Made by a program: the position numbers and the translations under genes. From contig NZ_FZOB01000013.1 in NCBI RefSeq assembly GCF_900188395.1, positions 1 to 50,095 on the forward strand: 50,095 nt of DNA. The letters run 5' to 3'. Below, one piece after another: positions 1 to 50,095 of the stretch (positions within the stretch are counted from its first letter, which is position 1; each line of letters begins with the position of its first letter). The stretch is from Desulfurobacterium atlanticum. Its GTDB lineage: Bacteria > Aquificota > Aquificia > Desulfurobacteriales > Desulfurobacteriaceae. Under the pieces are notes generated by a model. The model saw only the letters and a list, made by a program, of their open reading frames with translations, was not told where the DNA came from and ran no database searches.

Positions 1-89
<89 letters not shown>

Positions 90-151
90 TTTTTTTATTT
101 CTGAAAAAAGAACCATATTCCATAACCTTTTCTTGAAAGGAGGAGGTGAAA

Positions 152-388
152 ATGGAATTGTGGGTAAAAGCTGGCGAGGAAACAGTAAAAATTCAAGGTT
201 CTTTAAAATCAATATTTGAAACAGTCAAAAATAAGTTTACAGAAACTCCAAAGATTCTTGCCTTCAACGGTACCAAAAGAGAAAGAAGAAGATTTAAGAA
301 AGAGCTTAGATTTGCTAAAAAAGATTTAATAAAAGCTGCTGAAAATTATCTTATTTGGTATAAAAGCTGTAAGAGACTCTTTTCTTAG
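152..388 (+). CDS. small orphan protein, 78 aa
   Basis: I do not recognise this protein. ATG at 152 has a perfect AGGAGG at 141-146 with a 5-base gap, better than the in-frame GTG at 146 that lies inside the Shine-Dalgarno. The protein has an amphipathic N-terminal half (MELWVKAGEETVKIQG) and a very basic, helical C-terminal half with a KRERRRFKKE patch, so nucleic-acid or ribosome contact is possible but unproven. It sits alone between the rRNA operon and a convergent carbonic anhydrase gene. No signal peptide or membrane segment is visible. Confidence 0.7.
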   Translation: MELWVKAGEETVKIQGSLKSIFETVKNKFTETPKILAFNGTKRERRRFKKELRFAKKDLIKAAENYLIWYKSCKRLFS

Positions 389-411
389 AATTTTTAATAG
401 AAGACTCTTGG

Positions 412-433
412 AAAAAGTGGGAATTCCCCCCTT
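412..433 (-). terminator. terminator of the carbonic anhydrase gene
   Basis: On the minus strand the sequence reads AAGGGGGG AATT CCCACTT followed by TTTCC. This is an imperfect G/C hairpin with an AATT loop and a T-run, placed just after the stop codon of the minus-strand gene. It resembles hairpins at 43566-43585 and 45813-45834. Confidence 0.5.
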
Positions 434-441
434 AATATAAT

Positions 442-1098
442 TTAAATTGTTATTTTTTCTAATAGCTCAGCGGGAATATCTTGCTTTGTTAAGTTTTCTT
501 TTATTGATTCTCTCTCTTTTTCTCCGTTAATATTAATTATAACTATTCTTCCGAATCCTTTATTATAATAATTCCCAAAGTCGTAGATGCCTCCTAAGAC
601 GCTCAATTCTTTGTTTTCTATTAAAGTTTTATATCTTTTTACAGCTATTCCAACTTGCCAGTGAATGTTTTCTTCTATCGCTTTCTGAATATCTCCTTTA
701 TTTTTTGTTATTTCCTTTAGAGGAATGTGAAGGTGGTCAAGTTCATATCTTATACTATGATTTTCATTTTCATATCCTGATATAAATGTTTTTATAGCTC
801 CACAGTTTGTATGGCCAAGGATAAAAAGAATTGGTGTTTTTAGATGTAGAACGCCGTAATCTACAGAGCCTAAATTGTTTTCTATTTGATTTCCAATGTT
901 TCTTATAATGAAGACTTTATTTATTGCATCTTCTGTAAAAATTTCTGTTTGTACTCTTGAATCTGAACAGGTAACGAGTGTAATCTTTGGAGCTTGAGAA
1001 TTTATATGTTCTTTAAAAAAATCCCTGCTTTTTCCTTTGAGGAATCGGTCGTTTGTGAGTAGTATCTCTTTTATCAGTTCTTTACTATTTTGCTCCAT
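442..1098 (-). CDS. beta-class carbonic anhydrase
   Basis: Reversible hydration of CO2 to bicarbonate in the cytoplasm, which supplies inorganic carbon for fixation and carboxylases. The 218-residue length fits the beta family. The zinc-site motifs are present: CSDSR (C44, with D46 and R48 as the Asp-Arg dyad) and HTNCG (H96 and C99). ATG at 1098 follows AGAGGT with a 6-base gap. The gene is transcribed alone, divergent from the PilZ gene and convergent with the small orphan gene. In an autotroph this enzyme would feed the reductive TCA cycle; that role is inferred from the suspected lineage. Confidence 0.95.
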   Translation of the reverse strand: MEQNSKELIKEILLTNDRFLKGKSRDFFKEHINSQAPKITLVTCSDSRVQTEIFTEDAINKVFIIRNIGNQIENNLGSVDYGVLHLKTPILFILGHTNCGAIKTFISGYENENHSIRYELDHLHIPLKEITKNKGDIQKAIEENIHWQVGIAVKRYKTLIENKELSVLGGIYDFGNYYNKGFGRIVIININGEKERESIKENLTKQDIPAELLEKITI

Positions 1099-1190
1099 CT
1101 TTTTACCTCTAATTTTTTACATTATTTTAACATTTCCTTCTTTCTCCCTCTGATTTACTTTTACTGTTTTGTGTTGTTAGGTTTTATTTT

Positions 1191-1199
1191 TGATACAAT
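1191..1199 (+). promoter_or_regulatory. extended -10 promoter for the PilZ-FliJ-MotE genes
   Basis: TGATACAAT at 1191-1199 is an extended -10 element (TGN plus TACAAT), 41 bases before the chosen ATG at 1240. There is no clear -35 at 17 bp; TTGTGT at 1169-1174 would need a 19-bp spacer. The region 1099-1239 between the divergent genes therefore looks like control DNA rather than coding sequence. Confidence 0.4.
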
Positions 1200-1239
1200 A
1201 ATTGGCGTAATTACACTTTATTTCTCTTTAGAGGAGAAC

Positions 1240-2265
1240 ATGAAATATCTTGAGTATTTAAAATTTCCGGTGGCATCAACTTCTTATATTGTTCTTTTCT
1301 TTTTGCTGATATTTATAGCGGTACTTTTTATTTTTACTGTAGCTTTTTTCAGGAGCCTATATCATAAGAGAAAATACAAACTTTCTTTTATGAAAGAGGC
1401 TTTCGAGCATGGCTTGACTGAAAGGGAAGCAGAAATTTTATGGCAGTACTCTTTGAAAGAAGGTAGAGATCCCTTTTTAACTCTGGAGTTTAAAGCAGCT
1501 TTTGAAAAAGTTGTTGACCTGTATTTAAAGGAGGATCCTTCTGCTGATGAAAATATTGTTTCTCAGATGAGAGAAAAGCTCGGCTTTGATGTCGTTCCCT
1601 ATTTTGCACCTCTTGTATCAACCAAGGACATAGAGCTATTCCAGCCGGCTAAAGTAGAAATTGAAGAGGGATATTTGGCTGAAATAGTTCTTTTTGATAA
1701 AGATGAAAGGTATATGTATTGGGCTTTTGTTGATTCTTTTCCTAAGAATAGGATTAAAAAAGGGGATAAGATAACGGTTACTTTTTTGAGAAAAGGGGAT
1801 GCCATCTATAAGTTTTCAGTTCCGGTTGAAGAGGTTTATGAAGAAAAAGACAGACTTATGATTAAGCTTCCTCATACATTTAATCTTGTTCGTTATCAGA
1901 GAAGAAATTATGCGAGAGTTGAAGTGGACATTCTTTGTAAATTAGGCGTTTTAACTGAAAATGGTTGGAATTGGTATGAAGGAAGATTAAAAGATATAAG
2001 TATGGGTGGTGCAAGGATCTGCTTCCCTTATGGTGATGAAAGACCTCAAATATCTGTTTTATCTGAAGTAAAGCTTGAGTTCTTCCTTGAAGGGAGGCCA
2101 TTTTCTTTAAATGGGGTAGTTGTTAATGAAGATTTAAAGGAAAAGATGTTGTGTGTTGGGGTGGAATTTAGGGATGTTAAGGAATCTGATCAGCAGTTCA
2201 TTTATAAATTTGTTAAGAAAGAGCAGAAAAGACTTGCTGAACTTTATGTGAGAAGTAGAGAATGA
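1240..2265 (+). CDS. PilZ domain protein, YcgR-like, membrane-anchored
   Basis: Probable cyclic-di-GMP receptor acting on flagellar function. ATG at 1240 follows GAGGAG (1231-1236). A longer frame back to a TTG at 1090 exists, but it overlaps the carbonic anhydrase start and the promoter region. The 341-residue protein has one N-terminal transmembrane helix (about 15-38), a cytoplasmic helical part, a YcgR-N-like beta region (about 130-205) and a C-terminal PilZ domain. The c-di-GMP signature is complete: RYQRRNYAR near 217-225 and DISMGG near 253-258. It overlaps the FliJ-like gene by 4 bases, which supports a flagellar-brake role. Ligand binding is inferred from these motifs. Confidence 0.85.
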   Translation: MKYLEYLKFPVASTSYIVLFFLLIFIAVLFIFTVAFFRSLYHKRKYKLSFMKEAFEHGLTEREAEILWQYSLKEGRDPFLTLEFKAAFEKVVDLYLKEDPSADENIVSQMREKLGFDVVPYFAPLVSTKDIELFQPAKVEIEEGYLAEIVLFDKDERYMYWAFVDSFPKNRIKKGDKITVTFLRKGDAIYKFSVPVEEVYEEKDRLMIKLPHTFNLVRYQRRNYARVEVDILCKLGVLTENGWNWYEGRLKDISMGGARICFPYGDERPQISVLSEVKLEFFLEGRPFSLNGVVVNEDLKEKMLCVGVEFRDVKESDQQFIYKFVKKEQKRLAELYVRSRE

Positions 2266-2699
2266 AGGCACTCCACTTATTTCTGAAGCATACAGAGTAT
2301 CAAATAAAGAAAGAGGAATTTATCCTTAAAGAGTTTCTTTCTGAGCTTGATGAGGTTGAAACAAAAATTGAGAGTTTGAGAAAAGAGTATTCTGTGAAGA
2401 AGCAGCAGCTTACCAGAGTTAAGAATGGTATGGAAATTTCTCTACTTCTTAATTATTGTAACTTTATTCTTGAAGAGATAGAGAAGAAAAATGTAGAGAA
2501 AAAGCAATTACTGCATAAAATTCAGATTCAAAAGCAGAAACTTGCAAGGTTAAATGGAGAGAAAAAAGCTGTTGAGAAGTTTTTGGAAAAGAAGAAGAGA
2601 AATGAACTAATAAATCAGCTTGTTCAGGAAGGGAGACTTGCAGATGAGGTTTTTAGCCGGGTTTATGCTGATGGTGATGATAGTAGCTGGAATGCCTAA
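2262..2699 (+). CDS. fliJ: FliJ-like flagellar export protein
   Basis: A 145-residue, almost fully helical, strongly charged coiled-coil protein. Length and heptad character fit FliJ, the stalk-like subunit that couples the FliI ATPase to the flagellar export gate. There is no sequence motif that proves the family, so the call rests on size, coiled coil and position between a PilZ flagellar-type protein and a MotE-like protein. It overlaps the upstream gene by ATGA and the downstream gene by 56 bases, so translation is coupled. FliI is not in the window. Alternative: an unrelated small coiled-coil protein. Confidence 0.6.
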   Translation: MKALHLFLKHTEYQIKKEEFILKEFLSELDEVETKIESLRKEYSVKKQQLTRVKNGMEISLLLNYCNFILEEIEKKNVEKKQLLHKIQIQKQKLARLNGEKKAVEKFLEKKKRNELINQLVQEGRLADEVFSRVYADGDDSSWNA

Positions 2700-3114
2700 C
2701 TTTTCTGCTGCTCAGGAAGTGGAAAAATCGGAAATTAAAAAGGAACTTCAGCGACTTTTGACATTGAGGGAAGAAATAAACAAACTTATAGCTAAGAAAG
2801 AGCAAATTTTAAAAAAGATAGTTGAGGAACGTAAAAAACTTGCACAGGAGAGGAAAGCTTTTGAAGAGGAGATAAAAGCTGTTCAAAATGAAAGGTATAA
2901 AAAGCTTGCAAAAATATTTTCAAAAATGGATCCAGAACTTGCCGGTCAGAAAATTTCTGCGATGGATAATATGACAGAGGCAGCTTATATCTTTTTGAAT
3001 ATGAAAGAGCGTTATGCTGGCCAGATTATGAACTATGTTTCTCCTGAAAAGGTAAAAGAAATTGTTAGTATTATGATAGAGATAAAGAATAATAAGAACA
3101 GCAGTAGCAAATAG
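2644..3114 (+). CDS. MotE-like protein with MgtE N-terminal-like domain
   Basis: 156 residues from ATG 2644: a signal peptide or N-terminal anchor (MRFLAGFMLMVMIVAGMPNF then SAAQ), a charged coiled coil (about 25-90) and a C-terminal helical repeat (KLAKIFSKMDPELAGQKIS to about 150) typical of the MgtE N-terminal domain also found in MotE proteins. MotE is a periplasmic chaperone of the flagellar motor. The start inside the FliJ-like frame is preferred because it gives a clean signal sequence; an in-frame TTG at 2620 is possible. Position in the PilZ-FliJ cluster supports a motor or export role. Confidence 0.65.
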   Translation: MRFLAGFMLMVMIVAGMPNFSAAQEVEKSEIKKELQRLLTLREEINKLIAKKEQILKKIVEERKKLAQERKAFEEEIKAVQNERYKKLAKIFSKMDPELAGQKISAMDNMTEAAYIFLNMKERYAGQIMNYVSPEKVKEIVSIMIEIKNNKNSSSK

Positions 3115-3130
3115 TGGTAAAATTGCTTTT

Positions 3131-3940
3131 ATGAAAAAGATAGAAAGTGAAAAAATAATAGATTTATCTCATCTAAGGCCGTGGTCTTTCTCCAAAGTTC
3201 AGAAAGCCAAAAAGTGTGCTTACGATTTTTACTGGAGTTACGTGGATAAAAAAGAGCCGGCAGAGCGAGCTGACTTCTTTGTTCTTGGAAGTGGCGTTCA
3301 TTTTATTCTTGAAAATGCTATAGAAACTGCTTTTAAAAGGTGCAGACCGTTAAATTTTGAGATTTTAAACTACTTTTTTGAGAAGTTCAGAAAATTTGAA
3401 CCGGGAATTTCTTATGAGAAGCTAAAACCGTTTTTCCCCAATATCCTGAACTATGTTAATAGCCAGATAAGAAGGATAGAAAAAATAAAGTTTTTCTTTT
3501 CAGAAGTTGATTTATGTATAAATAGGCGGTTTGAACCGATAGATTTTAACGGAGAGGAAGCCTTTATAAGGGGCAAGCTTGATTTTGTTTTTGCCCTTGA
3601 CGATACTCTCTATATTGTTGACCATAAAACCAACAGAAGCAGGGAGTTTTCAAACAAACTGAAAACTCAGCTTAGATGGTATGCGCTTCTTGCTAAAGCA
3701 AAATTCCCTCAATTTAAAAAACTTGCTCTTGAAGTGCATAATGTTCGTTATGGGACGGTTCAACGGATTATTTTTACTGATACTGATGTAAAGCATTTTC
3801 AGCTTAAACTTCTGCCAATAATTGAAATGATAGAAATGGAACTGGCGGATAAAAGTTTCTCACAGCTTGTTCCTTCTCCTTCTTCCACAAACTGCAGATG
3901 GTGTGATTTTCGTCATATCTGTCCGGCGAAAAAGTGTTAG
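3131..3940 (+). CDS. stand-alone PD-(D/E)XK nuclease with Fe-S cysteines (RecB family)
   Basis: 269 residues matching the RecB/AddB/Cas4 nuclease fold. GKLDFVFA near 148-155 supplies the motif II Asp, and the DHKTN element near 164-168 supplies the Asp-X-Lys. Four cysteines could bind a 4Fe-4S cluster: C29 at the N-terminus and C255, C258, C264 at the C-terminus (CRWC plus C), the split arrangement of AddB and Cas4. There is no helicase part and no cas or add gene beside it. It is probably a DNA exonuclease for repair, and the endonuclease IV gene lies two genes downstream. The exact substrate cannot be read from sequence. Confidence 0.85.
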   Translation: MKKIESEKIIDLSHLRPWSFSKVQKAKKCAYDFYWSYVDKKEPAERADFFVLGSGVHFILENAIETAFKRCRPLNFEILNYFFEKFRKFEPGISYEKLKPFFPNILNYVNSQIRRIEKIKFFFSEVDLCINRRFEPIDFNGEEAFIRGKLDFVFALDDTLYIVDHKTNRSREFSNKLKTQLRWYALLAKAKFPQFKKLALEVHNVRYGTVQRIIFTDTDVKHFQLKLLPIIEMIEMELADKSFSQLVPSPSSTNCRWCDFRHICPAKKC

Positions 3941-3947
3941 AGGTTTA

Positions 3948-5234
3948 ATGATGGTGAGAGAGGAAAAGTTAGGGTTAAAAGAGTTAATCGCCATTGGTGT
4001 AGGTGGAATGATAGGTGGAGGGATATTCTCAGTTCTTGGCGTAGCTGTTGGCTTTGCAGGAAATGGTGCTCCTTTATCCTTCTTTATAGATATGCTTATA
4101 GCTCTTGCAGCTGGTTATCACTATGTTAAGTTGGCACTTACTTTCAGAGATGATGGAGCAAGTTACACCTATCTTAAGAAAGCTTTTCCTGATAAGCCTT
4201 CTATAGCTGCTGTTGAAGGCTGGATTGTTATTATAGGATATGTAGGGACGCTTGCACTTTATGCGTTTACTTTCGGTGCTTACGGAGCTGACCTTTTTGG
4301 GCTTTCCGATTCTTTATTTTTAAGAATCGTTCTTTCGGTGGGAATGCTGCTCTTTTTCTTTTTTATAAACCTTAAAGGGGTAAGGACTTCTGGGCTTACT
4401 GAGGACATTATTGTTTATACCAAGATAGCAATACTGGCGGGTTTTGCGTTTATAGGGCTTTTAAATGTTGATAAGGATAGGTTTGTTCCTTTTTTAAACA
4501 AAGGTGTTTCTCCAGTTTTCCTTGGTGCGGCTGTAATTTTTGTTGCCTATGAAGGTTTCCAGCTTATTACAAATGCTGTTAGAGAAACGGATAATCCTGA
4601 TAAAAATATTCCCCGGGGAATTTATGGTTCAATTCTTATAACAGGTTTGATTTACATTACTCTTGCAGTTGTTGCTGTTGGAGCTCTCTCTTATGACCAG
4701 CTTATAAGAGCGAAAGAATATGCTCTTGCAGCTGTTGCAGAACCGATACTTGGCAGTTTTGGTAAGGTTTTAATATCCCTTGCTGCTCTGATGGCTACAA
4801 GTTCTGCCGTTAATTCTACTCTTTTTGGAGCTTCAAGGATGATGGCAGAGATGGCGGAAGAGAAAATAATGCCACCTTTTCTTGGTAAGAGAGATAGAGC
4901 GGGAGTTCCTTTTATAGCACTTGCAGTTATGACGTTTTTTGCTATCCTTTTTACAGCAGCAGGAACTTTAAGTGTTATTGCTGAGTTTTCAAGTATAACT
5001 TTTCTCCTTGTTTCCATAGGGGTTTCTCTTGCAAATATAAGATTGAAAGATAAAACGAAAGCGCGTATTGATGTGGCTATTTTAGGACTTATTCTAATGT
5101 GTATTACTGTGGCTACAATACTTGTCTATCTTGCTTTTAGTAATTTAGAAGAGCTTGTAACTATAATGTTAATCTATTTTGCTGTTACCTGTTTGTTCTT
5201 TTTCTATAAAAAAATTTACCATCTGGAGAGTTAA
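3948..5234 (+). CDS. APC-family amino-acid permease
   Basis: A 428-residue inner-membrane transporter with about 12 hydrophobic segments. The first helix carries the APC signature GVGGMIGGGIFSVLGVAVG, whose unwound Gly-rich stretch holds the substrate carboxyl group. A YEGFQLITNAVRETDNPDKN-type loop near the middle is also typical. ATG at 3948 follows AGAGGT (3939-3944) and lies 7 bases after the nuclease stop; the longer frame would overlap that gene. The substrate is probably an amino acid or amine taken up with a cation. Specificity cannot be assigned. Confidence 0.9.
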   Translation: MMVREEKLGLKELIAIGVGGMIGGGIFSVLGVAVGFAGNGAPLSFFIDMLIALAAGYHYVKLALTFRDDGASYTYLKKAFPDKPSIAAVEGWIVIIGYVGTLALYAFTFGAYGADLFGLSDSLFLRIVLSVGMLLFFFFINLKGVRTSGLTEDIIVYTKIAILAGFAFIGLLNVDKDRFVPFLNKGVSPVFLGAAVIFVAYEGFQLITNAVRETDNPDKNIPRGIYGSILITGLIYITLAVVAVGALSYDQLIRAKEYALAAVAEPILGSFGKVLISLAALMATSSAVNSTLFGASRMMAEMAEEKIMPPFLGKRDRAGVPFIALAVMTFFAILFTAAGTLSVIAEFSSITFLLVSIGVSLANIRLKDKTKARIDVAILGLILMCITVATILVYLAFSNLEELVTIMLIYFAVTCLFFFYKKIYHLES

Positions 5235-5238
5235 TTAG

Positions 5239-6084
5239 ATGAAGTTTATCGGTGCTCATGTTAGTGCTGCAGGGGGAGTTTCAAACGCTCCCTTAAATGC
5301 AAAAAATATAGGAGCGAAGGCTTTTGCTCTTTTTACTAAAAATCAAAGAAGATGGTATGCAAAACCGATTCCACCTGAAGAGGTTGAAAGGTTCCATCTG
5401 AATCTTGAAGAATCCGGTATTCCAATAGAATATATACTTCCCCACGACAGCTATCTTATAAACCTGGGTCATCCTGATAAAGAAAAAAGGCAGAAATCGC
5501 TTGATGCTTTTATTGATGAGGTTAGAAGGTGTGAGCTTCTTGGCTTAAAGTATCTTAACTTCCATCCAGGTAGCCATCTTAAAATGGTTTCTGAGGAAGA
5601 GTGTCTTAATATTGTGGCTGATTCTATCAACAGAACTCTTGATGTTACAGACGGAGTTACTCTTGTTATAGAAAATACAGCCGGCCAGGGCAGCAATGTT
5701 GGTTATCGCTTTGAGCATCTTGCTTTTATAATTGATAAGGTTGAAGATAAAAGTCGTATAGGAGTGTGTCTTGATACCTGTCATCTTTTTGCGGCAGGGT
5801 ATGATATTCGCACAAGAGAAGCTTATGAGAAAACGATGGCTGAATTTGAAGAGATTGTTGGATTTAAGTATCTTAAAGGGGTTCATTTAAACGATGCTAA
5901 ATCTGAGCTTGGAAGTCGTGTTGACCGTCACCACTCAATAGGTAAAGGTAATCTTGGAATTGAGCCTTTCCGCTTTTTAATGAATGATGAGCGGTTTAAT
6001 AACATTCCTATGGTTCTTGAAACGATAGAACCGCTACTTTGGCCAGAAGAGATAAAACTGCTTTATAGTCTTATAAAGGAGTAA
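5239..6084 (+). CDS. nfo: endonuclease IV (AP endonuclease)
   Basis: Cleaves DNA 5' to abasic sites in base-excision repair, using three zinc ions. The 281-residue length is typical. Visible signatures: [10 protein letters not shown] at the N-terminus, [18 protein letters not shown], the [14 protein letters not shown] metal-site block and [20 protein letters not shown] with the zinc-binding Asp and His residues. It starts 4 bases after the permease stop, so it shares that transcript. A palindrome overlapping its stop codon ends the operon. Confidence 0.97.
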
Positions 6085-6118
6085 GGGATTATCCCTTACT
6101 CAAGTCCCATTTTTTTTA
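6079..6118. terminator. bidirectional terminator hairpin
   Basis: GAGTAAGGGAT (6079-6089) pairs with ATCCCTTACTC (6091-6101), an 11-bp stem around one central base. It contains the nfo stop codon and overlaps the stop of the convergent rhodanese gene. On the + strand eight T residues follow at 6111-6118, nine bases after the stem. Confidence 0.7.
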
Positions 6119-6473
6119 TTTTCCCTGGCTTAATAAAGCTTACAAACTCCTCAAGGGTTGCTGCAAGGATTTTTACGTTATCAAATCCTTTACTTTTAAG
6201 ATAGATATAGGCCATTGCAGCCTTCAATTTTCCAGCACAGAAGAGACATAGAAGTTTGTCCTCTGGTAGCTCACTTAACCTATCAGGAAGTTGATTGATA
6301 GGGATGTTTATTCCGAACTTTCCAAGTGGAATGAGAGCGGTTTCCTTTTCGTCTCTTACATCAATCATTATCGCTTTTCCTTCTTTCCACATTGGAAAAA
6401 ACTTTTCGGCGGAGATTTTGCTTTCTCCGCTTGCCCAGAAATCAAAATCCATGCTTTTAAGAAGCTGGTCCAT
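6096..6473 (-). CDS. rhodanese-like sulfurtransferase domain protein
   Basis: A single rhodanese domain of 125 residues, cytoplasmic by lack of a signal peptide. Features seen: IMIDVRDEKE (the conserved Asp-Val-Arg), INIPINQLPDRL, and a FCAGKLKAAMA loop after the LCLFC strand, where the cysteine should form the persulfide. The loop is less basic than the usual CRxGxR form, so activity is likely but not certain. It is the last gene of the moxR operon and overlaps the transglutaminase gene by 17 bases. A role in sulfur relay is inferred from the fold only. Confidence 0.8.
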   Translation of the reverse strand: MDQLLKSMDFDFWASGESKISAEKFFPMWKEGKAIMIDVRDEKETALIPLGKFGINIPINQLPDRLSELPEDKLLCLFCAGKLKAAMAYIYLKSKGFDNVKILAATLEEFVSFIKPGKIKKMGLE

Positions 6474-8400
6474 CTTCTCCTCCCTTTTTTATCTCCTTTA
6501 TTATATTTCTCAGGTTTTCAAGGGTTTTACAGCAGATAGGTTCATCCCTGTAAAAACTTTCCTGATAGATTCTAACAAACTCTAACGCTTTTTCTCTTAA
6601 ATTTTTATCATCAATTCTTTTTACAAAAGTTTCAAGGGGTTCGTTTCCTTGTCTTACGTAGCCTTTCTTTTCTAAAGTTTCATAAAACTCTTCCACAACC
6701 GTTTTTCTGTTTTTCATAAGGATTATCAGTGTAACAAAAAGTAGAAGAAGTGTTGCAGTGTAAATGGTTTCCTCTTTTGAGAGCAGGCTTTTAACGTTTA
6801 GGTCTGGCAGTTTCTTAAATGTGGAAAAGCTGGTTCTAAGTTTTGAGAACGTTTTTATCTGGGTTGTGAAATCGTAGTTTATAACGGTGCTTATGAAATA
6901 GTAGTTTAGTGTATCCATAAGGAGGAACAATTTCTCTTTTAAACTTTTCTTTTTTTGTGCTACTGCCTGTGCTGTTTGTTCTCCTGTTCCCTGAATAGTT
7001 TCCTGTCCGGCTGCAAATGTTGGTTCAAAGTGATGCCACTTTCCGTTTCTGTAATACTCAACCCATACATGAGCGTTTTTGCCCATTATCAGATAGTAGT
7101 TTCCGTAAGGGTTATACTCTCCTGAATAAAATCCTCCTACAAGCCGGGCAGGGATTCCCTTTAGTCTGAAAATTACCGCGGCGGCACTTGCAAAGTATTC
7201 ACAGTTTCCCTTTTTCACATTTAAAAGGAAATCCTTAAGGGAAACAGGTAATCCTTTAAGAGTGTACCTATACTCTTTTTGAAAAAGTTTAAGAATTTCT
7301 TGGGGTAGTTGATTTTCAGGGGTGTTTTTAAATCTTTCTTTAACAAATTTTTCAATTTCAGGCATTGGCGGTAGGGAAAGATAAAGTTTTTTCTCTTTTT
7401 CTGTTAAAGGTTCTTCTATTTCATTTGTTAATACAGATACTCCCGTGTATCGGACTCTTTTTGTTACAGGTTTTGGATATACGAAGAAGCTTCCTTCCCG
7501 TTTTGCTTTTATCTGTGAAATCTGGTAGGGTATGTTGATGAGCGGCAGGTATTTATCACCGTAAGGTTCAAGAATTACGGTTTGATATATTTTTTCTCCT
7601 TTAATGGTTATTTTTTTTCTTTCTGTTTTAATGTGTATCCAGCGGTTTTTAAAGAATTTTTCAAAGGTAATACTTCTAAAATAAGGCGGTTTTTCAAGTT
7701 TTTTTACGGAAACTCTCATAAAAATGGTATTTGATTCTTGAATTTCACTGACACCACCGAGGTTTATGCTGTTTGAAAATCCTGTGATAACTCTTTTCTG
7801 TTGGGGTATAAGGTTAAAGAGTGGAGCCTGAGTTCTGGGAAGTATTATAAAAAAGAAGATGGTAAGGGGGATAGCTACGGTTATAAATATGATGCTGAAA
7901 CTCAGTATTTTTGTAAGTTCTTTTGTTGAGAGTTTGAGTTTTCTGTTCTCTTTTAGAAATGTTAAAAGCACTGTGCCTGTTATGATGATTATAGCTTCAA
8001 GGATGAACAGAAAGAGAAATTTTATGTTTAAAAGAAATATTGAAGATGCTGTAAAGAGGAAGAGAGAAAGGGCAAATATCTGGTAGAAATCCCTTACATC
8101 TTTCTTTTCAATCAGTTTTACCGATAGAAGAAATGTGAGTGTTTCTGCAATAGGGGTTATAAGGTTATTTAGTGATAGTTTTGAAAGAAAAAACACGGAT
8201 CCAAGAATAGATACTATGTTTAAAACGGTTCTGTTTTCAAACTGTTTTCCAGTTTTTTCCTGATATACTGCTGCAATTAGTGAAAGGATGAAGATAGCAG
8301 ATAAGATTGGGTTTATAAAAGGTAAAATAGTTGCACTTCCTATTATGGATGCTACAACTGATAGGATAAATACGATAATGCGAACAGGTATTTTTCTCAT
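6457..8400 (-). CDS. TgpA-like membrane transglutaminase-family protein
   Basis: 647 residues: six or more N-terminal transmembrane helices (to about 187), an extracytoplasmic region, a transglutaminase-like core (about 365-465) and a final transmembrane helix near 551-570 with a cytoplasmic tail. The Cys-His pair of the papain-like site is clear: GNCEYFA with C400 and AHVWVE with H444. The third position, usually Asp in a DPT motif, is Glu here (FEPTF, E459). This family is regularly encoded beside MoxR and DUF58 proteins, exactly as here, and overlaps the DUF58 gene by ATGA. Substrate and physiological role are unknown. Confidence 0.9.
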   Translation of the reverse strand: MRKIPVRIIVFILSVVASIIGSATILPFINPILSAIFILSLIAAVYQEKTGKQFENRTVLNIVSILGSVFFLSKLSLNNLITPIAETLTFLLSVKLIEKKDVRDFYQIFALSLFLFTASSIFLLNIKFLFLFILEAIIIITGTVLLTFLKENRKLKLSTKELTKILSFSIIFITVAIPLTIFFFIILPRTQAPLFNLIPQQKRVITGFSNSINLGGVSEIQESNTIFMRVSVKKLEKPPYFRSITFEKFFKNRWIHIKTERKKITIKGEKIYQTVILEPYGDKYLPLINIPYQISQIKAKREGSFFVYPKPVTKRVRYTGVSVLTNEIEEPLTEKEKKLYLSLPPMPEIEKFVKERFKNTPENQLPQEILKLFQKEYRYTLKGLPVSLKDFLLNVKKGNCEYFASAAAVIFRLKGIPARLVGGFYSGEYNPYGNYYLIMGKNAHVWVEYYRNGKWHHFEPTFAAGQETIQGTGEQTAQAVAQKKKSLKEKLFLLMDTLNYYFISTVINYDFTTQIKTFSKLRTSFSTFKKLPDLNVKSLLSKEETIYTATLLLLFVTLIILMKNRKTVVEEFYETLEKKGYVRQGNEPLETFVKRIDDKNLREKALEFVRIYQESFYRDEPICCKTLENLRNIIKEIKKGGEDGPAS

Positions 8401-9293
8401 TCTGCTTCCTCTTTTTTGTAAAGAGCAAGGTATTTAAGGATTTTTTTAAGGGTTATGGGGTTTTTGTCAGGTTTTATTAAAACATTACCGCTTTTTAGTC
8501 CAACTCCTTTTGTTCTGCTGTTTTTTATTGCAAGATAGGTTGCTTTTGACAGCTTCTCTTCAAGAGTGCCTGTGAGTTTTTCAAGTTCAATTATTAATGG
8601 TTTAGCTGTGTTTTTCCCTTCAAACTCTTTTGTGAACAGGGTTCCTTTTCTTGCCGAAACTTTCCAGTGAATGTTCTTTATTTCATCACCAGAAACGTAT
8701 TCTCTTATTTTTTTTATCTCCTCTCTGCCGCTTCCGATTGCTTTTTTTTCATCGCCTTTTTTTCCTTCTTCACTTTTTGGATATTCGGTTTTTAGCGGTG
8801 TAGGATATACGATAAAGTCGGCGTTTATAACCGTTTCTTTTTCAATGTAGAAAAATCCGAAGGGAAATGGAGAAACAATTCTGGCTTTTATCTCTTGTAA
8901 TCTTCCTCTTTCAGGAAAAGTCAGTTCTGTAAATGTACTGCTTTCACTTTTATTATCTACTACAGGTATCAGAGCGGTGCTCTGACCTATTTCAGTTTTT
9001 ATAAGGAAAGATGGGAAAAACTTTTTTTCGTTTTTTACTGTTAGCTTAAAAAGTGTTGGTCTTTTCGCAAACACTTCTGTTATAGGTTCAATTTTTAGTG
9101 AAAGCTTTGACATATTTTTTCTCCCTGCTGTTCCAGAAATCCCAAGAATTGTAAGAAGAAAAGAAACTATTATGTATAGCAGATTATTACCGGTATTTAC
9201 CGCTGCGATACCAAGAAAAATGGTTATTGCTATGAAGAACCAGCCTGTCAGTGTAACTTTTAAACGGGAGGTTCTACTTCTGAAAGTATTGAT
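8397..9293 (-). CDS. DUF58 protein, probably starting at a non-canonical ATC
   Basis: DUF58 partner of MoxR ATPases, possibly a VWA-like scaffold: RKGTLFTKEFEGK and GREEIKKIREYVSGDEI match the family core. The first ATG (9113) gives 238 aa and omits the two N-terminal membrane helices that DUF58 proteins normally carry. The same frame stays open upstream and encodes them (LTGWFFIAITIFLGIAAVNT then GNNLLYIIVSFLLTILG), but has no ATG, GTG or TTG. ATC at 9293-9291 sits 7 bases after AGGAGG (9306-9301) and gives 298 aa. I chose it. Alternatives: a CTG at 9251-9249, or an error in the sequence. Confidence 0.75.
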   Translation of the reverse strand: MNTFRSRTSRLKVTLTGWFFIAITIFLGIAAVNTGNNLLYIIVSFLLTILGISGTAGRKNMSKLSLKIEPITEVFAKRPTLFKLTVKNEKKFFPSFLIKTEIGQSTALIPVVDNKSESSTFTELTFPERGRLQEIKARIVSPFPFGFFYIEKETVINADFIVYPTPLKTEYPKSEEGKKGDEKKAIGSGREEIKKIREYVSGDEIKNIHWKVSARKGTLFTKEFEGKNTAKPLIIELEKLTGTLEEKLSKATYLAIKNSRTKGVGLKSGNVLIKPDKNPITLKKILKYLALYKKEEAE

Positions 9294-10183
9294 TTTATTA
9301 CCTCCTCTCTGGGAATGGAACTGTATTCCTCTTTTGGCACTACCCTGTGGGGAATAACGTAAAGAGCAACCTCTAAAACATCTTCAGGAATAACATAATC
9401 TCTTCCTTTTAAAAATGCGTTTGCCCTTGCCATTTTTCCAAGGGTTAAGGTTCCTCTTACAGAAAGTCCAGATTCAAGAAATTTACTGTTTCTTGTTTTC
9501 CACCCTATATCAACGATATATTTCCCGATTTTTTCAGACATATATATAGCTTTTGTTTTTTTCACTCCTTCTAAAAGCTCTTCCTTTGAAAGGATGGGAG
9601 AAAGGGTTTCTATCTCTTCCCGGGTATCTTTACCTATAACTATCGCTATTTCAGATTCCCTGTCAGGGTATCCTATGGCTGTTTTTGCTGTGAAGCGGTC
9701 AAGTTGTGATTCAGGAAGGGGAAATGCACCTATCTGTTCAAGGGGATTCTGGGTGGCTATGACAAAAAATGGCTCTGGAAGTTTGTAGGTTTTACCGTCA
9801 ACTGTAACCTGCCGTTCTTCCATAGCTTCAAGAAGTGCACTCTGGGTTTTTGGCATTGCACGGTTTATCTCATCTATCAGAACTATATTGTTGAACACAG
9901 GTCCCTTTTTAAACTCAAACTCTTTTGTTTTTTGATTAAATATGGAAACGCCTGTTATATCTGATGGCATAAGGTCTGAAGTGCACTGAATTCTTCCAAA
10001 TGATAAATTTAAAATTTTTGCTATTCCAAGGGCAAGAGTTGTTTTTCCAACGCCGGGAATATCTTCAACTAAAAGATGCCCTTCCGAAAGGATTGTTAAA
10101 AAGGCCGTTCTGATTACAGTTTCTTTACCTTTTATATACTTTCCAAGGACTTTTATGCATAAATTTAATTTATCCTGAACCAT
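9260..10183 (-). CDS. MoxR-family AAA+ ATPase
   Basis: A 307-residue AAA+ chaperone-like ATPase of the MoxR family. Walker A is IPGVGKTTLA (G44-T49), Walker B is IVLIDEINRA, followed by the sensor 1 ATQNPLEQIGAFPLPESQLDRF block that is nearly invariant in MoxR. It heads an operon with DUF58, TgpA-like and rhodanese genes. Such trios are thought to assemble or activate a protein partner, often by inserting metal or cofactor. Here the client is not identifiable. Its 3' end overlaps the DUF58 start by 34 bases. Confidence 0.95.
   Translation of the reverse strand: MVQDKLNLCIKVLGKYIKGKETVIRTAFLTILSEGHLLVEDIPGVGKTTLALGIAKILNLSFGRIQCTSDLMPSDITGVSIFNQKTKEFEFKKGPVFNNIVLIDEINRAMPKTQSALLEAMEERQVTVDGKTYKLPEPFFVIATQNPLEQIGAFPLPESQLDRFTAKTAIGYPDRESEIAIVIGKDTREEIETLSPILSKEELLEGVKKTKAIYMSEKIGKYIVDIGWKTRNSKFLESGLSVRGTLTLGKMARANAFLKGRDYVIPEDVLEVALYVIPHRVVPKEEYSSIPREEVIKSILSEVEPPV
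9301..9310 (-). promoter_or_regulatory. Shine-Dalgarno deciding the DUF58 start
   Basis: On the minus strand AGAGAGGAGG (9310-9301) lies inside the moxR coding sequence, 7 bases before ATC (9293-9291) in the DUF58 frame. It is a perfect ribosome-binding site that no canonical start codon uses. Confidence 0.55.
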
Positions 10184-10319
10184 CTTTTTCTCCTTATGTT
10201 GTGAGTAAATTTAATGCGAAATAGACAAAATGGTGTAAATGATAGTCGTTTTTAAAATCTCTTTGCATTTTAATGGTAAAATCCTGCGGAATAAAAATCT
10301 TAAAAGGAGGAGGAAAACT

Positions 10320-10568
10320 ATGAACATCAATGCTGTAGAGCTTTTGAAAGAGTCGTGGCAGGACTTGAAAGGAAACTGGAAGCCTTTTTATACGGTAGCT
10401 TCCATTTACGGGATAACGATGATTGCTGTTCAGGTACTTGCTGAGATTCTTTATGCAGTTCGTCTTGGTCTTATAGGGTGGACCATTTCAACCATATTTT
10501 CCATTCTTTTGGGCGGCGGATTTACCTATGCCGTTTTGAGGTTTGTAAAAGGGGAAAACCGGAAATAA
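10320..10568 (+). CDS. membrane protein, N-terminal half of a split gene
   Basis: 82 residues with two hydrophobic helices (about 24-48 and 51-72). ATG 10320 follows a strong AAGGAGGAGG with a suitable gap; the frame extends upstream to 10239 but without support. The protein resembles the first half of YciC/DUF975-type membrane proteins, and the next frame continues as the second half. It stops at TAA 10566-10568, whose last A starts the next ATG. This is either a natural two-gene arrangement or one gene broken by a one-base frameshift near 10550-10565. See findings. Confidence 0.6.
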   Translation: MNINAVELLKESWQDLKGNWKPFYTVASIYGITMIAVQVLAEILYAVRLGLIGWTISTIFSILLGGGFTYAVLRFVKGENRK

Positions 10569-10936
10569 TGGATGTTTTCGCTCTTTTTGAGAATATGGGA
10601 CTTGGAGTAAATTACGTTGTGATGTCTATTTTAAAAAATATACTTATCGCTATAGGTTTTCTACTTCTTGTTATTCCGGGAATTTATCTTTCAGTAGGAT
10701 ATATGTTTTCTTCTTTTCTTATGATTGATAAAGGTTTGTCTCCGTGGGAGGCTCTTGAGACAAGTAGAAAAACGGTGCATAAAAATTGGTTGCAGTATTT
10801 TCTTTTTATCCTTGTGATTGTTATTGTGAATATAATAGGAGCAATTCCACTGGGGCTTGGGTTTATTATTACAATTCCTGTTTCCTATGTTGCTGTTACA
10901 AAACTTTATTACAGGGTTTTTGATTCTGCAGTTTGA
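10568..10936 (+). CDS. membrane protein, C-terminal half of a split gene
   Basis: 122 residues with two or three membrane helices (NILIAIGFLLLVIPGIYLSV near 24-43 and YFLFILVIVIVNIIGAIPLG near 78-97). The segment IPGIYLSVGYMFSSF followed by MIDKGLSPWEALETSRK is characteristic of YciC/DUF975-like proteins of unknown function, which normally have these helices in the same chain as the preceding frame. The start overlaps the previous stop (TAATG), with no good ribosome-binding site of its own. The 3' end overlaps convergent murC by 28 bases. Confidence 0.65.
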   Translation: MDVFALFENMGLGVNYVVMSILKNILIAIGFLLLVIPGIYLSVGYMFSSFLMIDKGLSPWEALETSRKTVHKNWLQYFLFILVIVIVNIIGAIPLGLGFIITIPVSYVAVTKLYYRVFDSAV

Positions 10937-12288
10937 AGTTTAGAGAGAATTTTTTCTCCAAGTTTATATATGTTTCCGGCTCCCATTGTTAAAACTATGT
11001 CTCCTGGCTTTAGCTTTTTGAGTAGTCGGGATTCTATCTCCTCAAAGTTTTTTCCATACTCTGCACCGCTTAATTTTGCGAGCATCTCTCCGCAGATACC
11101 TTCTATAGGTTCTTCTCCTGCAGAGTAGATGGCTGTGATTGTAAGGTTGTCTATTTTCTTAAGAGTTTTTATAAACTCTTTCCAGAGTGCTTTTGTTCGG
11201 GTGTATCTGTGAGGCTGGAATACCACATATATTTTTCTCTCGGGAAATGTTTCCTTTAATCCCTGATAGGTTGCTTCTATTTCTGTGGGATGATGTCCGT
11301 AATCATCAAATATAAGAATATTGTTACAGCAGCCTTTAAGCTCCATTCTTCTCTTTGCATTTTTAAAGTTTTCAAGTGAACAGGTTATTTTTTCAAAAGG
11401 AATTCCTGCTTCAAGTCCAAGGGCTACGGCGGCAAGAGCGTTAAGTATATTGTGCTTACCGGGGATGGTAAGGGTTAGTGTTCCAAGTGTTTTCCCTTTG
11501 TAAAGTATTTCGGCTTTGGTTTTTCCGTTTACCGATTTTATATTTTTTGCAGAAAACTCAAATTCCGGATTAAAACCGTAAATTACCTTTTTTTTGTAGA
11601 TTTTTGGAAGAATTTCCATCACATTTTTGCATTCACCACACAGGAAAACCTTTCCGTAAAAGGAGGTTCTGTTTGCAAATTCAACGAAGGAAGATTTTAT
11701 ATTTTCAAGAGTTTTGTAGAAATCAAGATGGTCGCTATCTATGTTGGTTATTACACTTATAGATGGAAGAATTTTTAAAAATGTTCCGTCGCTTTCATCT
11801 GTTTCGGCTACCATCAGTGAGCTTTTTCCATAGTGTGCATTTTTACCTTCTAAAAAATCAAGTTTTCCTCCAACAAGAATTGTTGGGTCAAGTTCTGCGT
11901 CAAAGAGAACTTTTGCTATCATGGAGCTTGTGGTTGTCTTTCCGTGGGTTCCAGCTACAGAAATTCCTTCTTTAAACCGCATCAGTTCTGAAAGAGCGTC
12001 ACATCTTGGAATTACCGGAATACCTTTCTCCTTTGCAGCAACTATTTCAGGATTTGTCTCTTTAGCGGCGGTTGTGTGAATTACAACATCGCTGTTTTCC
12101 ACATTTTCTTTTCGGTGGCCTATATAAATTTTAATGTTTTCCTTCTTTAGAAATTCTGTTGTATCGCTCTCTTTTATATCTGAGCCCGTTACGTTATATC
12201 CCTCTTTCTTAAAAAGGTATGCAAGTCCTGATATTCCAATCCCGCCGATACCTATAAAGTGAAGATTTTTTGTTTTGAATTTGAACAT
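10909..12288 (-). CDS. murC: UDP-N-acetylmuramate--L-alanine ligase
   Basis: ATP-dependent addition of L-Ala to UDP-MurNAc in cytoplasmic peptidoglycan synthesis. 459 residues, normal for MurC. Visible: the N-terminal Rossmann motif GIGGIGISG (about 13-21), the ATP loop GTHGKTTT (113-120), ETDESDGTF, ITNIDSDHLDFY, GKHNILNA and DDYGHHPTEI. ATG 12288 follows AGGAG. It is not in a mur cluster here. An insertion sequence lies 73 bases upstream of the start codon, and a TATAAT -10 lies in the interval. Confidence 0.97.
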   Translation of the reverse strand: MFKFKTKNLHFIGIGGIGISGLAYLFKKEGYNVTGSDIKESDTTEFLKKENIKIYIGHRKENVENSDVVIHTTAAKETNPEIVAAKEKGIPVIPRCDALSELMRFKEGISVAGTHGKTTTSSMIAKVLFDAELDPTILVGGKLDFLEGKNAHYGKSSLMVAETDESDGTFLKILPSISVITNIDSDHLDFYKTLENIKSSFVEFANRTSFYGKVFLCGECKNVMEILPKIYKKKVIYGFNPEFEFSAKNIKSVNGKTKAEILYKGKTLGTLTLTIPGKHNILNALAAVALGLEAGIPFEKITCSLENFKNAKRRMELKGCCNNILIFDDYGHHPTEIEATYQGLKETFPERKIYVVFQPHRYTRTKALWKEFIKTLKKIDNLTITAIYSAGEEPIEGICGEMLAKLSGAEYGKNFEEIESRLLKKLKPGDIVLTMGAGNIYKLGEKILSKLQTAESKTL

Positions 12289-12322
12289 ACTGACGATTCT
12301 CCTGACTAAATCTGAACAAATA

Positions 12323-12328
12323 ATTATA
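12323..12328 (-). promoter_or_regulatory. murC -10 element
   Basis: TATAAT on the minus strand, 34 bases before the murC ATG. The -35 position, about 12346-12351, has no good match (TCAATT) and falls right at the border with the insertion sequence's target duplication. Confidence 0.45.
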
Positions 12329-12330
12329 CC

Positions 12331-13326
12331 TTATAAATCAAGCAAAATTGAGATTTCAGGGGAAAGTGTTTGAAAAATCATCCAGACAAAGAACAAAACT
12401 CCCATGTTAAAGAGGATAAACTTAGCTAAAACAAACAGTTGAGCTATATGAAAGCTCTTTGTTCTCTCGTAACTACCAACATCCTGCTTAACTTCTCAAA
12501 AAATACTCTCTATCAGTCCTCTAAACCTGTAAATTTCATCAGATTCTAAAAGCTTTTTGCATTTAAGCCTAATCTCAGATTTAATTCCCTTCCTTAATGT
12601 TTCTTTCATCTTTATGTAAGGTTTTAAGCCTGCTAACAGAACAAGCTCAATAAACTTAATGCTGTCATAAGCTTTGTCTCCTAAAAATGGCTTTCCTTTC
12701 AAAGCTCTCCATATAAATCCCCTTTCGTTTAACCACCTAACTATTTTCTCTCCAAGTTTCACTTCCGAAGCGTAACTCTTTCCAGGTAATGCAGTAAGAA
12801 TGAACCTTTTTCCATCTTTTAGATGAACGCTTAATACAACAACTTTAACGTGGCTTTTTACCTCCTTTATCTCTTTGCCTCTTAGAATTTTCAATGGATA
12901 AATCTCATTGTATTTGAAACCAGTTCCATCTATTATCAGAAATCTTAGTTCCTTATGATACTTCCCTAAGAGTCTTCGGGAAACAAAGTTCAGAAAATCT
13001 ATAAGGAGAATGGAAGGTAGTTGCTTGAGTCGGTAATAATAGGTTGAAAAATCAGGAATATTCTCTCTTCCAAATATCTGAACTGCCAAATATTCAAGGT
13101 CTCTGAATGATAGGTTCCAGGCTACTTGGAGGAAAAGAAGGGTAAGAATTATCTCGTCAGGGTATTTCTTGGGTCTTCCTCTTTTGGTTCTAAAAGGATA
13201 TAAATATACCAGTACAGCCTGTCCTCTCCGGTTCATGTATGTTTTTGATAGGTTGAGTACTTTGTGGAAATTTAGTCTTTTCGCTTTCATACCGGAGAGG
13301 ATAGGCTTTTTTCTTGATTTTGGCAA
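12331..13326 (-). pseudogene. DDE transposase with in-frame TGA after the catalytic Glu
   Basis: TTG at 13326 starts just inside the right terminal repeat, with GAGGG 10 bases upstream. The frame reaches TGA at 12498-12496 after 276 residues, then continues open to TAA at 12333-12331. Catalytic residues are visible: IIDGTGFK, FLGDKAYDS, and a YREK motif with Y-2-R-3-E-6-K spacing (YRFRGLIESIF, stop, EVKQ) that is exact only if the TGA counts as one residue. The position is usually Gly, so GGA to TGA is the likely change. Beyond 12362 the frame leaves the element into flanking DNA. Probably inactive unless the TGA is read through. Confidence 0.85.
12351..12361. repeat. target-site duplication, left copy
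   Basis: AGATTTCAGGG here is repeated exactly at 13342-13352 on the other side of the insertion sequence. Length is 11 bp with no mismatch. Confidence 0.85.
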
Positions 13327-13341
13327 TTTTCAAACACCCTC
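12362..13341 (-). mobile_element. 980-bp insertion sequence, IS4/IS5-type DDE element
   Basis: Complete element bounded by 15-bp terminal inverted repeats: GAAAGTGTTTGAAAA at 12362-12376 and, read on the minus strand, GAGGGTGTTTGAAAA at 13341-13327 (13 of 15 match). Both sides carry the same 11-bp AGATTTCAGGG, the direct duplication made on insertion. It carries one transposase gene on the minus strand. The short gap between the second Asp and the Glu looks IS5-like, while an 11-bp duplication is closer to IS4, so I leave the family open. The exact duplication suggests a fairly recent insertion between murC and the Memo gene. Confidence 0.9.
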
Positions 13342-13352
13342 AGATTTCAGGG
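13342..13352. repeat. target-site duplication, right copy
   Basis: AGATTTCAGGG, identical to 12351-12361, directly after the right inverted repeat of the insertion sequence. Confidence 0.85.
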
Positions 13353-13405
13353 TTATATTTAATAATGCAGATTAAATTAACAACTTTATTTTAAAGGGGG
13401 AAGTA

Positions 13406-14206
13406 ATGGTACGTTATCCAGCGGTGGCAGGTCAGTTTTATCCTGCGTTACCAGAAGATTTAAAACTTATGTTGGATTCTATGTGCGAGCCGGCACCGAA
13501 GGTAAAAGCTAAGGCTGTTATTGTTCCACATGCTGGATATATCTATTCTGGTAAGGTTGCAGGTGCTACATACAGCAGAGTTGAAATACCTGATAATAAC
13601 ATTATTATAGGTCCAAACCATACAGGTCTTGGGAAAAAAGTGTCTGTTTTCCCAGATGGAGTCTGGGTTACGCCTTTTGGCGAAGTGCCTGTTAATTCGG
13701 AGATTGTATCCAGGCTTGTTTCGTATCCCCCTTATGAGCCGGATGTGAACGCTCACATATATGAGCATTCTCTTGAAGTTCAGGTGCCTTTCCTTCAATA
13801 TTGTTCAGGTTTTAGAGAATCTCTGTCAATAGTTCCTGTTGTTTTTAGCTTTTTAGACTATACTGTTTGTGAACAGGCAGGTAAAGTGCTTGCCAATGCC
13901 ATTGCTGATGAGGATGGTCTTATTGTGATAAGTACAGATTTTTCTCATTATGTTCCTGCAGATAAGGCTAAGGAACTTGATTCGCTGGCGATTGACGCGA
14001 TTTTAAATCTTAACCCTTACGAGCTTTATGAGAGGGTAGTCACGTATAACATTTCTATGTGTGGCGTAATTCCGGCTACAGTTGGTATTATAGCAGCAAA
14101 ACTTTTAGGAGCTGAAAATGCAGAGCTTGTAATGTATAGAACCTCTGGAGATGTTACAAATAATTACAAAGAGGTTGTCAGTTATGCTGGAATAATCATA
14201 TATTAA
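13406..14206 (+). CDS. amrB: MEMO/AmmeMemoRadiSam protein B
   Basis: 266-residue Memo-family protein. Family signs seen: VRYPAVAGQFYPA at the N-terminus, VPHAGYIYSGKVAG, IIIGPNHTGLG, EHSLEVQVPFLQY, VISTDFSHYVP and the CGVIPATVG segment. The fold is related to extradiol dioxygenases, and His and Asp residues in these motifs could hold a metal. In many prokaryotes it forms a set with an AMMECR1 protein and a radical SAM protein, but neither is nearby. AAAGGGGGAAG precedes the ATG. The reaction is not established. The insertion sequence upstream may have displaced its promoter. Confidence 0.9.
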   Translation: MVRYPAVAGQFYPALPEDLKLMLDSMCEPAPKVKAKAVIVPHAGYIYSGKVAGATYSRVEIPDNNIIIGPNHTGLGKKVSVFPDGVWVTPFGEVPVNSEIVSRLVSYPPYEPDVNAHIYEHSLEVQVPFLQYCSGFRESLSIVPVVFSFLDYTVCEQAGKVLANAIADEDGLIVISTDFSHYVPADKAKELDSLAIDAILNLNPYELYERVVTYNISMCGVIPATVGIIAAKLLGAENAELVMYRTSGDVTNNYKEVVSYAGIIIY

Positions 14207-14254
14207 TGATGTGATGAAAGAAGCTAACAAAGTTAAAGAGAAAGGAGTGTAAAA

Positions 14255-14536
14255 TTGGAGAGAGAGATGGATTATCAGAAGATTAGTGAAATTATGAAAG
14301 CTCTTTCACATCCTACAAGGCTTCAAATAGTTGAGTATCTTGCTGAGGGTGAGAAGTGTGTGAAAGATATATGGGAGGAGCTTGATATACCTCAACCTAC
14401 AGCTTCTCAGCACATAAATGTTTTGAAAAATGCAGGGGTTATCTGCTACAAAAAAGAGGGAGTTAGAACCTGTTACAGGATTAAGGATGAAAGGGTGGTA
14501 AAAATACTGAATATACTTAAAGAGGAGGAAAAGTAA
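14255..14536 (+). CDS. ArsR-family transcription regulator, Cys-containing
   Basis: 93-residue winged-helix repressor. TTG 14255 is chosen because AAAGGAG (14241-14247) lies 7 bases upstream; an ATG at 14267 is also possible. HTH elements: [16 protein letters not shown], then [20 protein letters not shown] (recognition helix). Cysteines C35, C64 and C73 could sense metal, thiol or persulfide; the classical ELCVCDL pair is reduced to one Cys (EKCVKDI). It is followed at once by trxA, trxB and a TlpA-like gene, so it probably controls this thiol-redox operon and itself. The effector is unknown. Confidence 0.88.
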
Positions 14537-14537
14537 G

Positions 14538-14864
14538 ATGGCAAGAGAGATTCAAACAGTGGAAGAATTTGAAAGGGAAGTTTTGTCTTCTGATGTTCCC
14601 GTGCTTGTGGATTTCTGGGCTCCGTGGTGTGGTCCATGTAGAATGCTTGCACCAACAATAGAGGAGCTTTCAGAACAATACGCTGGGAAGGTGAAAGTTT
14701 TTAAGGTTAATACAGATGACCTTCCTATGCTTGCCATGCAGTATGGTATTAGAGGTATTCCAACTGTTATGCTTTTTGTAAACGGAGAACCTGTTGATGT
14801 TAAAGTTGGGCTTCAGCCAAAAGCTGCTTTTGAGCAAACGATAGAAAGATATTTAGGAGAGTAA
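14538..14864 (+). CDS. trxA: thioredoxin
   Basis: 108-residue cytoplasmic thiol-disulfide oxidoreductase. The active site WCGPC has C31 and C34, and the cis-proline loop [11 protein letters not shown] is present. Length and motifs are standard. It starts one base after the ArsR stop and ends 3 bases before trxB, so electron donor and acceptor are made together. The ATG is preceded by AGAGGAGGAAAAG. Confidence 0.97.
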
Positions 14865-14867
14865 TAG

Positions 14868-15800
14868 ATGTTTGATAAAGTGTGGGATGTAATTGTTGTG
14901 GGAGCAGGGCCTGGTGGCCTTGCTTCTGCTATTTATACAGGTAGAAGCAATCTTTCTACTCTGGTTATTGATGCGATGTTTCCAGGTGGACAGCTTCTTG
15001 TTACAGAGATGATAGAAAACTATCCTGGTTTTCCAGAGCCGATGGCTGGATTTGAGCTTTCTGACAGGATGAAAAAGCAGGCAGAAAAGTTTGGAGCGGT
15101 TATAGAGACTGGCTATTCTGTTTCAAAGGTTTCCCTTGATGGAGACCTGTTTGTCCTTGATATGGAATCAGGTGGCAGTTTAAAATCAAAAACGGTTATA
15201 TGGGCAGCAGGTTCTACTCCTAAAAAGCTTGGAGTTCCAGGAGAAGCAGAGTTTTTAGGCAGAGGCGTTTCTTACTGTGCCGTATGTGATGGTGCTCTTT
15301 TTAAGGATAGAGATGTTGCCGTAATAGGTGGAGGAGATTCGGCTCTTGAGGAAGCGCTTTTCCTTACAAAGTTTGCAAGAAAAGTTTATCTTATCCATCG
15401 CAGGGATAAGTTTAGGGCGGTTCCTATACTTCAGGACAGGGTAAAAGAGAACGAAAAAATAGAGCCTGTGATGAATAAGACGGTTGATTCTATAAAGGGT
15501 GAGCAGTTTGTTGAATCTATAGACCTTAAAGATGCAGTTTCTGGAGAGATTAGTAAGCTTAATGTTGACGGAGTGTTTATTTTTATAGGTCATGAACCTA
15601 ATACTGAACCGATTGCCCATCTTGTAGAACTTGATGATAGAGGTTATGTTATAACAGATGATGAGATGAAAACAGCAACTCCCGGTCTTTTTGCCGCGGG
15701 AGATGTGAGAAGGAAACCTTTAAAACAGGTTGTAACAGCGACAGCAGATGGAGCTGTAGCTGCCATGTCTGCATCAAAATATTTAGAGGAGAAGGAATGA
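14868..15800 (+). CDS. trxB: thioredoxin reductase
   Basis: 310-residue flavoprotein that passes electrons from NAD(P)H through FAD to thioredoxin. FAD site GAGPGG (12-17), redox pair CAVC (C137 and C140), nucleotide-site GGGDSA and HRRDKFRA with basic residues that favour NADPH, and the C-terminal FAD block GLFAAGDVRRKPLKQ. Overlaps the next gene by 4 bases. Its direct coupling to trxA and an ArsR regulator suggests regulated thiol homeostasis. Confidence 0.96.
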   Translation: MFDKVWDVIVVGAGPGGLASAIYTGRSNLSTLVIDAMFPGGQLLVTEMIENYPGFPEPMAGFELSDRMKKQAEKFGAVIETGYSVSKVSLDGDLFVLDMESGGSLKSKTVIWAAGSTPKKLGVPGEAEFLGRGVSYCAVCDGALFKDRDVAVIGGGDSALEEALFLTKFARKVYLIHRRDKFRAVPILQDRVKENEKIEPVMNKTVDSIKGEQFVESIDLKDAVSGEISKLNVDGVFIFIGHEPNTEPIAHLVELDDRGYVITDDEMKTATPGLFAAGDVRRKPLKQVVTATADGAVAAMSASKYLEEKE

Positions 15801-16369
15801 AAAGAAAACTGCTTTTAGCTTCTCTGATTTTTGCTGTGGCTCTTTCCGGATGCGGAAAAAAGGAAGAGAAAAGTGCTACGGTGGAAAAGCCACATGTTGA
15901 GGAGAAAGCGGTAGAATCCCAGAAGCCAAAATGTGTTCCAGGATACAATTTTGAACTTGTTTCTGTTGATGGGAAAAAGGTTTCTCTTTCCGATTTTAAA
16001 GGTAAAGTGGTAATTCTTCAGTTTTTTGGAGAGTTCTGTCCCACCTGCCTGAAAGAGATTCCTTACCTTAACGAGCTGTATGAGAAATATAAAGGTAAAG
16101 TGGTTGTTATAGGGATGAATACCGATTACGAGGGAACACCTCCTCCAAGGCTTAAAAAGTTTGTGGAGAGTAAGGGGATAAAATATCCGGTGGTTGTTGT
16201 TGACGGTAAAACATGGATGAACTATCCAGGATTTTTCACGGGAAGCGATATAATTCCACAGACATTTTTCCTTGATAAGAGCGGAAATGTTTGCTACTAC
16301 GGAGTAGGTTTTGCTCCAGGTGATGAGATGAGATATAAAACAGCGGTAGAGCGGTTGCTTCAGGGATGA
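15797..16369 (+). CDS. TlpA-like thioredoxin-fold lipoprotein
   Basis: 190 residues. A lipoprotein signal with lipobox LSGC (C19) directs it to the cell envelope. After a Lys/Glu linker comes an AhpC/TSA-TlpA thioredoxin fold with FFGEFCPTC (C81, C84) as redox pair, and DIIPQTFFLDKSG with the cis-proline. Likely a reductase for envelope cysteines, for example cytochrome c maturation or disulfide repair. It overlaps trxB and engB by 4 bases each, tying it to the cytoplasmic thioredoxin pair, although electrons would still need a membrane carrier, which is not in the window. Confidence 0.92.
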   Translation: MKRKLLLASLIFAVALSGCGKKEEKSATVEKPHVEEKAVESQKPKCVPGYNFELVSVDGKKVSLSDFKGKVVILQFFGEFCPTCLKEIPYLNELYEKYKGKVVVIGMNTDYEGTPPPRLKKFVESKGIKYPVVVVDGKTWMNYPGFFTGSDIIPQTFFLDKSGNVCYYGVGFAPGDEMRYKTAVERLLQG

Positions 16370-16956
16370 TAAATATAAAAAAAGCGCAGTTATATAAAAC
16401 TGTCTTTAAACCGGAGGAGCTTTCTGAAACGCCCTATAAGGAGGTTGCCTTTGTAGGCCGTTCAAATGTGGGTAAATCTTCTCTTTTAAATTCTATTGTG
16501 AAAAACTATAAGCTTGCCAAGGTGAGTTCTTCCCCCGGAAAGACCCGTTCGGTTAATTTTTACTTTGTGAACGATAAGTTTTTTATAGTTGACCTTCCAG
16601 GTTATGGATTTGCAAAAATATCAAAGACAGAACAGGAGAGGTGGCGTTCTCTTATAGAGGGCTATTTGAAAAATAGAGATAAGCTTAAGGGTGTTTTTCT
16701 TCTTGTTGATTCAAAGGTTGGTCCTACAGATAAGGACAGGATGATGAAGGATTGGCTTGTTTATTACGGAATTCCATTTGCTGTTGTGGCTACTAAAATT
16801 GATAAACTGAAGAAGCAGTCTGAAAAAGCAACTGTTGAGAAAAGAATAAGGGAAGGACTTGACCTTCCCAAACAGTTTCCCATAATAAAGTTTTCTGCAA
16901 AGACAAATGAAGGAAGGGTGGAAGTTTTAAAGCAGATTGAGAGGTTTCTTGAGTGA
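16366..16956 (+). CDS. engB: ribosome biogenesis GTPase EngB/YsxC
   Basis: 196-residue TRAFAC GTPase involved in late large-subunit assembly. G1 is GRSNVGKSS (31-39), G3 is DLPGYGFAK, G4 is ATKIDKL and G5 lies in KFSAKTNEG. N- and C-terminal extensions are short, as usual for EngB. It is translationally coupled (4-base overlaps) to both the TlpA-like gene and recN. Confidence 0.96.
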   Translation: MINIKKAQLYKTVFKPEELSETPYKEVAFVGRSNVGKSSLLNSIVKNYKLAKVSSSPGKTRSVNFYFVNDKFFIVDLPGYGFAKISKTEQERWRSLIEGYLKNRDKLKGVFLLVDSKVGPTDKDRMMKDWLVYYGIPFAVVATKIDKLKKQSEKATVEKRIREGLDLPKQFPIIKFSAKTNEGRVEVLKQIERFLE

Positions 16957-18530
16957 TACTTTCAGAGCTTTCAATTACCAATTTTTCTGGAATAGAAAGT
17001 GCCGAGCTTCTGTTTGAAAAAGGGCTTAATGTAATTGTTGGTGAAACAGGTGCGGGAAAATCAATTCTCCTTGGAACTATAAGTTTTCTTGAAGGTGATA
17101 AGGGTAAAGGTATAAAGGAGGAAGGAACGGTTGTTGAAGCTGTGTTTCTTGACGGTGAGGAGGAGATTATCGTTCGCCGTGAAATAAAAGGTGGACGTTC
17201 CCGATTCTTTTTGAACGGAAAAAGGGTTCCTCGGCAGTTTATTAAGGAAAAAATTTCACCACTTATCACTTTTCAGTCTCAACATGAAACCATTTCTCTT
17301 CTTAGACCTTCTGTTCAGCTTAAGGTTCTTGATTCTTTTTGTGAAAACTGGAAGTTACTTTCAGAGTATAGAGAGATTTATTCAAAGTATAAAGATGCTG
17401 TTTCAAGACTTGATGAACTTAAGCGACAGCTTTCTGATAGGGAAAGAAAGATAGATATTTTGAGGTTTCAATTAAATGAATTTGAAAGTGTTGAGTGGGG
17501 AGAAGAGATAGAGGAAGAGCTTTTAAACCTTTCAAAGATTCTTTCTCAGGCAGAAAAGATAAAACAGATACAAGCAATTGTAAAAATTGAGCTTTATGAA
17601 GGTGAGGATTCTGCTTCAAACAAGATAGGAAGAGTTTTAAGAGAGATTGAATCCCTCGGTATTGAGGAGCTTTCGTCCAGACTTTCTGAGGTTTACTATC
17701 AGCTTGAGGATTTTGTTTTTGAAGTTGAGAGAAGTTTACAGATTCCTGATGTTGAAGAGTCGGTGGATGAGATAGAGGAAAAGCTGTATAAATTGAGGAA
17801 GCTGCGGGAGAAATACGGTCCTTCATGGGAAGATGTAAAGTTTTTTTATGAAAAGGTGAAAAAGGAACTTGAAGAGCTGGAGAATATAGATTTTGAACTT
17901 GAGACGGCTGAAAAAGATGTTGAAAATTTGAGAAAAACCCTTGAAGAGTTGGGAGAGAAGTTATCTTCGGCAAGAAAAAAGGGAGCAAAGCTTCTTGAGA
18001 ATAGGATAAAAGAGCATCTTGAGGAGCTTGAGCTAAAGCACTCTAAATTTAAAATTGTAGTTGAAAAAACAGAATTTTCTTTTACCGGAATGGATAGGGT
18101 TTCTTTTCTGTTTTCCGGTAATCCAAAGTTTCCTTTACAACCCGTAGGGGAAGCTATATCCGGTGGGGAACTTTCAAGACTGCTTTTGTCAATACTTTCA
18201 GAAAGTGGAAAAGAGTCAGGTGTTCTTGTGTTTGACGAAATAGATACAGGGATGTCAGGGAAGGTTCTTTCAAAGGTTGCAGAGAAACTATTGAAAATTT
18301 CTCGTAATACTCAAGTAGTGGCAGTGACCCATTCTCCTGTAGTTGTTGCACTTGCAGATGCTGTTTTTAAGGTTGAAAAGGGAAGTGACGGAAAAATTAC
18401 GGTAAGAAAACTTGAAAGTGGAGATGTTGAAAGGGAAATAGCTGTTATGATATCAGGTGAAGTTTCTCAGGGTTCTCTAAAAGCGGCAAAAGAGCTTATG
18501 GAGAGGAGAGAAAAACTTGAAAAAGTATAG
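16953..18530 (+). CDS. recN: DNA repair protein RecN
   Basis: 525-residue SMC-like ATPase for double-strand break repair. Walker A is GETGAGKS (30-37), a coiled coil spans about 150-370, and the C-terminal lobe carries the ABC signature ISGGELSRLL and Walker B VLVFDEIDTGMSG. Starts with GTG overlapping the engB stop. Length is near the family norm of about 550, with a slightly short coiled coil. Confidence 0.96.
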   Translation: MILSELSITNFSGIESAELLFEKGLNVIVGETGAGKSILLGTISFLEGDKGKGIKEEGTVVEAVFLDGEEEIIVRREIKGGRSRFFLNGKRVPRQFIKEKISPLITFQSQHETISLLRPSVQLKVLDSFCENWKLLSEYREIYSKYKDAVSRLDELKRQLSDRERKIDILRFQLNEFESVEWGEEIEEELLNLSKILSQAEKIKQIQAIVKIELYEGEDSASNKIGRVLREIESLGIEELSSRLSEVYYQLEDFVFEVERSLQIPDVEESVDEIEEKLYKLRKLREKYGPSWEDVKFFYEKVKKELEELENIDFELETAEKDVENLRKTLEELGEKLSSARKKGAKLLENRIKEHLEELELKHSKFKIVVEKTEFSFTGMDRVSFLFSGNPKFPLQPVGEAISGGELSRLLLSILSESGKESGVLVFDEIDTGMSGKVLSKVAEKLLKISRNTQVVAVTHSPVVVALADAVFKVEKGSDGKITVRKLESGDVEREIAVMISGEVSQGSLKAAKELMERREKLEKV

Positions 18531-18843
18531 GAAATATATAGCTTTCCTGTTTTTCGTATCACTTGCAGTTATTTACCTTTTATCTATTGCTCCTGCAGAA
18601 GCTATGCCCAGGACAAATGACAAGTTAAACCACATTGCAGGTTTCTTTTATCTTTCTTTTTTAGGAAAGTTCCTTTATAAAAATGTTTATATTTTTTTGG
18701 GACTGCTTTTTTACGGTATTTTGATAGAGATTTCTCAGCTTTTTGTGCCGGGACGGTCGTGTGAATTTAACGATGTTGTTGCAGACTGCATAGGTATATC
18801 TTTGGGTATTTTAGTTTTTTCTTTTTTTAGAAAGGAAAAATGA
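18517..18843 (+). CDS. VanZ-like membrane protein
   Basis: 108 residues with about four hydrophobic helices. The signature NDKLNHIAGFFYLSFLG, then EISQLFVPGRSCEFNDVVADCIG, is typical of the VanZ-like family. Function is unknown; VanZ gives low-level teicoplanin resistance in enterococci, but homologues are widespread and not resistance genes in general. The start is TTG at 18517 after GGAGAGGAGAG, overlapping recN by 14 bases. It ends with a 4-base overlap with the DUF4105 gene, which suggests a shared envelope role. Confidence 0.88.
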   Translation: MKKYRKYIAFLFFVSLAVIYLLSIAPAEAMPRTNDKLNHIAGFFYLSFLGKFLYKNVYIFLGLLFYGILIEISQLFVPGRSCEFNDVVADCIGISLGILVFSFFRKEK

Positions 18844-20558
18844 GAGCTATCTGCCTTTTCATCTTATTTCTCTTCCTCTTTCCAGCCGTCTCTTTTGCAG
18901 AAAATACTCTGCTTTCTGTGGCTTTAGAAAAGAAAATTTACAAAAAGCCTGAGTGGAAAGCTCTTTTACACTATAACGGTCACGGTTCTTTCATAAACGA
19001 TACGGATTTTATCCTTTCTTCTGATAAGTTTTCTTTAAAAAGGGAGCTTGAAAAAACAGTTAATCTTATTCTTTCTACTGCCAATTCAACTAATCCAGCA
19101 GTTTGCAGCTTTCCTGCCAGATGGCTTTTTATTTTAAAAGAAACGGGAATGGATGTTGATGCAGGAATAAATAGGTGCACAGGTTTAAACAATTTTATCC
19201 AGCTCCTTGAAGGAGAGAAACTTTATCTTGGTTATGTTTCAAAGGATGTGACAGACGTTACGAAAATGATGGGACATCTTTTTATTGAGTTTGAAGGAAA
19301 AGAGGATTATGCGGTTTCCTTTCTTGCCCTTATAGATTCTTCAAGTCCGTTAAAGCTTGGATGGGATAGCCTTTTTACCGGGATAGATGCAGGGTTTTTT
19401 CTTGAACCTTTTAATACTCAGCTTGATGAGTATTTGTGGGTTGATGGAAGAGGTGTGTGGAGATACAGGTTAAAGTTGTCAGATTACAGGCAAAAACTTC
19501 TTCTTTATCATATTTATGAGTTAAAAAGTGCAAAACTAAAATACAACTATGTTTTCTATAACTGTGCTACGGTTGTTTACTATCTTCTTTCTGTTGCCAA
19601 TCCTTCTCTTTTGAAAGAAAAACCTTTAATAGTTACTCCTTTAAAAGTGGTCAGGTTGGCTGAAAAGGAAAGGCTTTTATCTGATGAAGAGTTTTTTCAG
19701 GATGTAAAAAGCGTGATGGGAACTCTTCAGCGGGAAGTGGGATTAAAAACGGTTTTAAAGATAAAAGATGGAAATTACCAAAATCTGGATGCCAGAGGAA
19801 GATTCTTGGCCGAAATTTACAGGTGCTACAGGTTGAAAGAGAAAGATATAAACGATGAAGTTTGTGAAACGGTTTTTAAAAAGTTTTTGACAAAATCTTC
19901 TCTTTTAAACGCCCCTTTTGAAAATCACATTTCTGCAGGTTTTATAGAGGATTTTGATGGAGAAAAATTTCTCCATTTAAAATTTTTTCCTGTTTTAAAC
20001 GACATTCTTGATGATAACAGATACAACTTCAAAGAGGAAAGTGTAAAGTTTGGAGAGATGGAGATAGGTGTCTCTACAAAGAAACTCAGGTTTTATAAGC
20101 TTGGATTGTATGAGATAAATGCTTTCAGAGAGTTTACATATCTTGTTCCGCAGATTACAAAAAGGTTTTTTATCGGATTTAAAAGATATCCTGATGGTTC
20201 TTCAGGTTTTTTCGCTTTTTCCGTTTCAGGTGGTGCAGGATTGTCTTTAAAACCGATGGAGAATGCTACGGTTTATTTTCTGCTTAATCAGGATGCAGGT
20301 TTTTATGAGGATGGTTTTTTTGCTCTTTTTTATCCGTCCGCTGGAGCAATCTATTATCCATTTAGCTATGGAAAAACACTTTTTTCTTTAAACAGATACT
20401 TTTCTTTCAGAAAATCTTTAAATTTTCCTGAGGTTGAATTTTCTATAAATCAGGTGTTTTTTCTTAACAGACATTTAAATGTTGATTTTGAATTTAACAG
20501 ACTTTATGGCAAAGAGTGTGCTAACAGATTTAAGGTTGCTGCTGTTTTTCTTTTTTAA
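18840..20558 (+). CDS. secreted DUF4105 protein with possible C-terminal beta-barrel
   Basis: 572 residues. Signal peptide 1-20 (MRAICLFILFLFLFPAVSFA). The central DUF4105 region (about 120-255), also called the Lnb N-terminal periplasmic domain, has a NlpC/P60-like Cys-His pair: GHLFIEF (H146) and YNCATVVYYLL (C242). The C-terminal 230 residues alternate polar and aromatic positions and end in ...AAVFLF with a terminal Phe, which looks like outer-membrane beta-strands. A protease or amidase acting on the envelope is plausible, but the substrate is unknown. The last 28 bases overlap the convergent membrane-protein gene. Confidence 0.85.
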   Translation: MRAICLFILFLFLFPAVSFAENTLLSVALEKKIYKKPEWKALLHYNGHGSFINDTDFILSSDKFSLKRELEKTVNLILSTANSTNPAVCSFPARWLFILKETGMDVDAGINRCTGLNNFIQLLEGEKLYLGYVSKDVTDVTKMMGHLFIEFEGKEDYAVSFLALIDSSSPLKLGWDSLFTGIDAGFFLEPFNTQLDEYLWVDGRGVWRYRLKLSDYRQKLLLYHIYELKSAKLKYNYVFYNCATVVYYLLSVANPSLLKEKPLIVTPLKVVRLAEKERLLSDEEFFQDVKSVMGTLQREVGLKTVLKIKDGNYQNLDARGRFLAEIYRCYRLKEKDINDEVCETVFKKFLTKSSLLNAPFENHISAGFIEDFDGEKFLHLKFFPVLNDILDDNRYNFKEESVKFGEMEIGVSTKKLRFYKLGLYEINAFREFTYLVPQITKRFFIGFKRYPDGSSGFFAFSVSGGAGLSLKPMENATVYFLLNQDAGFYEDGFFALFYPSAGAIYYPFSYGKTLFSLNRYFSFRKSLNFPEVEFSINQVFFLNRHLNVDFEFNRLYGKECANRFKVAAVFLF

Positions 20559-20862
20559 ATGTAAGAATAAAGGATATGGTTATAAAACCTATTACTCCTG
20601 CCATTATAAAGGCGGCTTTCTGATATGGAAGGCCGAGCTGTTTCCGTAGAGAAATAATTTTAAAGGCTGTGCCTATATAAGCTGCTATACCTGACAGGAT
20701 GGCGATTCTGATAATAAGTGTTGAGATAGGATGTTTGATGAAAAGAAATACTGAAAGAAAAGTAAAAAGAAAAGCAAGTGATGGAATACCGGCTCTGAGA
20801 AAGTGGGCTGCAATCAGAATAAGACTTAAAATAATAAAAATGTATTTGACAGCTTTTAACAT
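20530..20862 (-). CDS. small membrane protein, unknown
   Basis: 110 residues with four likely membrane helices (about 6-21, 25-43, 47-67 and 84-104) and a short basic tail. I do not recognise a named family. ATG 20862 overlaps the stop of the LysM gene as TGATG, which favours it over the GTG one codon earlier. It is the last gene of a ten-gene minus-strand run. Translational coupling to the LysM/M23 protein hints at an envelope role. Confidence 0.8.
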   Translation of the reverse strand: MLKAVKYIFIILSLILIAAHFLRAGIPSLAFLFTFLSVFLFIKHPISTLIIRIAILSGIAAYIGTAFKIISLRKQLGLPYQKAAFIMAGVIGFITISFILTFKKEKQQQP

Positions 20863-22070
20863 CACCTTAAAACTTCAAGTGGATTTAGAGGATAAGCTTT
20901 TTTGTTGTGGATTCTGCTTATCTCAAAGTATAATCCGCTTCTACCCCAGTCGCCTGAAACTCCAGAAGTTCCTATAACCTCTCCTCTGTGAACAAGCTGT
21001 CCGGGTTTTACGTTGATTTTGTCAAGAGAAGCGTAAATGGTTGTGTATCCTTGTGGATGTTCAAGAATAACAACATTTCCGTATTTTTTCAGTAATCTAT
21101 CATCCTTGCCAGCAAATTTAACGATACCAACTTCTGAAGCTTTAACAGGTTCTCCTGGAGGGGCGATTATAAATATGCCTTTATAACCTTTTTCTCTTAT
21201 TGTAGTGTCAATCTGACCGTCAAGTGGCATTTTAAACTCTATGGGTCTGTTAAGGGCAAGACGGTCTTTGTAACCAATAAGAATTTTTAAACGTTGCCCC
21301 GGTCTTATGATGTAAGGTTTTTTAAGGCGGTTTGTTCTTATTATACTTTTAACAGAAACGCCAAATTTCCTTGCTATTTTTCCTATAGAATCTCCAGGTC
21401 TTACCCGGTAATATTTGTAGATGGGAACTTTTCTCAGCATTGAATATTTTGGTGGAGATGTTTTGCTTGAATTTTGCTTTGTCGTTTGAGCATTTTTTAG
21501 ATAAGTTTCCTTTGAAACGGGGATTTTCAGTTTTTGCCCCACATAGATTCTGTAAGGTCTTTTCAATTTGTTAAGTTTTATTACTTCCTTTTCAGAGATA
21601 CCAAACTTTCTTGCTATCTTTTTAATAGAGTCTCCTTTTCTGACACGGTATGTGATTATCTCTGTTTCTCTTTTTTTCTTTGATGTAGTTTTATTACTGG
21701 AAATTCTCTTTACAGGGATTTTCAGTTTTTGGCCTGGATATATACGGTAAGGTTTCCTTAACCTGTTTAGTTTTATCAGTTCTTTTACTGAAACACCGAA
21801 TCGCTTTGCTATCTTCTCAAGAGAATCTCCTCTTTTTACAGTATAAATCTTTTCATTTACAGGAATTTTTAGTTTCTGTCCTGGATAGATAGTGTATGGT
21901 GGTTTTAATCTGTTTTTAATAATAATGTCTGTAGTTGTAACATTAAACTTTTTTGCTATTTTAAGGAGAGAATCTCCCCTTTTAACTGTATATGTAACCT
22001 GTGCAGCAGCTGAGTGGGCAAGAAATACAAGTAGAAAAAGGAGATTAATAAGAAATTTCGAAATTTTCAT
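20862..22070 (-). CDS. LysM (x4) and degenerate M23 domain protein, NlpD/EnvC-like
   Basis: 402 residues: a signal peptide (1-23), four LysM repeats (about 26-72, 75-120, 140-185 and 215-262; each begins Y-x-V-K/R-x-G-D-S) and a C-terminal M23/LytM domain (about 275-400). The metal ligands of active M23 enzymes are missing: the first His is absent (GIFIIAPPG), the HxH region reads YASL instead of YAHL, and LYFEI replaces LHFEI. As in NlpD and EnvC, this points to a non-enzymatic activator of cell-division amidases in the periplasm. It overlaps the acylphosphatase gene by 26 bases. Confidence 0.9.
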   Translation of the reverse strand: MKISKFLINLLFLLVFLAHSAAAQVTYTVKRGDSLLKIAKKFNVTTTDIIIKNRLKPPYTIYPGQKLKIPVNEKIYTVKRGDSLEKIAKRFGVSVKELIKLNRLRKPYRIYPGQKLKIPVKRISSNKTTSKKKRETEIITYRVRKGDSIKKIARKFGISEKEVIKLNKLKRPYRIYVGQKLKIPVSKETYLKNAQTTKQNSSKTSPPKYSMLRKVPIYKYYRVRPGDSIGKIARKFGVSVKSIIRTNRLKKPYIIRPGQRLKILIGYKDRLALNRPIEFKMPLDGQIDTTIREKGYKGIFIIAPPGEPVKASEVGIVKFAGKDDRLLKKYGNVVILEHPQGYTTIYASLDKINVKPGQLVHRGEVIGTSGVSGDWGRSGLYFEISRIHNKKAYPLNPLEVLR

Positions 22071-22323
22071 AAACGCCTCTATAGTCGGAGTAGGAATATT
22101 CTACACTTTTAACTTTTGATAGTGAAGGTCCCTGATGGAGAAAATCAAGTAATTTATTCAGTTTTTCCTCTTCTCCTTCAGCAACAACTTCAACCCGTCC
22201 GTCGGAGAGATTTCTGACAAATCCTTTAACTCCAAGCATATCCGCTTTTCTTTTTACAAACGCTCTGAATCCAACTCCCTGCACCCTTCCAGAAACAAAA
22301 GCGTGAAGGGTTTTTAAAGCCAC
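22045..22323 (-). CDS. acyP: acylphosphatase
   Basis: 92-residue cytoplasmic enzyme hydrolysing acyl phosphates. The signature GRVQGVGFRAFV contains the catalytic Arg, and GFVRNLSDGRVEV the catalytic Asn. Length and the ferredoxin-like beta-alpha-beta pattern are typical. It overlaps the patatin gene by 10 bases at its start and the LysM gene by 26 bases at its end. There is no obvious functional link to those neighbours beyond co-transcription. Confidence 0.95.
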   Translation of the reverse strand: MALKTLHAFVSGRVQGVGFRAFVKRKADMLGVKGFVRNLSDGRVEVVAEGEEEKLNKLLDFLHQGPSLSKVKSVEYSYSDYRGVYENFEISY

Positions 22324-23066
22324 TTTTTAACCTCCTCAGCTACTTTTATCCCGTTTTCATAACCTGTTTTAAAAAAGTTTTCAACGTTGTTAAAATCAAA
22401 TGGAGAACCGGGAAGGTAATGGTTTACAACAATATCGCAGAAAGGTGCTCTGTATGTTTCATTTTCAATACACTGAGCCATTCCAACCCTTAATGCAACA
22501 TCGGTTAGAGATTCAGGATCGTATCTGGTGTCAACGAAATGAACACTTGAACCGATAACTATGTCACAACCTGCAGCTTTCGGAAATTCTGCAGGCATTG
22601 AGTTTCTTATTCCACCGTCAATATAGTAGTTACCGTCTATCTTCCACGGAGCAAAAAGCGGGGGAATGGAGCAGGATGCAACTATCCAGTCTGAAGCTTT
22701 TCCCTCTGTCACAAACTTTGTTTTCAATGTTTTTAGCTCAACAACCGTTAGAGCAAAAGGAATTTTTAAGTCTTTTATGTCAACATCGCCTATAAACTCT
22801 TCAAGTTTAGTTTTGAGCTTTGTAAGTTTAAACAGTCCCCCTTTAAAAGATGGGGTTGCAAGTTTTTTCCAGTTTAGCTCTCGGGCTATTTGGCCTATTT
22901 TTTCAGGGCTGAAACCGTGGGCATACAAAGCTCCGACTATTGCTCCTGCACTTGCTCCAGATATAACGGCAGGAGATATACCTTTCTGCTCAAGACCCTT
23001 TAGAAATCCTGCGTGGGCAATACCACGCAGGAAACCTCCCGATAAAGCTACTCCTATTTTTTTCAT
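22314..23066 (-). CDS. patatin-like phospholipase/esterase (RssA type)
   Basis: 250-residue serine hydrolase with a Ser-Asp dyad. Oxyanion motif SGGFLRG (9-15), nucleophile elbow GASAG with S39, and the DGG motif YIDGGIRNSMP with D150. There is no signal peptide or membrane helix, so it is cytoplasmic or peripheral. Substrates of this small bacterial group are unclear, but lipids or acyl esters are expected. It starts one base before the metallo-hydrolase gene ends. Confidence 0.92.
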   Translation of the reverse strand: MKKIGVALSGGFLRGIAHAGFLKGLEQKGISPAVISGASAGAIVGALYAHGFSPEKIGQIARELNWKKLATPSFKGGLFKLTKLKTKLEEFIGDVDIKDLKIPFALTVVELKTLKTKFVTEGKASDWIVASCSIPPLFAPWKIDGNYYIDGGIRNSMPAEFPKAAGCDIVIGSSVHFVDTRYDPESLTDVALRVGMAQCIENETYRAPFCDIVVNHYLPGSPFDFNNVENFFKTGYENGIKVAEEVKKWL

Positions 23067-23756
23067 TTAAAAAGTTATCTCCTCACCTGGTTTTACAATT
23101 TTAACATTTACACCTTTTTCTTCGGCAAACTTTTTGAACTCTTCCGGTTCTTTATCAATTATTGGCCATGTTTTGTAGTGCATTGGAATGGCAATTTTAG
23201 GTTTTATCATTGACGCGGCAATAGCTGCATCTTCAGGATCCATTGTGAAGTTTCCGCCTATCGGAAGGAGGGCTATATCTATATTTTCATACTTACCAAG
23301 AAGTTCCATGTCTGCTATAAGACCGGTATCTCCAGCGTGATAAACTTTCTTTCCTTCAACTTCTATTATAACTCCGCATGGATTTCCACCGTAAAGGAGT
23401 TCATCCCCTTCAACAATTGCACTTCCGTGGGCTGCAGGAGTTAACTTCACCTTTCCAAAAGGGAAGTTATATGTTCCGCCTATGTGCATTGGATGGATAT
23501 TTGCTCCTTTTTTATTGCAGTAGTTTGCAACTTCAAAGATTGAAACTATGGTTGCTCCGGTTCTTTTTGCTATTTCAACTGCATCACCTAAGTGGTCTCC
23601 GTGTCCGTGGGTTACAAATATGTAGTTAAGGTCTGTAAAGTCTTCTGGCTTTGCTATGTTCCAGGGATTCTGAGAGAGAAACGGGTCTATGATAGCTTTG
23701 ATTTCTTCTCCTTCAAGATAGAATGTTGCATGGCCGAGATATTTTAGCTTTGCCAT
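23067..23756 (-). CDS. metal-dependent hydrolase, UPF0173 type
   Basis: 229-residue metallo-beta-lactamase-fold protein. THGHGDHLGDA gives the HxHxDH zinc site; further ligands lie in AAHGSAIV, YHAGDTGLI and IPMHYKTWP. The close match to the UPF0173 pattern (KYLGHATFYLEGE at the start) makes this a standard but functionally uncharacterised family. SD AAAGGAGGGA precedes the ATG. It is part of the asd-to-LysM operon. Confidence 0.93.
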   Translation of the reverse strand: MAKLKYLGHATFYLEGEEIKAIIDPFLSQNPWNIAKPEDFTDLNYIFVTHGHGDHLGDAVEIAKRTGATIVSIFEVANYCNKKGANIHPMHIGGTYNFPFGKVKLTPAAHGSAIVEGDELLYGGNPCGVIIEVEGKKVYHAGDTGLIADMELLGKYENIDIALLPIGGNFTMDPEDAAIAASMIKPKIAIPMHYKTWPIIDKEPEEFKKFAEEKGVNVKIVKPGEEITF

Positions 23757-23767
23757 GTTTCCCTCCT

Positions 23768-24124
23768 TTAAAGGGTTTCTTTAAGTGTTACAAGATTTTT
23801 CCTGACTATAAATCTAACTTTTCCGTAAAGAGGAGTTTTCTTAAGAGCTGCCACAAGGTAAGTTTCATAAGCCAGTTTATATAGTATTACAATGGTGTTT
23901 GTAAGAAAAACAACCATCTCTTCAAGTTTTTCTTCGCTGTTAACATCTGAAAGAGCTTCGGCAAGACGCATGGAAGGAGTGATTATAAGGCTTGCCATCT
24001 CCTCAATATCAAAGTTTATATTCGGTTTTGAGTATTGAGAGATAATAAGCCCCTCTTCATCAACAATTGCAAGTGCTAAAATCTCTTCACTCTCTCTGGC
24101 TATCTTTTTCAGAATATCTTTCAT
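23768..24124 (-). CDS. roadblock/LC7-domain protein
   Basis: 118 residues with a single roadblock/LC7-like alpha-beta fold: an N-terminal helix, then ILALAIVDEEGLIISQYS, a second helix, VVFLTNTIVILYKLAYETYLVAALKK, and a C-terminal helix. Such proteins often act with small MglA-type GTPases in polarity or motility, but no such GTPase is in the window. It lies 11 bases after asd and 11 before the metallo-hydrolase gene. The role is unassigned. Confidence 0.75.
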   Translation of the reverse strand: MKDILKKIARESEEILALAIVDEEGLIISQYSKPNINFDIEEMASLIITPSMRLAEALSDVNSEEKLEEMVVFLTNTIVILYKLAYETYLVAALKKTPLYGKVRFIVRKNLVTLKETL

Positions 24125-24135
24125 TTTTCTATTCC

Positions 24136-25149
24136 TTAAATAAGGTTTTCCTGTATCAAGATTTCTGCTATTTGAACAGCGTTTAAAGCTGCTCCTTTCC
24201 TTAAATTATCTCCTACAATCCACAGGTTCAAGCCGTTATCTATTGTATCATCTTTTCTTATTCGTCCGACCAAAACATCATCTTTTCCCGCGACGTCAAC
24301 AGGTGTAGGATAGATGCCATTTTTAAAGTCGTCAACTACAGATACTCCAGGAGCTTTTTTGAGAGCTTCCATTGCTGTTTCTACAGAAACTGGTTTTTCA
24401 AATTCAACATTAACACTTTCAGAATGGCCGATGAAAACAGGCACTCTCACGCAGGTAGCTGATACTTTTATGCTTTCATCATGCATTATCTTTTTTGTTT
24501 CATTAACCATTTTGTGTTCCTCTTTTGTGTAGCCGTCTTCAAAGAATACATCTATCTGTGGAACACAGTTAAACGCTATCTGTTTTGGTATTTTGTGTGG
24601 TGCTGGCGGTTCTTTTTCATTTAAGATGGCTCCTGTTTGCTTTTTAAGTTCTTCTATCGCTTCAGCTCCGGCTCCTGAAACAGCCTGGTATGTTGAAACA
24701 ACTACCCTTTTAATTTTTGATAAATCATACAAAGGTTTTAAAACAACAACCATCTGAATTGTTGAGCAGTTAGGGTTTGCTATTATTCCTTTGTGCCATT
24801 TAACATCTTCAGGGTTTACTTCCGGCACAACAAGAGGGACATCCTTATCCATTCTGAATGCTGAGCTGTTGTCTATTACAACGGCTCCTCTTTTTACAGC
24901 TTCTGGTGCAAACTGTTTGCTTCTGTCTCCTCCTGCTGAAAAGAGCGCTATATCAATACCTTCAAAAGATTCAGGTTTTAGTTCTTCAACGGTTATCTCT
25001 TCACCTTTGAATAGAAGTTTTTTCCCTGCAGACCGGGCAGATGCAAGAAGTTTGAGATTTTTAACCGGGAAATTTCTCTCTTCAAGGATTTTTATCATCT
25101 CTTTTCCCACAGCACCTGTTGCACCGACAACAGCAACGTTGTATGCCAT
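24136..25149 (-). CDS. asd: aspartate-semialdehyde dehydrogenase
   Basis: Converts aspartyl phosphate to aspartate semialdehyde with NADPH, a branch point for lysine/diaminopimelate, threonine and methionine. 337 residues. NADP-binding GATGAVGKE (9-17), active-site cysteine in NPNCST (C128), VSTYQAVSGAG, and PHKIPKQIAFN with the substrate-binding region. Starts 41 bases after lpxB and is probably in the same transcript. Confidence 0.97.
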   Translation of the reverse strand: MAYNVAVVGATGAVGKEMIKILEERNFPVKNLKLLASARSAGKKLLFKGEEITVEELKPESFEGIDIALFSAGGDRSKQFAPEAVKRGAVVIDNSSAFRMDKDVPLVVPEVNPEDVKWHKGIIANPNCSTIQMVVVLKPLYDLSKIKRVVVSTYQAVSGAGAEAIEELKKQTGAILNEKEPPAPHKIPKQIAFNCVPQIDVFFEDGYTKEEHKMVNETKKIMHDESIKVSATCVRVPVFIGHSESVNVEFEKPVSVETAMEALKKAPGVSVVDDFKNGIYPTPVDVAGKDDVLVGRIRKDDTIDNGLNLWIVGDNLRKGAALNAVQIAEILIQENLI

Positions 25150-25190
25150 AACTTACTCCTTTTAGCGATTTTATAGATTTTAATTATATC

Positions 25191-26294
25191 TTACTTAAGT
25201 TCTTTTTCTATTTCCAAACAGAGATTTTCTATGGCGTTTCCTTTAAGTTTTGGTTTTACTTTCATTTTAAGTTTTTCTTTTATTTTCTCTTTTTGTTTGA
25301 AGTTTGATGTAAATATTTCTGTAAGATTGGCAGGATTTACATCTTTTTGTAAAACTTCTCTCACCACTTTTTCACCGGCTATGATGTTGGGAAGAGAGAT
25401 AAATGGAAGTTTAACAACCCTTTTTGCCACCATAAACGTTAAAGGGTGCAGTTTATAAACAACTATATGAGGAAGACCTGCTATTGCTGCTTCAAGGCTT
25501 GCAGTTCCTGAGGCTATTATTCCAAATTGTGAATAGAACATACAGTTGTAAGCTTCTTCACCTTTAACAAGTTTTACGTTGTTAAAGACGTTTTGAGTGA
25601 GATTTTTGATGCTTTCAAAGGATAAGCTTTCAGCAACAGGAAGAACGAACTCTATGTAAGGAAACTGCTTTTTAATCTCTTTTGCTGTTAGAAGGAGCGG
25701 TTTTAGAAGGTATCTGATTTCTGAGGGTCTGCTTCCAGGCATTAGGAGTATCGGGTTGTTTTTTAATCTTAATGTTTCAAGAAACTCCCTTTCTCCCTTT
25801 GAAGGTTTAACCATCTCAACAAGAGGATTACCTACATAAGTGGCATCAAATCCAAGCTTTCTATAAAGCTCTACCTCAAAAGGAAAGATTACAAACATTC
25901 TGTTTACAAATTTTACAATTTTTTCTCCTCTTTTGTAGTTCCATGCCCAGAATTTTGGAGAGATAAAATAAAGAACTTTTATACCTTGAGACTTTGCAAT
26001 TTCAGCAACCTTTAAATTGAATCCCGGAAAATCTATAAGAAGGACTGCGTCAGGTTTTCCAGATTTAAGGTAGTTTTCAATTGTTTTTAGCCCTTTTCTT
26101 ATTGCCGGAAGTTTGGTTATCGCTTCAAAAAGCCCGAAAGCGGTTATATTTTTTGCACTAAAAAGAGTTTCTGCACCATCAATATCATCAAGAAAAACTC
26201 CGGTTATTTTATATTTTCCCCTTAGCCGTTTAACAATTTCCCTTGCGTAATTAAAACCTGAAAGCTCTCCTGTAACTATAAGCAGTTTTTTCAT
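25191..26294 (-). CDS. lpxB: lipid-A-disaccharide synthase
   Basis: GT19 glycosyltransferase joining UDP-diacylglucosamine and lipid X at the inner membrane, so the organism makes lipid A. 367 residues. Signatures seen: GELSGFNYAREIV at the N-terminus, LLIDFPGFNLKVA, PKFWAWNYKRG, LMPGSRPSEIRYL and ASGTASLEAAIAGLPHIVVY. Overlaps gmhB by 4 bases. Confidence 0.96.
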   Translation of the reverse strand: MKKLLIVTGELSGFNYAREIVKRLRGKYKITGVFLDDIDGAETLFSAKNITAFGLFEAITKLPAIRKGLKTIENYLKSGKPDAVLLIDFPGFNLKVAEIAKSQGIKVLYFISPKFWAWNYKRGEKIVKFVNRMFVIFPFEVELYRKLGFDATYVGNPLVEMVKPSKGEREFLETLRLKNNPILLMPGSRPSEIRYLLKPLLLTAKEIKKQFPYIEFVLPVAESLSFESIKNLTQNVFNNVKLVKGEEAYNCMFYSQFGIIASGTASLEAAIAGLPHIVVYKLHPLTFMVAKRVVKLPFISLPNIIAGEKVVREVLQKDVNPANLTEIFTSNFKQKEKIKEKLKMKVKPKLKGNAIENLCLEIEKELK

Positions 26295-26779
26295 ATCTTT
26301 TCTAAAATCTCCTTTACAATCTCTATAAAGAGTTTATCCTTTGCAAGGAAACTTCTTTTACATCCTGCATTTTTTCCAGCTTCCACATCTATCTCTTTGT
26401 CACCTATCATAAAACTTTCTGATATGTTTATTTTCCACTTTTCTGCGGCTTTTTTAAAAAGCAGCGTTTTTGGTTTCCTGCACAGGCAGTTGTCATCAGG
26501 CTTGTGAGGACAGAAGAAAAAGTCATCAATTTCAACGTTAAAGTTTTCTTTAAGCAGACTGTTGAGCTTTTTATTGACAGCGTGGAAATCTTCTTCTTTA
26601 AAATATCCTCTTCCTATTCCTGACTGGTTGGAGACAACGATTAAAAGAAATCCTTTCTCTTTAAGGAGTTTTAATCCTTCACCTACAGTTGGCAGTAGCT
26701 TAACCTTCTCAGGTTCATGGATGTATCCTTCATCTTCAATCAGTGTATTGTCTCTGTCAAGAAAAATTGCCTTTTTCAT
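26291..26779 (-). CDS. gmhB: D-glycero-D-manno-heptose 1,7-bisphosphate 7-phosphatase
   Basis: HAD phosphatase of LPS inner-core heptose synthesis. ATG 26779 is chosen over upstream in-frame starts because AAGGAGC lies 7 bases before it and the catalytic motif begins directly: FLDRDNT (D8 nucleophile, D10). Other HAD motifs: VVSNQSGIGRGYF and MIGDKEIDVEAGKNAG. The GmhB zinc loop C90-x-H92 ... C98-x-C100 is intact. 162 residues. It heads the operon with lpxB, which agrees with LPS synthesis. Histidinol phosphatase of the same subfamily is the alternative. Confidence 0.92.
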   Translation of the reverse strand: MKKAIFLDRDNTLIEDEGYIHEPEKVKLLPTVGEGLKLLKEKGFLLIVVSNQSGIGRGYFKEEDFHAVNKKLNSLLKENFNVEIDDFFFCPHKPDDNCLCRKPKTLLFKKAAEKWKINISESFMIGDKEIDVEAGKNAGCKRSFLAKDKLFIEIVKEILEKI

Positions 26780-26801
26780 GGGGCAGCTCCTTTTTAAGGT
26801 G

Positions 26802-26807
26802 ATTATA
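26802..26807 (-). promoter_or_regulatory. possible -10 of the gmhB operon
   Basis: TATAAT on the minus strand, 22 bases before the gmhB ATG. No convincing -35 is seen at the expected distance. The 135-bp divergent region 26780-26914 must hold promoters for both gmhB and speD. Confidence 0.35.
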
Positions 26808-26914
26808 CATTTTGTTTGTGGAAAACTTTTTTCTAAAGATTTAAAATCTATCTTGCTGTCAGAGTTTCTGAGAATAGATTTAGCGTTTGTTAATCTAATA
26901 GTGGAGGTTTGAAG

Positions 26915-27439
26915 ATGGAATTTGTCGGAAGACATATAATGATGGATGCTGTTGTTTCAGATATTAGAAGGATAAACGCAATACAGCCTATATATGACTA
27001 TATGGAGGAGATGGCGAGACAGCTTGATATGACTCTTGTTTATCCTCCTATTGTGGCACGTTTTCCTTTTGCTCAATCCGAGCTTGAGCAGTTTGTTAAA
27101 AAGCTTTCTGAAGAGAATGTTAAAAGTGCCACTTTGCAGTTTATGGAAGAGGTATTAAAAAGAAGAGCAACAGAAGACAGCGGTGTGTCAGGTGTTTCAA
27201 TATGGCTTGAGAGCCATTGCACAATTCACACATGGCCTGAAGAGAAGTTTTTCAGCCTTGACGCTTACAGTTGTAAAGATTTTGACCCTATGGTTGCTTT
27301 TGAGCTTACGGTTAAGTGGTTTAAGGTTGAGTATGCTTCTTTTGTTGATGTTGAAAGATACATAGGCGGTCCCTGCAAAATAAAAGCTTATGAATATAAG
27401 AACGGTGAACTAAGGCCATGTGAACCTTCAATAAAGTAA
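26915..27439 (+). CDS. speD: S-adenosylmethionine decarboxylase proenzyme, long form
   Basis: Makes decarboxylated AdoMet for spermidine and related polyamines. ATG 26915 lies 7 bases after GGAGG; the TTG at 26909 is too close to it. Self-cleavage at E99-S100 (LESH) would create the pyruvoyl group. H105 and C120 keep the +5 and +20 spacing of the S63/H68/C83 triad in the Thermotoga enzyme. At 174 residues it is longer than the usual 115-135: about 37 extra helical residues precede the cleavage site, and the tail is longer too. Some SpeD homologues decarboxylate arginine or ornithine instead, so substrate is not certain. Confidence 0.88.
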   Translation: MEFVGRHIMMDAVVSDIRRINAIQPIYDYMEEMARQLDMTLVYPPIVARFPFAQSELEQFVKKLSEENVKSATLQFMEEVLKRRATEDSGVSGVSIWLESHCTIHTWPEEKFFSLDAYSCKDFDPMVAFELTVKWFKVEYASFVDVERYIGGPCKIKAYEYKNGELRPCEPSIK

Positions 27440-27444
27440 AACTG

Positions 27445-27480
27445 TAGAGAGGAAACCTCCGGGTTTTCTCTCTATTTTTT
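27445..27480. terminator. bidirectional terminator between speD and rsmI
   Basis: TAGAGAGGAAACC (27445-27457) pairs with GGTTTTCTCTCTA (27462-27474) around a TCCG loop, with one G-T wobble, followed by six T residues (27475-27480). It ends speD and also contains the stop codon of convergent rsmI. Confidence 0.9.
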
Positions 27481-28305
27481 GTATATTTCCAGCGCTTTTT
27501 GGTAGATTTCGTTTCTTTTTCTGCCTGTTATCTGGCAGGTTTTCTTTACAGCTTCCTTTAGAGATAGCCCTTCCTTTTTAAAAGACAGAATTAATTCTTC
27601 TATATTTTCCTCTTTGTTTTCTTCTTTAAAAGGATAAAACAGAAGAACAAACTCTCCTTTAGGTTTTACTTTCTCAATCAATTCACCGGCTGTTCCTTCC
27701 AGAAACTCTTCGTAAAGTTTTGTTATCTCCCTGTAAATTCCAAGTCTCTTTTCTGGCATCAGCGTGGCTATTTCCTTTAGTGTTTCTTCTATTCTGTGTG
27801 GTGATTCATATACCGCTACTGTCCACGGCATGTAGAGAATCTCTTTTAATGTTTCCTGCCGTTTTTTCCTCTTTTTAGGTAGAAATCCGTAAAAGAGAAA
27901 TCTGTCAGTAGGAAATCCTGAAGCTGAAAGAGCGGCTATAACAGCTGATGCTCCCGGGATGGGTGTAACGTTAAATCCTTCTTCCCTTACCGCTCTTACC
28001 ACTTTATATCCGGGGTCGCTTATAGTTGGTGTTCCTGCATCAGAGACAAGAGACACCGATAAACCTTCTCTCAGATAATTTAGTATTTTTTCGGTTATCT
28101 CTTTTTCGTTATGTTCGTGGCAGGAGATGAGCCTTTTCCCTTTTATTCCAAGTGCTGAAAGCAGTTCTCTTGTTCTTCTTGTATCTTCAGCAGCAATAAT
28201 GTCAGAATTTTTAAGGATTTCGATAGCTCTTAATGTTATATCTTTAAGATTCCCTATAGGTGTTGCTACTACATAAAGAGTGCCTTTTAAAGAATTGCCA
28301 CACAT
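27472..28305 (-). CDS. rsmI: 16S rRNA 2'-O-ribose C1402 methyltransferase
   Basis: SAM-dependent methylation of C1402 in the ribosomal decoding centre. 277 residues. Signatures: VATPIGNLKDITLRAIEIL, IAAEDTRRTRELL, SDAGTPTISDPGY, IPGASAVIAALSASGFP, FYGFLPKK and VAVYESPHRIEETL. The start overlaps the ridA 3' end by 19 bases, so the two are co-transcribed. Confidence 0.97.
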   Translation of the reverse strand: MCGNSLKGTLYVVATPIGNLKDITLRAIEILKNSDIIAAEDTRRTRELLSALGIKGKRLISCHEHNEKEITEKILNYLREGLSVSLVSDAGTPTISDPGYKVVRAVREEGFNVTPIPGASAVIAALSASGFPTDRFLFYGFLPKKRKKRQETLKEILYMPWTVAVYESPHRIEETLKEIATLMPEKRLGIYREITKLYEEFLEGTAGELIEKVKPKGEFVLLFYPFKEENKEENIEELILSFKKEGLSLKEAVKKTCQITGRKRNEIYQKALEIYKK

Positions 28306-28664
28306 TCTATCTCTATCTCTGCGTTTAGTGGAAGGTTTGAAACTTCAACTGTGGAGCGGGCTGGGAAAACAGATGAATTTTCAAAAAACTTTTTATAGAT
28401 GGCGTTAACTTTCTGAAAATTTTTTATATCTTTTACGAATATGGTTGTTTTTACGATTTTATCTTTTTCAGTCCCTGCGGCTTTAAGTATCTCTTCAATA
28501 TTTTTTAAAATCTGCTCTGTTTGTTTTTCTATTCCTTCCCTAAGTTTTCCTGTTTCAGGGTCTATGCCTATTTGTCCTGATATAAATAGAAAGTCGTTTA
28601 CAGTTACTGCCTGAGAGTAAGGCCCAACAGGTAATGGAGCTTTTTCTGTTTTTATCTCTTTCAT
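28287..28664 (-). CDS. ridA: RidA family enamine/imine deaminase
   Basis: 125-residue Rid protein that hydrolyses reactive enamines and imines formed by PLP enzymes. Typical strings: PLPVGPYSQAV, FLFISGQIGIDPETGKL, the conserved active-site Arg in PARSTVEVSNLP and AEIEIECVA at the end. First gene of the ridA-rsmI pair, divergent from the chemotaxis operon. Confidence 0.95.
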   Translation of the reverse strand: MKEIKTEKAPLPVGPYSQAVTVNDFLFISGQIGIDPETGKLREGIEKQTEQILKNIEEILKAAGTEKDKIVKTTIFVKDIKNFQKVNAIYKKFFENSSVFPARSTVEVSNLPLNAEIEIECVAIL

Positions 28665-28757
28665 AACTAATTTCTCCGGGAAATATCAAACTTTTATTTA
28701 ATGTTGTGTTGTGGTAAATTATAAATGTTTGGATTATTAAAAGCAAAGGGGGAGTTT

Positions 28758-29075
28758 ATGGAGAAAGAGATGGAACTTGCCGTTAAACAGCTTGAGAAAG
28801 CAAGGGAAGAAGGGGATAAGATGGTATTTGAGATTCTTGAAGCGGTTAAAGAGCTCAGGAACATTCTTTATGAGCTTCCGGAAGAGAGCAGGGATATTGT
28901 GGCAAAGTATCTTCAGGATATAGTTGCGGCAGCCGGGAAGCAGGATGTGGTTTCACAGAGACTTGATAGGGTTAAAAAATTTCTACTTACCGGCGATAAT
29001 GAAATTGATATGCAGTGGCGGCTTGATGAGGGGAGGGTGGTTTCACAGTCTGATGTGGATAAGCTATTTAGCTAA
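28758..29075 (+). CDS. small CheZ-like protein, candidate CheY-P phosphatase
   Basis: 105 residues, all helical, soluble. ATG 28758 has AAGGGGGAG (28746-28754) upstream; an ATG at 28725 lacks this. The helix [11 protein letters not shown] contains D63-x3-Q67, the same spacing as the catalytic D143 and Q147 of E. coli CheZ (DLTGQ). The C-terminal end [11 protein letters not shown] resembles the CheY-binding tail of CheZ and the EIDALL-type CheY-binding peptide of FliM and FliY. CheZ is normally about 200 residues, so this would be a minimal form. It is the first gene of the chemotaxis-flagellar run, 17 bases before the hydrogenase-like receptor. Function is inference from motif and position. 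Confidence 0.6.
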
Positions 29076-29092
29076 TTAGGGAGAGTTGTATT

Positions 29093-31372
29093 ATGAATCA
29101 GAAACTTTCTTCAGTAGTTGGTGTAGATAGTTCCAAGTGCGTTGACTGTAATGCATGTTTAAGAGCGTGTGTTGCCAAATACTGTCACGATGTTTCTGGT
29201 GACCATCCAGAGATAAATTCTGACCTTTGCGTTGGGTGCGGAGAGTGTATAAAGGTTTGTGAGCACGGAGCCCGTTATCCAAAAGATGACTTTGATAAGT
29301 TTGTAAGGGATTTGAAGGCAGGTGTTCCTATGGTTGCTATAGTGGCGCCTGCTGTAGCTGCTGAGTTTCCAGAAGATTATTTAAGGCTTAACGGCTGGCT
29401 TAAATCTATAGGGGTAAAAGCTGTTTTTGATGTTAGCTTTGGTGCAGAGCTTTGCACTAAAACCTACATAGAGTATATAAAAGAGAAAAATCCTGATACT
29501 GTTATAGCTTCACCGTGCCCTGCACTTGTAACATACATAGAGCTTTATAGACCGGAGCTTTTAAAGTATCTTTCTCCTGTTTTAAGTCCGATGCTCTGCA
29601 CTGTTAAGTGGGTAAAAGAGTTTTTGCCAGAATATAGAAACTGTAAGGTTGTTGTTATATCTCCGTGTGTAGCTAAACGAAGAGAGTTTGATGAAGTTGG
29701 TCTTGCTGATTACAATGTTACTTTTTACTCGATTAGAAAGTTTTTTGAGAGAAGCCTTATTGATTTAAAACTGTTTCCAGAAGTTGAGTATGATAATCCA
29801 CCGGCAGAAAGAGCGGTATTTTTTCCAGAACCGGGAGGGCTTTTAAAAACGGCGGAAAGATTTATGCCCGGGATAAGAGAGAAAACGCGTAAGATAGAAG
29901 CTCCGAAAATTGTTTACAAGTATCTTGATTCCTATAAAAAATCTGTTGAAAAGGGTGTTCAGCCACTTCTTGTTGACTGTTTAAACTGTGAGTGGGGGTG
30001 TGTTGGGGGACCTGCAACAACAACAGAAGAGAGATTCACCCTTGATGAAGCTGAAAACTATATAAAAGAAAGGTTTAAAAGGCAGATTGAAAATTTAAAG
30101 AAACTTTATAAAGAGAAACCTCCTGAAAAGGCGATAGATGATATTTTAGAAGAATACTGGAGACCCGGTCTTTATGAAAGGAGCTTTAAAAATCTTCACG
30201 ATAATTTCACTTCCGAAATAAAGATTCCTACAGAGGAGCAGATTTACGACATATTCAGAAAAATGCATAAATTTTCCAAAGAGGATATTAAAAACTGCAC
30301 AGCCTGCGGTTATCCCGGGTGTAGAGAGATGGCTATTGCTATATTTAACGGTTTGAATAAAAGGGAGAACTGTATCTTTTATGAAAAATCACTCAGTATA
30401 GGGGTGGAAGAGCAGAAATCATTGGTCAGGGATCTATCTGAAGTTTATAGAGAGCTTTCAGCCAATATATGCTACAGTATGACAAAAATAGAAAAACTTA
30501 AAAACCAGGTAGATTCTTTTATTGAAAATTTCAACAAAATAAAAGAGGAGGCGGGGAAAGAGGAAGAGAATATAAATAGAATGATAGAATCCTTGCAGAA
30601 ACTTTTTGATGATATAACTGTTTTATCTGAAAGTATAGAGCGAATAAAAGAAGCATCTGCGCAAAACATTCAGGATATTATGGAGAACACTCATAAGATT
30701 ACTGGCACTATAGATATCATTGATGCGATGAGTGAGTCAACAAACAGAGCTATAAACAGAATATATGAGGTGAAGAAGAAAGCGGATGAAGTAGATTCAA
30801 TTCTTCAGACAATTTTAAACATAACACAGAAAACAAATCTACTGTCTCTTAACGCTGCAATAGAGGCAGCAAGGGCAGGAGAGGCAGGGAAAGGCTTTGC
30901 AGTTGTTGCTGATGAGGTTAGAAAACTTGCTAAGCTCTCGTCAACTGCTGCTAAAGAGATAAGTAAATTTATTGATGAGATTAAAAATGTTGTTCAGGAA
31001 ACGGTGGATGTGGCAAAAGAGACCCAGAATTTATCTAAAAAAGGCAAGGAATCCTCGCAGGTTGCCCTAAAAGCTATAGATAGTATTAAAGGCAAACTGG
31101 AAGAAACAAACAGTATGATAGAAGATATAGCTAAAATTATAGAGAGTGAAAAAGAGGAAAGTGAAAATATAAAAGAAGGTATAGAGACTGTTAAGGAAAG
31201 CACAAGGAATGTTGTTAGAGTTGTTTCTGAGCAGGAAGCTTTAACGGAAAAGATAAATCTTTATGTCGCTGCTCTTGAGGGAAGTGCCGAAGGTGTTAAA
31301 GAGGCATCTAAGAAGGTTAAAGAGAAAGTTGAAATTCTGGAAGATTGTGTTAAAAGACTTGGTGAGGAGTAG
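29093..31372 (+). CDS. soluble chemoreceptor with ferredoxin and [FeFe]-hydrogenase-like sensor domains
   Basis: 759 residues with no membrane segment. Domains: two 4Fe-4S motifs (C16, C19, C22, C26; C46, C49, C52, C56); an [FeFe]-hydrogenase large-subunit domain (about 78-330); a four-Cys Fe-S domain (C402, C405, C410, C427); then a helical linker and an MCP signalling domain whose conserved tip lies near 579-615. The four H-cluster cysteines are kept: C142 (SPCPAL), C192 (SPCVAK), C299 and C303 (NCEWGCVGG). The proton-relay Cys before C142 is replaced by Pro, as in sensory group C/D hydrogenases. It probably senses H2 or redox state and drives the CheA encoded 5 bases downstream. Confidence 0.92.
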
Positions 31373-31377
31373 CTATT

Positions 31378-33420
31378 ATGAAAATAAATATTCCACCTGA
31401 TATGCAGGAGATATTTGAGGAGTTTCTTGTTGAAGCATCAGAAATTCTTGATAACCTTGACCAGGATTTAATAGACCTTGAAAATTCTCCTGAAGATAGT
31501 GATTTGATAAACCGTATCTTTAGAGGAATGCATACTCTTAAAGGTGGAGCAGGATTTCTTAATCTTACCACTATTGTAGAGCTTGCTCATAGAATGGAAG
31601 ATATATTTAATAAGGTAAGGAACGGTGAGCTTAAAATCACCTCGGACCAGCTTGATATACTGTTTGAAGGACTTGACAGGTTAAAAGAAGCTTTGGATAT
31701 GCTTAAAGAGGAAACAGAGATACCTGATCCTGAAGATATAGATGACATTCTTAAAAAACTTGATTCTATTCTTGAGGGGGATGGAACGGCAAACTCAAGT
31801 CAAGAAAGTGTATCTGAAAGTTCTGAAAATTCTGAAGATACAAATTCTGAAAATGAAGAGAAAGCTCAGAATAAAAAGATAAAATTCAAGGCGGATGTGC
31901 CTGAAGAGTTGCGAAAACTTATAGAGAAGTATCCTGATAAAGATCTTGCTGGCCTTCTTGAAGAGATAATTCTTATGCCTCCAGAAGAAAGGCCTATGGA
32001 TATTATTCCTGTGATAGAGAAACTGATAGAGGAGGGAAAAGAAATAAAAGACTTGATTGAGGTTGAAGAGGAAAAAACAGATTTTGGATCTGGAAAAGTG
32101 GAAACTACTAAATCTGAAAGTTTACAAAATAAACCTCAGCAGGATACTCAAGAAGTTTCAACTACCAAAACTTCCAAGGAGCAAACCTCAAAAAGCCAGG
32201 CCAAATCAGTATCCAAAGAGAAGAAAAAAAGCAGTGATGTTATAAGAATTGATGTAGAAAGAATTGAGAATCTTATGAATCTTGTTGGGGAGATAGTTCT
32301 TGATAGAAACAGAATTATGAGACTTATTTCTCAGCTTGAGAAAGAAGTGCGTTCTGAAACTATAGAGCAGCTTAATGAAACTGTTATAAGTATGGACAGA
32401 ACTGTAAGTGATCTTCAGGTTGCAGTAATGAAGCTTAGAATGCAACCTATTAAAAAGATATTTTCAAAATTTCCCCGTATTGTTCGGGATTTGTCCAAAA
32501 AACTTGGTAAGAAGGTTAATCTTGTTATAGAAGGTGAAGACACAGAACTTGATAAATCAATTCTTGATAAACTTGAAGACCCTCTTATTCACCTTGTTAG
32601 AAACTCTCTTGACCACGGACTTGAAACACCTGAAGAAAGAGTGATGATGGGCAAACCTGAAGTTGGAACGATAAAACTTTTTGCTTACCATGAGGGTGAT
32701 CACATAATCATCGGTATTTCTGATGATGGAAGAGGAATAAACGTTGAGAAAGTTAAGCAGAAAGCCATAGAAAAGGGGCTTATAACTCCTGATCAGGCAA
32801 GGCAGATGAGTGATAAAGACGCTTACAGCCTTATCTTGATGCCGGGATTTTCTACTAAAGACCAGGTTACAGAGCTTTCCGGTCGTGGTGTAGGTATGGA
32901 TGTTGTTGCTTCTGTTATCTACTCTTTAAGGGGAACAATAGAGATAGACAGTGAGGAAGGTAAAGGAACAACAATAATCCTAAAACTTCCGTTAACTGTG
33001 GCAATTATAAGAACGCTTATTATAGGTGTAAACAATCAAATATTCTCAATTCCTCTTCATGCAATTATAGAGATAGTTAAGTATGAGGAGGATAAGGTAA
33101 AAAGTGTTGGTAGGTTCAAAAGTCTTGTTTTAAGGGATGAGGTTTTACCACTATTTAGTCTTAATGAGTTATTGGGTATTGAGGAGTCGGAAGATAAAAA
33201 GTTTGTTGTAGTTGTTAAGGTGGGAGAGAAGTTTATAGCTGTTGCGGTGGATAAACTTTACGGTGAGGAAGAGATAGTTATTAAGTCTATGGGTGAGCTT
33301 CTTGAAGATGTTCCGGGTATAGCTGGTGCCACTATCGCAGGTGATGGAAGAGTTATTTTAATACTTGATATCAACTCTTTACTAAGTGATATTAAAAAAC
33401 AGCTTTTAGGAGTGCTGTGA
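31378..33420 (+). CDS. cheA: chemotaxis histidine kinase CheA
   Basis: 680 residues. P1 phosphotransfer domain (1-115) with H52 in MHTLKGGAG; P3 dimerisation (about 287-350); P4 ATPase (about 355-540) with N-box HLVRNSLDHGLE, G1 DDGRGI and G2 GRGVGMD; P5 CheW-like coupling domain (541-680). Between P1 and P3 there is no recognisable P2. Instead two Ser/Thr/Glu/Lys-rich linkers flank a compact, probably helical segment at 167-232 of unknown role. It receives signals from the adjacent soluble receptors and phosphorylates CheY and CheV. Overlaps cheW by 4 bases. Confidence 0.97.
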   Translation: MKINIPPDMQEIFEEFLVEASEILDNLDQDLIDLENSPEDSDLINRIFRGMHTLKGGAGFLNLTTIVELAHRMEDIFNKVRNGELKITSDQLDILFEGLDRLKEALDMLKEETEIPDPEDIDDILKKLDSILEGDGTANSSQESVSESSENSEDTNSENEEKAQNKKIKFKADVPEELRKLIEKYPDKDLAGLLEEIILMPPEERPMDIIPVIEKLIEEGKEIKDLIEVEEEKTDFGSGKVETTKSESLQNKPQQDTQEVSTTKTSKEQTSKSQAKSVSKEKKKSSDVIRIDVERIENLMNLVGEIVLDRNRIMRLISQLEKEVRSETIEQLNETVISMDRTVSDLQVAVMKLRMQPIKKIFSKFPRIVRDLSKKLGKKVNLVIEGEDTELDKSILDKLEDPLIHLVRNSLDHGLETPEERVMMGKPEVGTIKLFAYHEGDHIIIGISDDGRGINVEKVKQKAIEKGLITPDQARQMSDKDAYSLILMPGFSTKDQVTELSGRGVGMDVVASVIYSLRGTIEIDSEEGKGTTIILKLPLTVAIIRTLIIGVNNQIFSIPLHAIIEIVKYEEDKVKSVGRFKSLVLRDEVLPLFSLNELLGIEESEDKKFVVVVKVGEKFIAVAVDKLYGEEEIVIKSMGELLEDVPGIAGATIAGDGRVILILDINSLLSDIKKQLLGVL

Positions 33421-33926
33421 TGCAAATAGAGGATGGGAAGAAAAAAGAGCTTGAGATAGAAGAGATAGTAGGAGCTACAGTTTCAAAAGAGATACAGGTT
33501 ATAGGTTTTGAGCTTGGAAGGGAGCTTGTTGGTATTCCTATAGAGGAGATTATAGAGATAACAACCGATAAGGATATAACTCCTGTTCCTAAATCCCCTG
33601 AGTTTGTTCTTGGTGTTATGAATCTAAGGGGAAAGATAGTTCCTGTAACAACTGTGAAGAAAAAGTTGGGAATTCCTGAAGAATTGCCCGAAGATATTTA
33701 TTCACGGAACAAAATAATCATTCTTGATACAGAATTTGGAGAAGTGGGTATAATAGTTGATGAGATAGTTGGTTCTATAAAGTTTTTTGAGGATGATGTT
33801 TTACCTGAACCAACAGGAACAATAGGGATAGAAATAAAGCATATTAAAGGGGTTGTTCAACTTGAAGATAATAAACTTCTTATAATCTTAAATACCAAAA
33901 CAATCTTTTCCCGGGAGGAGAGTTAA
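33417..33926 (+). CDS. cheW: chemotaxis coupling protein CheW
   Basis: 169 residues, one CheW domain joining receptors to CheA. Seen: VIGFELGRELVGIPIEEIIEI, the VPKSPEFVLGVMNLRGKIVP block that is the family hallmark, and EVGIIVDEIVGSIKFFED. About 20 extra acidic residues precede the domain. Overlaps cheA by 4 bases and directly abuts the next receptor gene. Confidence 0.97.
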   Translation: MMQIEDGKKKELEIEEIVGATVSKEIQVIGFELGRELVGIPIEEIIEITTDKDITPVPKSPEFVLGVMNLRGKIVPVTTVKKKLGIPEELPEDIYSRNKIIILDTEFGEVGIIVDEIVGSIKFFEDDVLPEPTGTIGIEIKHIKGVVQLEDNKLLIILNTKTIFSREES

Positions 33927-35825
33927 ATGTTTGGCAGTAGAGGAAGCGGAAACGGAGAGTCTGTGGTTTTTTTAAAAAAGACAATTTCAAACCTTGAAAA
34001 AGAGATAGAAAGGTTAAAAGAGCAGCTTGAAAGCTGTGAAAGAGAGAAGAAAGAGGCGCTGGATGAGGTAGAAAAAGTAAAATCTTTAGTTGAGAGTGAG
34101 AAAAGAGCTCTTGAACAGGAGATAGAACAGCTTAGAAAAGAGAAAGAGGAGATAGATAACGATCTTTACATGTATAAACAGATAGTTGATTGTTTTATGG
34201 AAGAAGCTTTCTTCCTTGCTTCACCTGAATTTAAACCCGGTAAAGCAGGAAACGAAATTATCCTTGCAAATAGAAGAGCTTTGGAGCTTGCTTCAAAGTG
34301 GAAAGATATCTTTATAAAGCAGTGGGGTGTAAATCCAGATAATATTATAGGAACATCCATTCATGTAATGCACAAAGATCCTGAAAGGGTTAAATCCCTT
34401 CTTAAAGCTTTAAGACCGGGTGAGCATCTTAAAAATGCAGATATTCCTGTAGGTCCTTATGTAATGGCTTCTTACAGACACCTTATTCTTAATAAAGATG
34501 GCTCTGTAAGGGGATATCTTGCCACATGGAAAGATGCAACTGCTGAGAGAGAAGTTAAAGAGAAGATAAGAACGACACAGCAGATGATAATTTCAAATCT
34601 TAAGGCTGCTAAAGAGAGTCTGTTTCAGGCTATAGATACTGCGGTTTCAATATCAGCCGCTTTACGTTCTATACAGCAGGTGATAAAAACTTCAGAGGAA
34701 GAATCTAAAGCTGCCAATTTCATAAAAGAGCAGATAAGGGAACTTGTTGAAATATCTGGTAAATTGAAAGTTAACTATAATAAGATTCTTGAGTTTCTTG
34801 AAGAGGCTGAGAAGAAAACGCTTTCTTCTATAGAGCAGATGAAATATATCTACTCAATTACAGGTAATTTGCAGGAGGTTGTAAGTGACCTTAAGGAGCA
34901 GACAGAACAGATAGATCAGGTGGTTGAAGTTATTACGTCTATTACCGAGCAGACGAATCTTCTTGCTCTTAACGCTGCGATAGAAGCAGCAAGAGCAGGG
35001 GAGGCAGGAAGGGGTTTTGCAGTTGTTGCTGATGAGGTTAGAAAGCTTGCAGAGAGAACCAATAAGTCTGCTGTTGAGATAAAAGAAGTTGTTAAAAATA
35101 TGCGTGAAAAGATGGCTAAGACAACAAAGATTACTGAAGAAGCTACAAAAGCTGTTAATGATGGGATGGAGATGTTTAGCAAAAACAGAGAAGTTTACTC
35201 AAATATAAAAGGAGCAGCTGAAAATACCCTTGATATAATTAATGGTCTTTTTGATGCTGTAGAGGAAGAAGAGAAGCATATTAAGATAATAGTTGAAAAA
35301 ATTAAAGATTCAGCTTCTATTGTTAAGTCGCTTGGTGAATCTATGGATGATGTTATTAAGAATTCTGAAAGAACCAAGTCGGAAATTAAAAAAGTGCTTG
35401 CCACATTTGATATGGTTGACCTTGGCGATGCGAAAGATATGATAGATATTGTAAAAGAAGTGCTTGATATTATAGAATCTGTTGAGGATAACATAAGAAA
35501 AGTGTTTGTTATGGGATTACCTGCAGATACGTTATTTATTTCAAATACCTCTTCGCTGATGAACAGGATAGGAGCTACAACTCATGTTTTCCACAGACTT
35601 ACTAAAGATTATCCTGAACTGACTTCTGTTGTAACAGAGATAGAAGAGTTACTTGAAGACCTGCTTGTTGAAACAAAAGAGATAGCTGTTGCACTTCAGG
35701 CGAAAGATTTTGAAGAAACTCTTGAAAAAGCAGAAAAACTCATAAAAGTGGCGAATGAGATAACCACTAAAGTTGTGGTCTGTATAAAAACTTTTCTTAA
35801 CTCATCTGATGGAGGCAACAGTTAA
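33927..35825 (+). CDS. soluble PAS-type methyl-accepting chemotaxis protein
   Basis: 632 residues, no membrane helix. A long N-terminal coiled coil (about 14-85), a PAS-like domain (about 86-210, with [13 protein letters not shown] and a [21 protein letters not shown]-type ending), a coiled signalling domain with the conserved tip near 341-378 ([19 protein letters not shown], then [15 protein letters not shown]), and an unusual extra helical C-terminal part (about 510-632) that I cannot assign. It lacks a CZB zinc signature and a CheR-docking pentapeptide. An internal energy or redox sensor is plausible. Its stop overlaps the cheV start by one base. Confidence 0.93.
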
Positions 35826-36808
35826 TGCCTAAAAAGAAAGAGCTTTTGCCAAAAATTCTTGAAACAGGAGCCAACGAGCTTGAGATAGTTGATTTTAGAA
35901 TGTATGAGAAGCTTGATGATGGTTCTGTTTATGAATGGGCTCTTGGAGTGAATGTTGCCAAGGTTAAAGAGGTTATATTTACCCCTCAACGACTTGCGAA
36001 AACGCCAAAGTCAATTCCTGAGGTGCTTGGTATCGCAAAGGTAAGGGAGAAAAATATTCCTCTTATTTCTCTTGCCCGCTGGATGAAGATTGAGCCTGCG
36101 GCTGAGGAAAAATATACAATTGTAATGGAATTTTTAAGAGAAACAGTAGGTATAACCATACATGAAGCTAAAAGAATTCGCCGTTTAAGATGGAATGAGA
36201 TAAAAACTCCTCCAGACAGTATGAACAATAGATTTGGCGGTAAGATAGTTGGTGTTATTGATATAGAGGATGGGAAGCTCCTACTCTTGCTTGATTTTGA
36301 GGGTATTCTTGATGAACTTGGAATGATAAAGATAATAGAAGTTTCCGAAATTCAGAAAAGAAAGCTTGGAATAACTTCTGATGAGCATTTTAAAATTCTT
36401 ATTCTTGATGATAGTTCTGTCGCAAGAAGGATTATGAAAAAGATTCTTACAGAAGATGGACATACGGTTGTGGAGGCAACAAACGGTATAGAAGGGCTTG
36501 AGATACTTTACGAGTGGCTTAAGGAAGCAAAAGCTACAGGACAGGATATTACAGATTACGTTCAGCTTATAATTTCAGATATTGAAATGCCCGGTATGGA
36601 CGGTTTAACCTTTACTAAAAAGGTGAAGGAGAATCCTGAACTTTCCAAAATACCTGTTATAATTAATACTTCACTTAGTGACCAGGCGAATATGAGTAAG
36701 AGTAAGTTTGTTGGAGCAGATGCTCATCTTGTTAAGTTTGATGCTCCGGATCTGTTAAAGTTGGTTCACAAATATGCTATAAGGAGGAATGTAGATGCCT
36801 CTACCTGA
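35825..36808 (+). CDS. cheV: chemotaxis protein CheV (CheW-receiver fusion)
   Basis: 327 residues: a CheW-like coupling domain (about 15-170, with [20 protein letters not shown]) joined to a receiver domain (about 188-320). The receiver has the acidic pair DD (195-196), the phospho-acceptor D252 in [10 protein letters not shown] and the Thr/Ser and Lys switch positions in INTSLS and LVKFD. CheV couples receptors to CheA and may act in adaptation or as a phosphate sink, which matters because no CheR/CheB is seen nearby. Overlaps cheY by 14 bases. Confidence 0.96.
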
Positions 36809-37190
36809 TCCGAATATAAAAATTTTGATAGTTGACGATATGGCTACAATGAGAAGAATAGAAAAATCTCTTCTTATGCAGCTTGGCTTTAAGAACATAG
36901 ATGAAGCTGAGGATGGAAAGGTTGCCCTGCAAAAGTTAAGGCAGGGAGATTACGATTTTGTTTTAACAGACTGGAATATGCCAAATATGACAGGACTTGA
37001 ACTTGTTCAGGAGATAAGGAAAGATCCGAAATTGAAACACTTACCTGTTTTGATGGTTACGGCAGAAGCTAAAAAAGAGAACGTTCTTGCTGCTATAAAA
37101 GCGGGAGTTAACAACTATGTGGTAAAACCGTTTACCGCGGAAACTTTGAAGGAGAAAATAGAGAAAATCTTCTCTGCTTATAAAAAGTGA
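36795..37190 (+). CDS. cheY: chemotaxis response regulator CheY
   Basis: 131-residue single receiver domain. Acidic pair D14-D15 ([10 protein letters not shown]), phospho-acceptor D59 in [13 protein letters not shown], switch Thr in [11 protein letters not shown] and Lys in YVVKPF. MATMRRI and TDWNMP are diagnostic of CheY rather than other receivers. Phosphorylated by CheA, it would bind FliM at the motor. Its partner phosphatase may be the CheZ-like protein at the start of the run. Followed after 9 bases by flgF. Confidence 0.97.
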
Positions 37191-37199
37191 GGATTAAAA

Positions 37200-37916
37200 A
37201 TGGCTGTTGATATTCAGTCTATATATATGCTGGCAAGTGGTGGAAAAAGAGCACTTGAGCAGCTTGATACTGTTTCTAACAACATTGCGAATGTAAATAC
37301 TCCTGGTTTTAAAAAGCTTCTTGAAGTTGAGATGTATCAGGATATTCCTGTTAATAGAGGGGAATCAGGTAAGCTTCTAACATTTCCCCGCTTTAGAGAA
37401 ACTCTTCCTGTCCTTTCTCAAGGTTCTCTTCAGAAAACAGATTCTCCACTTGATTTTGCAATTTCAGGAAAAGGTTTTTTTAAGGTTGAGACAAAGTCGG
37501 GAATTTTGCTTACAAGGAATGGCCATTTTCATATAGATAAAGATGGATATCTTGTTGATGCAAATGGGAATAAAGTTCTTTCAAAAGAAAACAATCCAAT
37601 AATAATTGATACAAATCAGCCTTTCAATGTTTCTTCTGACGGTAGGGTTTTACAGGGAGCTATTGAGGTAGCTGTTCTTGGTATAGAGGATTATGAAAGT
37701 GTTGAACCTGTGGGAAATAGTTATTATGTGCCTGCTGGCGATGTTAAACCTGCAGAGTATAAAGTGCTTACGGGATTTTTGGAGAGCTCAAACGTTGAGC
37801 CGATAAAAGAGATGGTCAATCTTATAGAAACACAAAGACGGTTTGAAATTTACGGTAATTTGATAAGAGGTCTTGATAGAATGAATATGAAAAGTGTGGA
37901 AATCGGGAAAGTTTAA
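37200..37916 (+). CDS. flgF: flagellar basal-body rod protein FlgF
   Basis: 238 residues with the rod/hook N-terminal motif VSNNIANVNTPGFKK, central AISGKGFFKVE and the C-terminal VNLIETQRRFEIYGNLIRG helix. It forms part of the proximal rod. It is called FlgF rather than FlgG because the next gene is the better FlgG match and the order flgF-flgG is standard. 12 bases separate the two. Confidence 0.92.
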   Translation: MAVDIQSIYMLASGGKRALEQLDTVSNNIANVNTPGFKKLLEVEMYQDIPVNRGESGKLLTFPRFRETLPVLSQGSLQKTDSPLDFAISGKGFFKVETKSGILLTRNGHFHIDKDGYLVDANGNKVLSKENNPIIIDTNQPFNVSSDGRVLQGAIEVAVLGIEDYESVEPVGNSYYVPAGDVKPAEYKVLTGFLESSNVEPIKEMVNLIETQRRFEIYGNLIRGLDRMNMKSVEIGKV

Positions 37917-37928
37917 TAAAGGGGGCGT

Positions 37929-38732
37929 ATGATGATTCGTGCACTTTGGACTTCAGCTTCAGGAATGGAAGCTCAGCAAACAAATCTTGATGTTATTTCA
38001 AATAACATAGCGAACGTTAATACTGTTGGATTTAAGCGTTCAAGGGCAAATTTTGAAGATTTGATATATCAGACAATAAGAGATCCGGGCACTATGAGTT
38101 CTGACGAAACTATGATTCCTTCAGGGATACAAATAGGGCTTGGAGTTAAACTTTCTGATACAAGTAAGATTTTCACACAGGGTAGTTTAATAAAGACTGA
38201 TAAACAGTTTGACATAGCCATTCAGGGAGGAGGTTTCTTTAAGATAGAACTTCCAGGCGGTGGAGAAGCATACACAAGAGCCGGCAATTTCCAGGTTGAC
38301 AGTGAAGGTTATCTTGTAACACCTGAAGGCTATAGGTTAAGTCCGAATATTCAGATTTCTTCACCTGAAACTGTGATAAACGTTTCTATAAGTCCTGGTG
38401 GGAGCGTGTATGTTATAAGAAACAGTGGCGGTCAGCAAACGGTAGAAGAAGTCGGAAAAATAAAGCTTTATAAATTTATTAACCCGGCAGGTCTTAAATC
38501 TTTAGGTGGAAATCTTTATGCTGTTACTGATGCTTCAGGTGAACCTGTGGAAGGTGATCCGAATACTGATGGATTTGGCAGGCTTGCTCAGGGGTTCTTG
38601 GAAGCTTCAAATGTTAATATAGTTGAAGAGATGGTTAATCTTATAGTTGCTCAAAGAGCTTATGAAATAAACTCAAAAGGGATAACTACTGCTGATGAGA
38701 TGTTAAGGGTTGTCAGTGGACTTAAGGCTTAG
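37929..38732 (+). CDS. flgG: flagellar distal rod protein FlgG
   Basis: 267 residues. The N-terminus IRALWTSASGMEAQQTNLDV then ISNNIANVNTVGFKR is almost invariant in FlgG; AIQGGGFFKIELPGG, FLEASNVNIVEEMVNLIVAQ and RAYEINSKGI complete the signature. Two ATG codons in tandem (37929 and 37932) follow GGGGGC. It builds the distal rod in the periplasm and is exported by the type III apparatus that includes FlhA. Confidence 0.97.
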   Translation: MMIRALWTSASGMEAQQTNLDVISNNIANVNTVGFKRSRANFEDLIYQTIRDPGTMSSDETMIPSGIQIGLGVKLSDTSKIFTQGSLIKTDKQFDIAIQGGGFFKIELPGGGEAYTRAGNFQVDSEGYLVTPEGYRLSPNIQISSPETVINVSISPGGSVYVIRNSGGQQTVEEVGKIKLYKFINPAGLKSLGGNLYAVTDASGEPVEGDPNTDGFGRLAQGFLEASNVNIVEEMVNLIVAQRAYEINSKGITTADEMLRVVSGLKA

Positions 38733-38755
38733 AATGACTTTTAGAAGGGGTTGTT

Positions 38756-39409
38756 TTGCGTATTTTCTTTAAAACGCTATTTTTTACTGTTTTGTTTGTA
38801 TCTGTTGCCTGTGGCAAAACTTTAAAAGATTTCATGAAAACTTACGTTGAAAAGCAGTATCCTGAGTATAAAGTTTTAAGAGTTAGTGCTCCAAATTTAC
38901 AGGTGGATGAGAAATCTAAATTTAAAGTATCTCTTGAATCTTCCGATAGGTATTATTTAAGGTTTAAGGTTTTCGGATATTTTAACGGCAAGGAAGAAGT
39001 TGTTCCTGTTAGTGTAAGAGTTGTAAAGTTAAAGAACGTTGTTGTTGCTGCAAAAGATATTTTGCCGGGAGAGCTTATTACGAAAGATCTGTTAAAACTT
39101 AAAAGGGTTTCAGAATTTAAGGCAGGAAACGCTTTTTCGTCTATTAATGAAGTTTCTGGGAAAAGGGCGAAAAGGCTCATAAAGAGTGAGAGAATCATAA
39201 AATTTACTGATGTTGAACCTGATTATAAAGTTTTTAAGAACACTCCTGTTAAAGTGGTTTATGAAAGTGGAGCAATAAGAATAGAGATGATGGGATTGGC
39301 TCTTCAAAATGGAGCCTTAGGGGATATAATAGAGGTGAAAAATATATCTACAGGGAAAAAGATACTATGCAAAGTTGTAGGAAATGGCGTTGTGAAATTT
39401 ATGCATTAG
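38756..39409 (+). CDS. flgA: flagellar P-ring assembly chaperone FlgA
   Basis: 217 residues with a signal peptide (RIFFKTLFFTVLFVSVACG) and a SAF domain: VVVAAKDILPGELITKDLL, then KRLIKSERIIKFTDVEPD. The C-terminal part (AIRIEMMGLALQNGALGDII and VKNISTGKKILCKVVGNG) is typical of FlgA. It is a periplasmic chaperone for FlgI. The start is TTG 38756 with GAAGGGG 5 bases upstream. It overlaps flgH by 43 bases. Confidence 0.93.
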   Translation: MRIFFKTLFFTVLFVSVACGKTLKDFMKTYVEKQYPEYKVLRVSAPNLQVDEKSKFKVSLESSDRYYLRFKVFGYFNGKEEVVPVSVRVVKLKNVVVAAKDILPGELITKDLLKLKRVSEFKAGNAFSSINEVSGKRAKRLIKSERIIKFTDVEPDYKVFKNTPVKVVYESGAIRIEMMGLALQNGALGDIIEVKNISTGKKILCKVVGNGVVKFMH

Positions 39410-40062
39410 TAGTTTTTCTATTTTTTTTCTCAGGATGTAGTTCATCTCAAAGGAGAAAAGAGGTTGTTGTTAAACCTCCGCCTCCACCTCCGGTTGAGGT
39501 TGCAAAGCCTGTTTCCAAAGGGTCTCTTTACACAGGTTATGACAATCTGTTTTCAGACCCGAAAGCTCATCAGGTTGGGGATATTATCACGATAAAGGTT
39601 GTTGAGTCTCTTTCAGGTGAAGGAAGCTCTTCAAATTCTGTAGGCAAGCAAACGCAGATGGGTATTGACCTTCAATCTCCTACTATTCTTGGGAAGAAAA
39701 TACCTGGAGATAGTCTTAATCCTTTGCTTGGATTTCAGGCTAATCCTCAAAGCAGTTTTTCCGGTCAGGGTGCAACTAAAAGAAATACAAAACTTATTGC
39801 AACTATTACTGCACGGGTAACAAAAGTTTATCCTAATGGAAACCTTTATATAGAAGGAGAGAAGGTTATAAGGATTAATGATGATGTTCAGATTTTAAAA
39901 ATTTCAGGAATGATAAGCCCTACAGATATAGAGCAGGATAACTCTATATCTTCTTCTAAGATTTCCGATATGTATGTAGAATATAACGGCAAAGGTTTCT
40001 GGGCTGAAAGTCAAAGGCCCGGCTGGCTTGCAAGATTTCTTATGAAGATATGGCCGTTTTGA
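39367..40062 (+). CDS. flgH: flagellar L-ring protein FlgH
   Basis: 231-residue outer-membrane lipoprotein forming the L-ring. Lipobox FFSGC near 20-25, Pro-rich linker (KPPPPPPVEV), then SLYTGYDNLFSDPKAHQVGD, IITIKVVESLSGEGSSSN, and the ending DMYVEYNGKGFWAESQRPGW typical of FlgH. It starts inside flgA in another frame. Its presence confirms a diderm envelope. Confidence 0.96.
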   Translation: MQSCRKWRCEIYALVVFLFFFSGCSSSQRRKEVVVKPPPPPPVEVAKPVSKGSLYTGYDNLFSDPKAHQVGDIITIKVVESLSGEGSSSNSVGKQTQMGIDLQSPTILGKKIPGDSLNPLLGFQANPQSSFSGQGATKRNTKLIATITARVTKVYPNGNLYIEGEKVIRINDDVQILKISGMISPTDIEQDNSISSSKISDMYVEYNGKGFWAESQRPGWLARFLMKIWPF

Positions 40063-40070
40063 GGTGTTTT

Positions 40071-41171
40071 ATGGTTAAAAGATTTTTCTGTTTTTTTGTG
40101 TTGCTGTTTTTTATTTTTGTTTCAAATGCAGAGGCGGTTTTAACAAAGATAGGAACAGAGGTTAATATAGAAGGAGTAAGACCAAACTTTCTTACCGGTT
40201 ATGGGATAGTTGTGGGACTTGATGGAACAGGTGATGGTTCTTCAAGTGTTTTTACACTTCAGAGTGTTTCAAATATGTTAAGAAAGATGGGAATTTATGT
40301 TGACCCTAAAAAGGTAAAAACGAAAAATGCTGCTGCTGTTATAGTTACTGCAAAACTTCCTCCTTTCGCAAAGCCAGGGATGACTTTTGATGTTAATGTG
40401 GCTTCTATAGGGGATGCGAAAGATTTATCAAACGGAATTTTAATAAGAACACCCCTTCTTGGTCCTGACGGAAAGATTTACGCTTTTGCTCAGGGTCCTG
40501 TTTCCACAGGTGGAGGATATTCTGAATCTAACAAAGGTGGAAAGGTGAAGAAGAATTTTCCAACTACCGGTATTATTCCGTCAGGCGGGATAGTTGAGAG
40601 AGGGTTGCCTTTTTCACTGGCAAATGAGAATGAGATTGTGCTAACTTTAAAACATCCTTCTTTTACGCTTGCGTCAACGATAGCTGATGCTATCAATAGT
40701 CAGTTTGGTAAGGGTGTTGCTTATGCTGTTGATTCTTCAACGGTAAAGGTTCTTTTCCCTGCAGGAGTGGATAAGGTTAGTTTTATCTCTCAGATTCTTA
40801 ATCTTCCAATAGAAACAAAACCAGAACCTGTTGTTGTTATATATGAAAGGACAGGAACAGTTATAATGAGCGGAGATATAAAGATAGATCCGCCTGTTTA
40901 TGTTGCTCACGGCAATATTTATGTGTCTGTTATGAAAAAGCCTGAAGTTTCTCAGCCACCGCCACTTTCAGGTGGAAATACAACAGTTACAGAGAATGTA
41001 ACTATAACCGTTAAAGAGGAGAAAGGAAGGATTTTCGGTGTTCAATCTGCAAATTTAAGAGATCTTGTTAAGGCACTTAATGACCTTGGAGTTTCTCCGA
41101 GAGATTTGATAGCTATTATTCAGGCGATAAAAGCTGCCGGTAAACTTCATGCTAAAATAGTTGTTATGTGA
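40071..41171 (+). CDS. flgI: flagellar P-ring protein FlgI
   Basis: 366 residues from ATG 40071, with GAGGTG just upstream; an ATG at 40050 would overlap flgH and lacks this. Signal peptide (VKRFFCFFVLLFFIFVSNAEA), then IGTEVNIEGVRPNFLTGYGI, VVGLDGTGDGSSSVFTLQSV, FDVNVASIGDAKDLSNGILI and the C-terminal LNDLGVSPRDLIAIIQAIKA block. All are standard FlgI features. Forms the periplasmic P-ring with help of FlgA. Confidence 0.97.
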   Translation: MVKRFFCFFVLLFFIFVSNAEAVLTKIGTEVNIEGVRPNFLTGYGIVVGLDGTGDGSSSVFTLQSVSNMLRKMGIYVDPKKVKTKNAAAVIVTAKLPPFAKPGMTFDVNVASIGDAKDLSNGILIRTPLLGPDGKIYAFAQGPVSTGGGYSESNKGGKVKKNFPTTGIIPSGGIVERGLPFSLANENEIVLTLKHPSFTLASTIADAINSQFGKGVAYAVDSSTVKVLFPAGVDKVSFISQILNLPIETKPEPVVVIYERTGTVIMSGDIKIDPPVYVAHGNIYVSVMKKPEVSQPPPLSGGNTTVTENVTITVKEEKGRIFGVQSANLRDLVKALNDLGVSPRDLIAIIQAIKAAGKLHAKIVVM

Positions 41172-41185
41172 TTTTGGAGTGTGCT

Positions 41186-41473
41186 ATGGAAAATATTAAA
41201 CTTATTCCTTACTGGGATGTTAAAGGGATAGAAAGCATAAAGAATGAAAAGGATGTAGCCAAAGAGTTTGAAGCTACATTTTTGAGAATCCTTTTGAAAG
41301 AGATGAGAAAGGGGATTCCTGAAAGTGGCCTTTTTTCATCTTTCTCAGATAAAATGTATCTTGATATGTTTGATATGACAGTTGCAAAGACGCTTGCATC
41401 TTCAGATAGGCTTGGTTTATCAGATTATATTGAACAGGCTTTAAAAGCTTACGGAAAGGCAGAGGATTTATGA
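41186..41473 (+). CDS. flgJ: FlgJ-like rod-binding protein, no muramidase domain
   Basis: 95 residues from ATG 41186 with TGGAGTG upstream; a GTG at 41168 is an alternative. The core KEFEATFLRILLKEMRKGIP, with FSDKMYLDMFDMTVAKTLAS after it, matches the FlgJ N-terminal rod-cap domain. The C-terminal glucosaminidase domain of enterobacterial FlgJ is absent, so a separate wall hydrolase must open the peptidoglycan. It overlaps flhA by 4 bases. Confidence 0.9.
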   Translation: MENIKLIPYWDVKGIESIKNEKDVAKEFEATFLRILLKEMRKGIPESGLFSSFSDKMYLDMFDMTVAKTLASSDRLGLSDYIEQALKAYGKAEDL

Positions 41474-43551
41474 AAGAAACTCTGCTACTTTATGTAAATA
41501 AGCTTTACAAGTATTCCGATATTCTTTTTGTCCTTCTTCTTCTTGCGATTCTTGCTTCTATGGTTCTTCCGATTCCTCCGATGGTTCTTGATATTTTACT
41601 TACTTTCAGTATTACCCTTTCCCTGTTAATTTTAATGACCACAATTTATATCAACCACCCTTTAGAGCTTTCCTCTTTTCCTTCTTTACTGCTTATAGCC
41701 ACACTATTTCGCCTGTCTCTTAACATAGCTACTACAAGGCGAATTCTCCTTCATGGAAATGAAGGACCTTCGGCAGCCGGTAAGGTTATAGAAGCTTTTG
41801 GGCAGTTTGTTGTAGGTGGAAACTATATTGTTGGAATAATTATTTTTCTCATTCTTGTTGTTATAAACTTCATTGTTATTACTAAAGGAACAGAAAGAAT
41901 TTCTGAAGTGGCTGCAAGATTTACCCTTGATGCTATGCCGGGAAAGCAGATGGCCATAGATGCTGATCTTAATGCCGGTTTAATAAGTGAACAGGAAGCA
42001 CAGAAAAGACGTCAGGAAATAGCAAGAGAAGCAGATTTTTACGGAGCAATGGATGGTGCTTCAAAGTTTATAAGGGGAGATGCGGTAGCCGGGATAATTA
42101 TCACTTTGATAAATATTATTGGTGGTCTTGCTATAGGTGTATTTCAACACCATATGAGTATTGCTGATGCGGCGAAAACTTTTACTATATTAACCGTCGG
42201 TGATGGTCTTGTAGGGCAGATTCCATCTCTTATAACTTCTACTGCTGCCGGTTTAATGGTAACAAGGGCTGCAGCAGAAACAGACCTTGGAACAGAGATT
42301 TTCAAACAGTTAACAGGTTATCATAAAGCTCTTTTTATGGCAGCCGGAACACTTGCTGTTATGGGTATTGTTCCTGGAATGCCAACCTTACCGTTTCTTC
42401 TTGTTGCTTCTTTAATAGCGATTGTAGCTTACATGGTTTATGAAGCGACAAAAGAGAAAGAGAGACTTGAAGCTGAGGAGAAAGCAAAAGAGCTTCTTAA
42501 AACTGCTCAGAAAGAGGAGACAAAAGAAGAAGAGCTTATAAGACCGCCTGATACTCTTTCAATGGAGATAGGTTATGCTCTTATCCCGTATGTTGAAGAT
42601 AAAGAGAAGGGAGAGATTGTTAAAAGGATAAAATCTCTCAGAAAACAGTTAGCAAAAGAGCTTGGTATAGTTGTTCCGCTTGTCCACATAAAGGATAATC
42701 TGGAACTTAAACCGGGAGAGTATCGGATTTTAATAAGAGATGTTGAAGTGGCAAGGGGTAATGTTGAGCCAAATCATCTTCTTGCAATAGATACGGGAAC
42801 TTCAAAAGGAAAAATAGAAGGTAAAGAAACCGTAGAGCCGGCGTTTGGTCTTAAAGCTTACTGGATATCTCCTCAGTTAAAAGACAAGGCAAGGCTTCTT
42901 GGCTATACGGTGGTTGATATTCCGACTGTGATAATCACCCATCTTTCAGAAGTGATTAAAAAGCATGCCCATGAAATTCTTGGAAGGGTGGAAACCAAAG
43001 AGCTTATAGATGCACTTGCCAAAAAATATTCTATTGTTAAGGATATTGTTCCTGAACAGGTCCCTCTTGGAGTTGTTCACAGAGTTCTTCAAAATCTTCT
43101 TAAAGAGGGAATTCCGATTAAAGATTTAATGACCATTCTTGAATCTCTTGCAGATAATATAGGGAAAACAGCAGACCCTGATATATTAACAGAGTTTGTC
43201 AGACAATCTCTTGCAAGGTTGATAACAAATCTTTACAGTGTGGATGGAGAGCTTACGGTTGTTACATTAACGCCAAAAGCGGAAAGTTACATTCTTGAAA
43301 AAGTGAAGCAGAATGATGGATATTTACCACCTCTTGAGCCTTCTTTTGTTCAAAAACTTATAGGTGATATAACAAAATTTAGAGAGAGTTTTTTGAGAAA
43401 ACAGGCAATTCCTGTTGTTCTTACATCTCCTGCGGTTAGAAGGTTTGTTAGAAAGGTAATTGAGCCTTATGCAGCAAATATTGCAGTTATATCTTATGCA
43501 GAAGTTGAACCAGGTGCTAAGGTTAATGTGATAGGAACAATTGGAGAGTAG
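41470..43551 (+). CDS. flhA: flagellar export gate protein FlhA
   Basis: 693 residues: about eight transmembrane helices (to about 330), then a large cytoplasmic domain. Signatures: SLLLIATLFRLSLNIATTRR, VVINFIVITKGTERISEVAA, RFTLDAMPGKQMAIDADLNA and GLISEQEAQKRR in the FHIPEP loop region; the cytoplasmic part has IDTGTSKGKIEGKETVEPAF and PAVRRFVRKVIEP. It forms the nonameric ring of the flagellar type III export gate. It is the last gene of the chemotaxis-flagellar run; flhB, flhF and fliA are not in the window. Confidence 0.98.
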   Translation: MKETLLLYVNKLYKYSDILFVLLLLAILASMVLPIPPMVLDILLTFSITLSLLILMTTIYINHPLELSSFPSLLLIATLFRLSLNIATTRRILLHGNEGPSAAGKVIEAFGQFVVGGNYIVGIIIFLILVVINFIVITKGTERISEVAARFTLDAMPGKQMAIDADLNAGLISEQEAQKRRQEIAREADFYGAMDGASKFIRGDAVAGIIITLINIIGGLAIGVFQHHMSIADAAKTFTILTVGDGLVGQIPSLITSTAAGLMVTRAAAETDLGTEIFKQLTGYHKALFMAAGTLAVMGIVPGMPTLPFLLVASLIAIVAYMVYEATKEKERLEAEEKAKELLKTAQKEETKEEELIRPPDTLSMEIGYALIPYVEDKEKGEIVKRIKSLRKQLAKELGIVVPLVHIKDNLELKPGEYRILIRDVEVARGNVEPNHLLAIDTGTSKGKIEGKETVEPAFGLKAYWISPQLKDKARLLGYTVVDIPTVIITHLSEVIKKHAHEILGRVETKELIDALAKKYSIVKDIVPEQVPLGVVHRVLQNLLKEGIPIKDLMTILESLADNIGKTADPDILTEFVRQSLARLITNLYSVDGELTVVTLTPKAESYILEKVKQNDGYLPPLEPSFVQKLIGDITKFRESFLRKQAIPVVLTSPAVRRFVRKVIEPYAANIAVISYAEVEPGAKVNVIGTIGE

Positions 43552-43565
43552 GGGTTTATGTTGGG

Positions 43566-43585
43566 AAGGGGGAAATTTCCCCCTT
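43566..43585 (+). terminator. palindrome after flhA, likely terminator
   Basis: AAGGGGGAAATTTCCCCCTT is a perfect 20-base palindrome 14 bases after the flhA stop. As RNA it gives an eight-pair GC-rich stem with an AATT loop. The T-run after it is weak on either strand. It may end both flhA and the convergent gene. Confidence 0.6.
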
Positions 43586-43592
43586 AGTAATT

Positions 43593-44594
43593 TTATTGGC
43601 TGTTTAAAAAAACGGGCTTTATTTCATCAACAAAAGCATATTCATAATACCAGCCGTTAGCTTTTACCAGCAAATCGATGTTAACATAGCCCCCGGAAGA
43701 TCTAATTGGTATAGTAAAGGTGTGCCAACCAAGTCCGTTAATTAAACTTTTTATTTTTTCTTTTCCATTCACCTTAAGGATCATAACCCAATTGCCGTTT
43801 CTGTTACCTGCCACTTTAAGCTTTATAGCTTTGGTATTTGCCGGGAATCTACATTTCAAATGAGCTGGTTCGGTAGTTGATACAGGATGCAGATAGAAAG
43901 CTCCTCCGTTTCCGCCGGGAGGAGGCATAGCATCACCGATTTGCCTTATTCTCGGTTTCCATCCGAAGTGTTCACTACTATTGTAAATTGGTGTTGGTAT
44001 GTTTTTCACAATACTACAGTAGTTTACCCATCTTTCGGTATGTTTTCTTTCTTTTAGTTGTTGCGGTCTGGCAGGAGTAGGTTTTATTTCATCAATAAAA
44101 GCATACTCATAATACCAGCCGTTAGCTTTAACAAATAGATCCACAATTACCGGTTTATTTCGAGAGTTAACAGGAATAGTAAAAGTATGCCATTTTCTCC
44201 CATTTATAGTGGCTGTTTTAACAGTTTCTCCATTCACCTTAAGGATCATGATCCAATCGCCGTTTCTATTACCTGCCACTTTAAGCTTTACAGCTTTAGT
44301 ATTTGCCGGGAATCTACATTTCAGATGAGCTGGTTCGGTAGTTGATACAGGATGCAGATAGAAAGCTCCTCCGTTTCCACCGGGAGGAGGCATAGCATCA
44401 CCGATTTGCCTTATTCTCGGTTTCCATCCGAAATGTTCACTACTATTGTAAATTGGTGTTGGTATGTTTTTCACAATACTACAGTAGTTTGCCCATCTTT
44501 CGGTATAGGCAAAAGATGATGTAGATAAAAAGAGTGTTGATAGAAATGCAAATAAAAAAAACAGAATGAGCCGAGTATTTTTCCTGTAGAACAT
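43593..44594 (-). CDS. secreted protein of two nearly identical halves, unknown
   Basis: 333 residues. Signal peptide 1-29 (ending STSSFA), then two copies of a roughly 140-residue unit (about 30-172 and 185-328) joined by a basic linker. Each unit starts TERWxNYCSIVKNIPTPIYN, continues with GWKPRIRQIGDAMPPPGGNG and LHPVSTTEPAHLKCRFPANT, and ends VKANGWYYEYAFxDEIKP. The alternating beta pattern and paired Cys suggest a jelly-roll carbohydrate-binding-like domain, but I do not recognise a family. It lies just after the motility run and divergent from an orphan lipoprotein. SD AAAGGAGGGAG precedes the ATG. Confidence 0.85.
   Translation of the reverse strand: MFYRKNTRLILFFLFAFLSTLFLSTSSFAYTERWANYCSIVKNIPTPIYNSSEHFGWKPRIRQIGDAMPPPGGNGGAFYLHPVSTTEPAHLKCRFPANTKAVKLKVAGNRNGDWIMILKVNGETVKTATINGRKWHTFTIPVNSRNKPVIVDLFVKANGWYYEYAFIDEIKPTPARPQQLKERKHTERWVNYCSIVKNIPTPIYNSSEHFGWKPRIRQIGDAMPPPGGNGGAFYLHPVSTTEPAHLKCRFPANTKAIKLKVAGNRNGNWVMILKVNGKEKIKSLINGLGWHTFTIPIRSSGGYVNIDLLVKANGWYYEYAFVDEIKPVFLNSQ
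43765..44040. repeat. direct repeat, copy A (second half of the secreted protein)
   Basis: 276 bp repeated at 44230-44505 with an offset of 465 bp (155 codons). By eye I count about ten differences, all of them transitions, so about 96% identity. Outside this block the two halves diverge. Confidence 0.9.
44230..44505. repeat. direct repeat, copy B (first half of the secreted protein)
   Basis: Partner of 43765-44040. Sharp edges to the high-identity block inside a longer, more diverged duplication suggest gene conversion rather than one very recent duplication. Confidence 0.9.
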
Positions 44595-44760
44595 TCTCCC
44601 TCCTTTTCAATTTAAAAATTAACTGATATAAAAATTTTCTAATTTTCAATTTATTCCAAAATAAAGGAAGATGCCATGGTTGAAAATTTTGTTGATGGCA
44701 AAAGGGAAGAAAAGTATATTACAACCGAAGAATCTTTCAAAATTTTTTAAAATTTTTATT

Positions 44761-44769
44761 TGTTATACT
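44761..44769 (+). promoter_or_regulatory. extended -10 promoter of the orphan lipoprotein gene
   Basis: TGTTATACT is an extended -10 (TGN plus TATACT), 36 bases before the ATG at 44806. The upstream DNA is an A/T-tract-rich stretch that could act as an UP element. No strong -35 is visible. Confidence 0.55.
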
Positions 44770-44805
44770 AACTCATTAGAAAATCTTTTTAAAGGGGAGG
44801 CAAAA

Positions 44806-45795
44806 ATGAGAAAGTTGATGTCGCTTGTTCTTGTAGCAGGGATTTCATCTTTTATGGTTGCAGGTTGTGGCGGTGGAGACACAACAACAGATACAACTAC
44901 CGATACGTCAACAGTTTACCTTAAAGACGTTATCAAAGACGAGCAAAGCGCTAAGATAGCTTTTTATAAGGCTCTTAGCACTAACAGACTTTATAATCTG
45001 GAAAATTTGACAAGTCTTATTTCTTACTATTTAACTATGAAAATAGAAGGTATTTTTAATGACAACAACTTGTATAGTTCTGATAGCAACATTTGTGGAA
45101 ACTACACAGTAGATACTGATAACAGAACTTTCACTTTTAACTTTGATAACTGTTCTGACTATGGCTTGAGTTTCATTTCTGGACGACTTTCAGGTTCTTA
45201 TCAAACAGCTAACAGAACAATCTCATCTGTTAATATCAGTTTATCCGATGGATTTTCTTACCTTTATGATTATAAAAACACACTCTACGGAGCGACAGTA
45301 TCTGCTGAATCTAGTTATGATGATAGTGGAACCTGGTATGGTGATACTTATAACATTAAAGCTGATAAGATAGAGTATCGTTATCTGCCAGATGATAACT
45401 ATACCACTCCTTTACCCTGCTTTAACGAGACAGATATAGCAGCGACTCTTACAGATGTAACTGCAACTATAAAAGAAGACAACTCCACTTATTCTCAAGA
45501 GTATTCTTACAAAGTTGAGTGGCCTCCATTTATAAATGCTCCTGTTATGATGGACTATGAGCTTTGGAGCCAGGATTATGAAAACGGCACGGTAACAGGT
45601 TATATAAAAATAGCAGATGGCACTATTGTTGCTACTTGGGATGCTGATAATAATACTGATGAAAATAACATCCTGTTTGACCTTAAGTATAACGGCTCAG
45701 TTATCTATACTGGAACGTTTGAGAACTTTGAGGATGAACTTATCAGCTACCTTAATGAAAATGGTGTATGTGAAACTTTAACAATCTATCCATAA
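44806..45795 (+). CDS. orphan lipoprotein with Asp/Thr-rich linker
   Basis: 329 residues from ATG 44806 with AAAGGGGAGG upstream; the frame extends further back but without support. Signal peptide with lipobox VAGC (C20), then GGGDTTTDTTTDTSTVYLKD as a flexible spacer, and a beta-rich, Asn/Asp/Tyr-rich body with about five scattered Cys. I do not recognise a domain. Its low Lys/Glu and high Asn/Ser/Thr content is unlike the neighbouring cytoplasmic proteins, which fits a surface protein and could also mean recent acquisition. It is monocistronic. Confidence 0.85.
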   Translation: MRKLMSLVLVAGISSFMVAGCGGGDTTTDTTTDTSTVYLKDVIKDEQSAKIAFYKALSTNRLYNLENLTSLISYYLTMKIEGIFNDNNLYSSDSNICGNYTVDTDNRTFTFNFDNCSDYGLSFISGRLSGSYQTANRTISSVNISLSDGFSYLYDYKNTLYGATVSAESSYDDSGTWYGDTYNIKADKIEYRYLPDDNYTTPLPCFNETDIAATLTDVTATIKEDNSTYSQEYSYKVEWPPFINAPVMMDYELWSQDYENGTVTGYIKIADGTIVATWDADNNTDENNILFDLKYNGSVIYTGTFENFEDELISYLNENGVCETLTIYP

Positions 45796-45804
45796 GCATC
45801 TAAT

Positions 45805-45834
45805 CATAAAAAAAGGGGGAGTAAAATCCCCCTT
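45805..45834 (-). terminator. terminator of the infB gene
   Basis: On the minus strand AAGGGGGA, loop TTTTAC, TCCCCCTT, then TTTTT: an eight-pair stem followed by a T-run, starting just after the infB stop. On the + strand the same hairpin follows the lipoprotein gene but without a T-run. Confidence 0.85.
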
Positions 45835-45835
45835 C

Positions 45836-48472
45836 CTATATGTTCCTTTCAACCTTTTCAACAGTGTAGCATTCTATTGTATCGCCAACTTTTATATCGT
45901 TAAAGTTTTCAAGTCCGATACCGCACTCATATCCTGCCTGAACTTCTCTCACATCATCTTTAAACCTTTTTAATGATGCTATTTTACCATCATAGATTAT
46001 TACACCATCTCTTACAAGCCTTACATTTGCATTTCTTCTAATAACACCGTCCTTAACATAGCATCCTGCAACTGTTCCAACTTTTGGCACTTTAAAAGTA
46101 GCTCTTACTTCAGCACTGCCAAGGTAAACCTCTTTCTCTTCAGGCTCAAGAAGACCCTGCATAGCTTTTTTAATTTCATCAACTATATCGTAAATTACTC
46201 TATATGTTCTCATATCAACTTTTTCTCTCTCTGCCGCTTTCCTTGCAGCAGAGTCAGGTCTTACATTAAACCCTACAATGATTGCGTTTGATGCTGCTGC
46301 AAGAAGAACATCGTTTTCTGTTATCGGTCCAACTCCGGCGTGTATGATTTTAACTTTTACTTCATCTGTTGAGAGCTCTTCAAGGGATTTCCTTATAGCT
46401 TCTATAGAGCCTTGAGCGTCAGCTTTCAATACTACGTTAAGCTCTTTAACTTCCCCTTCTTTAATCTGAGCAAAAAGATCTTCAAGAGATACCCTTTTCT
46501 CTTTCTCAAGAGCAGATTCCCTTGCAAGTTCCTGACGTTTCTCGGCTATTTTCCGTGCGGTTTTTTCATCTTTTACAACGTAGAATTTATCTCCTGCAAG
46601 TGGAACATCTTCAAGACCTAAAATTTCAACTGCCATTGAAGGGCCGGCTTCTTTTACAGGTTTTCCTTTATCGTCAAACATTGCTCTTATTTTTCCAGAG
46701 TAAAGACCTGCTACTATTGGGTCGCCGACTTTGAGCGTTCCTGACTGTATCAATAACGTTGCAACAGGCCCTCTCTGCTTATCAAGTTTTGCTTCAAGAA
46801 CAACACCTCTTGCTTTCTTATTAGGATTCGCTTTCAGCTCCATTAATTCTGCTTGAAGTGCTATCATTTCAAGCAGTTCATCTACTCCTTCTCCTGTTTT
46901 AGCAGATACAGGAACCATTATTGTTGTTCCACCCCAATCTTCAGGTATAAGTCCGTGTTGTGTTAATTCCTGCTTTACTCTGTCAGGATTTGCTCCCGGT
47001 TTATCTATTTTGTTTATTGCAACGATTATTGGGACACCAGCAGCTTGTGCGTGGTTTATCGCTTCAATAGTTTGAGGCATTACTCCGTCATCTGCTGCAA
47101 CAACAAGAATTGCTATATCTGTAATCTGAGCACCTCTTGCCCTCATTGCGGTAAACGCTTCGTGCCCTGGTGTGTCAAGAAATGTGATTTTTTTCTTTCC
47201 TTCTGAAGTTTCCACTTCTACAACAGATGCACCTATATGCTGAGTTATTCCGCCTGCTTCACGCTCTGCAACTTTTGTGTTTCTTATATAGTCAAGAAGA
47301 GTTGTTTTTCCGTGATCAACATGTCCCATTACTGTAACAACAGGAGGTCTTGGCTTAAGGTCTTCAGGTCTGTCTTCAGTTTCTTCAAGTTCTTTTTCAA
47401 GGAGAGCTTCAGATTCCTCTTCTGCTCCTTCAAGTTTTGCAACTTTTCCATATTTTTCAACAAGCTTGCTTACAGTTTCAAAGTCTATTGCCTGATTTAT
47501 GGTTACAAATTTCCCAAGGGCAATAAGGTCAGAAATCAATTTATTTGGGTCTTCTCCCATTTTTTCTGCAAGCTCTCTAACAGAGATAACCTCAGGAACA
47601 ATTACAGTTTTGGCTTTTTCTTCCTCTTCAATAAGCCTTTGAAGCTGCTCTTCTTCAGAAAGTTCTTCAAAAGGAACCTCTTCAACCACTTCTTCTTTTT
47701 TCTTTTTCTTTTTACGTTTCTTTGCTTTTGCTCTATTTTTCTCTTCTATTTTACGCATAAGCTCCATAAAATGCTTTTCGCTTTCTTTCTCCTTCTCTTC
47801 CCTCTTTCTTTCGGCGATTATGGCTTCTTCAGTTTTAGGTTTCTCTTTTTCTCTCTGTTCTTTAGTGGATGCAACAAGTTTTTCAAGTTGCTCTCTTGTG
47901 ATTTTTTCTTCCTCTTTTGGTTTTGGAGCAGGGCGTGGCTTTCTATCTCTGTGAATGTGCTTTTTGTTTTCTCTATCTCTGAGAGATCTTTCTTCTTTCT
48001 CTTCTCTTTTCCTGATAGGTCGTCTTCTTTTCCTTCTTTTTGCGAGTTCTTCAGGAGATAAAATTCTTATATCTTTCTTTCTTCTATCTTTTGCGCTTTC
48101 ACTTTTCCTCGGTTTTTTATCCCGCTTTCTTTCTGAACTTTTTTCAGCAGGAACATTTGGTTTTAGAGGTGGAAGCTCTTTCTTTTCTTTTTCAGCGTCT
48201 TCTTTTTTTGACAAAGTTTCCACTTGCGTTTGTGGTTTTTCTGTTTTAACCTCTTCTTTTTTTATTTCTTCTTTTTTTGTCTTTTCAGGTTTCTTTTCTA
48301 TTTTCCTTTCAGGTGGCTTTATAAATTCCTTTACAAGCATCACCTGCTTTTCATCAAGCCCTGATTGGGCATTTTTAACCTGAATATCAAGCTCATTTTT
48401 AAGTTTTTCTATCAGCTCCTTTGAACTCATGCCAAGCTCTTTAGCAAGCTGATATACCCTTGTCTTTGCCAA
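45836..48472 (-). CDS. infB: translation initiation factor IF-2
   Basis: 878 residues. N-terminal IF2N domain ([20 protein letters not shown]), a long Lys/Glu/Arg-rich low-complexity region (about 50-270), a second IF2N-like part ([20 protein letters not shown]), then the GTPase core: G1 [16 protein letters not shown] near 382, G3 DTPGHEAF, G4 NKIDKPGA, and domains II-IV. It brings fMet-tRNA to the 30S subunit and promotes subunit joining. It stands apart from the usual nusA-infB-rbfA order. The only nearby gene on its strand is yraN, 62 bases upstream. Confidence 0.98.
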
Positions 48473-48534
48473 ATTTACAACCTCCGAAAATGTTTACCTG
48501 TTAAATATAAATGTTCCCCCAATTATATCAACTT

Positions 48535-48900
48535 CTAAAAGGCATTTTCTATATGATTTATAATTTCTTTTCCATTTTCGGTAGTTATACCTATAAAGTC
48601 AAATCTGATTGCATTGTATTTTATCTGCTTTTTCTGAAGGAATTCTATAGCTGTTCTTTTTATCTTTTTTATTTTTGCAGGTGTTATACTTTCTTCTGGG
48701 GATACTTGAGAATTTTCTTTTCGGAGTTTGACTTCAACAAATATAATTGTTCTGGATATTGGGTCAAAGGCTATTATGTCAATCTCCCCCGATAAGCTCC
48801 TGAAATTTTTCTCTATAATATAGTAGCCTTTCTTCAAGAGATAACGGAAAGCTTTCCTCTCCCCTTCTATTCCAGATTTGACATTCTTTAACCCTCCCAA
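48535..48900 (-). CDS. yraN: YraN/UPF0102 family endonuclease-like protein
   Basis: 121 residues from TTG 48900, which has AGGAGG 4 bases upstream. ATG 48930 gives 131 residues but has no ribosome-binding site. The family core is clear: [20 protein letters not shown], then [17 protein letters not shown] and IIFVEVKLRK, forming the PD-(D/E)XK Glu-Asp-Glu-x-Lys set. A nuclease activity is expected from the fold, but the role is unknown. It overlaps rnhB, as is common since yraN and rnhB are frequent neighbours. Confidence 0.9.
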   Translation of the reverse strand: MGGLKNVKSGIEGERKAFRYLLKKGYYIIEKNFRSLSGEIDIIAFDPISRTIIFVEVKLRKENSQVSPEESITPAKIKKIKRTAIEFLQKKQIKYNAIRFDFIGITTENGKEIINHIENAF

Positions 48901-49489
48901 AGCTCCTCCTGTGGATGGGTGAAATTCCATTTTTAATTATAAGCGAAATGTGCTCTTTTGTTGGATAACCTTTATGTTTTTTAAGATTATAGTCTGGAAA
49001 GATAGAATCAAGGGATTTCATAATGTAATCTCTTGTTACTTTTGCAACTATACTTGCAGCTGCGCAGGAGAAACTTTTTTCATCCCCTTTTATAAGGGTT
49101 AACTGTTTATCTGAAAATTCCTCAATGTTAAGAGCGTCAGTGATTAGAAATTCAGGCTTTTGTTTGAGGGAGTTTATTGCCCTTTTTACTGCTAATTTTG
49201 TAGCGTTTAAAATATTTATTTCGTCTATTTCTATGCTGTCCGCAAATCCTATACCAACTGAAACTGCTTCGTGGATTATTCTTTTAAAAAGTTTTTCTCT
49301 CTGCTTTTCTGTGATTTTTTTAGAGTCTCTGTTAAGAAACGGTGTGCTGTTTTTGGGAAAGATAACTGCGGCAGCAACAACGGGGCCTGCTAAAGGACCC
49401 CGTCCGGCTTCATCTATACCAGCTATTAGCTTTATTCCCGACTGCCACAGTTTCTTTTCAAAAAAAATTATTTCTTTTTGGTCATCCAC
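48779..49489 (-). CDS. rnhB: ribonuclease HII
   Basis: 236-residue enzyme removing ribonucleotides from RNA-DNA hybrids. [19 protein letters not shown] near 24-42 has the catalytic Asp-Glu pair; [10 protein letters not shown] and [15 protein letters not shown] carry the other acidic residue and the conserved core; HKGYPTKEH and HRRSFGRVK close the family set. It starts with GTG and overlaps rplS by 22 bases. About 30 extra residues follow the conserved domain. Confidence 0.96.
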
Positions 49490-49845
49490 TCTTTCTTCTC
49501 TTTAATTCTTGCAGCTTTACCTTTACGCTCTCTTAGGTAGTATAGCCTTGCTCTTCTTACTATACCTCTCTTGAGAACTTCCACTTTGTCAATAACAGTA
49601 GCATTGAAAGGAAAGATTCTTTCAACACCAATACCGTAGGAAACTTTCCTTACGGTAAATGTTCCGTCTGTTCCGTTTCCTCTTTTCCTGATAACAACAC
49701 CTTCAAAAGCCTGGATTCTCTCCTTGTCTCCCTCTTTTACTTTTACGTAAACTCTTACTGTGTCTCCAGGCCTGAAATCAGGAAGCGGGACTTTTGCGGT
49801 GTACTTCTCCTTAACCGCCTGCATAAGTTCGTCCATTCCAGCCAT
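49468..49845 (-). CDS. rplS: 50S ribosomal protein L19
   Basis: 125 residues from ATG 49845, with GGAGG 8 bases upstream; longer frames lack support and cross the promoter. Family strings: [56 protein letters not shown] and [21 protein letters not shown]19 sits at the subunit interface. First gene of the rplS-rnhB-yraN transcript. trmD, its frequent neighbour, is not here. Confidence 0.97.
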
Positions 49846-49891
49846 ATCTAAAACCTCCATAGTTCTGTTTAACGGTTCAGGCAAGGTTGAA

Positions 49892-49919
49892 ATTATATTG
49901 AAGAAAGAGGAAAAGTCAA
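49892..49919 (-). promoter_or_regulatory. sigma-70 promoter of the rplS operon
   Basis: TTGACT (49919-49914), a 16-bp spacer and a perfect TATAAT (49897-49892), on the minus strand. The start codon lies 46 bases after the -10, leaving a leader of about 40 nt. Confidence 0.85.
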
Positions 49920-49992
49920 CTACAAAAGGAGAGTGTTTCCTGCATAGGTATACACATACTCCCCACCCACACCAAAGGAAAAAGGCTGCCCA

Positions 49993-50058
49993 CCTGGTAG
50001 TTAAAATATTAAGAGCACTAAACATTCAAATTTTCAGAAAACCAAAACCACTACCAGG
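49993..50058. repeat. 9-bp inverted repeat before the right-edge gene
   Basis: CCTGGTAGT (49993-50001) and ACTACCAGG (50050-50058) are exact inverted copies 48 bases apart. The right arm overlaps the ribosome-binding site of the gene starting at 50068, so pairing could hide it. Confidence 0.4.
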
Positions 50059-50067
50059 AGGACAACC

Positions 50068-50095
50068 ATGCAGCTAAATATAAACCTATACCACG
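50068..50095 (+). CDS. start of a gene cut by the window edge
   Basis: ATG 50068 follows AGGAGG (50056-50061) with a 6-base gap. Only nine codons are seen (MQLNINLYH), too few to identify. The gene diverges from rplS. The 150 bases before it are unusually rich in A and C on the + strand compared with the rest of the window. Confidence 0.5.

Follow-up and report, generated by a model that had tools for sequence, protein, structure and literature searches.

A 50,095-nucleotide stretch of Desulfurobacterium atlanticum DNA (the window; its genome is termed G000) encodes HydMCP, a protein in which an [FeFe]-hydrogenase-type module serves as the input domain of a chemoreceptor. With moderate confidence, we propose that HydMCP is a cytosolic chemoreceptor that senses H2 via this module and steers the flagella through the only CheA of the genome. 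The architecture is not new, as its kind is already catalogued in other bacteria. Specific to this case are its place between a cheZ-like gene and cheA, a genome with one CheA and neither CheR nor CheB, congeners lacking the gene, and a suggested domain swap.

Domains and conserved residues of HydMCP

The earlier note had described a soluble protein of 759 residues containing two ferredoxin motifs, an H-cluster domain (H-domain), a four-Cys Fe-S domain, and an MCP domain, and we found all of these features using the open reading frame, Pfam, and hydropathy analysis (Table 1). No transmembrane-like segment was detected in HydMCP, whose best 19-residue hydropathy mean (1.56) lies within the H-domain core, and Pfam gave no PAS match. 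Read over this interval, the opposite strand contains many stops. In the AlphaFold2 model, which is of the monomer only, the globular half mostly exceeds a pLDDT of 90 and the coiled coil lies at ~40-80. Foldseek recognized the hydrogenase fold in this model, with a best E of 1.4e-17 (8zqd) and many CpI/DdHydAB entries. The conserved signalling hairpin and its tip identify HydMCP as a member of the chemoreceptor (MCP) superfamily.

Table 1 Features of HydMCP and of the surrounding operon (positions in the window).
Feature	Positions	Strand	Evidence
HydMCP, 759-aa soluble chemoreceptor, [FeFe]-hydrogenase-type input	29093..31372	+	ORF (ATG start), Pfam, 87% identical orthologue
Two [4Fe-4S] ferredoxin motifs (F-clusters), C16-C19-C22-C26 and C46-C49-C52-C56	29123..29272	+	Fer4-type Pfam matches, residues 11-61
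H-cluster domain, residues 79-307	29327..30013	+	Pfam Fe_hyd_lg_C, E 2e-34; Foldseek
C-terminal cluster motif Cx2Cx4Cx16C, C402/C405/C410/C427	30296..30373	+	Pfam FeS PF04060, residues 401-429, E 4e-8
Signalling helical hairpin, helix from residue 428	30374..31369	+	AlphaFold2 model
MCPsignal domain, residues 552-702	30746..31198	+	Pfam, E 3e-33, 115 bits
MCP hairpin tip (CheA/CheW contact zone)	30821..30931	+	33/37 residues identical to tip of receptor 33927-35825
Short CheZ-like protein, 116 aa, 17 bp upstream of HydMCP	28725..29075	+	Pfam CheZ on longer homologue, blastp
CheA, 5 bp downstream of HydMCP, the genome's only CheA	31378..33420	+	
CheW	33417..33926	+	
Second MCP, input domain without Pfam name, conserved in family	33927..35825	+	
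CheV (CheW-like domain and receiver)	35825..36808	+	
CheY-like receiver	36795..37190	+	
Flagellar genes: FlgF-like, FlgG-like, FlgA, FlgH, then FlgI-like, FlgJ-like	37200..41473	+	last two from reading alone

We aligned 33 fused homologues spanning Aquificota, Spirochaetota, and Clostridia. The eight ferredoxin Cys, the H-cluster Cys C142, C192, C299, and C303 of the L1, L2, and L3 motifs, together with K195, E198, and C402/C405/C410/C427, are invariant among them, as are P141 (at the place of the proton-relay C299 of CpI), S190 (M353), and L297 (M497). The H-cluster cysteines thus stand where the earlier note had put them, and the ligands needed to bind the cofactor, whose loss it considered fatal to a hydrogenase-type sensor, are all kept. 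That note had also read the relay Cys as replaced by Pro, as in group C/D enzymes. The replacement is real, with the addition that characterized group C/D enzymes mostly carry Ala and that Pro occurs in ~10% of the HydDB sensory sequences (PMC10055695). Pro is found at this position in nearly all MCP-fused homologues of Spirochaetota and Clostridia, and from the alignments it appears to be the fixed state of the MCP-linked clade. The Cx2Cx4Cx16C motif is known from sensory hydrogenases of the M2e and M2f types (PMC8163306). Judged by its sequence, HydMCP is a sensory-type [FeFe]-hydrogenase-like protein.

HydMCP shares 87% identity with its orthologue in G003, a second Desulfurobacterium genome, with a dN of 0.08, a dS of ~1.3, and an overall dN/dS of ~0.06, indicating a real gene under strong purifying selection. 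With values of 0.012 for the FeS domain, 0.038 for the H-domain (dN/dS ~0.035), and 0.043 for the MCP tip, dN was lowest in these three parts and higher in the coiled-coil arms, so both the sensor and the CheA/CheW contact are kept.

Several known systems resemble HydMCP in part. Soluble energy-taxis receptors (Aer-type, PAS-MCPs) share a redox-linked input to CheA, but they use a flavin or heme PAS domain where HydMCP has an H-cluster and Fe-S clusters. Compared by the group's definition, HydMCP resembles [FeFe] group C2 of HydDB, termed 'Chemotactic (putative)', as its hydrogenase part and MCP lie in the same polypeptide; H2 sensing through MCPs was proposed for this group, the role being a guess (PMC5037454). 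HydMCP departs from it as an Aquificota member located in the sole flagellar che operon. The group D enzyme TamHydS (M2e; PMC8163306, PMC10407848) has the same accessory clusters and Cx2Cx4Cx16C motif, likewise lacks PAS, and carries Ser and Leu at the M353 and M497 positions, respectively. However, TamHydS possesses Ala at C299, Glu252/Glu289, and no MCP domain, whereas HydMCP has Pro141, Val242, and Asp295. In a motif alignment with PMC10407848 as source, E252 and E289 of the group D proton path correspond to V242 and D295, and for this reason membership of group D was rejected and H2 reactivity is not simply transferable from TamHydS. Group-D-like sequences also fall outside the sensor-half clade of HydMCP. 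The group C enzyme TmHydS (M2f; PMC10055695) is likewise a sensory hydrogenase with a C-terminal cluster before its output, but it contains a PAS domain and Ala131, whereas in HydMCP the cluster joins the signalling helix directly. A PAS domain after the C-terminal cluster, a mark of the TmHydS type, is absent from HydMCP.

Operon, chemotaxis machinery, and maturases

The genome encodes one CheA and three MCP genes, along with CheW, CheV, and CheY. Genome-wide statements on G000 rest on targeted family searches, and these returned no CheR or CheB at an estimated completeness of 99.7%; the published T. ammonificans genome likewise lacks cheR (PMC5441870). A consensus methylation site was not found in HydMCP either, suggesting that this "methyl-accepting" receptor is probably unmethylated. 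The pathway, with CheV and a CheZ-like phosphatase, probably works without methylation, a step that we infer. Methylation is not required of every chemoreceptor. The CheZ assignment relies on a Pfam CheZ match of E 0.0014, below the curated cut-off, to a longer homologue, and on a blastp match between the short and long forms (E 2e-4). The gene occupies the same place in all congeners. Its product has ~112-123 aa in Desulfurobacterium and ~180-190 aa in the other genera of the family, and it contains a D-V-V-S-Q stretch resembling the catalytic D...Q of CheZ.

The tips of HydMCP and of the receptor at 33927-35825 are nearly identical, as expected if both receptors bind the same CheA and CheW; at the nucleotide level they form a 110-nt repeat of 84%. 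Identical residues use the same codon in 20/33 cases between the two tips, not clearly above the 17/37 for the HydMCP orthologue pair. Gene conversion between these tips was rejected, as an ultra-conserved tip explains the repeat. The N-terminal region of the receptor at 33927-35825 is uncharacterized and possibly PAS-like. Further along, on the minus strand (43593-44594), the window encodes a secreted-looking protein with two nearly identical repeats of ~150 residues each.

The earlier note regarded the absence of all H-cluster maturases as decisive against a hydrogenase-type sensor. HydG (507 bits) and HydE (269 bits) both exceed their curated cut-offs in G000, and an ORF adjoining HydG was identified by reading as a HydF-like GTPase; the three genes form one cluster together with an [FeFe]-hydrogenase. 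The genome holds two [FeFe]-hydrogenases besides HydMCP. These metabolic enzymes account for the maturases, which hence do not prove that HydMCP is loaded.

Distribution and origin of the two halves

In G003 the gene lies at the same operon place. Two congeners (G001 and G002) have the same operon, with the cheZ-like gene followed directly by cheA and without HydMCP, and both contain [FeFe]-hydrogenases, which counts against the H2 reading. Nor does this place hold HydMCP in another five genomes, which represent four more genera of the family and order. When 101 relatives were searched for a full-length orthologue, the only one retrieved was that of G003. The simplest reading is one gain in the G000/G003 line, the alternative being loss in the others. 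The GC content of HydMCP (0.36-0.40) gives no clear foreign signature against its surroundings (~0.35-0.39), and no relatives were found in viral contigs.

Beyond the family, the same fusion is widespread. Strong matches to the sensor half (E below 1e-60) were obtained in 45/198 sampled Spirochaetota genomes, and an MCPsignal domain is present in all 33 aligned proteins, 31 of them from spirochaetes. Matches were also found in 94/398 genomes of a Clostridia-centred sample; among the best 30 of these matches, 16 are fused to an MCP, and others have a histidine kinase, a sigma-54 activator, or GGDEF as their output. Acetoanaerobium noterae, whose row was not used in the structure prediction, shows a domain order identical to that of HydMCP. 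The earlier note had proposed a search for this domain order, and the rarity of MCP linkage which it implied is not supported, in view of these fusions and of HydDB group C2. The MCP, kinase, sigma-54, and GGDEF partners mark the sensor half as a module with interchangeable outputs. Individual Clostridia rows (L163, L168, L175, L181) combine a Pro-type H-domain with a histidine kinase, PAS plus a sigma-54 activator, or a GGDEF diguanylate cyclase. At two other loci of that sample (L159 and L161; G429 and G459), a TamHydS-like sensory hydrogenase with SSACPA, GGES, and FIE..xC motifs lies beside an MCP-fused one, and the two sensors may work together.

Treponema and other Spirochaetota have MCP-fused proteins (L039-L045, L126-L154) that match HydMCP in domain order and in the P-C-P, S-P-C, and L-N-C...C signatures, the best of these proteins reaching 44-51% identity over the sensor half. 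The MCP half of the spirochaete proteins, in contrast, is of a different type with differing hairpin lengths. The hairpin arms have 160 and 172 residues in HydMCP vs mostly 131-134 and ~130-140 in the spirochaete proteins, although the cluster-to-tip length is 161 in three long spirochaete forms. Hydrogen sensors of termite-gut treponemes were reportedly treated by Ballor et al. in 2012, a work that PMC4070709 cites.

Trees of the two halves gave different placements. In the sensor-half tree, HydMCP lies within a clade of 41 sequences that otherwise comprises spirochaetes and two Clostridia-centred rows (support 100/99). With respect to the comparison with groups A-D proposed in the earlier note, this clade is all-sensory and separate from the rows of A/B, C3-like, and D-like type. 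The MCP tree places the hairpins of the spirochaete fusions in a clade of their own (100/99), with the Desulfurobacterium pair outside. The nesting of only the sensor half with spirochaete homologues suggests a domain swap, which we regard as a lead that is not proven: constraining the Desulfurobacterium and spirochaete MCP halves together was not quite rejected (AU p=0.059). A native Aquificota origin of this half was considered when it clustered with Aquificota MCPs in an initial tree (92/86), and was rejected once the addition of other phyla left it unplaced; only its difference from the spirochaete fusions is retained, at the AU value given. Our tentative scenario, rather doubtful as a whole, is that Desulfurobacterium acquired a spirochaete-type H2-sensor module horizontally, that the module was joined to a different MCP hairpin, and that its insertion between cheZ and cheA gave rise to a methylation-free, membrane-free H2-taxis receptor.

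A proposed route from hydrogen to the flagellum

The earlier note had the sensor plug directly into CheA; this holds insofar as the module is joined to a complete MCP domain and the single CheA is the next gene. We propose that apo-HydMCP would be matured by the HydEFG machinery of the two metabolic [FeFe]-hydrogenases, and that H2 would then be split slowly at the H-cluster. With Pro at the relay position, low turnover is expected and the reduced state should persist. Group C and D sensory hydrogenases do react with H2, with low turnover and a stabilized reduced state (PMC8163306, PMC10055695). From there, electrons would reach the F-clusters as well as the C-terminal [4Fe-4S] cluster, and a resulting change in the charge or geometry of the latter would shift the coiled coil and alter CheA activity. 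In the AlphaFold2 model, C427, which is the final ligand of this cluster, immediately precedes a continuous helix starting at residue 428, so a change in the cluster could act directly on the helix with no PAS between them. CheV and the CheZ-like protein would terminate the signal without methylation. Desulfurobacterium is a heat-loving vent bacterium. Vent autotrophs of this kind use H2 as their main electron donor, so the expected response is attraction.

The evidence does not separate H2 taxis from redox taxis, and either assignment is one that we infer. There is an appreciable chance, well short of even, that HydMCP is a general redox (energy-taxis) sensor, in which the F- and C-terminal clusters take electrons from reduced ferredoxin or from other donors, the H-cluster acts as an electron sink or for tuning, and H2 is not the natural stimulus. 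Three accessory [4Fe-4S] clusters ahead of the signalling helix would suit such a role, as would the relay Pro of all 33 homologues, which suggests little need for turnover, and the use of the same module to drive kinases, sigma-54 activators, and GGDEF proteins in Clostridia. However, a plain Fe-S sensor would not need the strict retention of the H-cluster ligands, K195, and E198 across Aquificota, Spirochaetota, and Clostridia.

The remaining readings carry less weight. H-clusters bind CO and O2, and an avoidance receptor would fit soluble Fe-S chemistry, such that HydMCP might sense a poison or other ligand of the H-cluster (CO, O2, sulfide) as a repellent instead of H2; this is improbable, as studied sensory hydrogenases show raised CO tolerance (PMC8163306) and the evidence favors no particular ligand. 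Because the maturases serve other clients in G000, one can also imagine an H-domain without the [2Fe] subcluster in vivo, HydMCP being an Fe-S cluster scaffold or a vestigial sensor, yet the strong constraint on the H-domain and the retention of all ligands make this very improbable. Elsewhere among bacteria, MCPs may feed alternative pathways, but a non-flagellar pathway is scarcely credible here: the genome's one CheA gene comes directly after that of HydMCP, and the operon that they share runs into flagellar genes.

For the preferred reading, that of an H2-sensing chemoreceptor, the interest lies in the output. The papers searched contained no experiment on an MCP-linked [FeFe] protein, and even HydS proteins that have been studied well are credited with no more than a putative sensory role (PMC8924675). 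The physiological signal of sensory [FeFe]-hydrogenases still carries that label despite years of biochemistry. Here the output is unusually easy to read: the genome has a flagellum, a single CheA, and three MCP genes but no methylation loop, and the gene is present in some congeners and missing from others. A swimming bias would directly tell if H2 is sensed by an H-cluster protein in a living cell. The direct junction from cluster to helix would offer a minimal model for an Fe-S cluster driving a chemoreceptor. If the proposed acquisition is true, a sensor module was re-plugged into a resident chemotaxis machine, for which the sister species without the gene would be natural controls.
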